Source: Hyphomicrobiales bacterium (lineage in GTDB: Bacteria; Pseudomonadota; Alphaproteobacteria; Rhizobiales; Devosiaceae). Taken from it: a stretch of DNA of 64,000 nt. Where the stretch lies: the NCBI GenBank assembly GCA_900470445.1, contig UCAU01000028.1, positions 124,196 through 188,195 on the forward strand, in the 5' to 3' direction. The notes beneath the pieces were generated by a model. That model made no database searches and was not told where the DNA came from. It was given only the letters and a program-made list of their open reading frames with translations. Shown piece by piece: positions 1 to 64,000 of the stretch (its first letter is position 1; every line of letters starts with the position of its first letter). The position numbers and the translations under genes were made by a program.

Positions 1-117
1 GTACTGGAAGATTATGTGGAGGATGCCGGTGAATTCCGCATTCTTTGGCCCTCAAGCCGCCATCTCTCCCCGAAGGTGCAAGCCTTCGTAAAATTCATGG
101 CAGACAATCTGCTTTGA
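1..117 (+). CDS. LysR-family transcriptional regulator, C-terminal fragment
   Basis: An open frame enters from the left edge and ends at a TGA at 115-117, giving 38 residues. The tail reads FRILWPSSRHLSPK followed by AFVKFMADNLL, which matches the usual end of LysR-type regulators: a short strand, then a final helix of the type 'VRAFVDFLAE'. The DNA-binding and effector domains lie outside the window, so target and ligand cannot be read. It is convergent with the small secreted-protein gene that follows. Identification rests only on this C-terminal signature. Confidence 0.6.
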   Translation, partial: VLEDYVEDAGEFRILWPSSRHLSPKVQAFVKFMADNLL

Positions 118-141
118 ATGGCGGCCTCTTCGGCGGCGATA

Positions 142-438
142 CTAATTGTTCGGAAACGTCGGCCTGGGCTGAAACACCGGCGGCGTGAATTTGGGCAGGC
201 TGTCCAGCCGCTGCTGCAATTGCATGTCGCGGAGCGTGTTCTGCATGCTCTTGAGCTGGATATCGTAATTCTGCTGCTGGCCGGTCTGGCGCGCCTCATC
301 CTGCAGGCAGGCAATGCGCTGCTGGTTGGCGGCGATTGCGTCGGGCGTTGAGCCGGGCACGCGGCTGGGGCAGGCGGCCTGGGCCAGTCCCGTCGAAATA
401 ATGATAATGCCGGTCGCCAGGGCGATGGATTTGAACAT
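142..438 (-). CDS. small secreted protein of unknown function
   Basis: 98 residues. The first 21 form a clear Sec signal peptide (MFKS, hydrophobic IALATGIIIISTGL, cleavage near AQA/A). The mature part has two Cys (C23, C44) that could form a disulfide, a Gln-rich predicted helix at about 35-75, and a Pro/Phe-rich tail. A good Shine-Dalgarno (AGGAGG) lies five bases before the ATG. No family was recognised; a small periplasmic protein is the safest reading. Confidence 0.6.
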   Translation of the reverse strand: MFKSIALATGIIIISTGLAQAACPSRVPGSTPDAIAANQQRIACLQDEARQTGQQQNYDIQLKSMQNTLRDMQLQQRLDSLPKFTPPVFQPRPTFPNN

Positions 439-505
439 GCCGTCCTCCTGTCCCTATAGATGGAGGTCGCAGCGCCTATTCACAAGTCACGCTTGAGACA
501 AGTGC

Positions 506-787
506 CTATTCGGCGGCCATGGGCAGCTTGTCGGTGTGGCGCGCCTTGAGCCGATTGAGCTGGTGGGCGGCATGAGCGAGCAGGGCGGTGCGCACTTCGG
601 CTGAAGAAACCGACCCCACATCGGCGCGCACCTTGAGGTCCAGGTGATAGGTCGTGTTATTGCCCATGAAGCGCTCGTGAATGGTAACACGCACGACACC
701 GGTTACCCGGCCGGCAATCGTCTTGTGCGGGCCGTAATAGCGGACCTCGCAGGCTTTGACCTCGAACAACGCATTACTATATGCCAT
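506..787 (-). CDS. conserved hypothetical protein, 93 aa
   Basis: I chose the start at 787 (MAYSNALFEV) because GGGAGG lies eight bases upstream; the longer open frame to 979 has no such support. The protein has alternating strands (FEVKACEVRYYG, VTGVVRVTIHERF, TYHLDLKVRAD) and then a C-terminal helix (SAEVRTALLAHAAHQLNRLKA). This looks like a small alpha/beta fold with no signal peptide or membrane segment. It is divergent from secE-nusG. No family was recognised. Confidence 0.55.
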   Translation of the reverse strand: MAYSNALFEVKACEVRYYGPHKTIAGRVTGVVRVTIHERFMGNNTTYHLDLKVRADVGSVSSAEVRTALLAHAAHQLNRLKARHTDKLPMAAE

Positions 788-943
788 GGTGCCAGCCTCC
801 CGCTGCCACTTTTTGGTCGCAATTGGATCAAATGCCATTGCGAGCGGGTATGCAACAACAAACCACGATGTTTTACACTCGTCGTTAATGGCCACGGGTC
901 GGGTGGTCCGCAAAGCCCTGGTCCAGATTCTTGCCCCGGCCTG

Positions 944-972
944 TTGCAATCGTTGCCCATATTGAATAGATA
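944..972 (+). promoter_or_regulatory. putative sigma-70 promoter for secE-nusG
   Basis: TTGCAA (944-949), a 17-base spacer, then TAGATA (967-972). It lies about 70 bases upstream of the secE ATG and well downstream of the divergent gene at 787. Inferred from consensus only. The 788-1044 gap holds no tRNA-Trp, although many bacteria carry one here. Confidence 0.4.
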
Positions 973-1044
973 CCGGCATTCCAGCCGTGCGGGATTCCTG
1001 CGCGGCCTTTGGTTTTGCACCAAAACACCAGAGTAGATTCGCCT

Positions 1045-1239
1045 ATGGCCCGACCGAACCCAATCCAGTTTCTGCAGCAAGTGCGGCAGGAAACATCCAA
1101 GGTTACCTGGCCTAGCCGGAACGAAGTCCTGATCTCGACGGTCATGGTTCTCGTACTGGTTACGGCGGCGAGCCTGTTCTTCCTGCTGGCCGACCAGGTT
1201 ATTTCCTGGGGCGTGGGCCTGATGCTTTCGATCCGCTGA
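1045..1239 (+). CDS. secE: preprotein translocase subunit SecE
   Basis: 64 residues, the short single-span SecE form. SecE clamps SecY in the inner-membrane SecYEG channel. An amphipathic N-terminal helix (NPIQFLQQVRQETSKV) leads to the conserved TWPS turn at 21-24, then one membrane span at about 30-49. The start at 1045 (MARPNP) is preferred over an in-frame upstream codon because it gives the canonical N-terminus. nusG follows 38 bases later, the near-universal secE-nusG pair. The partner secY is at 29424. Confidence 0.93.
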   Translation: MARPNPIQFLQQVRQETSKVTWPSRNEVLISTVMVLVLVTAASLFFLLADQVISWGVGLMLSIR

Positions 1240-1277
1240 GCGGGTCACGGACACAAGACTAGGAGCGGCGACGCGGC

Positions 1278-1808
1278 ATGGCCAAGCGCTGGTACATCGT
1301 TCAGGCTTACAGCAATTTCGAGCGCAAGGTGGCGGAAGACATTCGCCAGAAGGTTGCGCAGAAAAAGCTCGAGCATTTGTTTGAAGACGTGATCGTTCCG
1401 ACCGAAAAGGTCGTCGAGATCCGTCGCGGCCGCAAGGTCGATGCCGAACGCAAGTTCTTCCCGGGCTATGTCTTGGTTAAGATGGATATGACCGACGAGG
1501 CGTTCCATCTGATCAAGAATACGCCCAAGGTTACCGGTTTCCTCGGTTCGGACAACAAGCCGATGCCGATTTCGGAAAAGGAAGCCATGTCCATCCTGCA
1601 GCAGGTGCAGGAAGGCGTGGAGCATCCCAAGCCCTCCGTCAGCTTCGAAGTGGGCGAGAATGTCCGCGTGTCGGACGGTCCCTTCGCCAGCTTCAATGGC
1701 GTGGTGGAAGAGGTCGACGAGGAACGCGCCCGCCTCAAGGTGGAGGTGTCGATTTTCGGGCGTCCCACCCCGGTGGAGCTCGAATATGGTCAGGTCGAGA
1801 AGGTCTGA
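1278..1808 (+). CDS. nusG: transcription termination/antitermination protein NusG
   Basis: 176 residues, normal length. The N-terminal NGN domain (KRWYIVQAYSNFE to about residue 110, with the FFPGYVLV core at 60-67) binds the RNA polymerase beta' clamp. The C-terminal KOW domain (about 125-176, VSDGPFASFNG) contacts Rho or ribosomal S10. Both of those partners of NusG, rpoC and rpsJ, are in this window. It follows secE and precedes rplK. Confidence 0.96.
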   Translation: MAKRWYIVQAYSNFERKVAEDIRQKVAQKKLEHLFEDVIVPTEKVVEIRRGRKVDAERKFFPGYVLVKMDMTDEAFHLIKNTPKVTGFLGSDNKPMPISEKEAMSILQQVQEGVEHPKPSVSFEVGENVRVSDGPFASFNGVVEEVDEERARLKVEVSIFGRPTPVELEYGQVEKV

Positions 1809-1820
1809 CGATTACAAAAT

Positions 1821-1914
1821 TCTGGCGTAAGCCAGATACGCCCGGCTTCGGTCGGGTGAAATCTGTGGGAGAGGGCGGTGGCTGCCAAGCTGCCGGGAAA
1901 ACCTCCTACCACAG
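1821..1914 (+). promoter_or_regulatory. structured leader upstream of rplK-rplA
   Basis: The nusG-rplK gap holds a TCTGGC/GCCAGA stem (1821-1836), then a longer fold closed by CTGTGG (1863-1868) and CCACAG (1909-1914) around a GGGAG...CCAAGC core. L1 is known to repress its own L11-L1 mRNA through a mimic of its 23S site in many bacteria; assigning that role here is inference from position and foldability. Confidence 0.4.
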
Positions 1915-1960
1915 CGTCAAACGGTCCGCATGACAGCGGGCGCAATTAGATAGGACGATT

Positions 1961-2389
1961 ATGGCAAAGAAAATCGTTGGCTACGTAAAGCTGCAGGTGC
2001 CCGCGGGCTCCGCTACGCCTTCCCCGCCGATTGGCCCCGCACTGGGTCAGCGCGGTCTGAACATCATGGAATTCTGCAAGGCGTTCAATGCCGCCACGCA
2101 GGAAATGGAAAAGGGCTCGCCCATTCCAGTCGTGATCACCGCCTATGCCGACAAGAGCTTCACTTTCGAGATGAAGCAGCCGCCGGTGACCTACTTCATC
2201 AAGAAGGCCGTGAACCTGAAGTCGGGCTCCAAGCTCCCCGGCAAGGAATCGGCTGGCACCATCACGACGGCTCAGCTGCGTGATATCGCCGAAAAGAAGA
2301 TGAAGGATCTCAACGCCGACAATATCGACGCTGCTGTGTCGATGATCGCCGGCTCTGCCCGTTCCATGGGCATTCAGGTCGAGGGCTGA
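1961..2389 (+). CDS. rplK: 50S ribosomal protein L11
   Basis: 142 residues, standard size. The N-terminal domain ([21 protein letters not shown]) with its proline-rich switch is followed by the rRNA-binding C-terminal domain that ends [12 protein letters not shown]11 forms the GTPase-associated centre with 23S rRNA helices 43/44, where elongation factors dock. rplA begins three bases after its stop, so the two are cotranscribed. Confidence 0.96.
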
Positions 2390-2392
2390 TAG

Positions 2393-3085
2393 ATGGCACA
2401 CGTCGGTAAGAAGATCACCAAGGCTCGTGAGGGCATCGACCGCAACAAGCTGTACAAGCTTGATGAAGCGGTGAAGATGGTCAAGGCTCGCGCCTCGGCC
2501 AAGTTCGACGAAACCATCGAAATCGCCATTAATCTCGGCGTCGATCCGCGTCACGCCGACCAGATGGTCCGTGGCGTGGTGAGCCTGCCCAACGGCACCG
2601 GCAAGACCGTGCGCGTTGCAGTGTTCGCCAAGGATGCCAAGGCAGACGAAGCCCGCAAGGCTGGTGCCGATATCGTTGGCGCCGAAGACCTGATGGAACA
2701 GATCCAGGCTGGCAAGATCGATTTCGATCGCTGCATTGCCACCCCGGACATGATGCCGCTGGTCGGTCGCCTGGGTAAGATCCTCGGGCCGCGCAACCTG
2801 ATGCCAAACCCCAAGGTTGGCACGGTTACGCCCGACGTCGCTGGTGCCGTCAAGGCTGCCAAGGGCGGCGCTGTCGAGTATCGCGTCGAAAAGGCCGGTA
2901 TCCTGCATGCTGGTATTGGCAAGGTGTCGTTCTCGGACGAAGCCCTGCTGCAGAACATCAAGGCGTTCACCGACGCCGTACAGAAGTCCAAGCCCGCTGG
3001 CGCCAAGGGCACCTATGTCAAGCGCGTTGCCGTGTCTTCGACCATGGGTCCCGGCGTTCACGTCGAGCCCGCTTCGGCGCTCTAA
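2393..3085 (+). CDS. rplA: 50S ribosomal protein L1
   Basis: 230 residues, full length. Conserved segments include [34 protein letters not shown] and the [19 protein letters not shown] signature at about 125-145. L1 builds the mobile stalk that handles E-site tRNA and is the usual autorepressor of the L11-L1 mRNA. It is tightly coupled to rplK. Confidence 0.96.
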
Positions 3086-3397
3086 AGAATTTCGGGCGGC
3101 CGCAAGCCGCCCGGATTGCTTCCCGCAAGGGGAGCATAAGTCCTGTCCGAGACTGCCGGTGCTGAACGATCTGGTTCAGCTTAATGTCGCAAGACGCCAG
3201 CATAGATGGGGTGCAGACCCAAGTTTTCCTGTCTCAAAAGGGCAGGGTGATTGCGGTTTGAACCAGGCCAGTTGCCCTTTGGGCAGCACGGTTGACAGGC
3301 ATGTAACCGTTGCTCCTCTCCTCCTTCGGGAGATCGGAGGGCAGCAATTGGCAATGGCCCGGCAGCACTTTTGTCGGGCTCAATGTGGAGACTAGCA
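3086..3397 (+). promoter_or_regulatory. rplA-rplJ intergenic leader with several hairpins (L10-leader position)
   Basis: This 312-base gap has no gene. A perfect 7-bp stem GGGCGGC/GCCGCCC (3094-3112) follows rplA without a T-run. CGGTT/AACCG (about 3290-3310) and a UUCG-capped CTCC/GGAG hairpin (3321-3332) inside a larger purine-rich fold follow. In other bacteria the L10-(L12)4 complex binds such a leader to repress rplJL; here that is inferred from position. A TTGACA is present near 3293 without a convincing -10. Confidence 0.45.
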
Positions 3398-3919
3398 GTG
3401 GAAAGAGCGGAAAAGCGTGAGCTTGTCGCATCGCTTCAGTCAGCCCTCTCGGGCGCTGGGTCGATCGTACTCGCGCAAAATGCCGGTCTGACCGTGGCCA
3501 ATCTGGAAGTGCTTCGCCGTGAGGTGAAGGCTGCCGGTGGTCAGGTCAAGATCGCGAAAAACCGTCTTGCCAAGCTTGCTCTTAAAGAAACCGACAATGC
3601 GGACATGTCGGCCCTGTTTACCGGGCCGATCGTCATCGCTTATGCGGCCGATCCCATGACTGCGCCGAAGCTGGCGCAGAAATTTGCTGAAAAGAACGCG
3701 AAATACGTCGTTCTTGGTGGCGCCATGGGCAAGACCGCGCTTGACGCGAATAACGTCAAGGCGCTGGCGACCATGCCTTCGCTCAACGAACTGCGCGCTA
3801 CGCTCGCCGGGATGCTCAAGCAGCCCGCGACCCGTATCGCTTCGGTCATCGTTGCGCCGGCTGGTGGCATCGCTCGTGTGTTGGCCGCTCACGCGGAAAA
3901 GAGCAACGAAGCAGCGTAA
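3398..3919 (+). CDS. rplJ: 50S ribosomal protein L10
   Basis: 174 residues. I set the start at the GTG 3398 because it gives the canonical MERAEKREL N-terminus and has GGAG seven bases upstream. L10 is the stalk base: its N-terminal domain (AEKRELVASLQ, AKNRLAKLAL) binds 23S rRNA beside L11, and its C-terminal helix (GIARVLAAHAEKSNEAA) carries the L7/L12 dimers encoded next. Confidence 0.94.
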   Translation: MERAEKRELVASLQSALSGAGSIVLAQNAGLTVANLEVLRREVKAAGGQVKIAKNRLAKLALKETDNADMSALFTGPIVIAYAADPMTAPKLAQKFAEKNAKYVVLGGAMGKTALDANNVKALATMPSLNELRATLAGMLKQPATRIASVIVAPAGGIARVLAAHAEKSNEAA

Positions 3920-3985
3920 CCCCATCGGTCCTTTCGGGGACCATCCTGGTTTAAACTGAACACCTGAAAAAGAGAGATTTATCAA

Positions 3986-4357
3986 ATGGCTGATCTCGCC
4001 AAACTCGTAGACGACCTGTCTGCCCTGACCGTCCTGGAAGCTTCTGAGCTTTCCAAGCTGCTGGAAGAAAAGTGGGGCGTTTCCGCCGCCGCTCCGGTTG
4101 CTGCTGCTGCTGCCGCCGGTGCCCCGGCTGCTGCTGTTGAGGAAAAGACTGAATTTGACGTGATCCTTGCCTCGTTCGGCGAGAACAAGATCAACGTCAT
4201 CAAGGAAGTCCGTGCGATCACCGGTCTGGGCCTGGGCGAAGCCAAGGCACTGGTCGAAGCTGCTCCCAAGGCAATCAAGGAAGGCGCTTCGAAGGCCGAA
4301 GCTGCCGACATCAAGACCAAGCTGGAAGCTGCCGGCGCCAAGGTCGAACTCAAGTAA
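3986..4357 (+). CDS. rplL: 50S ribosomal protein L7/L12
   Basis: 123 residues. An N-terminal dimerisation domain ([28 protein letters not shown]) is followed by an Ala/Gly-rich hinge (about 35-55) and the C-terminal factor-binding domain with [20 protein letters not shown]. It recruits the translational GTPases, of which fusA and tuf are in this window. A perfect 11-bp hairpin begins 22 bases after its stop. Confidence 0.96.
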
Positions 4358-4763
4358 GTTCGTCTCCACCCTTGAAATTTGCGAAATGGCGCGCTATGTG
4401 CCATTTCGCATCCTCGTTTTCACGAGACGATTCGCCGGACCGATTGGATGGGTCCCTGGCGCCAATTAGCGGAATATATGACGATTTCGATGTCTGAGGC
4501 ACGCTGACGTCCACGAAACCTCATGGTTGTTGACCATGGGGTGTTTGGCGTTTCTGGCCCTCCTTCCCTTGGCTGGGGAAGGTCAACAGGCGTCGCTGAG
4601 CCCACTAACTGCCTAAAAGGCATATATCCCGAGACCCGACGGCTGATAGTCGGATTTTTGGATATCTGCCTCCGAGACAATCGCACTGCAGCGTTTTGTG
4701 GAAGAGCATCCCCCGCTTTTCCGTCTGGCGCGGCATATAAAAAGCGCACAAACAGGAGCTTTC
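4358..4763 (+). promoter_or_regulatory. rplL-rpoB intergenic region with serial hairpins
   Basis: 406 bases without a gene. There are four stems in order: TGCGAAATGGC/GCCATTTCGCA (4380-4410, 11 bp perfect), CATGGT/ACCATG (4522-4538), CCTTCCC/GGGAAGG (4562-4582) and CCGAC/GTCGG followed by ATTTTT (4636-4659). In Escherichia coli this junction holds a partial attenuator and an RNase III processing site that set rpoBC below rplJL; the same role is likely here but is inferred. Confidence 0.5.
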
Positions 4764-8906
<4,143 letters not shown>

Positions 8907-8984
8907 TCCGGCACTTCCTACCCCCATTCACTTCCTGAGGGAGCAGGGCGGCAGCCCGCTCCCGAAGGAAAGAGGAGAGAATTG

Positions 8985-13172
<4,188 letters not shown>

Positions 13173-13199
13173 GCGACGCAACACATACGAATTTGAGGG

Positions 13200-13228
13200 A
13201 AGGGGGCCGCAAGGCTCCCTTTTCTTTT
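13200..13228 (+). terminator. intrinsic terminator after rpoC
   Basis: A GGGGGCC/GGCTCCC stem with a GCAA loop is followed by TTTTCTTTT. It sits 28 bases after the rpoC stop and separates rpoBC from the unrelated exported-protein gene downstream. Confidence 0.85.
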
Positions 13229-13324
13229 GGGCCTGTGCATTGTCAACGAACTGCCATTTGCCCGTAGCCGGACCGACACGTAGCCGCGCTAGCAGCGGAT
13301 CACTTCCTTTTCCGGAGATGATCC

Positions 13325-14623
13325 ATGTCCAAGAAGACGCTGCTTGCCGCGCTGGCCGTCGCGATGCTTTCAACTTCTGCCTTCGCCCAGACCCAATTCG
13401 ACGCGACCCTCAAGGCCCATGCCGAACTGCCGGCGCAGACTTTCGTGCCGGCTCCGGCCGACGCGCCCTATAGCCTCAACATGTCGGGCCGCTTCACCTC
13501 CGGCACCCGGGTCGAGACCCCCTATGGCTGGGCCAATCCGGCCTCCGGCATTGCCATGCCGTTTCCCGGCCAGCCGCTGCAAGGCATGTCGGGCGTCCGC
13601 TCGCTGGGCGATGATCGCTTCCTGCTGCTGACCGACAATGGCTTCGGCAACAAGGCCAATTCGTCCGACGCCATGCTGATGTTCAACATCCTGAAGATGG
13701 ACTGGAAAAGCGGCAAAGTCGGCATCGAGCGCACGGTGTTCCTCAAGGATCCCAACCGCGTCGTACCTTTCCCCATCGTCACCGAGCATAGCGATAGCCG
13801 CTATCTGACCGGCGCCGATTTCGACCCGGAATCCATCCAGCCGGTCGGCGAGCATTATTGGATCGGCGACGAGTTCGGCCCCTGGCTGATCGAAGTCGAT
13901 GCGAACGGCGTCGTGTTGCAGGTCATCGCCACCAATCCGGGCGGCATTGATTACAAGTCGCCCGACAACCAGTTCGTCTCGACCCCGGCCGCAGGCGCCG
14001 TTCCGGCCGGCGTGAACACCGGCCGTTCGGGCGGTTATGAAGGCATGGCCCAGTCGATCGAGGGCAAGACGCTTTATCCGCTGCTCGAAAAGCCGTTCTA
14101 CGACGAGGAGACCAAGGCCCTCGAACTCATCGATGGCAAGCCGGTCCTGCGCATGCTGGAATTCGACGTCGCCAGCGCCAACTGGAATGACAAGGTCCGC
14201 TATTACCCGCTCGAAGACGCCACCCACGCGATCGGCGATTTCAACATCATCGATGGCACCCGCGGGCTGATCATCGAGCGCGACAATGGAGAAGGCGACG
14301 ATGGCCGCGAAAAGGCCGCTGCCTTCAAGCGCATCTATCTCGTCGATCTGACCAAGACCGATGCCAATGGCGTGCTGGAAAAGCTGGCCTATATCGACCT
14401 GATGGCGATCAAGGACCCCGATGGCATTGCCCCACGCGGCACCAAGGATGGCGTATTCACCTTCCCCTTCGTCACCATCGAAGACGTCGATCTGGTTGAC
14501 CCGACCACGATCATCGTCGCCAATGACAACAATTACCCCGGCTCGACCGGCCGCGAAGCCGGCCGTGCCGACGACAACGAATATGTCCTGCTCGACGTCG
14601 CCGACTTCCTCAAAGCCGAGTAA
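13325..14623 (+). CDS. exported esterase-like/phytase-like family protein
   Basis: 432 residues. The signal peptide covers about 1-21 (MSKK, ALAVAMLSTSAFA/Q). The mature protein resembles the 'esterase-like activity of phytase' family: GMSGVRSLGDDRFLLLTDNGFG, then GADFDPESIQPVGEHYWIGDEFGPWLIE, and a C-terminal DPTTIIVANDNNYP. These Asp/Glu-rich blade motifs fit a beta-propeller, probably metal-dependent and periplasmic. The substrate cannot be read. With the YbjN gene it interrupts the common rpoC-rpsL adjacency. Confidence 0.75.
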   Translation: MSKKTLLAALAVAMLSTSAFAQTQFDATLKAHAELPAQTFVPAPADAPYSLNMSGRFTSGTRVETPYGWANPASGIAMPFPGQPLQGMSGVRSLGDDRFLLLTDNGFGNKANSSDAMLMFNILKMDWKSGKVGIERTVFLKDPNRVVPFPIVTEHSDSRYLTGADFDPESIQPVGEHYWIGDEFGPWLIEVDANGVVLQVIATNPGGIDYKSPDNQFVSTPAAGAVPAGVNTGRSGGYEGMAQSIEGKTLYPLLEKPFYDEETKALELIDGKPVLRMLEFDVASANWNDKVRYYPLEDATHAIGDFNIIDGTRGLIIERDNGEGDDGREKAAAFKRIYLVDLTKTDANGVLEKLAYIDLMAIKDPDGIAPRGTKDGVFTFPFVTIEDVDLVDPTTIIVANDNNYPGSTGREAGRADDNEYVLLDVADFLKAE

Positions 14624-14640
14624 GCGCGCGCCAAAAATGC

Positions 14641-14664
14641 AAAAGGGGCCGAAAGGCCCCTTTT
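14641..14664. terminator. bidirectional terminator between convergent genes
   Basis: AAAAGGGGCC, a GAAA loop, then GGCCCCTTTT. It is a perfect 10-bp palindrome with A and T flanks, so it can end the plus-strand esterase-like gene and the minus-strand YbjN gene. Confidence 0.9.
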
Positions 14665-14687
14665 CGTTGGTCGCTATGCCGGAGAGG

Positions 14688-15155
14688 TCAGCTCTTGTAG
14701 CCGACGTGATCGGCAAATTGCTCGACCACCATCTTCCACAGTGAGAACTGGGAATCGAGATATTTGGCGCTGACCCCCTGGACCAGGTCGAGATCCATTT
14801 CGACGCAGGCGTCCTTGTCCTGGTCGAGATAGGCGCGGCTGAAGCGCTTGTTGAAGTTCCAGTCGTTGATCTGTTCCAGGCTCGGCTTGATATCGAGGAA
14901 ACCGAGATAGAAGTTGAGGTCTTCGCAATTCTTGTTGTTGGTGCAATTGCGGAAATAGACCTGATAGGCGACCCCGTTGATCTCGCCGGTGATCTGCGGA
15001 TCGCCATTGGACTGTTTGGTCATCGAGGCGTCGCCATAGTTCTTGGCGATGCTGAGGATTTCGTCGGTATTGGCGCCCGTCACCGCCTGGGCCTGTGCCG
15101 ACACGGTCAGCGCCAGGCCGAGGGCCGTGCCGGCGATCATCGAGGTAAATTTCAT
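14688..15155 (-). CDS. secreted YbjN-domain protein
   Basis: 155 residues with a Sec signal peptide (1-23, cleavage near AQA). The mature part matches the YbjN fold: ILSIAKNYGDASMTKQSNG, ITGEINGVAYQVYFRNC and LNFYLGFLDIKPSLEQINDWN, with the typical 'N-F/W-N' segment before FSRAYLDQD. Two Cys (RNC and KNC) may pair. GGGAG lies six bases upstream of the ATG. Function is not known for this exported form; the family is often linked to stress or chaperone-like roles. Confidence 0.75.
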   Translation of the reverse strand: MKFTSMIAGTALGLALTVSAQAQAVTGANTDEILSIAKNYGDASMTKQSNGDPQITGEINGVAYQVYFRNCTNNKNCEDLNFYLGFLDIKPSLEQINDWNFNKRFSRAYLDQDKDACVEMDLDLVQGVSAKYLDSQFSLWKMVVEQFADHVGYKS

Positions 15156-15655
15156 GGCAGTCTCCCTTGTCCGGCTCTCTGCTTGGCCGGCGATTCAATG
15201 GGATCGATATCGATCGGGCTGGATGCTACACGTTTCGCGATGACCCGAAAATGACCGTTTGGTAAAATGCTGGCATGGGGGCAGGGCAGGGATGGATTTT
15301 CGCCGGCCCAGTCACGGACGCCAAACCATTGCAAGCCTGCGCATAGCTCCACCACGGATTTTTCATGAAAGAATCCTTGACGGGGCGAGTCATCGGCTCT
15401 AAACAGCGCCTACCTTAGCGGTCGGTCGTGAATGTCACACCGGGTCCCTGCCATCTAGCGCGGGAATCCAGGACACTCAAACACACTGTCGGGTAGTTAG
15501 ACGAAGCAAATCCTTGTGCGCATGACTGCGGCCGGTTTCGGTCTGTGGTCCGCTGCAATAAAGGCGCCGCCGTATCCCCTGATTGGGGTCGGATGAGCGC
15601 CGTTTTGGTTTGCTTGTCTAGACCGAAAACTATTTTGGACGATGGAAAGAGCGCA
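15156..15655. other. 500-base intergenic region upstream of rpsL
   Basis: No convincing gene is present; the open frames here lack ribosome-binding sites and family resemblance. The region must hold the minus-strand YbjN promoter and the plus-strand str operon promoter. A CCCC/GGGG hairpin (CCCCTGATTGGGG, about 15576-15588) lies in what would be the rpsL leader. Confidence 0.5.
15377..15405 (+). promoter_or_regulatory. putative sigma-70 promoter of the rpsL-rpsG-fusA-tuf operon
   Basis: TTGACG (15377-15382), a 17-base spacer, then TAAACA (15400-15405). It would give a leader of about 245 bases before rpsL. Consensus match only. Confidence 0.35.
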
Positions 15656-16027
15656 ATGCCCACCATTAATCAGCTGATCCGCAAACCACGCGCCAGCAAG
15701 CCAAAGCGGAACAAGGTTCCGGCCATGGAAGCAAACCCGCAGAAGCGCGGCGTTTGTTCTCGTGTGTATACGACGACCCCGAAGAAGCCGAACTCGGCTC
15801 TGCGCAAGGTTGCCAAGGTTCGCCTGACCAATCAGCGCGAAGTGATCTCGTATATTCCGGGTGAAGGCCACAACCTGCAGGAGCACTCCGTGGTCCTGAT
15901 CCGTGGCGGCCGCGTTCGCGACCTTCCCGGCGTTCGTTATCACGTGCTCCGCGGCGTTCTCGACACGCAGAGCGTCAAGGACCGCAAGCAACGCCGTTCG
16001 AAGTACGGCGCGAAGCGTCCGAAGTAA
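15656..16027 (+). CDS. rpsL: 30S ribosomal protein S12
   Basis: 123 residues from the ATG at 15656 ([10 protein letters not shown]). S12 lies in the decoding centre. Lys43 in TTPKKPNS is conserved, but the second streptomycin-sensitivity residue, Lys88 in E. coli (GGRVKDLPG), is Arg here (GGRVRDLPG, codon CGC). Asp89, the residue methylthiolated by RimO, is intact, and rimO is at 47813-49144. rpsG starts 13 bases downstream. Confidence 0.97.
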
Positions 16028-16039
16028 GGAGATCGAGAT

Positions 16040-16510
16040 ATGTCCCGTCGTCACCGCGCAGAAAAACGCGACGTTATCCCGGACGCCAAGTTTGGCGATC
16101 TGGTCCTTACCAAGTTCATGAACTCGCTCATGAAGGACGGCAAGAAGTCGGCTGCCGAAAGCATCGTTTACGGTGCCTTCGATATCGTCGAAGCCAAGTC
16201 CAAGCAGGACCCCATCACGGTGTTCCACACCGCGCTCGACAACATCCGCCCGGCGGTTGAAGTTCGTTCGCGTCGTGTTGGCGGCGCCACCTATCAGGTC
16301 CCGGTTGAAGTTCGCACCGATCGTCAGCAGGCCCTGGCCATTCGCTGGCTGATCGAATCCGCCCGCAAGCGCGGTGAGAACACCATGCGTGAACGCCTGT
16401 CGGGCGAGCTCATGGATGCTCTCAATGGTCGCGGCCAGGCCGTCAAGAAGCGCGAAGATACGCACCGTATGGCTGACGCCAACCGTGCCTTCTCGCACTA
16501 CCGCTGGTAG
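16040..16510 (+). CDS. rpsG: 30S ribosomal protein S7
   Basis: 156 residues, normal length. It begins [20 protein letters not shown] and contains the [20 protein letters not shown] signature at about 75-95. It nucleates assembly of the 30S head on the 3' major domain of 16S rRNA and lines the E site. A 12-base gap to rpsL and another to fusA show tight cotranscription. Confidence 0.97.
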
Positions 16511-16522
16511 TAGGAGAGCTTT

Positions 16523-18613
16523 ATGGCACGCGAATATCCGATCAATCTGTATCGTAACTTCGGCATCATGGCTCACATTGATGCTGGCAAGACGACCACG
16601 ACTGAACGCATCCTCTACTATACCGGCAAGTCCCATAAGATCGGCGAAGTCCATGACGGCGCCGCGACCATGGACTGGATGGAGCAGGAGCAGGAACGCG
16701 GTATCACCATCACGTCTGCTGCCACCACGACCTTCTGGAAGGATCGTAATGGCACGATGCACCGCTTCAACATCATCGACACCCCCGGCCACGTGGACTT
16801 CACCATCGAAGTCGAACGTTCGCTGCGCGTGCTCGACGGTGCGGTAGCGCTGCTCGACGCCAATGCCGGTGTTGAGCCCCAGACCGAGACCGTCTGGCGC
16901 CAGGCCGACAAGTATGACGTTCCGCGCATGATCTTCGTCAACAAGATGGACAAGATCGGCGCCGATTTCTACCGCTGCGTGGAAATGATCGGCTCGCGCC
17001 TCGGCGCCAAGGCCGTTCCCGTCCAGCTGCCGATCGGCGCTGAGAACGAGTTCAAGGGCGTTGTCGATCTGATCGAGATGAACGCTCTGGTCTGGCGCAA
17101 CGAAGAGCTGGGCGCGCAGTGGGACGTGGTTGAGATCCCTGAAGATCTCAAGGAACGTGCTGCTGAATACCGCGAAAAGATGATCGAAGCCGCCGTCGAA
17201 ATCGACGACGATGCGATGGAAGCCTATTTGAACGGCGATCTGCCGAACAATGACACCATCCGCCGTCTGCTGCGCCGTGGCACGATCGACACCAAGTTCT
17301 TCCTGGTGTTCGCTGGCTCGGCCTTCAAGAACAAGGGCGTTCAGCCCCTGCTTGATGGCGTTATCGACTTCCTGCCGTCGCCTGCCGACGTTCCGGCCAT
17401 CCAGGGCATCGATGCCCGTACGGAACAGCCGATCGAGCGTCATGCCGACGACAGCGAGCCGCTGGCCATGCTGGCATTCAAGATCGCCAACGACCCGCAT
17501 ATGGGTACGCTGACTTTCTGCCGCATCTACTCGGGCAAGCTCGAGCAGGGCATGATGCTTGAGAATACCGTCAAGGAAAAGCGCGAGCGCGTTGGTCGCC
17601 TGTTCCAGATGCATGCGAATAGCCGCGAGCAGATCACGGAAGCCTATGCAGGCGACATCGTGGCTATCGTTGGCCTCAAGGACACCACGACCGGTGATAC
17701 GCTCTGCCCGCAGAACGCACAGGTCATCCTTGAACGCATGATCTTCCCCGAGCCGGTTATCGACATCTCGGTGGAACCCAAGTCCAAGGCCGACCAGGAA
17801 AAGATGGGCCTCGCGCTCAATCGTCTGGCTGCCGAAGATCCGACGTTCCGCGTCAAGACCGACGAAGAATCCGGCCAGACCATCATTTCGGGCATGGGCG
17901 AACTTCACCTCGACATCCTCGTCGACCGTATGCGTCGCGAGTTCAAGGTCGAGGCCAATATCGGTCAGCCGCAGGTGGCTTATCGCGAAACCATCACCAA
18001 GTCGGCTTCCGTGGACTATACCCACAAGAAGCAGTCGGGTGGTTCGGGCCAGTTCGCTCGCGTCAAGCTCACTGTTGAGCCCAGCGAAGTCGGCAAGGGT
18101 CTGGAATTCGTGAACGCCGTCGTCGGCGGTTCGGTGCCTAAGGAATATATCCCGGGCGTCGAAAAGGGCGTGAAGTCGGTGATGTCGGCCGGTCCGCTGA
18201 TCGGGTTCCCGATCGTTGACGTCAAGGTGACGCTGACTGAAGGCGCCTACCACGACGTTGACTCCTCGGTGCTGGCATTCGAAATCGCCGGCCGTGCAGG
18301 TTTCAACGAAGGCCTTCGCAAGGCGGCTCCCAAGATCCTGGAGCCGATCATGAAGGTTGAAGTTGTGACGCCGGAAGACTACATGGGCGACGTCATCGGT
18401 GACCTGAATTCTCGACGCGGTCAGATCCACGGCACTGAAAGCCGCGGCATCCTCCAGGTTGTGAATGCCTATGTCCCGCTCGCGAACATGTTCGGGTATG
18501 TGAACTCGCTGCGCTCCATGAGCCAGGGTCGTGCGCAGTACTCGATGACGTTCGACCATTACGAGCAGGTTCCGCAGGCAGTCGCCGACGAAGTCCAGGC
18601 CAAGTACGCCTAA
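16523..18613 (+). CDS. fusA: elongation factor G
   Basis: 696 residues. The GTPase domain starts with [15 protein letters not shown] (G1), the switch region [22 protein letters not shown] (G3) and [10 protein letters not shown] (G4). Domains II-V follow and end with a run of conserved residues ([21 protein letters not shown]). It drives ribosomal translocation by GTP hydrolysis. It is third in the str operon. Confidence 0.98.
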
Positions 18614-18668
18614 ATAATAAACTGAAACTCAAGGTTGGCCGAGCGGCTAACGAATACGGAGAGAAGCG

Positions 18669-19859
<1,191 letters not shown>

Positions 19860-19874
19860 GCCCATAAAGATATT

Positions 19875-19902
19875 CGCGGCGCGCGGATGAACGCGCGCCG
19901 CG
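19875..19902 (+). promoter_or_regulatory. perfect 11-bp GC hairpin between tuf and rpsJ
   Basis: CGCGGCGCGCG (19875-19885), a six-base loop GATGAA, then CGCGCGCCGCG (19892-19902). A T-rich segment follows only after four bases (ATCCATTTTCG), so it may be a weak terminator, an mRNA stabiliser of tuf, or part of the rpsJ leader. Confidence 0.6.
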
Positions 19903-19927
19903 ATCCATTTTCGTCAGGATTTACAAG

Positions 19928-20236
19928 ATGAACGGTCAGAATATTCGCATCCGCCTTAAGGCGTTTGACCATCGCGTTCTCGACGCTTCCACGCGCGAGA
20001 TCGTGTCGACGGCCAAGCGTACGGGCGCGCAGGTTCGCGGGCCGATCCCGCTGCCGACGCGAATCGACAAATTTACCGTGAACCGCTCGCCGCATATCGA
20101 TAAGAAGGCACGCGAGCAGTTCGAGATTCGGACCCACAAGCGTCTTCTGGACATCGTGGACCCGACTCCCCAGACGGTCGATGCTTTGATGAAGCTCGAT
20201 CTCGCCGCCGGCGTCGACGTCGAAATCAAGCTCTAA
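19928..20236 (+). CDS. rpsJ: 30S ribosomal protein S10 (NusE)
   Basis: 102 residues. Conserved segments are [40 protein letters not shown] and [25 protein letters not shown]10 is a 30S head protein and, as NusE, a partner of the NusG KOW domain. It opens the S10 operon; rplC follows after 83 bases. Confidence 0.97.
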
Positions 20237-20319
20237 AACTAAGAGTTTCCGCGCTCACCAAATAAAGGGTCCTCTGAAGCCATGACCCGGTGCAGCGCCA
20301 AGAGAGAAGGTAATAACCG

Positions 20320-21021
20320 ATGCGTTCTGGATTGATCGCACAGAAGCTGGGCATGACCCGCATTTTCGCAGAGGACGGCTCGCACGTTCCTGTGACCGTG
20401 CTGAGCTTGCAGAACTGCCAGGTGGTAGGCCAGCGGACCGCTGATAAAGACGGCTATGTCGCGCTGCAGCTCGGCGCTGGACAGGCCAAGGCCAAGAACA
20501 CGACCAAGGCAGAGCGCGGCCAGTTCGCCGTCGCCAAGGTCGAGCCCAAGCGCCATGTCGCTGAATTCCGCGTGGACGAAGCCAACCTCATCGAGGTCGG
20601 TGCAACGCTCCAGGCTGACCATTTCGTCGAAGGCCAGCTGGTGGACGTCACCGGTACTTCGATTGGTAAGGGTTTTGCCGGCGGTATGAAGCGCTGGAAC
20701 TTCGGCGGCCTGCGTGCAACGCACGGCGTGTCGGTGTCGCACCGCTCGATCGGTTCTACCGGTGGTCGTCAGGACCCCGGTCGTACCTTCAAGAACAAGA
20801 AGATGCCGGGCCATATGGGCGATCGTCGCATCACCACGCAGAACGTGAAGGTCGTCAAGACCGACATCGAGCGTGGCCTGATCATGATCCAGGGTTCGGT
20901 TCCCGGCGCCAAGGGCGCCTGGATCATGGTCAAGGACGCTGTCAAGAAGCCTGCTCCCAAGGACGCCCAGTTCCCGGGTTCGTTCAAGGCCGCTGCAGAC
21001 GTTGCAGGGGAAGCGAAATAA
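20320..21021 (+). CDS. rplC: 50S ribosomal protein L3
   Basis: 233 residues. It starts [16 protein letters not shown] and carries [21 protein letters not shown] and the long loop [20 protein letters not shown] that reaches the peptidyl-transferase centre. It nucleates 50S assembly. The TAA overlaps the rplD ATG by one base (TAATG), which favours translational coupling. Confidence 0.97.
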
Positions 21022-21638
21022 TGGAACTCCAGGTTACAAGTCTCGACGGCAAGTCCGTCGGCAAGATCGAGCTGGCTGATGACGTGTTTGGTTTGGAAGT
21101 CCGCCAGGACATCCTGCACCGCATGGTTCGTTACCAGCAGCTGAAGGCAATGTCCGGCACGCACGACGTCAAGAATCGTTCGGAAGGCGTTCGCACCGGC
21201 AAGAAGTTCAAGAAGCAAAAGGGCGGCGGCGCTCGTCACGGCGATCGCAAGGCTCCCCAGTTCCGTGGTGGTGGCCGTGCATTCGGTCCGACCCCGCGCA
21301 GCCATGCGATTGATCTTCCCAAGAAGGTTCGCGCTCTGGCTCTCAAGCACGCTCTGTCGGCCAAGGCCGCAGCCGGCGAGCTGATCGTGCTGGACAGCGT
21401 CACGACTTCGGCTCCGAAGACCGCGACCCTGCGCACCACCTTCGGCAAGCTCGAATGGCTGAACGCGCTGATCATCGACGGTGCTGCTGTCGACCAGAAC
21501 TTCGCTCTGGCCGCTCGCAACATCCCGCATATCGACGTGCTGCCGGTGCAGGGGATCAACGTTGTTTCGATCCTCAAGCGCAACAAGCTCGTCCTGACCA
21601 AGGCAGCGCTCGAAGCGCTGGAAGCGAGGTTCGCATGA
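21021..21638 (+). CDS. rplD: 50S ribosomal protein L4
   Basis: 205 residues. The extended loop with [19 protein letters not shown] and [15 protein letters not shown] lines the peptide exit tunnel. In E. coli L4 also represses the S10 operon; no matching S10 leader was recognised here. It overlaps both neighbours (TAATG with rplC, ATGA with rplW). Confidence 0.96.
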
Positions 21639-21928
21639 ACAAGCTCAGCGCTTATGACATCGTCCGTAACCCCGTCGTGACCGAAAAGTCGACGATGGCT
21701 TCGGAACATAACCAGGTCGTTTTCGACGTGGCGATCGATGCCAACAAGACCGAGATCAAGGCTGCCGTCGAGCAGCTCTTCTCGGTCAAGGTCAAGGCCG
21801 TGAACACGCTGGTCCGCAAGGGCAAGGTGAAGCGGTTCCGTGGTCACATCGGTACGCGCAACGACGTCAAGAAGGCCGTTGTTACCCTCGTCGACGGCCA
21901 GTCGATCGATATTTCGACCGGCCTCTAA
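21635..21928 (+). CDS. rplW: 50S ribosomal protein L23
   Basis: 97 residues. I set the start at 21635 ([19 protein letters not shown]), overlapping the rplD stop as ATGA. The long frame upstream is a shadow of rplD. L23 sits at the tunnel exit and docks signal recognition particle and trigger factor. The [18 protein letters not shown] segment is conserved. Confidence 0.96.
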
Positions 21929-21943
21929 GGGACAGAGACAAAA

Positions 21944-22783
21944 ATGGCTCTTAAAACTTACAATCCCACCTCCGAAGGCCGTCGCCAGCTCGTGACGACT
22001 GACCGTTCGGAACTCTGGAAGGGTGCTCCGGTCAAGACTCTGACCGAAGGTCTCTCCAAGTCCGGTGGCCGCAATAATCGTGGTCGCATCACTGCCTTCC
22101 ATCGTGGTGGCGGTCATAAGCGCACCTATCGCCTGATCGATTTCAAGCGCGTCAAGTTTGACGCGGTTGGCACCGTCGAGCGCCTGGAATATGACCCCAA
22201 CCGTACGGCCTGGATCGCTCTGATCAAGTACGAAGACGGTGAACTGGCTTACATCGTTGCGCCGCAGCGTTTGTCGGCTGGTGACAAGGTCATCTCGTCG
22301 ATGAATACCGTCGACGTGAAGCCGGGCAATGCCATGCCGCTCGAGCGCATGCCGGTCGGTACGATCGTGCACAATATCGAGCTGAAGCCCCGCAAGGGTG
22401 GCCAGGTTGCCCGTTCGGCTGGTGCTTATGCCCAGTATGTCGGCCGTGACTCCGGTTGGGCGATCCTTCGCCTGAACTCGGGCGAGCAGCGTCGTGTGCA
22501 TGGCACTTGCCTTGCAACCGTTGGTGCCGTTTCGAACCAGGATCACTCCAACACCTCGCTCGGCAAGGCCGGTCGTAGCCGTTGGCTGGGTCGCAAGCCC
22601 GTCACCCGCGGCGTGGCCATGAACCCGATCGATCACCCCCACGGTGGTGGTGAAGGTCGTACGTCTGGTGGCCGTCACCCGGTTACCCCTTGGGGTAAGC
22701 CGACCAAGGGCAAGAAGACCCGCAGCAATAAGGCAACGGACAAGTTCATCGTTCGCAGCCGTCACGTGAAGAAGGGCAGGTAA
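21944..22783 (+). CDS. rplB: 50S ribosomal protein L2
   Basis: 279 residues. The OB and SH3-like domains are followed by the conserved [18 protein letters not shown] stretch that contains the His important for peptidyl transfer. L2 helps join the subunits. It lies between rplW and rpsS in the standard S10-operon order. Confidence 0.97.
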
Positions 22784-22786
22784 GCC

Positions 22787-23065
22787 ATGACCCGTTCAAT
22801 CTGGAAGGGGCCGTTTGTCGACGGCTACATGCTCAAGAAGGCCGAGAAGGCCCTCTCGTCTGGCCGCAACGATGTGGTCAAGATCTGGAGCCGCCGTTCG
22901 ACCATCCTGCCGCAGTTCGTGGGTATCACCTTCGGCGTCCACAATGGCCACAAGCACGTCCCGGTAAGCGTTACCGAAGACATGATCGGTCACAAGTTCG
23001 GCGAATTCGCACCGACCCGTACCTATTACGGTCATGCGGCCGACAAGAAGGCCAAGAGGAAGTAA
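22787..23065 (+). CDS. rpsS: 30S ribosomal protein S19
   Basis: 92 residues. It begins [20 protein letters not shown] and has [20 protein letters not shown] and a C-terminal [16 protein letters not shown]. It binds the 30S head beside S13. It begins three bases after the rplB stop. Confidence 0.97.
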
Positions 23066-23066
23066 T

Positions 23067-23447
23067 ATGAGCAAGCCGAAAACTGAGCGCGCTCTCAAGG
23101 ACAACGAGGCTAAGGCTGTGCTGCGCATGCTGCGCATCAGCCCTCAGAAGCTGAACCTCGTCGCGCAGTTGATCCGTGGCAAGAAGGTCGAGAAGGCTCT
23201 GGCCGACCTCGAGTTCAGCCACAAGCGGATCTCCGGCCAGGTCAAGAAGGTGCTGGAAAGCGCCATCGCGAACGCCGAAAACAACCATGGCCTCGATACC
23301 GATGCCCTGGTTGTCGCTGAAGCCTTTGTCGGCAACTCGCTGGTCATGAAGCGGTTCACCGCTCGTGGTCGTGGCAAGTCGTCGCGCATCGAAAAGCCGT
23401 TCTCGCATCTGACGATCGTCGTGCGGCAAGTTGAGGAGGCCGCATAA
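23067..23447 (+). CDS. rplV: 50S ribosomal protein L22
   Basis: 126 residues from [13 protein letters not shown]. The [21 protein letters not shown] motif and the beta-hairpin [20 protein letters not shown] are typical; the hairpin tip forms part of the tunnel constriction with L4. It begins one base after rpsS and overlaps rpsC as TAATG. Confidence 0.96.
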
Positions 23448-24187
23448 TGGGCCAGAAGATCAATCCAATCGGCTTCCGCCTCGGCATCAACCGTACGTGG
23501 GACAGCCGCTGGTACGCCAATAAGGGCGAATACGGCACGCTGCTGCAGGAAGACCTGAAGATCCGTACGGCTCTTCTGGAAGACCTCAAGGCCGCTGCGG
23601 TGTCCAAGATCGTCATCGAGCGTCCGCACCGCAAGTGCCGCGTGTCGATCCACACTGCCCGTCCGGGCATCGTGATCGGCAAGAAGGGCGCTGACATCGA
23701 CAAGATCCGCGCCAAGGTGAAGAAGTTCACCGACAGCGAAGTGCACATCAACATCGTTGAAGTGCGCAAGCCGGAAACCGACGCGACGCTGGTTGCCCAG
23801 GGCATTGCCCAGCAGCTGGAACGCCGCGTGGCCTTCCGTCGCGCCATGAAGCGTGCTGTGCAGACCGCAATCCGTATGGGCGCCGGTGGTATCCGCGTCA
23901 ATGTTGGTGGTCGTCTCGGCGGTGCCGATATCGCTCGTACCGAATGGTACCGCGAAGGCCGCGTCCCGCTGCATACCCTGCGTGCTGATATCGACTACGG
24001 CACTGCCGAAGCCGAAACCACGTATGGCATCATCGGTATCAAGGTCTGGATCTTCAAGGGCGAAGTCCTTGAGCATGATCCGACTGCGCACGAACGTCGC
24101 GCAACCGAAGGTGCCGATCAGGGCGGTCAGCGCGCTGAACGTGAACCGCGCCGTGAGCGCGGCGACCGTGACCGCGAACGCGCATAA
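23447..24187 (+). CDS. rpsC: 30S ribosomal protein S3
   Basis: 246 residues. It starts [13 protein letters not shown]. The KH domain contains [17 protein letters not shown] at about residues 68-84, and the C-terminal domain carries [21 protein letters not shown]. The basic/acidic tail ends [16 protein letters not shown]3 helps form the mRNA entry helicase with S4 and S5. Confidence 0.97.
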
Positions 24188-24202
24188 GAAGGTTAGTTCA
24201 TT

Positions 24203-24616
24203 ATGCTGCAACCTAAGAAGACCAAGTTCCGCAAGGCCCATAAGGGCCGTATCCATGGCGTTGCCAAGGGCGGTACCGATCTGGCATTCGGCCAGTATGC
24301 CCTCAAGGCAACCGAACCCGAGCGCGTCACTGCTCGCCAGATCGAAGCGGCTCGCCGCGCGATCACTCGCGAGATGAAGCGCCAGGGCCGGGTATGGATC
24401 CGTATCTTCCCGGACGTGCCGGTTTCCAAGAAGCCGACCGAAGTGCGTATGGGTAAGGGCAAGGGTTCTGTTGAATTCTGGGCCGCCCGCGTCAAGCCGG
24501 GCCGTATCGTATTCGAGATCGACGGCGTCCCCGAGGACGTTGCCAAGGAAGCCCTGCGCCTCGGCGCAATGAAGCTCCCGATCATGACGCGGGTTGTTAC
24601 CCGCATTGCCGACTAA
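24203..24616 (+). CDS. rplP: 50S ribosomal protein L16
   Basis: 137 residues. Conserved motifs are [28 protein letters not shown] and [20 protein letters not shown]16 supports A-site tRNA positioning in the large subunit. It lies between rpsC and rpmC. Confidence 0.97.
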
Positions 24617-24627
24617 GGAACACGAGC

Positions 24628-24822
24628 ATGAAAGCCAGTGATGTGCGGGCTAAGACCGCAGACGAACTGAAAGATCAGCTCGTCGACCTGAAGAAAGAAC
24701 AGTTCAACCTGCGTTTCCAGCGTGCTACCCAGCAGCTGGAAAAGCCGACCGAGGTCAAAAGGGTCCGCCGCGATATCGCGCGGATCAAGACGATCCTTGG
24801 CGAAAAGAACGCAGCGAAGTAA
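24628..24822 (+). CDS. rpmC: 50S ribosomal protein L29
   Basis: 64 residues, two antiparallel helices. [20 protein letters not shown] is followed by the signature [21 protein letters not shown]29 lies beside L23 near the tunnel exit. It is followed 12 bases later by rpsQ. Confidence 0.96.
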
Positions 24823-24834
24823 GGAGCCGCGACC

Positions 24835-25092
24835 ATGCCAAAGCGCGTTTTGCAGGGGACTGTTGTCTCCGACGCCAATGAAAAGACGGTCGTGGTGCGC
24901 GTTGAGCGCCGTTTCACGCATCCGGTGATGAAGAAGACCGTGCGCCGGTCCAAGAAGTACCATGCGCACGATGAAGCTAATGTGGCGAAGGTCGGTCAGA
25001 TCGTCTGGATCGAAGAATGTGCGCCAATCTCCAAGAATAAGCGCTGGACGCTTGTTGTTGGTGCGGCTCAGCAGGAAGGCGCTCAGTCATGA
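24835..25092 (+). CDS. rpsQ: 30S ribosomal protein S17
   Basis: 85 residues. It begins [21 protein letters not shown], an OB fold, and has [17 protein letters not shown] and the [14 protein letters not shown] segment. It is a primary 16S rRNA binder. Its TGA overlaps the rplN ATG (ATGA). Confidence 0.96.
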
Positions 25093-25457
25093 TCCAGATG
25101 CAGTCCAATCTCGACGTTGCCGATAATTCCGGCGCCCGTCGTGTCATGTGCATCAAGGTGCTGGGCGGTTCGCACCGCAAGTACGCTTCGGTCGGCGACA
25201 TCATCGTCGTGTCGGTCAAGGATGCCATTCCGCGCGGTCGCGTTAAGAAGGGCCAGGTCATGAAGGCCGTGGTCGTTCGGACCGCGTTCGACATCCGTCG
25301 CCCCGATGGCACCGTGATCCGCTTCGACAAGAACGCCGCGGTTCTGATCAACAATCAGAAAGAGCCGATCGGCACTCGTATCTTCGGACCAGTTCCGCGC
25401 GAACTTCGCGCCAAGAACCACATGAAGATCATCTCGCTCGCACCAGAGGTGCTGTAA
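25089..25457 (+). CDS. rplN: 50S ribosomal protein L14
   Basis: 122 residues. [27 protein letters not shown] is the standard N-terminus, with [18 protein letters not shown] in the middle. It contacts 16S rRNA at bridge B5 and B8. It opens the spc-type block and overlaps rplX as TAATG. Confidence 0.97.
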
Positions 25458-25768
25458 TGGCCGCCAAGATTAAGAAGGGCGACAAAGTCGTCGTCCTGGC
25501 CGGCAAGGACAAGGGCAAGACCGGTCAGGTCCTGTCCGTCATCCCGACCGAAACCAAGGCACTTGTCCAGGGTATCAACCTGGTGAAGCGCCACACCAAG
25601 CAGACCGCGTCGACCGATGCCGGCATCTTCACCAAGGAAGCGCCGATCCATCTGTCCAATCTCGCGATCGCCGACAAGGATGGCAAGCCCAGCCGCGTTG
25701 GTTTCCAGATCAAGGACGGCGTGAAGACGCGCGTCGCCAAGTCGACCGGAGATTCGATCGATGGCTGA
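25457..25768 (+). CDS. rplX: 50S ribosomal protein L24
   Basis: 103 residues. The KOW motif [21 protein letters not shown] occupies about residues 5-26, followed by [15 protein letters not shown]24 starts 50S assembly at the 5' end of 23S rRNA. The last eight bases overlap rplE. Confidence 0.97.
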
Positions 25769-26318
25769 TACAGCTTACGTTCCGCGTCTTCGTACCGAGT
25801 ACGAAGAGAACATCCGTAAGGTTCTGCAGGAGCAATTCTCCTACAAGAACACCATGGAACTGCCCAAGCTCGACAAGATCGTGCTGAACATGGGCGTTGG
25901 CGAAGCCGTCAACGACACCAAGAAGGTCAAGTCGGCTGCTGCCGAGCTGGAAAAGATCGCTGGCCAGAAGCCGGTTATCACCCACGCTCGTAAGTCGATC
26001 GCTGGCTTCAAGGTGCGTGAAGAGATGCCGCTTGGCGTCAAGGTGACGCTGCGCAAGACGCGCATGTACGAATTCCTGGACCGCCTGGTGAATATCGCAC
26101 TGCCGCGCGTTCGCGACTTCCGCGGGCTGAACCCGAACTCCTTCGACGGCCGTGGCAATTATGCTATGGGCATCAAGGAACACATCATTTTCCCCGAAAT
26201 CAACTATGATCAGATCGATCAGGTTTGGGGCATGGACATCGTGATCACCACGACGGCCAAGACCGATGATGAAGCGCGCGCGCTGCTCAAGGCATTCAAC
26301 TTCCCATTCCGCACGTAA
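25761..26318 (+). CDS. rplE: 50S ribosomal protein L5
   Basis: 185 residues. [19 protein letters not shown], the [16 protein letters not shown] segment and the [18 protein letters not shown] end are conserved. L5 binds 5S rRNA and meets S13 at bridge B1b. It overlaps rplX by eight bases. Confidence 0.97.
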
Positions 26319-26348
26319 GCGGATAGGGAAGGGAAAAAGGATCAGGAT

Positions 26349-26654
26349 ATGGCAAAGACCAGTTCCATCGAGAAAAACAACAAGCGCGCCGCTCTGGCCA
26401 AGCAGTATGCTGGCAAGCGTGCGGCGCTCAAGGCGCAGACCAAGGATCAGTCGATCCCGGCCGATCAGCGCTTCGCCGCTCAGCTCAAGCTGGCCGAACT
26501 GCCGCGCAATTCGGCCAAGGTTCGCGTCCGCAATCGCTGCGAAGTTTCGGGTCGTCCCCGTGGCTATTATCGCAAGCTCAAGCTGAGCCGTATCGCTCTG
26601 CGTCAGCTGGGTAACCTGGGTCTGATCCCGGGCCTGGTTAAGTCGAGCTGGTAA
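26349..26654 (+). CDS. rpsN: 30S ribosomal protein S14 (zinc-independent form)
   Basis: 101 residues. It is the long form without the two CxxC zinc motifs; only the Cys in [15 protein letters not shown] remains. It ends with [19 protein letters not shown]14 assembles late in the 30S head next to S3 and S10. Confidence 0.96.
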
Positions 26655-26666
26655 GGAGAACAGAAA

Positions 26667-27065
26667 ATGAGCTTTTCCGATCCAATCGGCGATATGCTGA
26701 CCCGCATCCGTAATGCACAGATGCGCCGCAAGAATACCGTTTCGACGCCGGCTTCGACCCTTCGTGGTCGGGTGCTGGACGTGCTCCAGTCCGAGGGTTT
26801 CATCCGCGGCTATTCGGAGACCAAGTTCGAAAACGGTGCTGCCGAGTACGAAATCGAACTGAAGTACTCGGATGACGTGGCTGTTATCCGCACGATCGAG
26901 CGCGTTTCGCGTCCCGGCCGTCGCGTTTACGCTTCCGTCAAGAATATTCCGCAGGTTGCCAATGGCCTCGGTGTGTCGATCCTCTCCACCCCCAAGGGTG
27001 TGATGGCCGACCACGAAGCCAAGGCTGCCAATGTTGGTGGCGAGGTACTCTGCCGCGTCTTCTAA
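26667..27065 (+). CDS. rpsH: 30S ribosomal protein S8
   Basis: 132 residues. It starts [20 protein letters not shown], and the C-terminal [19 protein letters not shown] motif is canonical. S8 is a primary binder of the 16S central domain and the E. coli spc repressor; the matching target near rplE was not searched for structurally. Confidence 0.97.
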
Positions 27066-27103
27066 GAGACGCGGTAAGACGATTACTCAAGGATTGAACT
27101 AGA

Positions 27104-27637
27104 ATGTCACGTACTGGCAAGAAACCGGTTGCACCGGTCAGCGGTGTAACGGTCACGATCAATGGTCGTACCGTCACCGCAAAGGGCCCGAAGGGCGAAC
27201 TGAGCATCGAGCTCATGGATGTTGTCAATGTGGAGAATGGCTCCGACGGTCTCGTCGTGACGCCGGCCAATGACACCCGCGAGGCTCGCGCCGCCTGGGG
27301 CACGACCCGTGCACTGATCCAGAACATGGTCACCGGTGTTTCGGCTGGCTTCGAAAAGAAGCTGGCGATCCAGGGCGTGGGTTATCGCGCCGCCATGCAG
27401 GGCAAGGATATCAAGCTGTCGCTTGGTTTCAGCCACGAAGTGATCTATCAGGCACCGCAGGGCATCACCCTGGCTGTTCCGGCGCCGACGGAAATCATCA
27501 TCACCGGCACCGACAAGCAGCAGGTTGGCCAGGTTGCGGCCAATATCCGCGCTTGGCGCAAGCCAGAGCCCTACAAGGGCAAGGGCGTTCGGTATGCGGG
27601 CGAGTTCGTCTTCCGCAAAGAAGGCAAGAAGAAGTAA
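27104..27637 (+). CDS. rplF: 50S ribosomal protein L6
   Basis: 177 residues. Two repeated alpha/beta domains are present; the second carries [20 protein letters not shown] and the [25 protein letters not shown] signature (split here around AANIR). It sits near the factor-binding site. Confidence 0.97.
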
Positions 27638-27649
27638 GGAGCGCCTGCA

Positions 27650-28009
27650 ATGGCTATCAGTGCAAAAGGTGCGGACCGCCGCAAGGCTCGTGTCCGCAAG
27701 GCGCTCAAGGCTCGTGCCTTCGGTCGTCCCCGTCTGTCGGTTTTCCGTTCGGACAAGAATATCTACGCTCAGATCATCGACGATGCGACCGGCCGTACGC
27801 TGGCCGCCGCTTCGACCCTCGACAAGGACGTCAAGGGCACCATCAAGGGTGGTTCGGCGGAAGCCGCTGCTACGGTCGGCAAGCTGATCGCAGAGCGCGG
27901 CACCAAGGCGGGTGTGGGCGAAGTTATCTTCGACCGCGGCGCGTACATCTATCATGGCCGTGTAAAGGCCCTTGCAGACGCTGCCCGTGAGGGCGGCCTG
28001 CAGTTCTAG
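27650..28009 (+). CDS. rplR: 50S ribosomal protein L18
   Basis: 119 residues. A basic N-terminus ([20 protein letters not shown]) is followed by [20 protein letters not shown] and ends [21 protein letters not shown]. It binds 5S rRNA with L5 and is positioned between rplF and rpsE as usual. Confidence 0.97.
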
Positions 28010-28032
28010 GCACGGACAAGGAAAGAAACATT

Positions 28033-28566
28033 ATGAGCAGAGACGTTCAAGAACGCGAAAGCGAATTCGTCGATCGCCTGGTCCACATCAACCGCGTGGC
28101 CAAAGTGGTCAAGGGCGGCCGTCGTTTCGGTTTTGCCGCACTCGTGGTTGTCGGTGACCAGAAGGGCCGCGTTGGCTTTGGTCACGGCAAGGCCCGTGAA
28201 GTGCCAGAAGCGATCCGCAAGGCTACCGAGCAGGCCAAGCGCCAGATGATCCGCGTGCCGCTGCGCGATGCCCGTACGTTGCACCACGACGTGCAGGGCC
28301 GTCACGGCGCCGGCAAGGTCATCCTGCGTGCCGCCGTTCCCGGTACCGGCATCATTGCCGGTGGTCCGATGCGCGCCGTCTTCGAGACGCTGGGCATCAA
28401 CGACATCGTTGCCAAGTCGCAGGGGACTGCTAACCCCTACAACATGGTGCGGGCCACTTTCGATGCGCTGAAGCGCGTTGATAGCCCCCGCTCGGTTGCC
28501 GCCCGCCGCGGTCTCAAGGTTTCCGAACTGCAAGCTCGCCGCGGCGAGACTGCTGTCGAAGCCTGA
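28033..28566 (+). CDS. rpsE: 30S ribosomal protein S5
   Basis: 177 residues. The N-terminal dsRBD-like domain contains [18 protein letters not shown] and [13 protein letters not shown]; the C-terminal domain contains the [19 protein letters not shown] stretch. S5 works with S4 and S12 in decoding accuracy. Confidence 0.97.
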
Positions 28567-28589
28567 TAGATCAGGTCTGGAGAAGCATC

Positions 28590-28778
28590 ATGGCTAAAGA
28601 CAAGACCATTACTCTGCAGCAGATCGGCTCCCCGATCCGCCGTGAGAAGAGCCAGCGCGCGACCCTGATCGGTCTCGGGCTCAACAAGATGAACAAGCAG
28701 CGTCAGCTGATCGACACGCCTGAAGTGCGTGGCATGATCAACAAGGTGCCGCATCTCGTCCGTATCATCGGCGAGTGA
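28590..28778 (+). CDS. rpmD: 50S ribosomal protein L30
   Basis: 62 residues. The motif [20 protein letters not shown] followed by a short C-terminal [14 protein letters not shown] is typical. The rplO start lies 17 bases after its stop. Confidence 0.95.
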
Positions 28779-28795
28779 GAGAGAAGGTCCCTCAA

Positions 28796-29296
28796 ATGAC
28801 CCGTTTGAATGAACTTCGCGACAATCCCGGTGCCAACAAGGTCCGTCTGCGCATTGGTCGCGGTATCGGTTCCGGTAAGGGCAAGACCGGTGGTCGTGGC
28901 GGCAAAGGCCAGACTGCACGTTCCGGCGTTGCGATCAACGGCTTCGAAGGCGGCCAGATGCCCCTTCACATGCGTATGCCGAAGCGTGGCTTCAATGCGC
29001 TCAATCCAGGCAACTGGAACGAGGTCCGCATCGACCGCCTGCAGGCCTATATCGACGCTGGCAAGCTCGACCCCAAGGCTGTGATCGACTCGGCAGCGCT
29101 GATCGCTGCCCGCGTGATCCGTCGTCCCAAGGACGGCGTGCGGCTGATCGGCTCTGAGGGCTTCACCTCCAAGAAGGTGACCTTCAACGTCAATTATGCG
29201 ACCAAGGGCGCACTGGCAGCTATTGAATCTGCTGGCGGCAAGGTCGATATCATCCCGGCAAAGGCGCCGTGGAAGAAGACCCCATACGCCGGTTAA
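28796..29296 (+). CDS. rplO: 50S ribosomal protein L15
   Basis: 166 residues. I chose the ATG at 28796 ([12 protein letters not shown]) with AAGG eight bases upstream, rather than the GTG at 28775 that overlaps rpmD. The Gly-rich N-terminus ([20 protein letters not shown]) threads into 23S rRNA. A strong terminator follows, which splits it from secY. Confidence 0.95.
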
Positions 29297-29305
29297 TTTC
29301 GGCTT

Positions 29306-29340
29306 GGCGCACCCGGCCATTGGTCGGGTGCGCCTTTTTT
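29306..29340 (+). terminator. intrinsic terminator between rplO and secY
   Basis: GGCGCACCCG (29306-29315), a nine-base loop, CGGGTGCGCC (29325-29334) and six T. It is a full intrinsic terminator within what is otherwise one spc operon, so secY-adk needs readthrough or its own promoter in 29341-29423. Confidence 0.88.
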
Positions 29341-29423
29341 GGTTTGTTGCGCTAGGGCTGCAGCCGGGTCTGCGTCCGACCCGCTCCGAGCGCGCCTGGC
29401 CTTGAAGCCATAGGGAGCGATAC

Positions 29424-30761
29424 ATGGCGTCCGCAGCCGAACAGCTGGCACGTAATCTCAATTTTTCGACCTTCTCGAAGGCGAAAGCCCTGCAGCAGCG
29501 CATCTGGTTCACACTGGGCGCGCTGCTTGTCTATCGACTGGGCACTTTCATTCCGGTTCCGGGCATTGACCCCGATGCATTCCGCGCGACGTTCGAACAG
29601 TCGCAGCAGGGCATTATCGGCATGTTCAACATGTTTGCCGGTGGCGCTGTCGAGCGCATGGCAATCTTTGCGCTGAACCTGATCCCCTACATCACCGCCT
29701 CGATCGTGGTGCAGGTCATCGCGACCGCGTCGCCGCGTCTGGAAGCCCTCAAGAAAGAGGGCGAGGCCGGTCGTCGCAAGATGAACCAGTATACCCGCTA
29801 TCTGGCGGTCGTATTCTGCGCCGTGCAGGCCTATGGCATTGCCGTGGGCCTGGAAGCGAGCCAGGGCGTCGTGCTCAATCCGGGCTGGTTCTTCCGCATC
29901 TCGACCGTCATCACGCTGGTCGGCGGCACCATGTTCCTGATGTGGCTGGGTGAACAGATCACCTCGCGCGGCGTCGGCAATGGTATTTCGCTGATCATCT
30001 TTGCCGGTATCGTGGCCAATCTGCCCACCACCATCGTGCAGACCCTCGAGCTGAGCCGTACTGGCGCGCTGCCCCCGCTGGCGGCCTTCGGCATCGTGGT
30101 GCTGTCCATCGTGGTCATCGCCGGCATCGTGTTCTTCGAACGCGCCCAGCGCCGCTTGCTGATCCAGTATCCAAAGCGACAGGTCGGCAACAAGATGTTC
30201 CAGGGCGAAAGCTCGCATCTGCCGCTCAAGCTGAATACGTCGGGTGTTATCCCGGTGATTTTCGGCTCGTCCCTGCTGCTGCTGCCGGCCACCATTGCCT
30301 CCTTTGCGGCGCAGGGTAACGCTCCGGTCTGGCTGCAGACGGTGACGGCTCTGCTGGGTCGCGGCCAGCCGCTCTATCTGGCGCTGTTTGCCTTCTTCAT
30401 CATCTTCTTCGCCTTCTTCTATACCGCGATTGTGTTCAATCCGACCGAGACGGCTGATAACCTCAAGCGCTCCGGCGGCTTCATTCCGGGCATTCGTCCG
30501 GGCGAACGCACGGCTGCACATATCGACTATGTGTTGACCCGTATCACTGTTATCGGTGCGCTCTATCTTACGGTGGTGGCACTGATTCCCGAGATCATCC
30601 ACAACCAGCTGGCGGTCAGCCAGTTCATTGGCGGCACCTCGCTGCTGATCATGGTGACGGTGACGCTCGATACGGTCAGTCAGATCCAGAGCCACCTGAT
30701 CGCGCAGCAATATGAGGGGCTCGTGAAGAAGTCCCGTCTAGGGGGAGGTAAGCGTCGATGA
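29424..30761 (+). CDS. secY: preprotein translocase subunit SecY
   Basis: 445 residues with ten predicted membrane spans. It begins with the N-terminal segment [20 protein letters not shown] and contains [20 protein letters not shown] (plug region), [16 protein letters not shown] and, near the end, [16 protein letters not shown]. It forms the inner-membrane protein channel with SecE (1045) and SecG. Its stop overlaps the adk start (ATGA). Confidence 0.98.
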
Positions 30762-31327
30762 GGCTAATTCTGCTCGGACCGCCGGGAGCGGGGAAGGGTA
30801 CTCAGGCCAAGATTCTTGTCGAGGCCTATGGTATTCCCCAGCTCTCGACCGGCGATATCCTGCGCTCGGCCATTGCGGCCAAGACCCCGCTGGGGCTCGA
30901 AGCCAAGGCGATCGTCGATCGTGGGGATCTGGTCAGTGACGCCATCGTCAACGGTATCGTCTCCGAACGTCTCGACGCTGAGGATTGCAAGCCTGGCTTC
31001 ATCCTCGATGGCTTTCCGCGCACCATTGCGCAGGCCGAGGCGCTCGACCAGATGCTGATCGACAAGGGCGTCAAGCTCGACGCCGTTGTCGAGATCAAGG
31101 CCGATGCCGATGAATTGGTGCGCCGGGTGATCCAGCGCAGCAAGGAAAGCGGTGGCGCTCGTGCCGACGATAATGAGGAAGTGCTGCGCAAGCGCCTCGA
31201 TATCTATAAGGAGCAGACCGCTCCGCTCGTCGCTTACTACAGCGACAAGGGTCTGCTCAAAGCAGTCGACGGCATGGAGCCGGTCGAAAAAGTCACGGCT
31301 TCGATCAAGTCTGCGATCGAAGGCTGA
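30758..31327 (+). CDS. adk: adenylate kinase (short-lid type)
   Basis: 189 residues, shorter than the ~214-residue long-lid form and without zinc-lid cysteines. The P-loop [10 protein letters not shown] is at about 7-16, and [13 protein letters not shown] carries the AMP-binding Arg. It catalyses ATP + AMP to 2 ADP in the cytosol. It is translationally coupled to secY. Confidence 0.97.
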
Positions 31328-31349
31328 GAACAGGGCAGGGGTTTGGCAG

Positions 31350-31378
31350 TTGACTCTGCCGAATCTAGTCCTTAAAGA
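31350..31378 (+). promoter_or_regulatory. putative sigma-70 promoter for rpsM-rpsK-rpoA-rplQ
   Basis: TTGACT (31350-31355), a 17-base spacer and TAAAGA (31373-31378). It lies in the 180-base gap after adk and would give a leader of about 120 bases to rpsM. This suggests the alpha operon has its own promoter here. Confidence 0.5.
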
Positions 31379-31507
31379 ACCGCGTCAGTCTCATGGATTA
31401 TTGGGCTGGATTCGGTTCTCCAGGTGTTGGGGGTCGAAATCCGGTCCCTTGTTGTTTAACGGCACGGCCCCCTGATGGTAACCCGTGTTGAATGAAGGAG
31501 AGCAGAC

Positions 31508-31876
31508 GTGGCTCGTATTGCTGGCGTCAATATCCCGACCAATAAGCGCGTGATCATCGCGTTGCAGTATATCCACGGGATTGGCGAGAAATTCGCCAAG
31601 GATATCACTGAAAAGGCAAACATTCCTGCCGAGCGCCGTGTCAACGAGTTGACCGATGCCGAAGTGATTTTGATCCGTGAAGCTATCGACCGCGACTACG
31701 TCGTGGAAGGTGATCTTCGCCGCAATGTGGCGATGAACATCAAGCGGTTGATGGATCTGGGCAACTACCGTGGCCTGCGCCACCGTCGTGGCCTGCCGGT
31801 GCGCGGTCAGCGTACCCACACCAATGCCCGCACTCGCAAGGGTCCGGCAAAGCCGATCGCTGGCAAGAAGAAGTAA
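31508..31876 (+). CDS. rpsM: 30S ribosomal protein S13
   Basis: 122 residues with a GTG start at 31508 and a GGAG-containing Shine-Dalgarno upstream. [24 protein letters not shown] is the standard N-terminus (read here in two overlapping parts) and [23 protein letters not shown] the conserved C-terminal stretch. It contacts L5 and P-site tRNA. Confidence 0.96.
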
Positions 31877-31955
31877 GAACCCGTCTTGGGTTCTTCGATG
31901 TAGCTGCTGGGGCCAGAGGGCTGACGGCAGCGCTGATATCGTTCAGAGGAATTAA

Positions 31956-32348
31956 ATGGCTAAGACTGAAACGACGCGCGTCAAGCGCAAGGAACGCAAG
32001 AATATCACTTCGGGCGTTGCCCACGTGAATGCTTCGTTCAACAATACCATGATCACCATTGCCGATATGCAGGGTAACACGATTTCGTGGTCCTCCTCCG
32101 GTGTCATGGGCTTCAAGGGCTCGCGCAAGTCGACCCCCTATGCGGCTCAGGTCGCTGCTGAAGATGCTGCCAAGAAGGCGCAGGAACATGGCATGAAGAC
32201 CCTTGAGGTCGAAGTGCGCGGTCCTGGTTCGGGCCGTGAATCGGCTCTGCGCGCTCTGCAGGCTGCCGGCTTCAACGTCACCTCGATCCGTGACGTGACC
32301 TCGATCCCGCACAATGGCTGCCGTCCTCGCAAGCGGCGCCGCGTCTAA
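31956..32348 (+). CDS. rpsK: 30S ribosomal protein S11
   Basis: 130 residues. [20 protein letters not shown] and the C-terminal [21 protein letters not shown] are canonical. It forms the 30S platform and lines the mRNA path at the E site. A terminator-like hairpin follows before rpoA. Confidence 0.97.
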
Positions 32349-32366
32349 TCTTGAGCGATTGAAGAG

Positions 32367-32393
32367 CTCCCGGCCGATTGAATGGGCCGGGAG
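32367..32393 (+). terminator. terminator-like hairpin between rpsK and rpoA
   Basis: CTCCCGGCC (32367-32375), an eight/nine-base loop and GGCCGGGAG (32385-32393), followed by TCTTATT. The interrupted T-run suggests partial termination that would set rpoA-rplQ below rpsM-rpsK. Confidence 0.6.
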
Positions 32394-32454
32394 TCTTATT
32401 GCGTTTGCGGCGGAGCGGCTCGGGCTGGAGCCGCGATTTTGAAAGGACATTACC

Positions 32455-33474
32455 GTGACGATCCAGAGGAACTGGCAAGAACTGATCAAGCCGACCAAGC
32501 TGGAGATTGTTTCGGGCAGCGACAACGCGCGCGTGGCTTCGGTAGTTGCCGAGCCGCTTGAGCGCGGTTACGGGCTTACCCTGGGTAACGCTCTTCGTCG
32601 TGTGCTGCTGTCGTCGCTTCAGGGCGCGGCAGTTACCGCAATCCAGATTGACGGCATCCTGCATGAATTCTCCTCGCTTCCGGGCGTGCGTGAAGACATG
32701 ACCGACCTGGTCCTCAACGTGAAGGAAATCGCGTTGAAGATGGGTGGCGAAGGCCCCAAGCGCCTTGGCCTGACCAAGCAGGGTCCGGGTGCCGTGACCG
32801 CTGGTGACATCAAGGTCACCGGCGACATTGAAGTGCTGAACCCCGAGCTGGTGATCTGCCATCTCGACGACGGCGCCGAAATCAACATCGAGTTCACCGT
32901 CGATACCGGCAAGGGTTATGTTGCCGCCGACAAGAACCGCCCGGAAGATGCACCGATCGGCTACATCCCGGTCGATGCGCTGTTCTCCCCGGTTCGCCGC
33001 GTCAGCTACAAGGTCGATGCCACCCGTGCGGGTGAAAGCCTCGACAAGGACAAGCTGACCCTGCAGGTCGAAACCAATGGCGCCGTGTCGCCGGAAGATG
33101 CCGTGGCTTATGCTGCGCGTATCCTCCAGGACCAGCTGTCGGTATTCGTGAACTTCGAAGAGCCCAGCAAGGAAAAGGCACAGGATGCCGTTCCCGAACT
33201 GGCCTTCAACCCGGCGCTGCTCAAGAAGGTCGACGAACTCGAGCTTTCGGTGCGTTCGGCCAACTGCCTCAAGAACGACAACATCGTTTATATCGGCGAT
33301 CTGATCCAGAAGACGGAAGCCGAGATGCTGCGGACCCCGAATTTCGGCCGCAAGTCGCTCAACGAAATCAAGGAGGTCCTGGCACAGATGGGGCTTCATC
33401 TCGGAATGGACGTCAACAACTGGCCACCCGAGAATATCGATGACCTCGCCAAGCGCTACGAAGATCACTATTGA
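32455..33474 (+). CDS. rpoA: DNA-directed RNA polymerase subunit alpha
   Basis: 339 residues with a GTG start at 32455 and AAGGA eight bases upstream. The N-terminal domain ([22 protein letters not shown]) dimerises and scaffolds beta and beta'. The C-terminal domain ([20 protein letters not shown]) carries the Arg/Asn residues that bind UP elements and activators. It completes the core polymerase genes in this window. Confidence 0.98.
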
Positions 33475-33506
33475 TCCCGCGCTGCCAAGCACTTTAGGAG
33501 ACCAAG

Positions 33507-33932
33507 ATGCGCCACGGTAATTCCGGCCGCAAGCTCAACCGAACCGCCAGCCACCGTAAGGCTATGTTCGCCAATATGTCCGCCGCGCTGATCAAGCACG
33601 AGCAGATCGTTACCACCCTGCCCAAGGCGAAGGACCTGCGTCCGATCGTCGAGAAGCTGATCACGCTGGGCAAGCGCGGCGACCTGCACGCTCGCCGTCA
33701 GGCGATCGCTCAGATGCGCGACGAAGGCCAGGTGCAGAAGCTGTTCGCAGTTCTGGGCCCGCGCTACAAGGACCGTCAGGGCGGCTATATCCGCATCATG
33801 AAGGCCGGCTTCCGCTATGGCGACAATGCGCCGATGGCTGTGATCGAGTTCGTCGATCGCGACGTCAATGCCAAGGGCCTCGATAGCGGTCCGGTGCATG
33901 TGCGTGACGAAGACGAGTCCGAAGCCGCGTAA
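33507..33932 (+). CDS. rplQ: 50S ribosomal protein L17
   Basis: 141 residues. [20 protein letters not shown] and the [20 protein letters not shown] stretch are canonical. It sits by the tunnel exit and ends the ribosomal supercluster; a strong terminator follows 23 bases later. Confidence 0.97.
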
Positions 33933-33955
33933 GCGATATTCGGTTCAAGATTTAA

Positions 33956-33990
33956 GGCGGTCCGCGTTTGAGTACGCGGGCCGCCTTTTT
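33956..33990 (+). terminator. intrinsic terminator after rplQ
   Basis: GGCGGTCCGCG, an eight-base loop and CGCGGGCCGCC, then TTTTT at 33986-33990. It closes the alpha operon and lies just before the convergent phosphotransferase gene. Confidence 0.92.
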
Positions 33991-33996
33991 GTTTGT

Positions 33997-34731
33997 TCAG
34001 ATCGCTCGAACTTCGGCGAGCCGCTCGACGGAATAATCGTCCTTCCAGCAGACCGCCGCTTCCCATGCGGCCGAGGCCTGGGCCGCGATGTCAAGTTTGG
34101 CAGCATCAAAGCCGGCGGCATTGTAGGGCAGGGCCAGGTCAAGCTCCGGGACATCGACATGCGCCTCGTCCCAATCGATCAGCGCAACCCGATCCGCAGT
34201 CATGCGAATATTGCCGGGATTGGTGGGATTGCCATGCACCACGCAGCTCTGCCGCCCGGCCAGCCGTGCCCAGGCTGCCCGGCAGCGCGCGACGGCCTCA
34301 GCCGGCATCGCGGTCAGGTTAATTCTCGTTCCCGTATCGGCTTGCAACAGGTCAGTTGAAGATCGCCAGCCCGGCCGCTGCGGCCAGTCCCGCGTCAGGC
34401 GATGCAGCTGCCGCAGCGCATCGGCAACGCGCCGCCAGTCCGCCTCCGTCTCGGGCGGCCCGCCCTCCATATATTTCATCACCACAAGGCCATCGGCAAA
34501 CAGCCTGCCATCCGAAGTCGGGATCGACACTGGCACAGTCATACCCGAGCGCTCGAGATGCTGGAGGAGGGCGCCCTCCCAAGCCAAATCCGCATCGCTC
34601 CGCCCACCCAGCCGAGCGACGGCGATCTGCCCATTAATACGCACGCTCCAGACATCATTGGACGAGCCACCAGCCAGCCGCTCGATGCGCTCCGCGTCCT
34701 CACCCCACTGCCCGAGTGCGTCCCACCCCAT
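33997..34731 (-). CDS. aminoglycoside-phosphotransferase-fold protein with altered catalytic loop
   Basis: 244 residues. It has an N-terminal kinase lobe (ERLAGGSSNDVWSVRINGQIAVAR, with the Gly loop) and a C-lobe with the loop SCVVHGNPTNPGNIR and the metal-binding VALIDWDEAHVD. In the APH family the catalytic loop is normally HGDxxxxN; here the base Asp is Asn (HGN), so it may be inactive, altered, or a subfamily norm. The substrate is unknown and antibiotic resistance should not be assumed. A 36-residue membrane peptide gene ends three bases upstream. Confidence 0.75.
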   Translation of the reverse strand: MGWDALGQWGEDAERIERLAGGSSNDVWSVRINGQIAVARLGGRSDADLAWEGALLQHLERSGMTVPVSIPTSDGRLFADGLVVMKYMEGGPPETEADWRRVADALRQLHRLTRDWPQRPGWRSSTDLLQADTGTRINLTAMPAEAVARCRAAWARLAGRQSCVVHGNPTNPGNIRMTADRVALIDWDEAHVDVPELDLALPYNAAGFDAAKLDIAAQASAAWEAAVCWKDDYSVERLAEVRAI

Positions 34732-34733
34732 GG

Positions 34734-34844
34734 TCAGGAGACCGCGCCCCAGAACAGCGCCACGCCCAGACCCATGCAGAGCAGGCCGAGCAAAATCATG
34801 GCGAGCCGACGGCGCCGCGGCGACTTCATCATCACTCCCAACAT
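34734..34844 (-). CDS. 36-aa single-span membrane peptide
   Basis: Start ATG at 34844 with AGGAG six bases upstream, stop TGA at 34734-34736. The peptide is MLGVMMKSPRRRRL, then one hydrophobic span AMILLGLLCMGLGVALFWGA, ending VS. The Arg cluster before the span predicts N-in topology. The stop lies two bases before the phosphotransferase ATG, so the two would be cotranslated. The basic-then-hydrophobic start recalls the CcmE N-terminus, but nothing follows it. No family was recognised. Confidence 0.5.
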   Translation of the reverse strand: MLGVMMKSPRRRRLAMILLGLLCMGLGVALFWGAVS

Positions 34845-34969
34845 GGCCATCTCCTCTCCATTTTGGCTCAGCTTAGGCCCGAACGGCGCCATGGGGCAAT
34901 CGCCTCGGTCGATGCCAACAGTCCGTTGCCCTCTGACAGCGAAATGTCACGTCAACGCTAACAGTCCGC

Positions 34970-35500
34970 TCACAGATTCCACGCCCGTCCGAGCGCTTTC
35001 ACCTCACGGAGCGATGAACAGAAAACCAGCGGCAAACCTGTTTGTGTCGCAAACCCGTGGTAGCGGCCGACACTGTTCCGCGTCTTCCAGATCCAGTTGA
35101 TCATTTCCCATTTGACGCTGTCGCGATTGCCCGGAAGATGGCCGGCCCGCTGCTTTTCCAGCAGGGTCCGCCGCAAATACCGGCTGAAGCGGCGCAGGTA
35201 ATGGTCGTCCACCACGATAATTCCGGTGGCCCGGGCAAAGCGCTGCGGCATCAGCACGGAGTAATTGCCCTCCATCACCCAGCCCGGCTCAAGGATTGCC
35301 GCGTCATGCAGGGCGTGGAATTCGGCGTCCGGCCGCACCTGCCAATCGGTGTTGGGTAAGTGCCGCAATTGGTCGAGATGAATAGCTGGAACACCAAGCT
35401 TTTTGCCGATGGCGACGGCCAGCGTCGACTTGCCGGCATTGGTCGGCCCCATGATGACGATGCGGCGGCCGAAGGTCTCAAGTGGTTGAAAGGTCTGCAT
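34970..35500 (-). CDS. P-loop kinase-like protein (FlaR/adenylate-kinase-like)
   Basis: 176 residues from the ATG at 35500 (MQTFQPLETFG). The Walker A motif GPTNAGKS is at 18-25. The following KKLGVPAIHLDQLRHLPNTDW and the ILEPGWVMEGNYS segment match small AAA/'topology modulation' P-loop proteins that resemble nucleotide kinases. A basic lid-like stretch (RRFSRYLRRTLLEKQRAGHLPGNRDS, quoted in part: RRFSRYLRR) follows. The substrate is unknown. The Shine-Dalgarno is weak. Confidence 0.7.
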   Translation of the reverse strand: MQTFQPLETFGRRIVIMGPTNAGKSTLAVAIGKKLGVPAIHLDQLRHLPNTDWQVRPDAEFHALHDAAILEPGWVMEGNYSVLMPQRFARATGIIVVDDHYLRRFSRYLRRTLLEKQRAGHLPGNRDSVKWEMINWIWKTRNSVGRYHGFATQTGLPLVFCSSLREVKALGRAWNL

Positions 35501-35580
35501 TTTCAGTTCCGATATATGGTTTGATGGGATCGGGGTGGAAAAGCGAAGAAGGGCAGGCGGCATCCTTTATTGGAGAGACA

Positions 35581-35603
35581 AAAATCCCCGCCGTAGCGGG
35601 GAT
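35581..35603 (-). terminator. intrinsic terminator after the decarboxylase gene
   Basis: Read on the minus strand: TCCCCGC, loop TACG, GCGGGGA, then TTTTT. It lies 30 bases past the decarboxylase stop. Confidence 0.85.
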
Positions 35604-35632
35604 TAGTAGTTGATTACGAGCTGGCGGCAGGC

Positions 35633-36814
35633 CTATTCGGGCTGCACATCCTTGCCGGTATAGACCTCGTCGACCCAGAACTGGTCGCGGCGATCGAAGC
35701 CGTTGAACGGGGTCAGCGAGGCCTGGGTATAGGCACCCATCAGGCCGAACTCGATCCAGTCGTCTTCATCGATATCGGCCGGCAGGGTGAACACCTGGGG
35801 CAGCACGTCATAGCTGTCGCAAGTGGGGCCCCAGATGGTGAATTCGGAGAATTCGGCATCATTGTCATGCACCCGCGCACCGCGCCACACCCGCACCGGC
35901 GGGGTGAAATGCATGAACTTGACTTCCATCAGGCTGCCATAGGCGCCGTCATTGACATAAACCGACTGCCCGCCGCGCTGATGCTTGACGCGCAGCAGCA
36001 GCGAGGTCGACGACGTCACCAGCGCACGGCCGGGCTCGATGATCAGCTCGGGCTTGTTCTTGTCGCCGAAATGATCGCTGACCGCGGTCGAGATGGTCTC
36101 GAAATAATAGTCCATCGGCGGCGCTTCGCTGGTCGGGTAGGGGGCCGGATAGCCGCCGCCGATATTGAGGCGCTTGAGCTGGATATTGGATTCCTCGACG
36201 ATGCGCGACGCCGCCGCGATGTGCCGTTCATAGGCATAGGCATCTTCGCACTGGCTGCCGACATGGAAGCACAGGCTGGGCGTATAGCCCATCTGGTCGA
36301 CCATGGTGACGATCTCGGCCGCGCCCTGTTCCATGACGCCGAACTTGATGCCGAAATCATAGGATTTGAGCGCCTTGCCGGCCTTGAAGCGGGTGGTCAC
36401 TTCAACGTCGCGCGACGGCGAAACTACCGAAGCCAGCTGGTCGAGCTGCTGGGGATGGTCGATGGTGAAGGAGCGAACGCCGAACTCTTCATAGGCGCGA
36501 GCGATCTCGCGCTTGTTCTTGATCGGGTTGTTGTAATGCATCACCGCGCCCGGCGCATGATCGCGCACCAGTTCCATTTCGGTGTTCGAGGCAACGTCGA
36601 ACGCCTTCAAACCTTCGCGATGGAGCTGGGCGATGATGTGCGGGGAGGGATTGCACTTGACCGCATAGGTCAGCAGCCCGTCAAAGCCCTTCTTGAACAC
36701 CTTTGTGGCCTTGTGCAGCTCGCGCTCGGAGAACAGGAAAGCCGGGAAATCCGGGGCTTCCGCCGCGATGAGTGCGGAGGTATTCGGGTAAACCTGCTTC
36801 GGCTCAGTGGTCAT
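35633..36814 (-). CDS. type III PLP-dependent ornithine/lysine decarboxylase
   Basis: 393 residues from MTTEPKQVYP at 36814. It has the alanine-racemase-fold decarboxylase layout: PLP Lys53 in TYAVKCNPS, His184 in CFHVGSQ, the phosphate loop GGGYP at 219-223, EPGR at 260-263, and the catalytic Cys332 with Asp333 in GPTCDSYD contributed across the dimer. It makes putrescine (or cadaverine) in the cytosol, feeding polyamine synthesis. The ornithine/lysine preference cannot be decided by eye. It is divergent from degP. Confidence 0.9.
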   Translation of the reverse strand: MTTEPKQVYPNTSALIAAEAPDFPAFLFSERELHKATKVFKKGFDGLLTYAVKCNPSPHIIAQLHREGLKAFDVASNTEMELVRDHAPGAVMHYNNPIKNKREIARAYEEFGVRSFTIDHPQQLDQLASVVSPSRDVEVTTRFKAGKALKSYDFGIKFGVMEQGAAEIVTMVDQMGYTPSLCFHVGSQCEDAYAYERHIAAASRIVEESNIQLKRLNIGGGYPAPYPTSEAPPMDYYFETISTAVSDHFGDKNKPELIIEPGRALVTSSTSLLLRVKHQRGGQSVYVNDGAYGSLMEVKFMHFTPPVRVWRGARVHDNDAEFSEFTIWGPTCDSYDVLPQVFTLPADIDEDDWIEFGLMGAYTQASLTPFNGFDRRDQFWVDEVYTGKDVQPE

Positions 36815-37012
36815 GGACGACTTGCCTTTCGGGGCTGGAGAAATGCGGAAAACGAGCGCTGCATATAGGGCCGTGTGCCCCCTCACGCAAACGTTTATTT
36901 GACCCCCAATTGCGACGGGGGCGTGACGCCTTTTTCGTGACAGAATCCGGGCGTTTGCCTTGCCCCGCGCGGATGCCACATCAGGCAAACGTGGTGACCG
37001 GAGGTTGGTTCG

Positions 37013-38487
<1,475 letters not shown>

Positions 38488-38491
<4 letters not shown>

Positions 38492-39054
38492 TCGAGGCTG
38501 ATTTCGGGCACATCCATCTGCGCCAGGGTGTTGATCGCGCTCTGGCGCCGCTCCTTGAGGCCGGTGAGCAGGGCCTTGGCGCCATCTTCGCCATAGCCGC
38601 GCCGGCTGATGGCGTAGAGCACCAGGCCATCCTCGAACGGGACATAGCGATAGGCGTTCCATTCAACGATCATGGTGCCGCTGCTGGAATCGCTGAGCAG
38701 GAAATCGAGGATGATTTCGCCGGTCTGTTCGTTCCGGAGCACGTCGTAATTGACCACCGGATCGCTGCCCTTCCGCTCACCAAGGCCCTTTATCATAACG
38801 GCCGCCGCCGCTTCGGGCGTGGTGCCATTGGTCAGCACGTCGATCATGAACATGTCTTCGAACTGCTCGACGGTCTGGCCGGCCGGTACATATTCCTGCT
38901 TGAAGTAGGTTTCTTCCGGGTGGCTCGTCCAGGCGAGGGCAAATTCGACATCCTCGAAGACAATCGGCCCCGGCGCGCCAATGGCGTCGGTCTGGGCGCT
39001 CGCCGGCAGCGCCATGGCGGCGAGGAGCAGGAATGCGGTAACGAAGCGATGCAT
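38488..39054 (-). CDS. secreted protein of unknown function
   Basis: 188 residues with a signal peptide at 1-20 (MHRFVTAFLLLAAMALPASA). The mature part is mostly alternating strands (VEFALAWTSHPEETYFKQEY, EIILDFLLSDSSSGTMIVEW, YRYVPFEDGLVLYAISRR) with a C-terminal helix. No Cys and no membrane span are present. GAGGA lies before the ATG. It is convergent with the HtrA gene and shares a CTAG at the stops. No family was recognised. Confidence 0.7.
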
Positions 39055-39182
39055 GAAATGTCCTCGAAATTGTGGTCGCGCATTAATGCTGACAAACGCA
39101 GTCTTGGCAATTCGCTGCCGGTTTGTCTTGCTCGCGCCGCCGCCCTATCTTACCCAGAGCCCTCCACAGAGATTGATCAGGC

Positions 39183-40496
39183 ATGGCTGACCTTTTCGCC
39201 GCAGACCCCAGTGAAACCGACCGCGCGCGCCCGCTCGCCGATCAATTGCGGCCGCGTTCGCTCGATGAGGTGATCGGCCAGAGCCATCTGCTCGGTCCCG
39301 AGGGTACGCTGCGCCGCATGATCGCCTCGGGGCGGCTGGGCTCGCTGATCCTGTGGGGGCCGCCGGGCACCGGCAAGACTACGGTGGCACGGCTCTTGGC
39401 CGACCAGATCGGCTATACGTTCGAGCAGATTTCGGCGGTGTTCTCCGGCGTTGCCGACCTCAAGAAGGTGTTCGAGAAGGCCCGCTTCGAGCGCCTGTCC
39501 GGCCATCGGACGCTGCTGTTTGTCGACGAAATCCACCGCTTCAATCGGGCACAGCAGGATGGTTTCCTGCCCGTGATGGAAGACGGCACGGTGGTGCTGG
39601 TGGGGGCGACCACCGAAAATCCGTCCTTTGAGCTGAACGCGGCTTTGTTGTCGCGCAGTCAGGTATTGCGGTTCGAGTCGCTGTCGCTGGAGGATCTGGA
39701 AAAGCTGGTGGTGCGCGCGGAGGAACTGACTGGCGCGGCGCTGCCGCTCGATGCAGAGGCCCGCCACACGCTGCTGACCCTTGCCGATGGCGACGGGCGC
39801 GCGCTGCTGGGGCTGGTCGAGGAAGTGCTGGCCTCGGCCAAAGAAGGCGAGGTGCTCGACGCCGCCACCATGCTGACCGTGATCCAGCGCCGCGCGCCGA
39901 TCTATGACAAGGCGCAGGATGGGCACTACAATCTGATTTCGGCGCTGCACAAGACGGTGCGGGGCTCCGATCCCGATGCGGCGCTCTATTATTTCGCCCG
40001 CATGCTCGACGCCGGCGAAGATCCGCTGTTTCTCGCCCGCCGGCTGATCCGCATGGCCGTGGAAGATATCGGTCTGGCCGACCCGCAGGCACTGCCGCAG
40101 GCGGTTGCCGGGCGCGATGCCTATCAGATGCTGGGCTCGCCCGAAGGGGAGTTGGCCCTGGCGCAGGTTGTCGTCTATCTGGCGCTCGCGCCGAAATCCA
40201 ACGCCGTCTACACCGCCTTCAAAGGCGCCACATCGATTGCCAAATCCACCGGCTCGCCGACCCCGCCCATGGTCATTCTCAATGCGCCGACCAAGCTGAT
40301 GAAGACCTCCGGCTACGGCGACGGCTATATCTATGATCACGACACGCCCGAGGCGTTTTCGGGCCAGGAATATTTCCCGGAAAAGATCGGCCGGCAGCAA
40401 TTTTATCAGCCGGTCGAACGCGGCTTTGAACGCGATCTGCGCAAACGCATGGATTATTTCGAGCGCTTGCGGGCGGAGAAGAAGCGCGAGGAATAG
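39183..40496 (+). CDS. rarA: replication-associated recombination protein A
   Basis: 437 residues. The clamp-loader-like AAA+ domain has Walker [10 protein letters not shown] at 59-67, Walker [12 protein letters not shown] at about 111-121 and sensor [12 protein letters not shown]. The C-terminal tetramerisation domain contains [19 protein letters not shown] and [10 protein letters not shown]. RarA/MgsA acts on stalled replication forks with RecA and SSB. crcB starts nine bases after its stop. Confidence 0.95.
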
Positions 40497-40505
40497 GGCA
40501 GGCAC

Positions 40506-40889
40506 ATGCAGAATTTCCTCCTTGTCGGCCTCGGTGGAGCGATTGGCGCCATGGCGCGCTATGGTGCGTCCATCGGCGTGGGGCGCGTGTGGCCGCATGG
40601 CTTTCCGCTCGGCACGATGCTGATCAATATTGTCGGCTCCATCGCCATGGGTCTGCTCATCGGCATTCTCGCCCGCACTTTGCCGCCCTGGGCGCCGGAG
40701 GCACGCCTGTTCGTCGCCGTAGGCGTATTGGGCGGTTTTACGACGTTTTCCTCCTTCTCGCTCGATACAATCGTGCTGATTGAGCGCGGCGAAATGGTAC
40801 AAGCTGGCTTCTATGTGCTGTTGTCGGTTGTGGTTTGTCTCATTGGCCTTTATCTCGGGCTTTTGGTGACCAGAGGCAGCCCGGCATGA
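40506..40889 (+). CDS. crcB: fluoride channel CrcB/Fluc
   Basis: 127 residues, four membrane spans. The family motifs GGAIGAMARYG (10-20), the channel Asn41 (INIVGS) and GGFTTFSSFS (76-85) are present. It forms dual-topology dimers that export fluoride. No fluoride riboswitch fits in the nine-base gap to rarA. Its TGA overlaps the next start (ATGA). Confidence 0.95.
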   Translation: MQNFLLVGLGGAIGAMARYGASIGVGRVWPHGFPLGTMLINIVGSIAMGLLIGILARTLPPWAPEARLFVAVGVLGGFTTFSSFSLDTIVLIERGEMVQAGFYVLLSVVVCLIGLYLGLLVTRGSPA

Positions 40890-41872
40890 GTGCGGTACAA
40901 CAGCGGCAGGTAAGCAGCGACGAAGACGGGATGCGTCTCGATCGCTGGTTCGCACAGAATTTTCCGCAACTCGGTTTCGGGCGGCTGCAAAAGCTCATTC
41001 GCAATGGCGAAGTGCGCGTCGACAAGGGCCGCGTGCAGACCAGTACGCGCCTGACTGCCGGGCAGACCGTGCGCATTCCCCCGATCGACGATGCCGAGAC
41101 GGTCAAGCCGGTGCGCGTCAATTCGGGCGATGCGCAATTCCTGCGCGATATCATCCTTTATGAAGACGAGGACATTTACGTCTTCAACAAGCCGCATGGC
41201 TTGGCCGTGCAGGGCGGCAGCGGCACGTTCCGCCATCTCGATGGCATGCTGAAAAGCCTGCCCAACAAGCTGGGCGAGGCGCCGCGCCTGGTGCATCGGC
41301 TGGATCGCGACACCTCCGGGTGCCTCGTGGTTGCCAAGACGCAGGCTGCGGCCAGCCATTTTGGCGAAGTGTTCCGCTCACGGTCGGCTCGCAAGATCTA
41401 CTGGGCCGTCGTGGCCGGCAATCCGAATCCGCGCCAGGGTGAAATCTCGTGTTTCCTCGCCAAGCAGGCGACGACCGACGGCGAGCAGATGGTGGTGGTC
41501 AAGAATGGCACGCCGGGCGCGCAGCATTCGATGAGCTATTATTCGACCACCGACACGGCCAGCCGCCGTTTCGCCTGGGTCACGCTGAAGCCGGTGACCG
41601 GCCGCACCCACCAGTTGCGTGTGCATATGGCCCAGCTTGGCACCCCGATCATCGGCGATCCGCGCTATTTCAATATCGAGAACTGGCAGGGCGCGCCTGG
41701 CCTGGGTGAGGGTTTGCAGCTGCATGCCCGCCGCATTGCCCTGCCGCTGCGCAATGGCAAGCGGCTCGATATTTCCGCACCGCTGCCGCCGCATATGCGC
41801 GAGAGCTTTGACGCCCTGGGCTTTGATCCTGACCGCTTCGATGTCAGCAAGGACCCGGAGGACGGCGCATGA
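40886..41872 (+). CDS. RluA-family 23S rRNA pseudouridine synthase (RluC-like)
   Basis: 328 residues from MSAVQQRQVS at 40886, overlapping crcB by ATGA. An N-terminal S4 domain (about 17-65, GMRLDRWFAQNFPQLGFGRL) precedes the catalytic domain with HRLDRDTSG at 138-146 and catalytic Asp140. PVTGRTHQLRVHMAQLGTPI is the conserved C-terminal motif. The length and S4 domain favour RluC over RluA. Confidence 0.9.
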   Translation: MSAVQQRQVSSDEDGMRLDRWFAQNFPQLGFGRLQKLIRNGEVRVDKGRVQTSTRLTAGQTVRIPPIDDAETVKPVRVNSGDAQFLRDIILYEDEDIYVFNKPHGLAVQGGSGTFRHLDGMLKSLPNKLGEAPRLVHRLDRDTSGCLVVAKTQAAASHFGEVFRSRSARKIYWAVVAGNPNPRQGEISCFLAKQATTDGEQMVVVKNGTPGAQHSMSYYSTTDTASRRFAWVTLKPVTGRTHQLRVHMAQLGTPIIGDPRYFNIENWQGAPGLGEGLQLHARRIALPLRNGKRLDISAPLPPHMRESFDALGFDPDRFDVSKDPEDGA

Positions 41873-42531
41873 CGCTTGTCATGTTCGACATGGACGGCAC
41901 GCTGATCGATACGCAGGCGCTGATCACCGAGCATATGGCGACCACCTTTGAGGGGGCAGGGCTCGATGCCCCAAGCCCGGCCGCCTCGCGTCGGGTGATC
42001 GGGCTGTCGCTGCCCGTGGCTTTGGCGCGCTTGGCCCGCACCGATGATCCGGTGCTGATCGACAAGCTGGTCGAGGACTATCGCACCCATTACCGCGCCT
42101 CCGTGCTGACCCATAACGACCGTGAAGGGCTGTTTCCTGGGGCTCTGGAGGCGCTGCAGCGCCTGTGGAAATGGGATGGCATGCGATTGGGCATTGCGAC
42201 GGGCAAGGGACTCAGCGGCGTCCACCGCATTACCGGTAACCACAAGATCGCCGATTACTTCGTCACCTTGCAGACACCGGACCACAATCCGTCCAAGCCG
42301 CATCCGGGCATGCTACTGCGCGCGATGGCAGAAACCGGGGCGCTGCCGGCCGAGACAGTGATGATTGGCGATACGACATTCGATATCGAAATGGGCAAGG
42401 CAGCGGGCGCCTGGGCCATTGGCGTGACCTGGGGCTATCATGAACCGACCGAGCTTATTGCGGCTGGGGCCGATATCATGATCGACCGGTTTGACGAGCT
42501 CGATGCGGCGATCCGCAAGGTATTGGAGTAG
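41869..42531 (+). CDS. HAD-superfamily phosphatase (phosphoglycolate-phosphatase-like)
   Basis: 220 residues. Motif I FDMDGTLIDT has nucleophile Asp7 and Asp9; motif II is in GIATGKG; Lys in KPHPGM; and motif IV is MIGDTTFDIEMG. A helical cap at about 15-85 marks subfamily IA. In many alphaproteobacteria a HAD gene sits between rluC and the ATP12 gene. The substrate is unknown. It overlaps the upstream stop as ATGA. Confidence 0.88.
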   Translation: MTLVMFDMDGTLIDTQALITEHMATTFEGAGLDAPSPAASRRVIGLSLPVALARLARTDDPVLIDKLVEDYRTHYRASVLTHNDREGLFPGALEALQRLWKWDGMRLGIATGKGLSGVHRITGNHKIADYFVTLQTPDHNPSKPHPGMLLRAMAETGALPAETVMIGDTTFDIEMGKAAGAWAIGVTWGYHEPTELIAAGADIMIDRFDELDAAIRKVLE

Positions 42532-42534
42532 GCC

Positions 42535-43314
42535 ATGCGCGACCAGCTGGAAGATGCCCACAAGCATATCGATGACGGCTATGGCCGGGCGCAGCATGCC
42601 AATCGGGTGGAACTGCCCAAGCGCTTCTACAAGGATGTTGGCGTAGCCCCGGTCGATGGCGGCTTTGTCGTGACGCTGGATGGCCGGCAGGTGCATACGC
42701 CGGGCCGGAAAATCCCGGTCGTGGTGCCCGCAGCGGCCATTGCCACGACCATGGCCGAAGAATGGGCGGCGCAGGGCGAATTCATCGATCCGGCGACCAT
42801 GCCCATGGTCAGATTGATCAATTCGGCCGTGGAAAGCGGCGAGCAAACCATTCCCGCCTTCCGCCAGGAGGTCATCAAATTCGCCGCGAGCGATCTGATG
42901 CTCTATCGCGCCGATGCGCCGCAGGAATTGGTCAGCGAGCAGGAACTGGTGTGGGACAAGGCGCTGGTCAAGCTGGCGCGGCACTTCGGCGTGCGGTTCC
43001 AGCCCACGATCGGGATCATCCATCAGGCGCAGCCGCAGGCGAGCCTGGATCGGTTGGCCGAGACGCTGGATGGCGAAAATCTCTTTGTCCTCACCGCGCT
43101 GGTCAATGTGACCGGGCTTACTGGATCGGGGCTGCTCGCCATCGGGCTGTGGCACCGCCTATTCACCGCCGACGAGGTGTGGCAGGCGGCGCATGTCGAT
43201 GAAGATTATCAGATCGGTCTATGGGGCCAGGATGAGGAAGCAGCCGCCCGCCGGGCGCAGCGGCGGATCGAATTCGACACGGCCGTAGCCGTGCTGGATG
43301 CATTGCGGGCTTAG
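42535..43314 (+). CDS. ATP12-family F1-ATPase assembly chaperone
   Basis: 259 residues. NRVELPKRFYKDVGVAPVDGGF, TLDGRQVHTPGRKIPVVVP, MAEEWAAQG and TGSGLLAIGLWH are the ATP12 landmarks. In mitochondria ATP12 binds free F1 alpha subunit; the bacterial role is inferred by homology. It begins three bases after the HAD stop, and its TAG overlaps the convergent next gene. Confidence 0.9.
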   Translation: MRDQLEDAHKHIDDGYGRAQHANRVELPKRFYKDVGVAPVDGGFVVTLDGRQVHTPGRKIPVVVPAAAIATTMAEEWAAQGEFIDPATMPMVRLINSAVESGEQTIPAFRQEVIKFAASDLMLYRADAPQELVSEQELVWDKALVKLARHFGVRFQPTIGIIHQAQPQASLDRLAETLDGENLFVLTALVNVTGLTGSGLLAIGLWHRLFTADEVWQAAHVDEDYQIGLWGQDEEAAARRAQRRIEFDTAVAVLDALRA

Positions 43315-43652
43315 CCGACCACTTCGGCCCCATGCAGCGCGATGATTTCGGCTATCTCGGCCCCTTCCTCACCCTCCAGCGGACACACAAGGGTCGCGCC
43401 TGCCTCGATAGCCTGGTCGACCACCAAAGCCCGGCGGCTGGCTATGGCGATTGGCGCTGCGATTCCCGCATCGATTAACGCCTCGATTGCCGGAACAATG
43501 CAGTCCAGCTCGCGCTGAACGCTGGCCGTGTCCCCGCTCGCCACTTCGATGATTTCGGCCCCGTCCGCCAACGCAGTTCTGGCGCGTGACACGACATCAA
43601 CGCCCGTGACGACGCGGGCAATGCGGGGCGGTCTATATGCGGAAGCGGCCAT
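43311..43652 (-). CDS. short dihydropteroate-synthase-like protein (possible folP remnant)
   Basis: 113 residues. It reads like part of the DHPS TIM barrel: a strand-helix unit ALADGAEIIEVASGDTAS, then LDCIVPAIEALIDAGIAAPIAIAS and VVDQAIEAGATLV, parallel to the folP segments for 'GAD-IID-GGEST', 'ErvlPvIeaL' and 'AleAGA'. It lacks the N-terminal IMGI(L)N and C-terminal pterin/sulfonamide loops, so it is probably not catalytic. It lies 26 bases after cysW on the same strand, where cysA would be expected. Either a decayed gene or a small paralogue with another role. Confidence 0.45.
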   Translation of the reverse strand: MAASAYRPPRIARVVTGVDVVSRARTALADGAEIIEVASGDTASVQRELDCIVPAIEALIDAGIAAPIAIASRRALVVDQAIEAGATLVCPLEGEEGAEIAEIIALHGAEVVG

Positions 43653-43678
43653 AGCGGAAGCCTATCGGTCCAGCGCCA

Positions 43679-44494
43679 TCATTGCCAGCCGCGAGATTCC
43701 AGCGTCGACTTCAAAACCAGCGTCACCACGGCAATCAGCGCCAGCGTGGATGACGCCGCAAAGGCGCCAGTGACATTGAAATCGTTGAACAACTGGCTGA
43801 TCTGCAAGGGCAGGGTATTGGTCTGGCCGCGGATGGAGCCAGAGACGACCGAGACGGCGCCGAATTCGCCCATCACCCGCGCATTGGTGAGCACCGCGCC
43901 ATAGAGAATAGCCCAGCGGATATTGGGCAGGGTGACGAAGCGGAACATCTGCCAGCCATTGGCGCCCAGCGAGAGAGCGGCTTCCTCGTCCTCGGTGCCT
44001 TGCTGCTGCATGAGTGGGATGAGCTCGCGGGCGACGAAGGGGGCCGTGACGAAAAGGCTGACCAGCACGATCGCCGCAACGGTGAACATGAGCTGGACGC
44101 CCATGCCCTGCAGTACCGGCCCGAGCAGGCCCTGGCCGCCATAGAGGAACAGATAGACCACGCCGGCCACGATGGGGCTGACCGAAGCGGGCAGCTCGAC
44201 AATGGTGATGATCAGCTGCCGCCCGCGAAAGCGGAAGCGGGTGACCAGCCAGGCCACGCAGATGCCGATCACGATATTGATCGGCACGACAATGATTGCC
44301 GTCAGCACGGTGAGACCGATGGCGTGCAGGGTGGTGCGCTCGAGGATATTGGCAAAATAGACCCCAATGCCTTCGCGCAGCGCGTAGGCGAAGATCAGCG
44401 CAACCGGCACCACCAGGATCAGCGCCGAGAGCACGATTGCAAGGCCGATCAGGGTAATTTCGGCAGGGGAGCGGGTGTGGACGCGCACTGTCAT
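43679..44494 (-). CDS. cysW: sulfate ABC transporter permease CysW
   Basis: 271 residues from the ATG at 44494, which has GGAG nine bases upstream; an overlapping GTG at 44500 is the alternative. There are six spans, with an EAA loop (DEEAALSLGANGWQMFRFVTLP, of which EEAALSLGANGW is the core) that contacts the ATPase. It forms the inner-membrane channel with CysT. The family can also carry thiosulfate. Confidence 0.9.
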   Translation of the reverse strand: MTVRVHTRSPAEITLIGLAIVLSALILVVPVALIFAYALREGIGVYFANILERTTLHAIGLTVLTAIIVVPINIVIGICVAWLVTRFRFRGRQLIITIVELPASVSPIVAGVVYLFLYGGQGLLGPVLQGMGVQLMFTVAAIVLVSLFVTAPFVARELIPLMQQQGTEDEEAALSLGANGWQMFRFVTLPNIRWAILYGAVLTNARVMGEFGAVSVVSGSIRGQTNTLPLQISQLFNDFNVTGAFAASSTLALIAVVTLVLKSTLESRGWQ

Positions 44495-44496
44495 GG

Positions 44497-45333
44497 TCAC
44501 GTGCTCCGATCCGCATAACGCACCTGCCAGGATTGCAGCGCATTGGTGGCGAGCAGCGTGAGGAAAGCAGCGAGGAGAAGGACGAAGGCCAAGGCGGCGG
44601 CGCCTTCATAATTGAATTCGTCGAGCCGGATGAAGATCAGCAGGGAAACGATTTCGGTGAAGCCGGGCAGGTTGCCGGCGATGAAAACAACGGCGCCGAA
44701 TTCGCCCAGCGACCGGGCGAAGGAGAGCACGCAACCGGTCATGAAGGCGGGCAGGATGGTGGGCCAGATGACGCGGGCAAAGACTTGCCAGCCGGTAGCG
44801 CCCAGTGTCCTGGCGGCTTCCTCATAGCCCGCTTCTACATCTTCGAGCACCGGCTGGACGGTGCGAACCACGAAGGGAATGGAGGTGAAGCTCATGGCCA
44901 CGATGATGCCGAGTTGGGTGTAATTGACCTTGAACCCATTGGGTTCGAGGAATTGGCCATACCAGCCGGTTTGCGCGAACAGCGTCACGAGCACCAGCCC
45001 GGCAACGGCGGTGGGCAGGGCGAAGGGCAGGTCGACCAGGGCGTCGAGCAGGCGCTTGCCGGGGAAAGTGTAGCGGGTGAGCACCCAGGCGAGCAACAGG
45101 CCGAAAAAGCCATTGAAAACAGTGGCAGCAAGCGCGGAACTGAAAGTAATGCGATAGGCGGCCAGCGAGCGGTTGGAGGCGACGATGCGCCAGAATTCGG
45201 GCCACCCCATACCGCCCACCTTGAGCAGCATGGCCAGCAGCGGCAGCACGATGATGATGGTGAGATAGAGCATGGAGACGCCCAGCGTCAGCCCGAAACC
45301 GGGCAGGAGGTGCTTGCTGCGTCGCGATGCCAT
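44497..45333 (-). CDS. cysT: sulfate ABC transporter permease CysT
   Basis: 278 residues from MASRRSKHLLPGFG at 45333. Six spans and an EAA loop (EEAARTLGATGWQVFARVI) are present, with the SLGEFGAVVFIAGN segment typical of CysT/CysW/ModB permeases. Its stop overlaps the cysW start region. A terminator-like hairpin separates it from sbp. Confidence 0.9.
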   Translation of the reverse strand: MASRRSKHLLPGFGLTLGVSMLYLTIIIVLPLLAMLLKVGGMGWPEFWRIVASNRSLAAYRITFSSALAATVFNGFFGLLLAWVLTRYTFPGKRLLDALVDLPFALPTAVAGLVLVTLFAQTGWYGQFLEPNGFKVNYTQLGIIVAMSFTSIPFVVRTVQPVLEDVEAGYEEAARTLGATGWQVFARVIWPTILPAFMTGCVLSFARSLGEFGAVVFIAGNLPGFTEIVSLLIFIRLDEFNYEGAAALAFVLLLAAFLTLLATNALQSWQVRYADRST

Positions 45334-45347
45334 GATCTTCCTTACGC

Positions 45348-45376
45348 AAAAAGCGGCGTGACCGGGGCCACGCCGC
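45348..45376 (-). terminator. attenuator-type terminator between sbp and cysT
   Basis: Read on the minus strand: GCGGCGTG, an eight-base loop, CACGCCGC, then TTTTTGCG. It sits just after the sbp stop and 15 bases before the cysT start, so it probably lets the binding protein be made in excess over the permeases. Confidence 0.8.
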
Positions 45377-45399
45377 AAAACCTTGATGCTTATTGGGCC

Positions 45400-46383
45400 T
45401 TACTGGTTGAGGAAGACCTTATCGAGCAGGCCACCATCGGCGAAATGCTCCTCGGAAACCTTTTCCCAGCCGCCAAAAGCGTCTTCGACAGTGACGAGGC
45501 GAATGGCGGGGAAGTCGGCGGCGTGGGCGGCAGCGACTGTTTCGTCATGGACGCGGTGGAAATTGGCGGCGGCGACTTCCTGGCCTTCGGGGGTGAACAG
45601 GAAATCGAGATACGCCTTGGCGAGGTCGCGGCTGCCACGGGCATCGACCACCTTGTCGACAATGGCGACGGGGAATTCGGAGAGGAAGCTGACCGAGGGG
45701 ATCACCGCATCATATTTGTCGGCGCCAAGCTGCTTGCGCACGCCGAGCACTTCGGCCTCGAAGGTCACCAGCACGTCGCCCAGCTGACGCTCGGTGAAGG
45801 CGGTGGTGGCGGCGCGGCCGCCGGTTTCGAACACCGGAACATTGCTGAACAGCTTGGTGAGGAAGGCCTCGATCTGGGCTTCGTCGCCCTTATATTCCTC
45901 AGTCGCCCAGGCGCGGGCGGCGAGATAAGTGTAGCGGCCATTGCCGGAGGTCTTGGGATTGGGGAAGATCACCTGCACGCCATCGGCAGCCAGATCGCCC
46001 CAGTCCTTGATCCCCTTGGGATTGCCGGCGCGCACCAGGAAAGCCGGGAAGGAATAGAAGGGCGCCGCATTATTGGGGAACTGCGTCGCCCAATCAGCCG
46101 CCACGAAGCCGCCATCCACCAGTTTTTGAATATCGGTCACCTGATTGAAGGTGACAACATCAGCGGCAAGACCTTCGAGCACGGCGCGGGCCTGGGCGGA
46201 GGAGCCGGCATGGGACTGGTTGACGGTGACCGTGGCGCCCGTAGCCGCATAGGCGGCGTTTTCGGCCTCGAACAGTTCGCGCGCAATATCATAGGACGCG
46301 TTGAGAATGTCGGTGGGCTGGGCGAAGGTCGGGGTCGCGCCGAGGGCCAGGACGGCCACGGCGGTGGCGAGAAACTTGTTCAT
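45400..46383 (-). CDS. sbp: sulfate/thiosulfate ABC transporter substrate-binding protein
   Basis: 327 residues from MNKFLATAVAVLAL at 46383, with a signal peptide cut near TFA/QP. ILNASYDIARELFEAENAAY, QSHAGSSAQARAVLEGL, VVTFNQVTDIQ and FPNPKTSGNGRYTYLAA are the sulfate-binding signatures. It captures sulfate in the periplasm for CysT/CysW. It could be called cysP; the two families are not separable by eye. Confidence 0.9.
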   Translation of the reverse strand: MNKFLATAVAVLALGATPTFAQPTDILNASYDIARELFEAENAAYAATGATVTVNQSHAGSSAQARAVLEGLAADVVTFNQVTDIQKLVDGGFVAADWATQFPNNAAPFYSFPAFLVRAGNPKGIKDWGDLAADGVQVIFPNPKTSGNGRYTYLAARAWATEEYKGDEAQIEAFLTKLFSNVPVFETGGRAATTAFTERQLGDVLVTFEAEVLGVRKQLGADKYDAVIPSVSFLSEFPVAIVDKVVDARGSRDLAKAYLDFLFTPEGQEVAAANFHRVHDETVAAAHAADFPAIRLVTVEDAFGGWEKVSEEHFADGGLLDKVFLNQ

Positions 46384-46551
46384 GTGACGCTGAAGCTCCA
46401 AAGGCGCGTGTGCATTGGCAGTTTGATGCAATGGCAGCGATCACGGCGTCAAAGGCTAAAGTCTTGGTTTGGATGAGTAATTTATAGCGCTGTGCTGTGG
46501 GGCAAAGACGTTGCGCGGCGGCGGGGCGTGGAGGGATAACGTTCCGGTGCA

Positions 46552-46655
46552 TTCCCAGCAGACCTCATCCTGAGCTTGTGGAAGGACGAGGTCGTGGCAC
46601 GCAGGCGTGGGTGTACCCCGACCTCGTGGTTCGACAGGCTCACCATGAGGTCTCA
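46552..46655. repeat. palindromic dispersed repeat, copy 1
   Basis: An imperfect inverted repeat that starts TTCCCAGCAGACCTCATCC and ends ATGAGGTCTCA. The inner arms GAGCTTGTGGAAGGACGAGG and its complement (CCTCGTGGTTCGACAGGCTC) pair. Copy 2 at 47502-47602 has the same ends and arms but a different centre. It looks like a REP-like or MITE-like element. Confidence 0.8.
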
Positions 46656-46661
46656 CAGGAT

Positions 46662-46702
46662 ACTTAGCTCTTGCGCTAAGTTTTTAGACTGTGATACTTA
46701 GC
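46662..46702 (+). promoter_or_regulatory. putative ArsR operator (three ACTTAGC half-sites)
   Basis: ACTTAGC at 46662-46668, its complement GCTAAGT at 46675-46681, and a third direct copy ACTTAGC at 46696-46702, four bases before the arsR ATG. The palindrome plus repeat at the start of a self-regulating family is typical of autorepression; this is inference. Confidence 0.55.
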
Positions 46703-46705
46703 CTT

Positions 46706-47041
46706 ATGGAAAGCTATCAGCAACTCGACGGGATTTTTCAGGCATTGGCCGATCCGACGCGGCGGGCGGTGCTCAGCCGGTTGGGGCAGGGGCCGGCCAG
46801 TATCAGCGATTTGGCGCGGCCCTTCGACATGGCGCTGCCCTCCTTCATGAAGCACATCCGGTTTCTGGAGGGGAGCGGGCTGATCCAGACCCGCAAGAGC
46901 GGCCGGGTGCGGACATGTGCCATCGACAAGCGGCAGTTTGCGGCGGTGGAGGCCTGGTTGGCCGATCAGCGGGCGCTGTGGGAAGGCCGTGCCGACCGGC
47001 TGGAGCAATTTGTCATTGAGGAACAGGACAAGGCAAAATGA
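46706..47041 (+). CDS. ArsR-family transcriptional regulator
   Basis: 111 residues from the ATG at 46706. The winged helix is FQALADPTRRAVLSRLGQGP, then ISDLARPFDMALPSFMKHIRFLE and a wing GLIQTRKSGRVRTCAID. No metal-binding Cys pair (ELCVCDL) is present, so it belongs to the non-metal group that is usually paired with SRPBCC proteins. No Shine-Dalgarno is visible; it may be leaderless. It overlaps the SRPBCC gene as ATGA. Confidence 0.9.
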   Translation: MESYQQLDGIFQALADPTRRAVLSRLGQGPASISDLARPFDMALPSFMKHIRFLEGSGLIQTRKSGRVRTCAIDKRQFAAVEAWLADQRALWEGRADRLEQFVIEEQDKAK

Positions 47042-47511
47042 GCAAGAAGAACCCCGAACTCGACCTGACGATTACGCGGGTGATCAAGGCGCCGCGCGCC
47101 GCCGTGTGGCGGGCATGGACCGACCCGGCGCGGTTTGAAAAATGGTGGGTGCCCGAGCCGGCTTTGTGCAAGGTGGTGGCGATGGACCTGCGCCCAGGTG
47201 GGGCCTTCACTACGCAGATCAGCGAAGATGGCGCCGCGTTTGGCGCTCACATTAATGGATGTTTTCTGGCGGTGGATGAGGGCGAGCGGATCGTGTTCAC
47301 CAATGCGTTGGTGGATGGCTGGCGGCCGGCGGCGCAGCCCTTCATGACCGCGATCATCACCCTGGCCGATCATCCCGAGGGCACGGAATATATGTCCTAC
47401 GTGATGCACAAGGACCGGGCCGATCGGGACATGCATGCCGAGATGGGGTTTTATGACGGCTGGGGCACCGTGATGGGGCAGCTGGCGAAATTGGTGGAAG
47501 CTTCCCAGTAG
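47038..47511 (+). CDS. SRPBCC/AHSA1-domain protein
   Basis: 157 residues. TITRVIKAPRAAVWRAWTDPARFEKWWVPE is the AHSA1 N-terminal signature (quoted from IKAPRAAVWRAWTDP); the MDLRPGGAFTTQI and TEYMSYVMHKDRADRDMHAEMGFYDGWG region completes the helix-grip fold, a hydrophobic ligand-binding cavity. It is cotranscribed with an ArsR regulator, a recurring pairing in which the ligand is unknown. The final codons and stop fall inside repeat copy 2. Confidence 0.88.
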   Translation: MSKKNPELDLTITRVIKAPRAAVWRAWTDPARFEKWWVPEPALCKVVAMDLRPGGAFTTQISEDGAAFGAHINGCFLAVDEGERIVFTNALVDGWRPAAQPFMTAIITLADHPEGTEYMSYVMHKDRADRDMHAEMGFYDGWGTVMGQLAKLVEASQ

Positions 47512-47602
47512 ACCTCATCCTGAGCTTGTCGAAGGACGAGGTCGTGGCATCTAAGCCTCCACTCGCGCGACCTCGTGGTTCGACGGGCTCAATGAGGTCT
47601 CA
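47502..47602. repeat. palindromic dispersed repeat, copy 2
   Basis: It starts TTCCCAGTAGACCTCATCC and ends ATGAGGTCTCA, with arms GAGCTTGTCGAAGGACGAGG and CCTCGTGGTTCGACGGGCTC. Its first ten bases encode the last residues and the TAG stop of the SRPBCC gene. Copy 1 lies at 46552-46655. Confidence 0.8.
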
Positions 47603-47629
47603 TTCCGCTCCGATGCTTCCCCCAACGTG

Positions 47630-47709
47630 GTGTCATTCCCGCGAAAGCGGGAACCTCTGTTTACTTCACCATCCCGGAACGGAGGTTCCTGCTTTCGCGG
47701 GAATGACAC
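47630..47709. repeat. inverted repeat of the 'GTCATTCCCGCGAAAGCGGG' type
   Basis: The left arm is 47630-47657 (GTGTCATTCCCGCGAAAGCG, then GGAACCTC). The right arm, 47682-47709, is its reverse complement with one mismatch. The whole could fold into a long cruciform or RNA hairpin with a 24-base loop. Similar sequences are scattered in many proteobacterial genomes. Confidence 0.85.
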
Positions 47710-47747
47710 TGTGGGGTGGGCGTCACAGTGGCGGCGGATAGAAATAG

Positions 47748-47775
47748 AAAAAGGCCGCTCCTGACTGGAGCGGCC
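47748..47775 (-). terminator. intrinsic terminator after rimO
   Basis: On the minus strand: GGCCGCTCC, loop AGTCA, GGAGCGGCC, then TTTTTC. It lies 38 bases beyond the rimO stop. Confidence 0.88.
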
Positions 47776-47812
47776 TTCTGTATTCGAATCCAAAACCCAG
47801 CGTAACTCGCTG

Positions 47813-49144
47813 CTAGTTCAGCACTTTCGCCGGCTCAGCGAACAGATCGTATTCGTCGCTACCGGTAACTGTCACCGAGACCATGTCACCCACCTTGATG
47901 CCGTCGGCCTTGGCCACGATGACCTGGCCGTCAATGTCGGGCGCGTCCCACTTGGAGCGGGCAATGACGCGGTTATTGTCGGGATCGACGTCGTCGACCA
48001 GCACGTCGATGGTGCGGCCGACCTTTTTGGCGAGCTGACCGGCGGAGACATTCTGCGCCACTTCCATCAGCCGTTCCCAGCGATCCTGCGCCACGTCGTC
48101 CGGCACGATGCCGTCGAGTTCGTTGGCGGGAGCGCCTGTCACGGGCTCGTATTTGAAGCAGCCGGCACGATCGATCTCGGCTTCCTCGATGAAGTCGAGC
48201 ATCATCTCGAAATCGTCCTCTGTCTCGCCGGGGAAGCCGACGATAAAGTTGGAACGCACAGTCAGATCAGGGACTTGGCGCTTCCAGTCGAGAATGCGAT
48301 TCAACGTCTTTTCCTGATGCGCCGGGCGCCGCATGGCCTTGAGGACCTTGGGGGAGGCGTGCTGGAAGGGAATGTCCAGATAGGGCAGCACCAGGCCTTC
48401 GGCCATCAGTTCCATCACCGCGTCAACATGCGGATAGGGATACACATAGTGCAGGCGCACCCAGGCGCCGAGCTGGCCGAGTTCCTTGGCCAGGTCGTAG
48501 AACTTGGCCTTGACCGGGCGGCCGCGATAATTGCTCTCGGCGTATTTGATATCAACGCCATAGGCGCTGGTGTCCTGCGAGATGACCAGCAGTTCCTTGA
48601 CGCCGCCGCGGATCAGGCCTTCGGCCTCACCCAGAATGCCGGCGGCGGGGCGGGAGGCCAGGTCGCCACGGATCTGGGGGATGATGCAGAAGGAGCAGCG
48701 ATTGTTGCAGCCTTCGGAAATCTTCAGATACGCGTAGTGGCGCGGCGTGAGCTTGAGGCCCTGCTCGGGAACAAGGTCGATGAACTTGTTCGGCACCGGC
48801 GGCAGATGCTCGTGCACCGCATTGACGACGTTTTCGTATTGGTGCGGGCCCGAAATGGCGAGCACCGACGGATGGGTCTTGCGGATCAGCTCTTCTTCGA
48901 CGCCGAGACACCCGGTGACGATGACGCGGCCGTTTTCGTTGAGGGCTTCCCCGATGGCTTCGAGCGATTCCTGCTTGGCGGAATCAAGGAAGCCGCAGGT
49001 ATTGACCAGCACGATATCGGCGCCGGCATAGTCGCGCGAAAACGAATAGCCCTGCGAGCGCAGGGTGGACATGATGCGCTCGCTATCGACGAGGGCTTTG
49101 GGGCAGCCGAGGCTGACGAGGCCAATTTTTGGCGCTTGGCTCAT
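47813..49144 (-). CDS. rimO: ribosomal protein S12 methylthiotransferase RimO
   Basis: 443 residues from [10 protein letters not shown] at 49144. The UPF0004 domain has Cys14 ([12 protein letters not shown]), Cys50 (NTCGF) and Cys79 (GCLG), which hold the auxiliary [4Fe-4S] cluster. The radical-SAM motif is C146-x3-C150-x2-C153 (GCNNRCSFC). A C-terminal TRAM domain starts near 375. The 'PKALVDSE' form separates RimO from MiaB. It methylthiolates Asp89 of S12, whose gene is at 15656. Confidence 0.95.
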
Positions 49145-49408
49145 GTGAGCAGGATTTCCAATGCGTGGATTTGTTGGGCGCGTCATATAGAAAGTTTGAC
49201 GGTTACGCAATGTGACTGTCCCTCGCCACGCGCGGGGCTGACCTGCCAGGCGTGGCGAACACGGCATCTTGAACACGCGAAAAGGTGAACAGTGCGTCCG
49301 GCATTGTTCGGGTTTGCGCTTGCAAGCGGTTGAGTTAGTGGAGAATTTGCCTAAGCGTCACCGGGATTCGTTCCCTGCGCAGCACTCAACGCTCACAAGG
49401 ATCACTGA

Positions 49409-49786
49409 ATGTTCGATCGTCTCTCCGCCTACGCGCCGCAGGCCCTCGCCGTGCTGCGCATTATTGCCGCCCTGTTGTTTATCGCCCATGGCACGCAGAA
49501 GTTGCTGGGTTTCCCCGCGACCGACATGAGCCCGCCCGCTTTCTCGATCTTCTGGTTTGCCGCCATCATCGAAATCGTGACCGGCGTGCTGATCGCCATC
49601 GGCTTCTTCACCCGTCCGGCCGCCTTCATCGCTTCGGGCACCATGGCCTTTGCCTATTTCATCGTGCATGCGCCGATGAACTTCTTCCCCGTCAACAATG
49701 GCGGCGATGCAGCAATCCTGTTCTGCTTCGTGTTCCTCTATCTGGTCTTTGCCGGTCCGGGCGCCTGGAGCGTCAACAAGCAGTAA
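49409..49786 (+). CDS. DoxX-family membrane protein
   Basis: 125 residues, four membrane spans. LAVLRIIAALLFIAHGTQKL and FAAIIEIVTGVLIAIGFFTRP with AFIASGTMAFAYFIVHAP are DoxX landmarks. Family members sit with oxidoreductases or stress genes, and the activity of stand-alone forms is unclear. A strong terminator follows. Confidence 0.88.
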   Translation: MFDRLSAYAPQALAVLRIIAALLFIAHGTQKLLGFPATDMSPPAFSIFWFAAIIEIVTGVLIAIGFFTRPAAFIASGTMAFAYFIVHAPMNFFPVNNGGDAAILFCFVFLYLVFAGPGAWSVNKQ

Positions 49787-49802
49787 GCTTGCGACCGTAA
49801 TG

Positions 49803-49838
49803 AAAACCCGCCGGGACATGGGTCCCGGCGGGTTTTTT
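49803..49838. terminator. terminator after doxX (possibly bidirectional)
   Basis: AAAACCCGCCGGGAC, loop ATG, then GTCCCGGCGGGTTTTTT (with one extra G in the loop). It serves the plus-strand gene and, through the A-run, the convergent DUF4282 gene. Confidence 0.92.
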
Positions 49839-49856
49839 GTGCTTTGGATTCCGCTT

Positions 49857-50396
49857 CTAGCTGGCGTCTTTGGGCGGCGGGGTGCGCTTGGCGGTGCGGC
49901 GGGGCTTGAACACTTCGCCCGAACTGGTGGCCGGCGCGCGAGGCGCGTCGGGCGATGGCTGCGCGGGCGGCACATAGGGGGCCGGGTCGGTGGCCGGGGT
50001 GATATATTCGTCGGCCTCGGCATAGTCGGCGTCTTCGCCTTCCTCGGCCAGGTCGCGGATGGCGTCGCGCACCTCATCGAGCAGTGAGGCCGAATAACGC
50101 GAGCGGTTGACAGTTTCGCCACTCGCCTCATTGGTCTTGAACCACACCAGCAGCGCCTCGCAGGCAATGCGCAGGCTGACCAGCGCGAGCAGGCCGAACA
50201 CGGCGATCTCAAGCAGGCCCCACAGGCCATTGCCGAAGCCGAACCCGAAGCTCCAGAACAGATGGCTGACCGCCCAGAGCAGGATGCCGGCCAATCCCAA
50301 GGCGTAGAGAATCGGCACCAGCTTTGGCGACAGAATGGCGTCGAGCCGGAACAGGGTTTGGCGCGTAAACAGGCGCTTCAGATCATCCAGGGTCAT
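49857..50396 (-). CDS. DUF4282-domain membrane protein
   Basis: 179 residues. An N-terminal helix (MTLDDLKRLFTRQTLFRLDA) is followed by two spans at about 28-47 and 58-83 with LRIACEALLVWFKTNE, which fits DUF4282. The C-terminal third is a Pro/Ala/Asp-rich disordered tail, probably cytoplasmic, that ends in Lys/Arg. The function is unknown. Confidence 0.7.
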   Translation of the reverse strand: MTLDDLKRLFTRQTLFRLDAILSPKLVPILYALGLAGILLWAVSHLFWSFGFGFGNGLWGLLEIAVFGLLALVSLRIACEALLVWFKTNEASGETVNRSRYSASLLDEVRDAIRDLAEEGEDADYAEADEYITPATDPAPYVPPAQPSPDAPRAPATSSGEVFKPRRTAKRTPPPKDAS

Positions 50397-50446
50397 TTCA
50401 GGCTCCTTCCGAGGCTCGATTCGAGCTTAACCGCAACTTGGGCAAG

Positions 50447-51136
50447 TCAGCTAGCCGAAACAAGGCTTTCCGTTGCCGAACTCATTGTCGGCCCAAAGCG
50501 CTGTTCGAAACACCGGCGCAGCACCGAATCGACTTCGGGCATCGAGACGAGCTGACCCAGATCCTCAAAGCTGGTCACGCCCTGGTCGGTAATGCCGCAG
50601 GGGACGATGCCGTCATAATGGGTGAGATCAGGGTCCACATTGAGCGAAATGCCGTGGAAGGTCACCCATTTGGAGACGCGCACGCCGATGGCGGCGATCT
50701 TGTCTTCCTTGCCCGCGCCCTTGTCCGGCCGATCGACCCACACGCCGATACGGCCGGCGCGGCGCTCGCCGGCAATATTGTGGGCGGCCAGCGTATCGAT
50801 GACCCAGCCCTCGAGCCCCTGCACCAGACACCGGATATCGCGGCCGCGTTCACGCAGGTCCAGCATGATATAAGCCACGCGCTGGCCCGGACCATGATAG
50901 GTATATTGCCCGCCGCGCCCCGCATCATAGACCGGAAGACGGTCCGACAGCAGATCGCCCGGCACCGCCGAGGTGCCGGCCGTATAAAGGGCAGGGTGCT
51001 CCAGCAGCCACACGGCTTCGCCCGCCTCGCCGGCTGCAATGGCCGTAGCGCGGGCCTGCATGGCCGCAAGCGCTGCCGGGTAGGGCACGGGTTCGGACGA
51101 AATCAGCCATTCCACCGGCTTGTGGTCGGCGCGCAT
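50447..51136 (-). CDS. lipB: lipoyl(octanoyl) transferase LipB
   Basis: 229 residues if started at [12 protein letters not shown] (51136), the N-terminus that fits the family; in-frame ATGs at 51187 and 51193 are alternatives but crowd fliN. Key residues are the [12 protein letters not shown] loop (74-85), Lys146 in KIAAIG and catalytic Cys180 in [12 protein letters not shown]. It moves octanoyl from ACP to lipoyl domains in the cytosol. Divergent from fliN. Confidence 0.93.
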
Positions 51137-51174
51137 GAGTTTGCTGGTGCTCTCGCAACTGCCGGGAGGTGTCG

Positions 51175-51190
51175 TTAACGCTTCCATAAC
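51175..51190 (+). promoter_or_regulatory. near-consensus CtrA box upstream of fliN
   Basis: TTAA, seven bases, ATAAC: one mismatch from the CtrA consensus TTAA-N7-TTAAC. It lies between lipB and fliN. CtrA controls flagellar genes in many alphaproteobacteria; a single imperfect match is weak evidence. Confidence 0.35.
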
Positions 51191-51195
51191 CATAA

Positions 51196-51498
51196 ATGCC
51201 TGACGATCATGAGACAGAGATTCCGCGCGCCTATCGTGCTGCGGACGAGGTTGCTGACTTATCTATGAGCACATTAGACAATATTGAAGTGGACATCACC
51301 GTCGAGCTTGGCGCAACGACCATGCCGATCCACCATTTGCTGCGCATGGGCCGTGGCGCGGTGATCGAACTGGACGCGATGGAAAATGATCCGCTCAATA
51401 TCTACGCCAATAACACATTGATCGCCCATGGCGAGGTCAGCGTCGAAGAAGGCCACCTGCGGGTGCTGATATCGCAAAAGGCGATCAAGCGGGGCTAG
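51196..51498 (+). CDS. fliN: flagellar motor switch protein FliN (isolated gene)
   Basis: 100 residues from 51196; an internal ATG at 51265 would give 77 residues. The SpoA/FliN domain is clear: [29 protein letters not shown], then [27 protein letters not shown] (core GRGAVIELD...NTLIAHGEV). FliN forms the C-ring switch with FliM and FliG, none of which is in this window. The start has no clear Shine-Dalgarno. Confidence 0.8.
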
Positions 51499-51501
51499 GA
51501 C

Positions 51502-51530
51502 TTGCCGCAAGGCCAGTCCAGGACTAGCTT
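51502..51530 (+). promoter_or_regulatory. putative promoter for the exporter leader
   Basis: TTGCCG (51502-51507), a 17-base spacer and TAGCTT (51525-51530), which would start transcription near 51537, just before the leader ORF. Moderate consensus only. Confidence 0.35.
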
Positions 51531-51556
51531 TGATGGCTCTTTGAGGAAATACGCAG

Positions 51557-51607
51557 ATGCTGCAATCCCATATCGTCGTCGTAGGTGAAAGGTGCATGGT
51601 CCGGTAG
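51557..51607 (+). CDS. 16-codon leader ORF upstream of the drug exporter
   Basis: GAGGAA (51543-51548) lies eight bases before the ATG. The peptide is MLQSHIVVVGERCMVR, then TAG. The IVVV run recalls macrolide-stalled leader peptides such as ErmCL, but the resemblance is only a motif. The intrinsic terminator begins 25 bases after its stop and the exporter start is 77 bases away, the layout of an attenuated resistance gene. It could also be chance. Confidence 0.4.
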   Translation: MLQSHIVVVGERCMVR

Positions 51608-51632
51608 CGGAAGCCATATCCGTTCGCCATGC

Positions 51633-51669
51633 GCCCCCGAACACTCGTTCGGGGGCTTTTTTTGTTTTT
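51633..51669 (+). terminator. intrinsic terminator/attenuator before the exporter gene
   Basis: GCCCCCGA, loop ACACTCGT, TCGGGGGC, then TTTTTTTGTTTTT. It is strong, ends one base before the exporter's GGAGG and follows the leader ORF. It could simply end fliN, but its place inside the exporter leader suggests conditional attenuation. Confidence 0.8.
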
Positions 51670-51684
51670 GGAGGATGAAAACCG

Positions 51685-52878
51685 ATGCGCAAGGCAAGCG
51701 CTCCGCCGGCTCTGACGACACTGATCCTGATCACGGCGACCTCCGTGGTAACGCTGAACATGATCGTGCCCTCGCTGACCAATATCGCGCGGGATCTGGA
51801 TGCAGACTATGCCCTGGTCAGCCTCGCCCTGGGCGGCTACCTCGCCGTCACGGCTGCCGTCCAGCTCGGCGTTGGACCGCTTGCCGACCGGATCGGCCGG
51901 CGGCCGGTCTTGCTGGTAGCGCTGGCCGTGTTCACGCTCGCTTCGCTTGGCTGCGCCATGGCGCAGAATGTGTGGATGCTGCTGGTATTCCGCATGCTGC
52001 AGGCTGCGGTGGTGTCGGGCTATGTGCTCTCGCTGGCGATCGTTCGCGACACCAATGAAGGCAGCGATGCTGCGCGATTGCTGGGTCGTATCAGCATGGC
52101 CATGGCGCTGGCGCCCATGTTGGGACCGATGCTGGGCAGCGTGCTGGACGCGGCCTTCGGCTGGCGCATGATCTTCGTGCTTTATGCCGTAGCTGGGGCA
52201 GGGCTGCTATACCTGGCCTGGACAGATGTGGGCGAAACCATCCGGCCTGCAGCAAAACCTGAGGAGAGACGATTGAGCACGCTGCTCAGCAAGCCCGTGT
52301 TCTGGAGCTACGCGCTGTGCACAGCCTTCTCGACAGGTGCCTTCTACATCTTCCTGACCGGAGCCCCGCTGATTGCCACCGCCGTTTTCGGCATCGGCAC
52401 GGCCGAACTTGGCATGTTCGTCGGCAGCATCACGGCCGGTTTCATCGCGGGTGCTTGGTTGGCAGGCCGTCTCGCCGGCAGGCAGTCGCCCGCGACGATC
52501 ATGCTGATGGGCCGGATTTTTGCCTGCCTGGGGCTTGCCGCGGGTCTGCTGATCGTTGCTATGGGCCACCTGTCGCCGCTCCTGTATTTCGGGTCCACGA
52601 TCTTTGTCGGGTTGGGCAATGGCATGACCATGCCGAATAGCAATGCCGGAGCTATGTCGGTACAGCCGCGGCTGGCGGGAAGCGCTGCGGGCATAACCGG
52701 CGCACTAACCGTGCTGGGTGGCGCGTTGCTGACCACGGGGACCGGGCTGGCATTGTCCGGCCAGCCATCGCCCATGCTTCTGCTGGGGCTGATGCTGCTG
52801 GCTTCGCTCATGGGCCTGCTGGCCGCCGTTGCGGCCATCAAGCTGAGCAAGCCCGTGCTCAGTGGCTGGCCGGCATAG
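51685..52878 (+). CDS. MFS drug exporter, Bcr/CflA type
   Basis: 397 residues, twelve predicted spans. Motif A is GPLADRIGRRPVLL at about 62-75; RMLQAAVVSGYVLSLAIVRD and the motif C-like ALAPMLGPMLGSVLDAAFGW are typical of DHA1 exporters related to Bcr and CmlA. GGAGG lies ten bases before the ATG. The substrate is not known; relatives export chloramphenicol, bicyclomycin or other drugs by proton antiport. A leader ORF and terminator precede it. Confidence 0.88.
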   Translation: MRKASAPPALTTLILITATSVVTLNMIVPSLTNIARDLDADYALVSLALGGYLAVTAAVQLGVGPLADRIGRRPVLLVALAVFTLASLGCAMAQNVWMLLVFRMLQAAVVSGYVLSLAIVRDTNEGSDAARLLGRISMAMALAPMLGPMLGSVLDAAFGWRMIFVLYAVAGAGLLYLAWTDVGETIRPAAKPEERRLSTLLSKPVFWSYALCTAFSTGAFYIFLTGAPLIATAVFGIGTAELGMFVGSITAGFIAGAWLAGRLAGRQSPATIMLMGRIFACLGLAAGLLIVAMGHLSPLLYFGSTIFVGLGNGMTMPNSNAGAMSVQPRLAGSAAGITGALTVLGGALLTTGTGLALSGQPSPMLLLGLMLLASLMGLLAAVAAIKLSKPVLSGWPA

Positions 52879-53002
52879 TATGAACGAGCGCCTCCCAATC
52901 CACAGCTTTCGCGGAATCTCGATTTAACCGCTTGAGGTTGGGTAAGACCTTTGCTACATCCCCACTCGCTTCGGGCCTTCGGGAACGGAGCCTACCAAGC
53001 GT

Positions 53003-53089
53003 GCGGTCGTGGCGGAATTGGTAGACGCGCAGCGTTGAGGTCGCTGTGCCCGAAAGGGCGTGGAAGTTCGAGTCTTCTCGACCGCACCA
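53003..53089 (+). tRNA. tRNA-Leu (anticodon GAG)
   Basis: An 87-base class II tRNA. The acceptor arms GCGGTCG and CGACCGC pair, the D-arm contains GGCGGAATTGGTAGACGC, the anticodon loop is TTGAGGT (GAG, reading CUC/CUU), a long variable arm CTGTGCCCGAAAGGGCGT follows, the T-loop is TTCGAGT, and ACCA is encoded. A terminator follows after 13 bases. Confidence 0.97.
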
Positions 53090-53102
53090 AATATTCAAAA
53101 AA

Positions 53103-53133
53103 GCCGTGTAATCCCTGGATTGCGCGGCTTTTT
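53103..53133 (+). terminator. intrinsic terminator after tRNA-Leu
   Basis: GCCG-T-GTAATCC, loop CT, GGATTGC-G-CGGC and five T. The A-rich flank before it makes it symmetrical. Confidence 0.88.
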
Positions 53134-53226
53134 GATTCCTGGTCCATTTCGATGTCGCGGCGCGGGCATGTCGGCTCTGCGCGTTTTTCGCGTGAGAACG
53201 CCGAACCGGGATGATATTGCTGCCGC

Positions 53227-53865
53227 ATGTACACACCACCTGCCTTTCGTGAAGACGACCCCCAGGCTCTGCGCCAGATTATGCGCGAGACCAGACTTGC
53301 CACGCTGGTGACCGCCACGGCCGAGGGCCTGATGGCAACGCCGCTACCGCTTATTCTCGATGAGAATGAGGGCGAGCACGGCGTGCTTTATGGGCATTTG
53401 GCCAAGGCCAACCTGCAGTGGAAAGCGCCGGTTATCGGGGATGCGCTGGTCATCTTTTCGGGGCCGGATGCCTATGTCACGCCATCCTGGTACGCCGCCA
53501 AGCAGGAACATGGCAAAGTCGTTCCGACCTGGAATTATGTGGCCGTACACGCCCATGGCCCGATCGAGTTTTTCGAGGATGAAGCGCGCCTTTTCGATGC
53601 AGTCTCCCGGCTCACCCATCTGCATGAGCAGCCGCGAGAGAATCCTTGGGCCGTCACCGATGCGCCCGCCGAATATATCCGCGCGCAGTTGAAGGGCATT
53701 GTCGGCCTGCGCTTGCCGATCAGCCGTATCGAGGGCAAGCGCAAGATGAGCCAAAATCGCCCGGAGGCCGACCGGAGCGGTGTGGCGGCCGGTCTTGCCG
53801 GCAGCGAGCGGAACAGCGACCGCGATGTCGCCACCATGATACCGACGGGACTCAATCATGCCTGA
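53227..53865 (+). CDS. PaiB-family FMN-binding protein
   Basis: 212 residues. It begins MYTPPAFREDD and has RLATLVTATAEGLMATPLPL, LYGHLAKANLQWK and the signature TPSWYAAKQEHGKVVPTWNY, characteristic of PaiB. It is a split-barrel flavin-binding fold; in Bacillus, PaiB was described as a negative regulator of sporulation and proteases, but its role here is open. It overlaps the LysE gene by eight bases. Confidence 0.92.
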   Translation: MYTPPAFREDDPQALRQIMRETRLATLVTATAEGLMATPLPLILDENEGEHGVLYGHLAKANLQWKAPVIGDALVIFSGPDAYVTPSWYAAKQEHGKVVPTWNYVAVHAHGPIEFFEDEARLFDAVSRLTHLHEQPRENPWAVTDAPAEYIRAQLKGIVGLRLPISRIEGKRKMSQNRPEADRSGVAAGLAGSERNSDRDVATMIPTGLNHA

Positions 53866-54505
53866 TACCAGCCAACTCATCCTATATTTCGGCGCCTGCC
53901 TGTTGCTGGCCATCACCCCGGGGCCGGGCATTTTCTATGTTGCCGCCCGCACACTGGCCGGTGGCCGCGCCGAGGGCATTGCCTCCAGCTTCGGCAATGG
54001 GCTGGGCGGCATGGTGCATGTTCTGGCTGGGGCGCTGGGCGTTTCTGCCATCGTGCTGGCCAGTGCCGAGCTGTTCACGGCACTGAAATTTGCCGGGGCG
54101 GCCTATCTGGTCTGGATCGGCATTCGCACCATTCAGGCGGCACGGCGCGATGCTCGCGCGGCCCTGGGCGGCGAGCTCGTGGCTTCGGCGGTCGGGGCAG
54201 GGCGGGCGTTTCGCGAGGGGGTGCTGGTCGAAGCGCTCAATCCCAAGACGGCAGCGTTTTTCCTCGCTTTCATTCCCCAGTTCATCGATACCGCGGCGGG
54301 TAACGTGGCGCTGCAATTCGTGGCCCTGGGCACCGTCTCGGTGGTGCTGAACACCCTTGCCGATATCGTCGTGGCCTTTGCGGCTAGCCGCATTCGCGCC
54401 GGGGCGGCGGCTAATCCCTCGCTAGTGCGGCGGCTGCGGGAGGCTTCGGGTGGCGCGATGATCGCGCTGGCGGGTGTGCTGGTGTTGGCCCGGCGCCCGT
54501 CCTGA
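53858..54505 (+). CDS. LysE/RhtB-family amino-acid exporter
   Basis: 215 residues, six spans. TPGPGIFYVAARTLAGGRAEGIASSFGNGLG is the family signature (core TPGPGIFYV, GIASSFGNGLG); the NPKTAAFFLAFIPQFID segment in the middle is typical. It exports amino acids or homoserine-lactone-type compounds; the substrate is unknown. Translational coupling with paiB suggests a common function. Confidence 0.92.
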   Translation: MPDTSQLILYFGACLLLAITPGPGIFYVAARTLAGGRAEGIASSFGNGLGGMVHVLAGALGVSAIVLASAELFTALKFAGAAYLVWIGIRTIQAARRDARAALGGELVASAVGAGRAFREGVLVEALNPKTAAFFLAFIPQFIDTAAGNVALQFVALGTVSVVLNTLADIVVAFAASRIRAGAAANPSLVRRLREASGGAMIALAGVLVLARRPS

Positions 54506-54522
54506 CGGGAAGCACCGGAAAG

Positions 54523-54550
54523 AAAAAGGCCGCCCGTTGAGGCGGCCTTT
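54523..54550. terminator. bidirectional terminator
   Basis: AAAAA, GGCCGCC, a six-base loop, GGCGGCC, TTT. It lies between the convergent LysE and lipoprotein genes; the stronger T-run is on the minus strand. Confidence 0.85.
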
Positions 54551-54553
54551 GCA

Positions 54554-54718
54554 TTATGGGGAAGGCGTCGCGGGCGCCGGTTCAGCAGGCGGCGGCGTGG
54601 TTGCCGGCGTGCTGGTATCGGCCGGGGGCGTACCACCACCGGCAGGGGCGTCGCCGCCACAGGCCGCCAGCGCAAGCGCCATCATCAGGGCTGCCGGGGC
54701 GATGAGGAATTTGGACAT
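54554..54718 (-). CDS. small lipoprotein, Pro/Thr/Ala-rich
   Basis: 54 residues from MSKFLIAPAA at 54718. The lipobox LAAC has Cys20; after GGDAPAGGG the chain is low-complexity (PADTSTPATTPPPAEPAPAT). A Shine-Dalgarno-like AAGGTGAT lies upstream. It is a likely cell-envelope lipoprotein with a flexible tail and no recognisable domain. Confidence 0.6.
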   Translation of the reverse strand: MSKFLIAPAALMMALALAACGGDAPAGGGTPPADTSTPATTPPPAEPAPATPSP

Positions 54719-54820
54719 GGGATCACCTTTGTTGTTTTGATCTTGGTCGTTCACACATCGGTGAGCTAAGCGGCATAATCGGGCAAAAGTTGGGACCCAA
54801 GGTGTTTTTGACGTGGCGAC

Positions 54821-55192
54821 TTATGCCTCGCCCGGCGCCGGACGCTGAGCAATCAGCGATTTGGGCGCCTTGAAGCGCCAGGCATCTTCCAGCCGCAACG
54901 AAAGTTCTTCGTCGGCTATGGCGGGCAGGCGGATCAGTACGGCCGGATAGCCGATATAATGGGGCGTCTCGAAATAGATTTGCGGCGAGATTTCCATCAA
55001 CAGGGTCTTCTGCTCGGCCGGACACAGCAGCACGAGGGTATCGGCGTCCTTGAGGCGGACGATGAGCTTGCCACGCACCTTGAGCGCTGGCGTGCCATAG
55101 CTGGTGGAGCGGGTGATGCCCGGCAACTGGCGGGCCTGGGCCAAGGCATGCACGCGCTCGAAGACGGTATCGAGGTCACTGGCATCGCTCAT
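54821..55192 (-). CDS. MmcQ/YjbR-family protein
   Basis: 123 residues from MSDASDLDTV at 55192, with GGGAGG nine bases upstream. The landmarks are ALAQARQLPGITRSTSYGTPALKVRGK, then LIVRLKDADTLVLLCP and IYFETPHYIGYPAVLIRL (core SYGTPALKVRGK). It has the double-wing fold called YjbR, once thought to bind DNA. The long open frame that continues to 57004 is antisense to mgtE and is not real. Confidence 0.88.
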   Translation of the reverse strand: MSDASDLDTVFERVHALAQARQLPGITRSTSYGTPALKVRGKLIVRLKDADTLVLLCPAEQKTLLMEISPQIYFETPHYIGYPAVLIRLPAIADEELSLRLEDAWRFKAPKSLIAQRPAPGEA

Positions 55193-55324
55193 CGGACTTT
55201 CCTCCCAATGCTCTGATTTTTCGGTACTTGTTGACCGAAAAACGCCGCCCCCAGTCTGGCGCATTGTGAGCCGATTGGCTACAGGTGGGCCTGCCCCCGA
55301 CACCAGCGACACAAAGGGCCTCCA

Positions 55325-56740
55325 GTGAGCACAGATAGTGAAACCGTGCCCGGCCCAGAGGTCGGGATTGATCCCGATGCGCTGCGCGATGCGGAGGACC
55401 GCATCAGTCCGCTGTGGCTGGAACGCCTGCGCGCCTATTTGGATGCGGGGCGGGGGGATGACGTCGCCGCGGTGATGGAGCCGCTGCATGCCGCCGATGT
55501 CGGCGACGTGCTCGAATCGCTCGATGCCGAGGAGCGGCTGGCGCTGGTGCGCATGCTGGGCGACCGGTTTGATTATTCGGCACTGACCGAGGTGGACGAG
55601 AGCGTCCGCGTCGAGCTGATGGACGAATTGTCCAATGCCGATATTGCGCGCGGCGTGACGGGATTGGACAATGACGACGCCGTCGCCATTCTCGAGGACC
55701 TCGAGCAGGTCGACCGCGACGAGGTTCTCTCGCAACTGCCGACCTTCGAGCGGCTGAGCCTCAAGCGCAGCCTCGATTTCCCCGAGGAATCCGCCGGCCG
55801 GCGGATGCAGACCGATTTCATCGCCATTCCGCCATTCTGGACGGTGGGGCAGACCATCGATTATCTGCGCACCGAGCCCGATCTGCCCGACGAATTCTAC
55901 CAGATCTACGTCGTGGACGCGTCCTATCAGGTGCTGGGCACCATTCCGCTCGACAAGTTCCTGCGTGCGGCACGGGTGGTCTCCATCGAGACTCTGATGA
56001 ACACCAATTTCGTCCTGGTCGATGCCAATGAGGACCAGGAAGAAGCGGCGCGCGATTTCGAGCGCTACGATCTGGTCGAAGTGGGCGTGGTGGACGAGAG
56101 CAAGCGGCTGGTCGGCGTGCTCACCATCGACGACATCGTCGACGTTATCCACGAAGAGGCCGACGAAGACATCAAGCTGCTGGCTGGCGTGGGCGACGAG
56201 GATATTTCCGACACCACGATCGACACGGTGCGCAGCCGCGTGCCCTGGCTGGTGGTTAACCTCTTTACCGCGGTGGCCGTCTCCTACGTCATCGGCCTGT
56301 TCGATGGCACGATCGAGCAGATGGTGGCGCTGGCCGTGCTGATGCCCATCGTCGCCTCGATGGGCGGCAATGCCGGCACCCAGACCATGACGGTGACCGT
56401 GCGGGCGCTGGCCATGCGCGAGTTGGACGGGCGGCGCCTGCGCCGGCTGATCACCCGCGAAATGGTGGTGGGCCTGGCCAATGGGGTGATCTTTGCCGTG
56501 CTGATCGGCCTGGTCACCTGGCTGCGCTTCGGCAATATCGAACTGGGCGGCGTGATCGGGCTGGCCATGGTGATCAATCTGATCGTGGCCGGCACGGCTG
56601 GCATTTTGATCCCCCTGGCGCTGGACAAGCTCAAGGCCGACCCGGCCATCGCCTCGGCGGTATTCGTGACCACCATTACCGACACGGTCGGGTTCTTCGC
56701 GTTCCTCGGGATTGCGGGGCTGTGGTTCGGGCTGTTCTAG
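55325..56740 (+). CDS. mgtE: magnesium transporter MgtE
   Basis: 471 residues with a GTG start at 55325. The cytosolic N domain (about 30-140, many Asp/Glu), two CBS domains (about 145-270) and five spans (about 295-471) are all present. The pore signature MPIVASMGGNAGTQTMTV is intact. The cytosolic domains close the channel when Mg is high. The next gene starts at the base after its stop. Confidence 0.96.
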   Translation: MSTDSETVPGPEVGIDPDALRDAEDRISPLWLERLRAYLDAGRGDDVAAVMEPLHAADVGDVLESLDAEERLALVRMLGDRFDYSALTEVDESVRVELMDELSNADIARGVTGLDNDDAVAILEDLEQVDRDEVLSQLPTFERLSLKRSLDFPEESAGRRMQTDFIAIPPFWTVGQTIDYLRTEPDLPDEFYQIYVVDASYQVLGTIPLDKFLRAARVVSIETLMNTNFVLVDANEDQEEAARDFERYDLVEVGVVDESKRLVGVLTIDDIVDVIHEEADEDIKLLAGVGDEDISDTTIDTVRSRVPWLVVNLFTAVAVSYVIGLFDGTIEQMVALAVLMPIVASMGGNAGTQTMTVTVRALAMRELDGRRLRRLITREMVVGLANGVIFAVLIGLVTWLRFGNIELGGVIGLAMVINLIVAGTAGILIPLALDKLKADPAIASAVFVTTITDTVGFFAFLGIAGLWFGLF

Positions 56741-57316
56741 ATGGTTGAGCCCGGCAAGATCATCTTTGTGCATGGCGCCTCGAGCAGCGGTAAATCCACC
56801 ATTGCGCGGGGCATCCAGGCGCAGATCGGGTTGCCGGTCTGGCACATTTCCATCGATCACCTGCGGGATGCGGGCGTGCTGCCCATGGCCCGCTTCAAGA
56901 GCCGCGAATTCGACTGGAAAGCGGCACGAGCGCCGTTTTTTGACGGGTTTCACCGCTCGCTTGTGGCCTATGCGGCGGCGGGCAATAATCTGGTGCTCGA
57001 GCATATTCTGGATACGCCGGGCTGGTTGGACGAGCTGGTGGCGCTATTCGCCCCGTTCGATGTGTTTTTCGTCGGCGTGCATTGCCCGCTGCCACTGCTG
57101 ATCGAGCGGGAAAAGGCGCGGGGCGACCGGCCGCTGGGCAGCGCCGAGCAGGATTTCCATACTATCCACCAAGGCATGGAATATGACTTCGAGGTGCACA
57201 CCGACTCGGACGCCCAGGGCAATGTCGAGCGGGTGATTGCGGCCTGGGAAAATCGTACCGGCCCCTCATTTTTTGCCCGGCGGGCGATGGCCTCAGGCGC
57301 CGCTCAATATCGTTAA
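56741..57316 (+). CDS. chloramphenicol-phosphotransferase-like P-loop kinase
   Basis: 191 residues. Walker A GASSSGKST is at 12-20. IPVWHISIDHLRD-like sequence (LPVWHISIDHLRDAG), VLEHILDTPGWLDEL and FFVGVHCPLPLLIEREKARGDRPLG match the CPT family. The conserved Asp in 'SIDHLRD' would be the base. The natural substrate is unknown. It abuts mgtE without a gap and is probably cotranscribed with it. Confidence 0.85.
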   Translation: MVEPGKIIFVHGASSSGKSTIARGIQAQIGLPVWHISIDHLRDAGVLPMARFKSREFDWKAARAPFFDGFHRSLVAYAAAGNNLVLEHILDTPGWLDELVALFAPFDVFFVGVHCPLPLLIEREKARGDRPLGSAEQDFHTIHQGMEYDFEVHTDSDAQGNVERVIAAWENRTGPSFFARRAMASGAAQYR

Positions 57317-57493
57317 AATGCCGGGAATTCGGGTCGCGCCGCCTTAACCGAGCCCGGAATCAAGCCTGTGGACTGTGGCAACTTCGCCGCTTGCAAAGCA
57401 TTTATGACGCAGTTAACGATTCATGACCGGGTGTGGCCCCTGCGCGTCAGTGGCGTCGCCAACCGGAAGTGAACGGCTGACAAGGAGCGATCT

Positions 57494-57595
57494 ATGCGAA
57501 GTCAACCGAAGGCCAATATGTGGCGAGCAGCGACCTGGACCATGGTCTGCCTGCTCTCGATGGGACTGGTTTTCTCCGTAATTGCTGGCGTCTAG
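57494..57595 (+). CDS. 33-aa single-span membrane peptide
   Basis: ATG at 57494 with a full AAGGAG seven bases upstream; TAG at 57593-57595. The peptide starts MRSQPKANMWRAATW and then has one hydrophobic span, TMVCLLSMGLVFSVIAGV. A terminator follows 31 bases after the stop, so it has the layout of a monocistronic gene. No homologue was recognised. Confidence 0.5.
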   Translation: MRSQPKANMWRAATWTMVCLLSMGLVFSVIAGV

Positions 57596-57626
57596 GCGCT
57601 AGAGTTCTTCACTCACACGATTTAGG

Positions 57627-57658
57627 AGGGCGCCCAAGCCACTGGGGCGCCCTTCTTG
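57627..57658 (+). terminator. intrinsic terminator after the 33-aa peptide gene
   Basis: AGGGCGCCC, loop AAGCCACTG, GGGCGCCCT, then TCTTGCTT. It sits between the peptide gene and the GST gene. Confidence 0.75.
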
Positions 57659-57669
57659 CTTAGGAAACA

Positions 57670-58350
57670 ATGATGAAGCTGCTGATCGGCAATCGCAATT
57701 ATTCCACCTGGTCGCTGCGGCCCTGGTTGGTGCTGGCGCATTTCGACATTCCATTCGAGGATGAAGTGCTGCAACTCTCCGGCGAAGGCTGGCGCGAAAC
57801 GCTGGCGGCGCGTTCGCCCACCGGCAAGGTGCCGGTGCTGGTCGATGGCGATCTGGTCGTGCCCGAGACAATTGCGATCATCGAATATCTGGCCGATCTT
57901 CATCCCGACAAAACCATCTGGCCGGCCGATCCGCGGCAGCGGGCAATGGCGCGGGCGGCGAGTGCGGAAATGCATTCGGCGTTCCAGTCGCTGCGCAGTC
58001 ACGCGCCGATGAATTTGCGCGCCGCCCACCCCGGCAAGGTCAATATCGACACCGTCAGCAAGGATCTGCACCGGCTCGAGACCCTGCTGGGCGGCTTGCT
58101 GACTCAGTCGGGCGGCCCGTTCCTGTTTGGCGAGTTCACCGCGGTCGACGCCATGTTCGCCCCGGTGGCCACGCGCATTCGCACCTATGCCTTGCCGGTT
58201 TCCGATCTTCTGAACGCCTATGTCGAAGCCATCTACAGCCTGCCGGCCTTCCAGCAATGGCTGGCTTTGGCCCTGCGCGAGCCATGGGTGGTTGATGACG
58301 ACGAGATCGACGTGATCCAGGGACGCGTCAAGCCGGGGACGCTCGCATGA
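57670..58350 (+). CDS. glutathione S-transferase family protein
   Basis: 226 residues. LLIGNRNYSTWSLRPWLVLAH is the N-terminal thioredoxin-fold start (with the Ser after Tyr that replaces the usual catalytic Tyr/Cys), PTGKVPVLVDGDLVVPETIAI holds the cis-Pro and the glutathione-binding ES/ET, and the helical C-domain begins near 85. It resembles the group near DUF1489 in alphaproteobacteria. It overlaps the next gene by ATGA. Confidence 0.9.
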   Translation: MMKLLIGNRNYSTWSLRPWLVLAHFDIPFEDEVLQLSGEGWRETLAARSPTGKVPVLVDGDLVVPETIAIIEYLADLHPDKTIWPADPRQRAMARAASAEMHSAFQSLRSHAPMNLRAAHPGKVNIDTVSKDLHRLETLLGGLLTQSGGPFLFGEFTAVDAMFAPVATRIRTYALPVSDLLNAYVEAIYSLPAFQQWLALALREPWVVDDDEIDVIQGRVKPGTLA

Positions 58351-58772
58351 TCCACATGGTCAAACTCAGCGTCGGGGTGGCAAGCCTGGCGGAACTCGAA
58401 AGCTATCGCGACGAGCGCGCCCATTGGTGGGGCGCCGATTACGGCGAGGACGTGCATGTCCACCGCACCCGCATGCGCCCCAAGCGCGCCGCGGAGATGG
58501 AGGGCGTGTCCTCGATCTATTGGGTCATCGCCGGCGCCATCGTCTGCCGCCAGCCCATCCTGCGCCTGGCGCCCTATACCGACGCCGAGGGCAAGGATTA
58601 TTGCGACATCATCATGAGCCGCGACATGGTGCGCACCGTGCCCTATCCCAAACGCCCCTTCCAGGGCTGGCGCTACCTGCGGCCAGAGGATGCCCCACCG
58701 GACCTGGGCGCCAACGAGAATGCCGAAGCCTTGGCCCTGGCTGCGGATTTGGCGAAGCTGGGGTTGATCTGA
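58347..58772 (+). CDS. DUF1489-family protein
   Basis: 141 residues. HMVKLSVGVASLAELESYRDE, the HVHRTRMRPKRAAEM segment and GSIYWVIAG-like SSIYWVIAGAIVCRQPILRL match DUF1489, a family largely confined to alphaproteobacteria. No function is known. It is cotranslated with the GST gene and is convergent with a second GST gene with no gap. Confidence 0.88.
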   Translation: MIHMVKLSVGVASLAELESYRDERAHWWGADYGEDVHVHRTRMRPKRAAEMEGVSSIYWVIAGAIVCRQPILRLAPYTDAEGKDYCDIIMSRDMVRTVPYPKRPFQGWRYLRPEDAPPDLGANENAEALALAADLAKLGLI

Positions 58773-59390
58773 TCAGGCCATGACCGGATAGCTGGCGGCG
58801 AAGGCGGGAAGCGCGTTTGCTTTGGCCGAAAGAGCAGCCAGAACTGGCCGCGGCTGCTGCACCAGCGCCGGATGCGCCGTAGCGATGAAGTCGTGGGCGC
58901 AGACCATGGCTATGATTGCCCCTCTGGGATAGTCGTTCGCCGGCCACTCGGCACTGGTGGCCAGCGTTTCCAGATGATTGAGTCCGGCAGTGATCTGCTG
59001 CTCCAGCCGCGCACGCCAGCCCGGCCACTGGAACTCCGGCGGCCGGCGAATAGCCTCATAGACCAAGGCGACGCCCTTTTCGGCCACGCCATTGGCATAG
59101 CCGGCTATCTGGAGATGCGCGATTCTGCTGAGGCCATCGGCCGGGAACAGGCGTTTCCCCTCCGCGGCGGTCTGGTCGAGATAGTCGATGATGGCGGAAG
59201 TTTCGATGAGGTCCATGCCTTCATCGAGGCGCAGCACCGGCACGCGGCCGAGCGGATTGGCCTCGGTGATGCCGCCGAAATCGGACTGCAGCACATTGAC
59301 GATCTGGCGCTCAAAGGAGCGGCCTTGCAGCGTAAGCGAGATCGCCACGCGCCGCACGAATGGCGAGAGCCTGCCGCCGAATAGAATCAT
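58773..59390 (-). CDS. glutathione S-transferase family protein
   Basis: 205 residues from MILFGGRLSPFVRRVAISL at 59390. The Ser in LSPFVRRV is in the catalytic position, NPLGRVPVLRLDEG holds the cis-Pro, and LIETSAIIDYLDQ the glutathione-binding Glu-Thr/Ser. It is distinct from the GST at 57670. Substrate unknown. Confidence 0.9.
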   Translation of the reverse strand: MILFGGRLSPFVRRVAISLTLQGRSFERQIVNVLQSDFGGITEANPLGRVPVLRLDEGMDLIETSAIIDYLDQTAAEGKRLFPADGLSRIAHLQIAGYANGVAEKGVALVYEAIRRPPEFQWPGWRARLEQQITAGLNHLETLATSAEWPANDYPRGAIIAMVCAHDFIATAHPALVQQPRPVLAALSAKANALPAFAASYPVMA

Positions 59391-59488
59391 GGTGCTAGGT
59401 CCTGATGAGCGGTCGCCAGAATGATGGGGCCAGTTAGGGCTGGCAAGATCGCCTCCACCACACCTTCTCCAACACAGAAATCGCCCCG

Positions 59489-59504
59489 TTAACCGACCCT
59501 TAAC
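59489..59504 (+). promoter_or_regulatory. perfect CtrA box upstream of the MipZ genes
   Basis: TTAA (59489-59492), seven bases, TTAAC (59500-59504): an exact match to the full CtrA site TTAA-N7-TTAAC. It lies 56 bases before the first MipZ ATG, the distance expected for a site over the -35 region. The GANTC site for CcrM was not found in this promoter. Confidence 0.7.
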
Positions 59505-59559
59505 CATGCGGGTTCGATGTGTTGATCAAGAGTTAATCGTTCCTGATTTGGAGACGGCG

Positions 59560-60387
59560 ATGGGGCAGGGGGCACATGTCATTGTGGTGGGCAATGAGAA
59601 AGGCGGGTCGGGGAAGTCGACCACGGCGTTTCACCTCGCCATTTATCTGATGCACCATGGCTATCGCGTCGCCACCATCGATGTGGACAGCCGCCAGCAG
59701 ACCTTTACCCATTATGTGCGCAACCGCCGCGCCTGGACGCGGGAGCGGGGCCTTAATGTGCCCAATCCCAAGCATTTCCATCTGCCGACTGCCTGGGGCG
59801 ATTCGATCAAGGACAATCAGCAGGCCGAGCTGGCGGTGTTCCGCAAGGCGATCGCCGAGGTGGATGGGGCCGTCGATTACCTGGTGATCGACACGCCTGG
59901 CTTTGACACCAATCTGACGCGGCTGGCCCATACCATGGCCGATACGCTAGTGACCCCGCTCAATGACAGCCTGATCGATCTGAACGTGCTGGCGCGGGTG
60001 GACCCCGAGACGAACGAGCCGGTCGAAACCAGCCATTATGCACGGCTGGTGCAACGGGCGCGCTCGGAACGGCTGGCGGCCGATGGCAAGACTATCGACT
60101 GGGTGCTGGTGCGGAACCGCATTTCCATGCTGGGCTCGCGCAATGCCAATCAGGTGCATGCGACACTGGAGCGGATCGGCACGCGCTTTGGCGCCAGGGT
60201 GGCCGATGGCATTGCCGAGCGGGTGATCTTTCGCTCGCTGTTTGCCAGCGGCATGACGGTGTTTGATCCGCTGGAGGAGGTCGCGCTGGGCGGCGCGCCG
60301 TCGATGTCCCATGTCAGCGCGCGACAGGAATACCGCAATTTGGTATCGGCGCTGCAATTGCCGGTGCGGCAGCGGATGGCCGCTTAG
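59560..60387 (+). CDS. mipZ: MipZ-type division-plane positioning ATPase, paralogue 1
   Basis: 275 residues from MGQGAHVIVV at 59560; the frame opens at 59506 but a GAGACGG Shine-Dalgarno supports 59560. The deviant Walker A KGGSGKS is at 14-20 after VVGNEKGG. DVDSRQQTFTHYVRNR and VIDTPGFDTNLTRLAH match MipZ. MipZ forms gradients from ParB-marked poles and blocks FtsZ, thereby placing division mid-cell. A second copy follows after 93 bases. Confidence 0.93.
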   Translation: MGQGAHVIVVGNEKGGSGKSTTAFHLAIYLMHHGYRVATIDVDSRQQTFTHYVRNRRAWTRERGLNVPNPKHFHLPTAWGDSIKDNQQAELAVFRKAIAEVDGAVDYLVIDTPGFDTNLTRLAHTMADTLVTPLNDSLIDLNVLARVDPETNEPVETSHYARLVQRARSERLAADGKTIDWVLVRNRISMLGSRNANQVHATLERIGTRFGARVADGIAERVIFRSLFASGMTVFDPLEEVALGGAPSMSHVSARQEYRNLVSALQLPVRQRMAA

Positions 60388-60480
60388 GCTCTGCCTGTTC
60401 AGCAATATTTGTAACAGAACCACCCTTGCCCGGTGGCGCGAAACACTGACACTTGCCGGACGTAGTAGGAGTGATTTGCC

Positions 60481-61320
60481 GTGCGACAGGGCCCGCATGT
60501 CATCGTCGTCGGCAATGAGAAGGGCGGGTCGGGCAAATCGACTACGGCCTTTCATCTGGTCATCTACCTGCTTTACCAAGGCCATCGGGTCGCTTCGATC
60601 GATGTGGACAGCCGCCAGCAGACCTTCACCCATTATGTGCGCAATCGGCGCGACTGGGCCAAGGCGCATGGCCTGAGCCTGCCCCATCCCACCCATTTCC
60701 ACCTGCCATTGGCGCAGGGGGATTCGGTGAAGGAAAATCACGGCCGCGAGTTCGAGATGTTCCGCCAGGCGATTGGCGAAGTGGACGATGACACCGATTT
60801 TTTGGTGATCGACACGCCGGGCTTCGACACCAATCTGACGCGGCTGGCGCATTCGCTGGCCGATACGCTGGTCACCCCGGTCAATGACAGCCTGATCGAT
60901 CTCAACGTGCTGGCGCAGATGGACCCGGTGACGGGCGCGCCGCGCGAGATGAGCCATTATGCCCGGCTGGTGCAGCGAGCCCGCTCGGAGCGCCTGGCCA
61001 TCGATGGCAAGACCATGGATTGGGTGCTGGTGCGCAACCGCATCTCGATGCTGTCTTCGCGCAGCATGCGGCAGGTGCAGACCATGCTGGAGCGGATCGC
61101 TGCCCGTTTCGGCTGTCGCGTCGCCGAGGGCATTGCCGAGCGCGTGGTGTTCCGCTCGCTGTTTCCCATGGGCCTAACCGTGTTCGACCCGCTGGACGAA
61201 ACGCTGCTAGGCGGATCGCCATCGCTGTCGCATGTGGGCGCGCGCGAGGAATATCGCGCGCTGGTGTCGGCACTACATCTGCCGGTCAAAGCCCGAGCCA
61301 AGGTGTCCGCCGAGGGGTAA
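60481..61320 (+). CDS. MipZ-type division-plane positioning ATPase, paralogue 2
   Basis: 279 residues with a GTG start at 60481. It repeats the paralogue-1 plan: VIVVGNEKGGSGKSTTAFHL, DVDSRQQTFTHYVRNRR, LVIDTPGFDTNLTRLAHSLA, LVTPVNDSLIDLNVLAQMD and a C-terminal HVGAREEYRALVSALHLPV. The two differ throughout, so the duplication is old rather than recent. Both keep the ATPase motifs. The 93-base gap contains no clear CtrA box, so it may share the upstream promoter. Confidence 0.92.
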   Translation: MRQGPHVIVVGNEKGGSGKSTTAFHLVIYLLYQGHRVASIDVDSRQQTFTHYVRNRRDWAKAHGLSLPHPTHFHLPLAQGDSVKENHGREFEMFRQAIGEVDDDTDFLVIDTPGFDTNLTRLAHSLADTLVTPVNDSLIDLNVLAQMDPVTGAPREMSHYARLVQRARSERLAIDGKTMDWVLVRNRISMLSSRSMRQVQTMLERIAARFGCRVAEGIAERVVFRSLFPMGLTVFDPLDETLLGGSPSLSHVGAREEYRALVSALHLPVKARAKVSAEG

Positions 61321-61332
61321 CGAGAGCAGGGC

Positions 61333-62352
61333 TTAGGCTACCAAATTCGCCAGCACAATCTCCCGCCACACCCGGTTGGGCGTCACCCAGGCGTCCCATT
61401 CATTGTAATGGCCCGAATAGATGACCACGGCCACGCCAGCGTCCGGCATGAGCCACAGCCGCTGGCCCCCATTGCCGAAGCCGGCCGCCCAGTTGCGCTC
61501 TCCGGATAGAGCCGGCGTGGGCGCCTCACCGAGAAACCACAGCCGGCCATAATGCAACCCGTCGCCCGTCTCGATGGCCGGCTTCAGCGATGCCTCGATC
61601 CAGCCCCGCGAGACGATGCGGCGTCCCTCGTGCTCGCCGCCCTTGAGCACCATATTGCCGATGCGCAGCAGGTCGCGCGGGCGCAGCCGCAGGCCGGAGG
61701 CGGCGGAGGCGACGCCATCGGCGCCGCTATTCCATTCGAAGCGCTCGATGCCGAGTGGGCCCAACAGCGTTTCGCGGGCAAAATCGGGCAGCGATTGCCC
61801 GGTGCCGCGGGCGATCAGTGCGCCGATCAGCGCCACGCTGCCGCCGGAATAGATCCAGCGTGTGCCCGGCTCGGCGACGACAGGCTGTTCGAGGACAAAG
61901 CGATAGCGATCCGGCGCGTTTTCCATGGCAATTTCGCTATTGAGCGGATCGGTATAGGGGCGGTTCTCGTCCCATTGCAGCCCCATACTCATGGTCAGGG
62001 CATGTTCGATCGTGATGCCGGCTTTGGACGTGTCGGTCTGAAGGTCGGGATAATCTGGGAATTGGGCGAAGAGCGGGGCTTCGGGCGGCGGCACCAGGCT
62101 CCGGTCGAGCGCTATGCCATAGAGCAGGCTGACCACGCTCTTGGTGACCGAGCGGAGGTCATGCAGCGTCTGCGCATCGAAGGTGACCTCACCGAGCGGC
62201 TTGCCCCAGTTTTCGTCTTGGCCAGTGTAATAAGTTTCGAGCGCCAATTCGCCCTTGTGGCCGACAAGCACGGCATGCAGGTGGCGGAGCAGGCCGGACT
62301 CGATGCCCGCTGCGAGCTTGCGGGGCAGGTCGGGGGAGAAGGATTGCGGCAT
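61333..62352 (-). CDS. class C beta-lactamase-fold serine hydrolase
   Basis: 339 residues from MPQSFSPDLP at 62352, with GGAG upstream. The SxxK motif SVTK is at 68-71; the second motif is YSGGS at 167-171, and a GNGGQ segment near the C-terminus occupies the third-motif position. There is no signal peptide, so it is probably a cytosolic esterase or peptidase rather than a lactamase. Convergent with paralogue 2 of mipZ. Confidence 0.85.
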   Translation of the reverse strand: MPQSFSPDLPRKLAAGIESGLLRHLHAVLVGHKGELALETYYTGQDENWGKPLGEVTFDAQTLHDLRSVTKSVVSLLYGIALDRSLVPPPEAPLFAQFPDYPDLQTDTSKAGITIEHALTMSMGLQWDENRPYTDPLNSEIAMENAPDRYRFVLEQPVVAEPGTRWIYSGGSVALIGALIARGTGQSLPDFARETLLGPLGIERFEWNSGADGVASAASGLRLRPRDLLRIGNMVLKGGEHEGRRIVSRGWIEASLKPAIETGDGLHYGRLWFLGEAPTPALSGERNWAAGFGNGGQRLWLMPDAGVAVVIYSGHYNEWDAWVTPNRVWREIVLANLVA

Positions 62353-62435
62353 CGGGCGCTCCACGGTTGGACGTGAAGCCTAGTGAAATTTCGGGGGAAA
62401 ATTCAAGGGCGCGTGGTGAGCGTCACGTTATCCTC

Positions 62436-62532
62436 CCCACCGCGTCACCCTCGGGCTCGACCCGAGGGCCGTTCGTCGCCTGTGCCGGATTGAGAGTGGC
62501 CCTCGGATCAAGTCCGAGGGAGATACGGTGGG
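62436..62532. repeat. palindromic dispersed repeat of the CCTCGGG type
   Basis: Two small palindromes, CCTCGGGCTCGACCCGAGG and CCTCGGATCAAGTCCGAGG, lie within a larger inverted repeat closed by CCCACCG and CGGTGGG. It sits in the gap between the serine-hydrolase gene and the next unknown gene. Its sequence is different from the two repeats near 46600 and 47640. Confidence 0.8.
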
Positions 62533-62572
62533 CGCGGCAGCATTGCAGATGGGCTAGGAGACCTCAGTTAGC

Positions 62573-62842
62573 CTACCGCTTGCCAAAACTCATACGCAAA
62601 GCGCGCTTGCCGCCGGGGGCAAAAACGTCGATGTCGATATGGACCGGCTCCTGCACCATGCGGCGGGTGCGGGCGGAGAGGGCCAGCACGACGCCGAGCA
62701 GGTCGCCGACGCCGCGGCGGCGCGGCAGCATGCGGCCGGTCATTCCGGCCAGCACGCGGTTGCGCGCGGCCATGTCGTCCGAGGTCAGGGCTGAGCGGCC
62801 AATGAAACTGGCAAGCTCGGCGAGGGCAGTACGTTCGCTCAT
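62573..62842 (-). CDS. conserved hypothetical protein, 89 aa
   Basis: 89 residues: MSERTALAELASFIGRSALT, a basic central stretch (TGRMLPRRRGVGDLLGVVLALS) and HIDIDVFAPGGKRALRMSFGKR. It has no signal peptide; the centre is hydrophobic but interrupted by charges. It is upstream of nothing on its strand but a repeat. No family was recognised. GC bias and length make it a plausible gene but not certain. Confidence 0.5.
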   Translation of the reverse strand: MSERTALAELASFIGRSALTSDDMAARNRVLAGMTGRMLPRRRGVGDLLGVVLALSARTRRMVQEPVHIDIDVFAPGGKRALRMSFGKR

Positions 62843-62921
62843 TGGGCTACTCCAAACACAGGCACCAATTTGCTTCCCTGGTCACCGGCGATGCGTGCCG
62901 CCGGTCATTCTCGTTATCTCG

Positions 62922-64000
62922 TTAGCTCTGCATGGCCAGGCAGGACAGGTTCTGCTGCTTGAGCTGGTTGCACATGGCCGTGGCCCCGTCGCGATCGCCA
63001 AAGCCGACAAAGCGAGCGCGGAAGAAGGTCTGGCCGTTCTTTTCGAAGCGTTCCACATAGGAGCGGAAATCACCGAGCGTGCCGACCTTGCCGGCGGCAT
63101 CCGAGAGCATGGCGCGGGCGCTGTCTTCCGACGGGCCGGCGCCGATCTGCACGACCCAGCCACCGGGTGGCACGTCGCTGGCAGCAACCTGCACCGAGCC
63201 CGAGGTCATCAGGTCGACAGGCTGTTCCTGCGCGGCGGCGGGCGCCTGCATTTCGAGCGGAGCGGAGGGCGCAGTCTGGCCAAGGGCGGCCGGGGGCGCG
63301 CCCAGATTATAGGTATCGCTCAACCAGGCGCCGATAACGTCCTGGCTGGGATATTCCGGCTGCGGCGCCTGGCTGGGCGCGGCCAGGATATTGGCGGCCT
63401 GCACGGCAGGCTGCAGGCCCAGATCAGCGGGCATGGGCTGGGGAACGGGGGCGGCATTGGCCACGGACACTTCCGGCGCCATGGCAGCGCGCGGCTGGGC
63501 CTGGGCGCCATTGGCGGCCACCAACTGAGCCAGGCGGAAGCCGGGCAGGGGCATGGGCTGCACGAATACCGGCTGGCTCGGCTGGGCGACCGCGACTTGA
63601 ACGGTGGCGCTGCCCTGGCGGCCCGGCTGGGGGATCATTGCGGTCTGCAGGTAATTGCCCTGGCGGCTCTTGGGCAGGTAATTGGCAACCAGCTGGCGGA
63701 CCTTCTCATCGCGGGCGCCGCTGGAATTGAAGCCGAAAGCGACCACGACGATGTGGCGATTATCGCGGCGGGCGGCGGTCAGCAGGTTGGAGCCGGCGGC
63801 ATTGATATAGCCGGTCTTAATACCGTCCACGGCGCCCATATAGCCCAGCACGCGATTGTGGTTGCCATAGGTGTTCTTGCCGTAGCTGAAGCTCTTGGTC
63901 TGGAAGAATTCGTAATAGTTCGGGAAGTGCTGATAGACGGCGATGCCCAGGATAGCCTGGTCGCGCACGGTGGTGATCTGACCGCCATCGGGCAGGCCCG
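62922..64000 (-). CDS. D-alanyl-D-alanine carboxypeptidase with SPOR domain (3' part)
   Basis: The frame runs off the right edge, so only about the C-terminal 359 residues are present. GLPDGGQITTVRDQAILG and YMGAVDGIKTGYINAAGSNL, with the KTG motif, are from a PBP5/6-like (DacA family) peptidase domain; the SxxK part lies outside. A Pro/Ala/Gln-rich linker leads to a C-terminal SPOR domain (GGWVVQIGAGPSEDSARAML to the end), which binds denuded septal peptidoglycan. It trims peptidoglycan pentapeptides at the division site. Confidence 0.92.
   Translation of the reverse strand, partial: GLPDGGQITTVRDQAILGIAVYQHFPNYYEFFQTKSFSYGKNTYGNHNRVLGYMGAVDGIKTGYINAAGSNLLTAARRDNRHIVVVAFGFNSSGARDEKVRQLVANYLPKSRQGNYLQTAMIPQPGRQGSATVQVAVAQPSQPVFVQPMPLPGFRLAQLVAANGAQAQPRAAMAPEVSVANAAPVPQPMPADLGLQPAVQAANILAAPSQAPQPEYPSQDVIGAWLSDTYNLGAPPAALGQTAPSAPLEMQAPAAAQEQPVDLMTSGSVQVAASDVPPGGWVVQIGAGPSEDSARAMLSDAAGKVGTLGDFRSYVERFEKNGQTFFRARFVGFGDRDGATAMCNQLKQQNLSCLAMQS

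Follow-up and report, generated by a model that had tools for sequence, protein, structure and literature searches.

MipZ and CtrA in described systems

MipZ keeps the division machinery off the wrong places in the cell, as a monomer that binds ParB and as an ATP-bound dimer that inhibits FtsZ, and it does so by forming a gradient. For Caulobacter crescentus, mipZ is called essential and is described as a CtrA-bound, cell-cycle-regulated gene with a CtrA half motif at the -10 region of promoter P2 and a constitutive promoter P1, in the part of that study on which we draw (PMC4287350). CtrA likewise acts on genes of Z-ring placement, namely minCD in Sinorhizobium and both mipZ and ftsZ in Caulobacter.

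Two MipZ-like proteins in one cell also have a precedent, in Magnetospirillum, which belongs to a different alphaproteobacterial lineage. In the account given in one section of a review, MipZ1 of Magnetospirillum gryphiswaldense makes the gradient and MipZ2, found at the division site, has a minor effect (PMC7022226). A first-pass annotation of the DNA described below took MipZ to be normally single, which is too strong a statement in the light of this reported pair. With respect to CtrA, ChIP-seq in H. neptunium gave the consensus TTAA-N7-TTAAC, and mipZ is not a CtrA target in the portion of that report considered here (PMC7200025). Searches of the open-licence literature found nothing that links MipZ with Devosia, and nothing on Devosia with CtrA and asymmetric division.

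Here we analyse a stretch of 64,000 nucleotides (the window) with two adjacent mipZ genes, mipZ-A and mipZ-B, behind a CtrA-type box. Caulobacter has one gene with two promoters and a half motif, whereas here there are two genes and a full box on A; compared with the other CtrA-controlled genes of Z-ring placement, the exact box stands on one of two paralogues. The arrangement is real, old and well conserved, and pairs the canonical MipZ with a second one whose expression is probably timed by CtrA.

Two intact MipZ genes behind a CtrA-type box

Both genes are intact (Table 1), as the first-pass annotation had it, and both match the MipZ family profile PF09140 at 321 bits (321.4 for mipZ-A and 321.7 for mipZ-B, model positions 1-261 of 262), the next-best match in a profile search of their own genome being 37.4 bits. 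Caulobacter MipZ (PDB 2xj4) is matched nearly full length by mipZ-A (E 1.7e-56) and mipZ-B (E 1.3e-58), and ParA/Soj chains match them only at E 3e-7 or worse. The PF09140 scores and the 2xj4 matches rule out that one copy is a ParA or MinD, the grouping that the annotation had held against its own reading, and both are true MipZ.

Of 270 aligned residues, 198 are identical between the two proteins, and the ATPase motifs, said to be kept in both, are indeed there, with K13, G14, K18 and D42 present in each (KGKD in both window copies). These positions represent the deviant Walker A motif with its signature lysine (K13, G14, K18) plus D42 (PMC3355305), and with R194 and R221 they are shared by both copies with the Caulobacter protein (PDB 2xj4, 2xit, 2xj9). 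Both genes evolve under purifying selection, with dN/dS of 0.04-0.12 for A and 0.04-0.18 for B over 12 species pairs. A plasmid search with mipZ-A gave only matches of less than 60 percent identity. The window corresponds to 124196-188195 of contig C43 in genome G000. This genome also encodes ParB (two matches) and CtrA, the latter at 85 percent identity over residues 1-201 (E 1.5e-111) to a Caulobacter CtrA query.

Table 1. Features of the mipZ locus (positions in the window) and related loci in the genomes compared
Feature	Position or locus	Strand	Description
CtrA-type box TTAA-N7-TTAACC	59489..59505	+	TTAACCGACCCTTAACC; exact match, 54 bp before mipZ-A
Second TTAA-N7-TTAA-like site	59522..59536	+	7-of-8 match, at -68
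Leader / ribosome-binding stretch	59544..59553	+	TGATTTGG, continuing into GGAG directly ahead of the start codon
mipZ-A	59560..60387	+	ATG start, 275 aa; CtrA-box paralogue without C-terminal tail; intact
RNANQ codons of mipZ-A	60139..60153	+	Aligned to Caulobacter R194-R198; R194 kept, R196, K197 and R198 replaced
A-B intergenic stretch	60388..60480	+	Without TTAA-N7-TTAA; CCCTTGCC, remnant of a B-type promoter
mipZ-B	60481..61320	+	GTG start, 279 aa; canonical copy in the family's syntenic slot; intact
Exact-box loci (TTAA-N7-TTAACC)	L205, L206, L207, L194		hemE/maf (L205), gcrA (L206), flgB/fliO (L207), tadE (L194)
MipZ-C loci	L115-L133 without L124 exceptions, L112, L135, L179-L185		Unlinked, boxed promoter
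Clean mipZ loss loci	L318, L320, L319		G002 and G030 (L318, L320), G101 (L319)

The likely start of mipZ-A is at 59560, because the alternative upstream ATG at 59506 would stand one base behind the box, and because the N-terminus of the relatives begins at 59560. An exact TTAA-N7-TTAAC at mipZ-A, as first annotated, is confirmed, and it is the only such site in the window (two matches, since it reads on both strands), where shuffled sequence gave a mean of 0.07 and two or more matches in 1 of 100 shuffles. No -10 element was pinned down.

Three MipZ types and the age of the pair

The comparison covered 158 MipZ genes, from 71 of 75 genomes of the genus (Devosia) and from the 34 of 56 other family genomes that have MipZ. 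These genes fall into three types: the canonical B, A upstream of B, and C, an unlinked kin of A. Types were assigned by hand from a quick tree of 155 genes plus Caulobacter, which left out G072 (truncated) and the A genes of G053 (with stops) and G014 (cut short); the latter two, broken or cut in their assemblies, were assigned to A by position and are counted among the 30 A genes. A careful tree used 103 of the 158 genes, thinned by hand after the first tree had been seen. In the careful tree, A and C together form a clade with support of 99/90 and C one with 100/100; B is not one clade in either tree. The window's own A groups with C at 69/85, and a single clade of all A genes was not rejected (p 0.41). 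G040, G056 and G062 each have a single gene that groups with A and C (100/99 in the careful tree, from which G062 had been thinned out). These three genes are counted as B here for their B-like position and tail; they have no exact N7 box.

By gene content, the 75 genus genomes divide into those with A+B (17), A+B+C (9), A+C (2), A only (2), B+C (10) and B only (30), plus one with a broken single copy (G072) and four with none. MipZ-C is also present in six Pelagibacterium-type genomes. Completeness is 55-93 percent for G053 and for three of the four MipZ-less genus genomes, and 99 percent for the fourth (G025).

At all 34 loci from other genera, MipZ is preceded by a DUF1489 gene, mostly with mgtE and a glutathione S-transferase (GST) gene before it, and is usually followed by a small ORF and a SPOR-domain carboxypeptidase gene. 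Within the genus, all 26 genomes with both A and B have them on one strand, A upstream; the two adjoin in 22 and are 0.7-1.7 kb apart in four (G038, G023, G013, G014). G038 has a weaker GST match between A and B. Alone, A occupies the slot in the four genomes that lack B (G009, G029, G050, G065), of which G029 is one contig and 99 percent complete. Among the loci with B and no A, 17 of 40 have none of the window's left-hand neighbours within about 5 kb, so B or its surroundings moved in that group.

A recent duplication in the window's lineage was rejected, as the tree that makes its own A and B sisters gave a p-AU of 0.0004. Together with the synteny, this indicates an old tandem duplication followed by losses of A or B, and it answers what the first-pass annotation had left to a tree, in that this is an old, syntenic pair. 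An alternative to this history of duplication and loss is that A was gained later. There was no clear sign of gene conversion keeping A and B alike: the fraction of identical codons between A and B was 0.643 within a genome (24 genomes) and 0.617 between genomes, with a few genomes (such as G001 and G037) higher. The corresponding fractions for A-A (0.634) and B-B (0.636) are similar to these, so synonymous sites are near saturation.

A predicted CtrA element that goes with A and C

The promoters separate the types. An exact box lies within 315 bp upstream of all 30 A genes, its second half always TTAACC, and its position relative to the GNEKGG codon is fixed at -99 to -105, which puts the end of the box ~49-55 bp from the start codon. 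All ten bases of the box are invariant in the 30 A genes, none left out; the 20 columns upstream of the box have a mean conservation of 42 percent and at most 60 percent, and columns directly downstream are partly conserved, up to 93 percent. Random 315-bp stretches of the same loci contain an exact site in 1.3 percent of cases. The second, 7-of-8 site was found among A genes in the window's own clade only (G000, G067, G035, G074, G053).

No exact box was found in any of 99 B genes (0/26 behind A, 0/39 in front position in the genus and 0/34 in other genera), where one-mismatch sites number 7, 17 and 12, respectively; these promoter counts omit G072 and the B gene of G049, in which the motif was not found. 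Among C genes the box is exact in 7 of 27, and 19 more have TTAG-N7-TTAACC in the same place, so that TTA[AG]-N7-TTAACC covers 26 of the 27; the last has TTAT. The neighbours of C vary among genomes, with few shared and none beyond four loci (three loci against 27), and the box is kept, so box and gene travel together. As judged from these alignments, the box upstream of mipZ-A is a conserved predicted CtrA element going with A and C and not with B. The leader TGATTTGG occurs within 120 bp upstream of 29/30 A genes, 22/27 C genes and, in the genus, 24/39 B genes in front position, against a background of 0.4 percent.

The first-pass annotation placed both genes behind one shared promoter region. 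The box is there, but a single common promoter is not upheld, as B often keeps a promoter-like stretch of its own. Of the 26 B genes behind A, 12 have an array of TTAA half-sites at N4-N6 spacing, against a background of 0.3 percent, and 17 have a CCTTGC/CCTTGT element, against one of 8.7 percent. B also keeps elements of its own in the four genomes in which it lies 0.7-1.7 kb from A. The window's clade has lost the TTAA half-sites before B. Front-position B genes show a TTAA-N6-TTAA variant in 10 of 39. From this variant and the TTAA-N4..6-TTAA array, it follows that B may answer to CtrA too, in a different way. The contrast is thus between an exact, fixed N7 box on A and a loose array or nothing on B.

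The candidate CtrA regulon of the window's genome

Genome-wide, TTAA-N7-TTAACC occurs at 14 sites, compared with 4 for a backward-read control. One of the 14 is that of mipZ-A, and four of the 13 others lie at gcrA, flgB/fliO, tadE and hemE/maf. In Caulobacter, CtrA sites lie at the origin close to hemE, and CtrA controls gcrA along with genes for flagella and pili. The ORFs that flank the four sites here fit CtrA, and these sites would be part of a small predicted CtrA regulon. Eight of the nine remaining exact sites flank genes without an evident tie to CtrA, namely, by family, GGDEF, SLT, an outer-membrane barrel, hrcA/rph (RNase PH), a hydrolase, an aminotransferase, a polysaccharide deacetylase and an ORF without a family.

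Differences between the proteins

A and B are told apart by 15 alignment columns, each of which separates them at a level of at least 70 percent. For example, Caulobacter position 78 is W in 28/28 A and 27/27 C genes versus R in 55/64 B genes, and further substitutions of the A and C types are found at positions 95, 196 and 202. The C-termini differ as well: a tail that extends at least 25 residues beyond position 264 occurs in 56/67 B genes of the genus and 29/34 B genes from elsewhere in the family (F.H[MLIV] motif in 41 and 17, respectively), but in 0/30 A and 3/27 C genes, and a short LSA-type end, defined by a loose pattern, in 24/30 A and 25/27 C genes. The window's own copies have neither the LSA-type end (A, 60352-60387) nor the longer tail (B, 61273-61320), both lost in its clade.

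The DNA-binding patch of Caulobacter MipZ consists of R194, R198 and R221 plus R196, K197, R219, L237, R242 and L248; the R194A, R198A and R221A variants hardly bind DNA and K197A binds weakly, according to the part of that work used here (PMC7229837). Positions 194-198 read RNANQ in the window's A and RSMRQ in its B, and R221 is kept in both, so R196 and R198 differ in both copies and K197 differs in A; 198 is Q and 196 and 219 are non-basic in both, and 197 is R in B and N in A. Basic residues at 196, 198 and 219 are likewise missing from the family's canonical B genes, which argues that the patch differs clade-wide. Since Q198 is common in genus B (66/67), only the N at 197 distinguishes the patch of the window's A. 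A basic residue (R or K) stands at 197 in 25/30 A, 66/67 genus B and 0/27 C genes, and six C genes have lost R194 (H or N instead). With a neutral position 197, the window's A may bind DNA less well.

Loss of mipZ and the wider order

In G002, G030 and G101 the mipZ slot is empty, as only 34-64 bp separate DUF1489 from the small ORF, behind which lies the SPOR carboxypeptidase gene. At E 1e-8, no MipZ-family match was found in G002 and G030, and G101 had one weak match of 37 bits; MinE was not found in G002 and G030. MipZ is also absent from G025 and G103. Replacement of MipZ by a Min system is ruled out, since MinE occurs in only 1 of 75 genus genomes (G022, at G022:C23:24474-24674), and there besides a B-type MipZ. 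Because MipZ is absent in some relatives, its timing cannot be vital to the whole genus.

Among 199 sampled genomes of the order (95 percent complete or more), MipZ at E 1e-40 was found in 30, and 3 of the 21 outside the family have two copies, one of them (G186) in tandem. The G186 pair (G186:C1:2239043-2240797, L217), from another family, has its starts 966 bp apart on one strand, and no TTAA-N6/N7-TTAA lies within about 200 bp upstream of either gene, even with one mismatch. No exact box was found upstream of 16 MipZ genes at 15 of the 21 order loci outside the family, in a scan whose motif missed six loci and from which the second copies of G272 and G290 were left out; 2 of the 16 have a one-mismatch site (G185 and G146).

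A second MipZ under predicted cell-cycle control

We favour, with modest confidence, the reading that mipZ-A is an old duplicate and a CtrA-timed second MipZ, and that mipZ-B is the ancestral baseline copy. According to this proposal, B would be the family's ancestral MipZ in its ancestral place, and A an old tandem duplicate of it that is still a full MipZ ATPase, has lost the C-terminal tail, and would have gained or refined a CtrA box at a constant distance of about 50-55 bp upstream of the start codon. Given this fixed box, A would be transcribed, or held off, by phosphorylated CtrA, and B would run on its own promoter without an exact box, in the window's clade perhaps also by read-through from A. 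Each cell would thus contain a baseline of MipZ plus a second dose timed by the cell cycle, which would change the strength of the ParB-seeded, FtsZ-inhibiting gradient in cells with active CtrA (G1 or late predivisional). We infer here the binding of CtrA and its sign, the timing and the mixed dimers, and A is presumed to inhibit FtsZ and to bind ParB.

It is also conceivable, if unlikely, that A and B are equivalent and that the box does no more than increase the total amount of MipZ while CtrA is active. Either copy would then suffice, so copies would come and go, and it is consistent with such redundancy that A stands without B in four genomes, that B stands without A in 40 of 75 (30 with B only and 10 with C), and that the catalytic positions, R194 and R221 are kept in both. 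However, the box has not drifted in any of the 30 A genes, the 15 separating columns (including W versus R at 78) set the two proteins apart, and A has lost the tail.

A division of labour as in Magnetospirillum, in which one copy makes a bipolar, ParB-dependent gradient and the other acts at the division site or on other cargo, strikes us as rather improbable. The MipZ1/MipZ2 precedent, as far as the review covers it (PMC7022226), and the A and C substitutions at 78, 95, 196 and 202 speak for it, as does the lack of a basic residue at 197 in all 27 C genes and the window's A, a position where K197A weakens binding in the Caulobacter data cited (PMC7229837); yet position 197 is R or K in 25 of 30 A genes, and some genomes live with A alone.

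That the box serves another regulator or the divergent GST gene and is irrelevant to mipZ-A is very improbable, since, although the site is a sequence-based prediction for CtrA and lies between divergent genes in the window, the window's GST gene precedes A at only 4 of 30 A loci (the window, G074, G035 and G053) and the box at all 30, C carries the box at other genomic places, and the same motif stands at gcrA, flgB/fliO and hemE/maf.

Two MipZ proteins with split roles and the action of CtrA on mipZ were already known, and the position-fixed box on the A-type promoter is new. If mipZ-A is indeed a CtrA-timed second MipZ, it is possible, though we would not count on it, that in Devosia the baseline and CtrA-timed proteins mix in one gradient whose composition follows the master regulator, and that the CtrA-timed type, A with its unlinked relative C and its promoter, can do all the work of MipZ, as in the genomes without B. 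A single genus with zero to three MipZ genes and a strictly conserved predicted CtrA box on one type, together with relatives in which mipZ was cleanly lost, offers a natural series (A only, B only, A+B, A+B+C, and none without MinE) for relating cell-cycle transcription to the placement of the division site.
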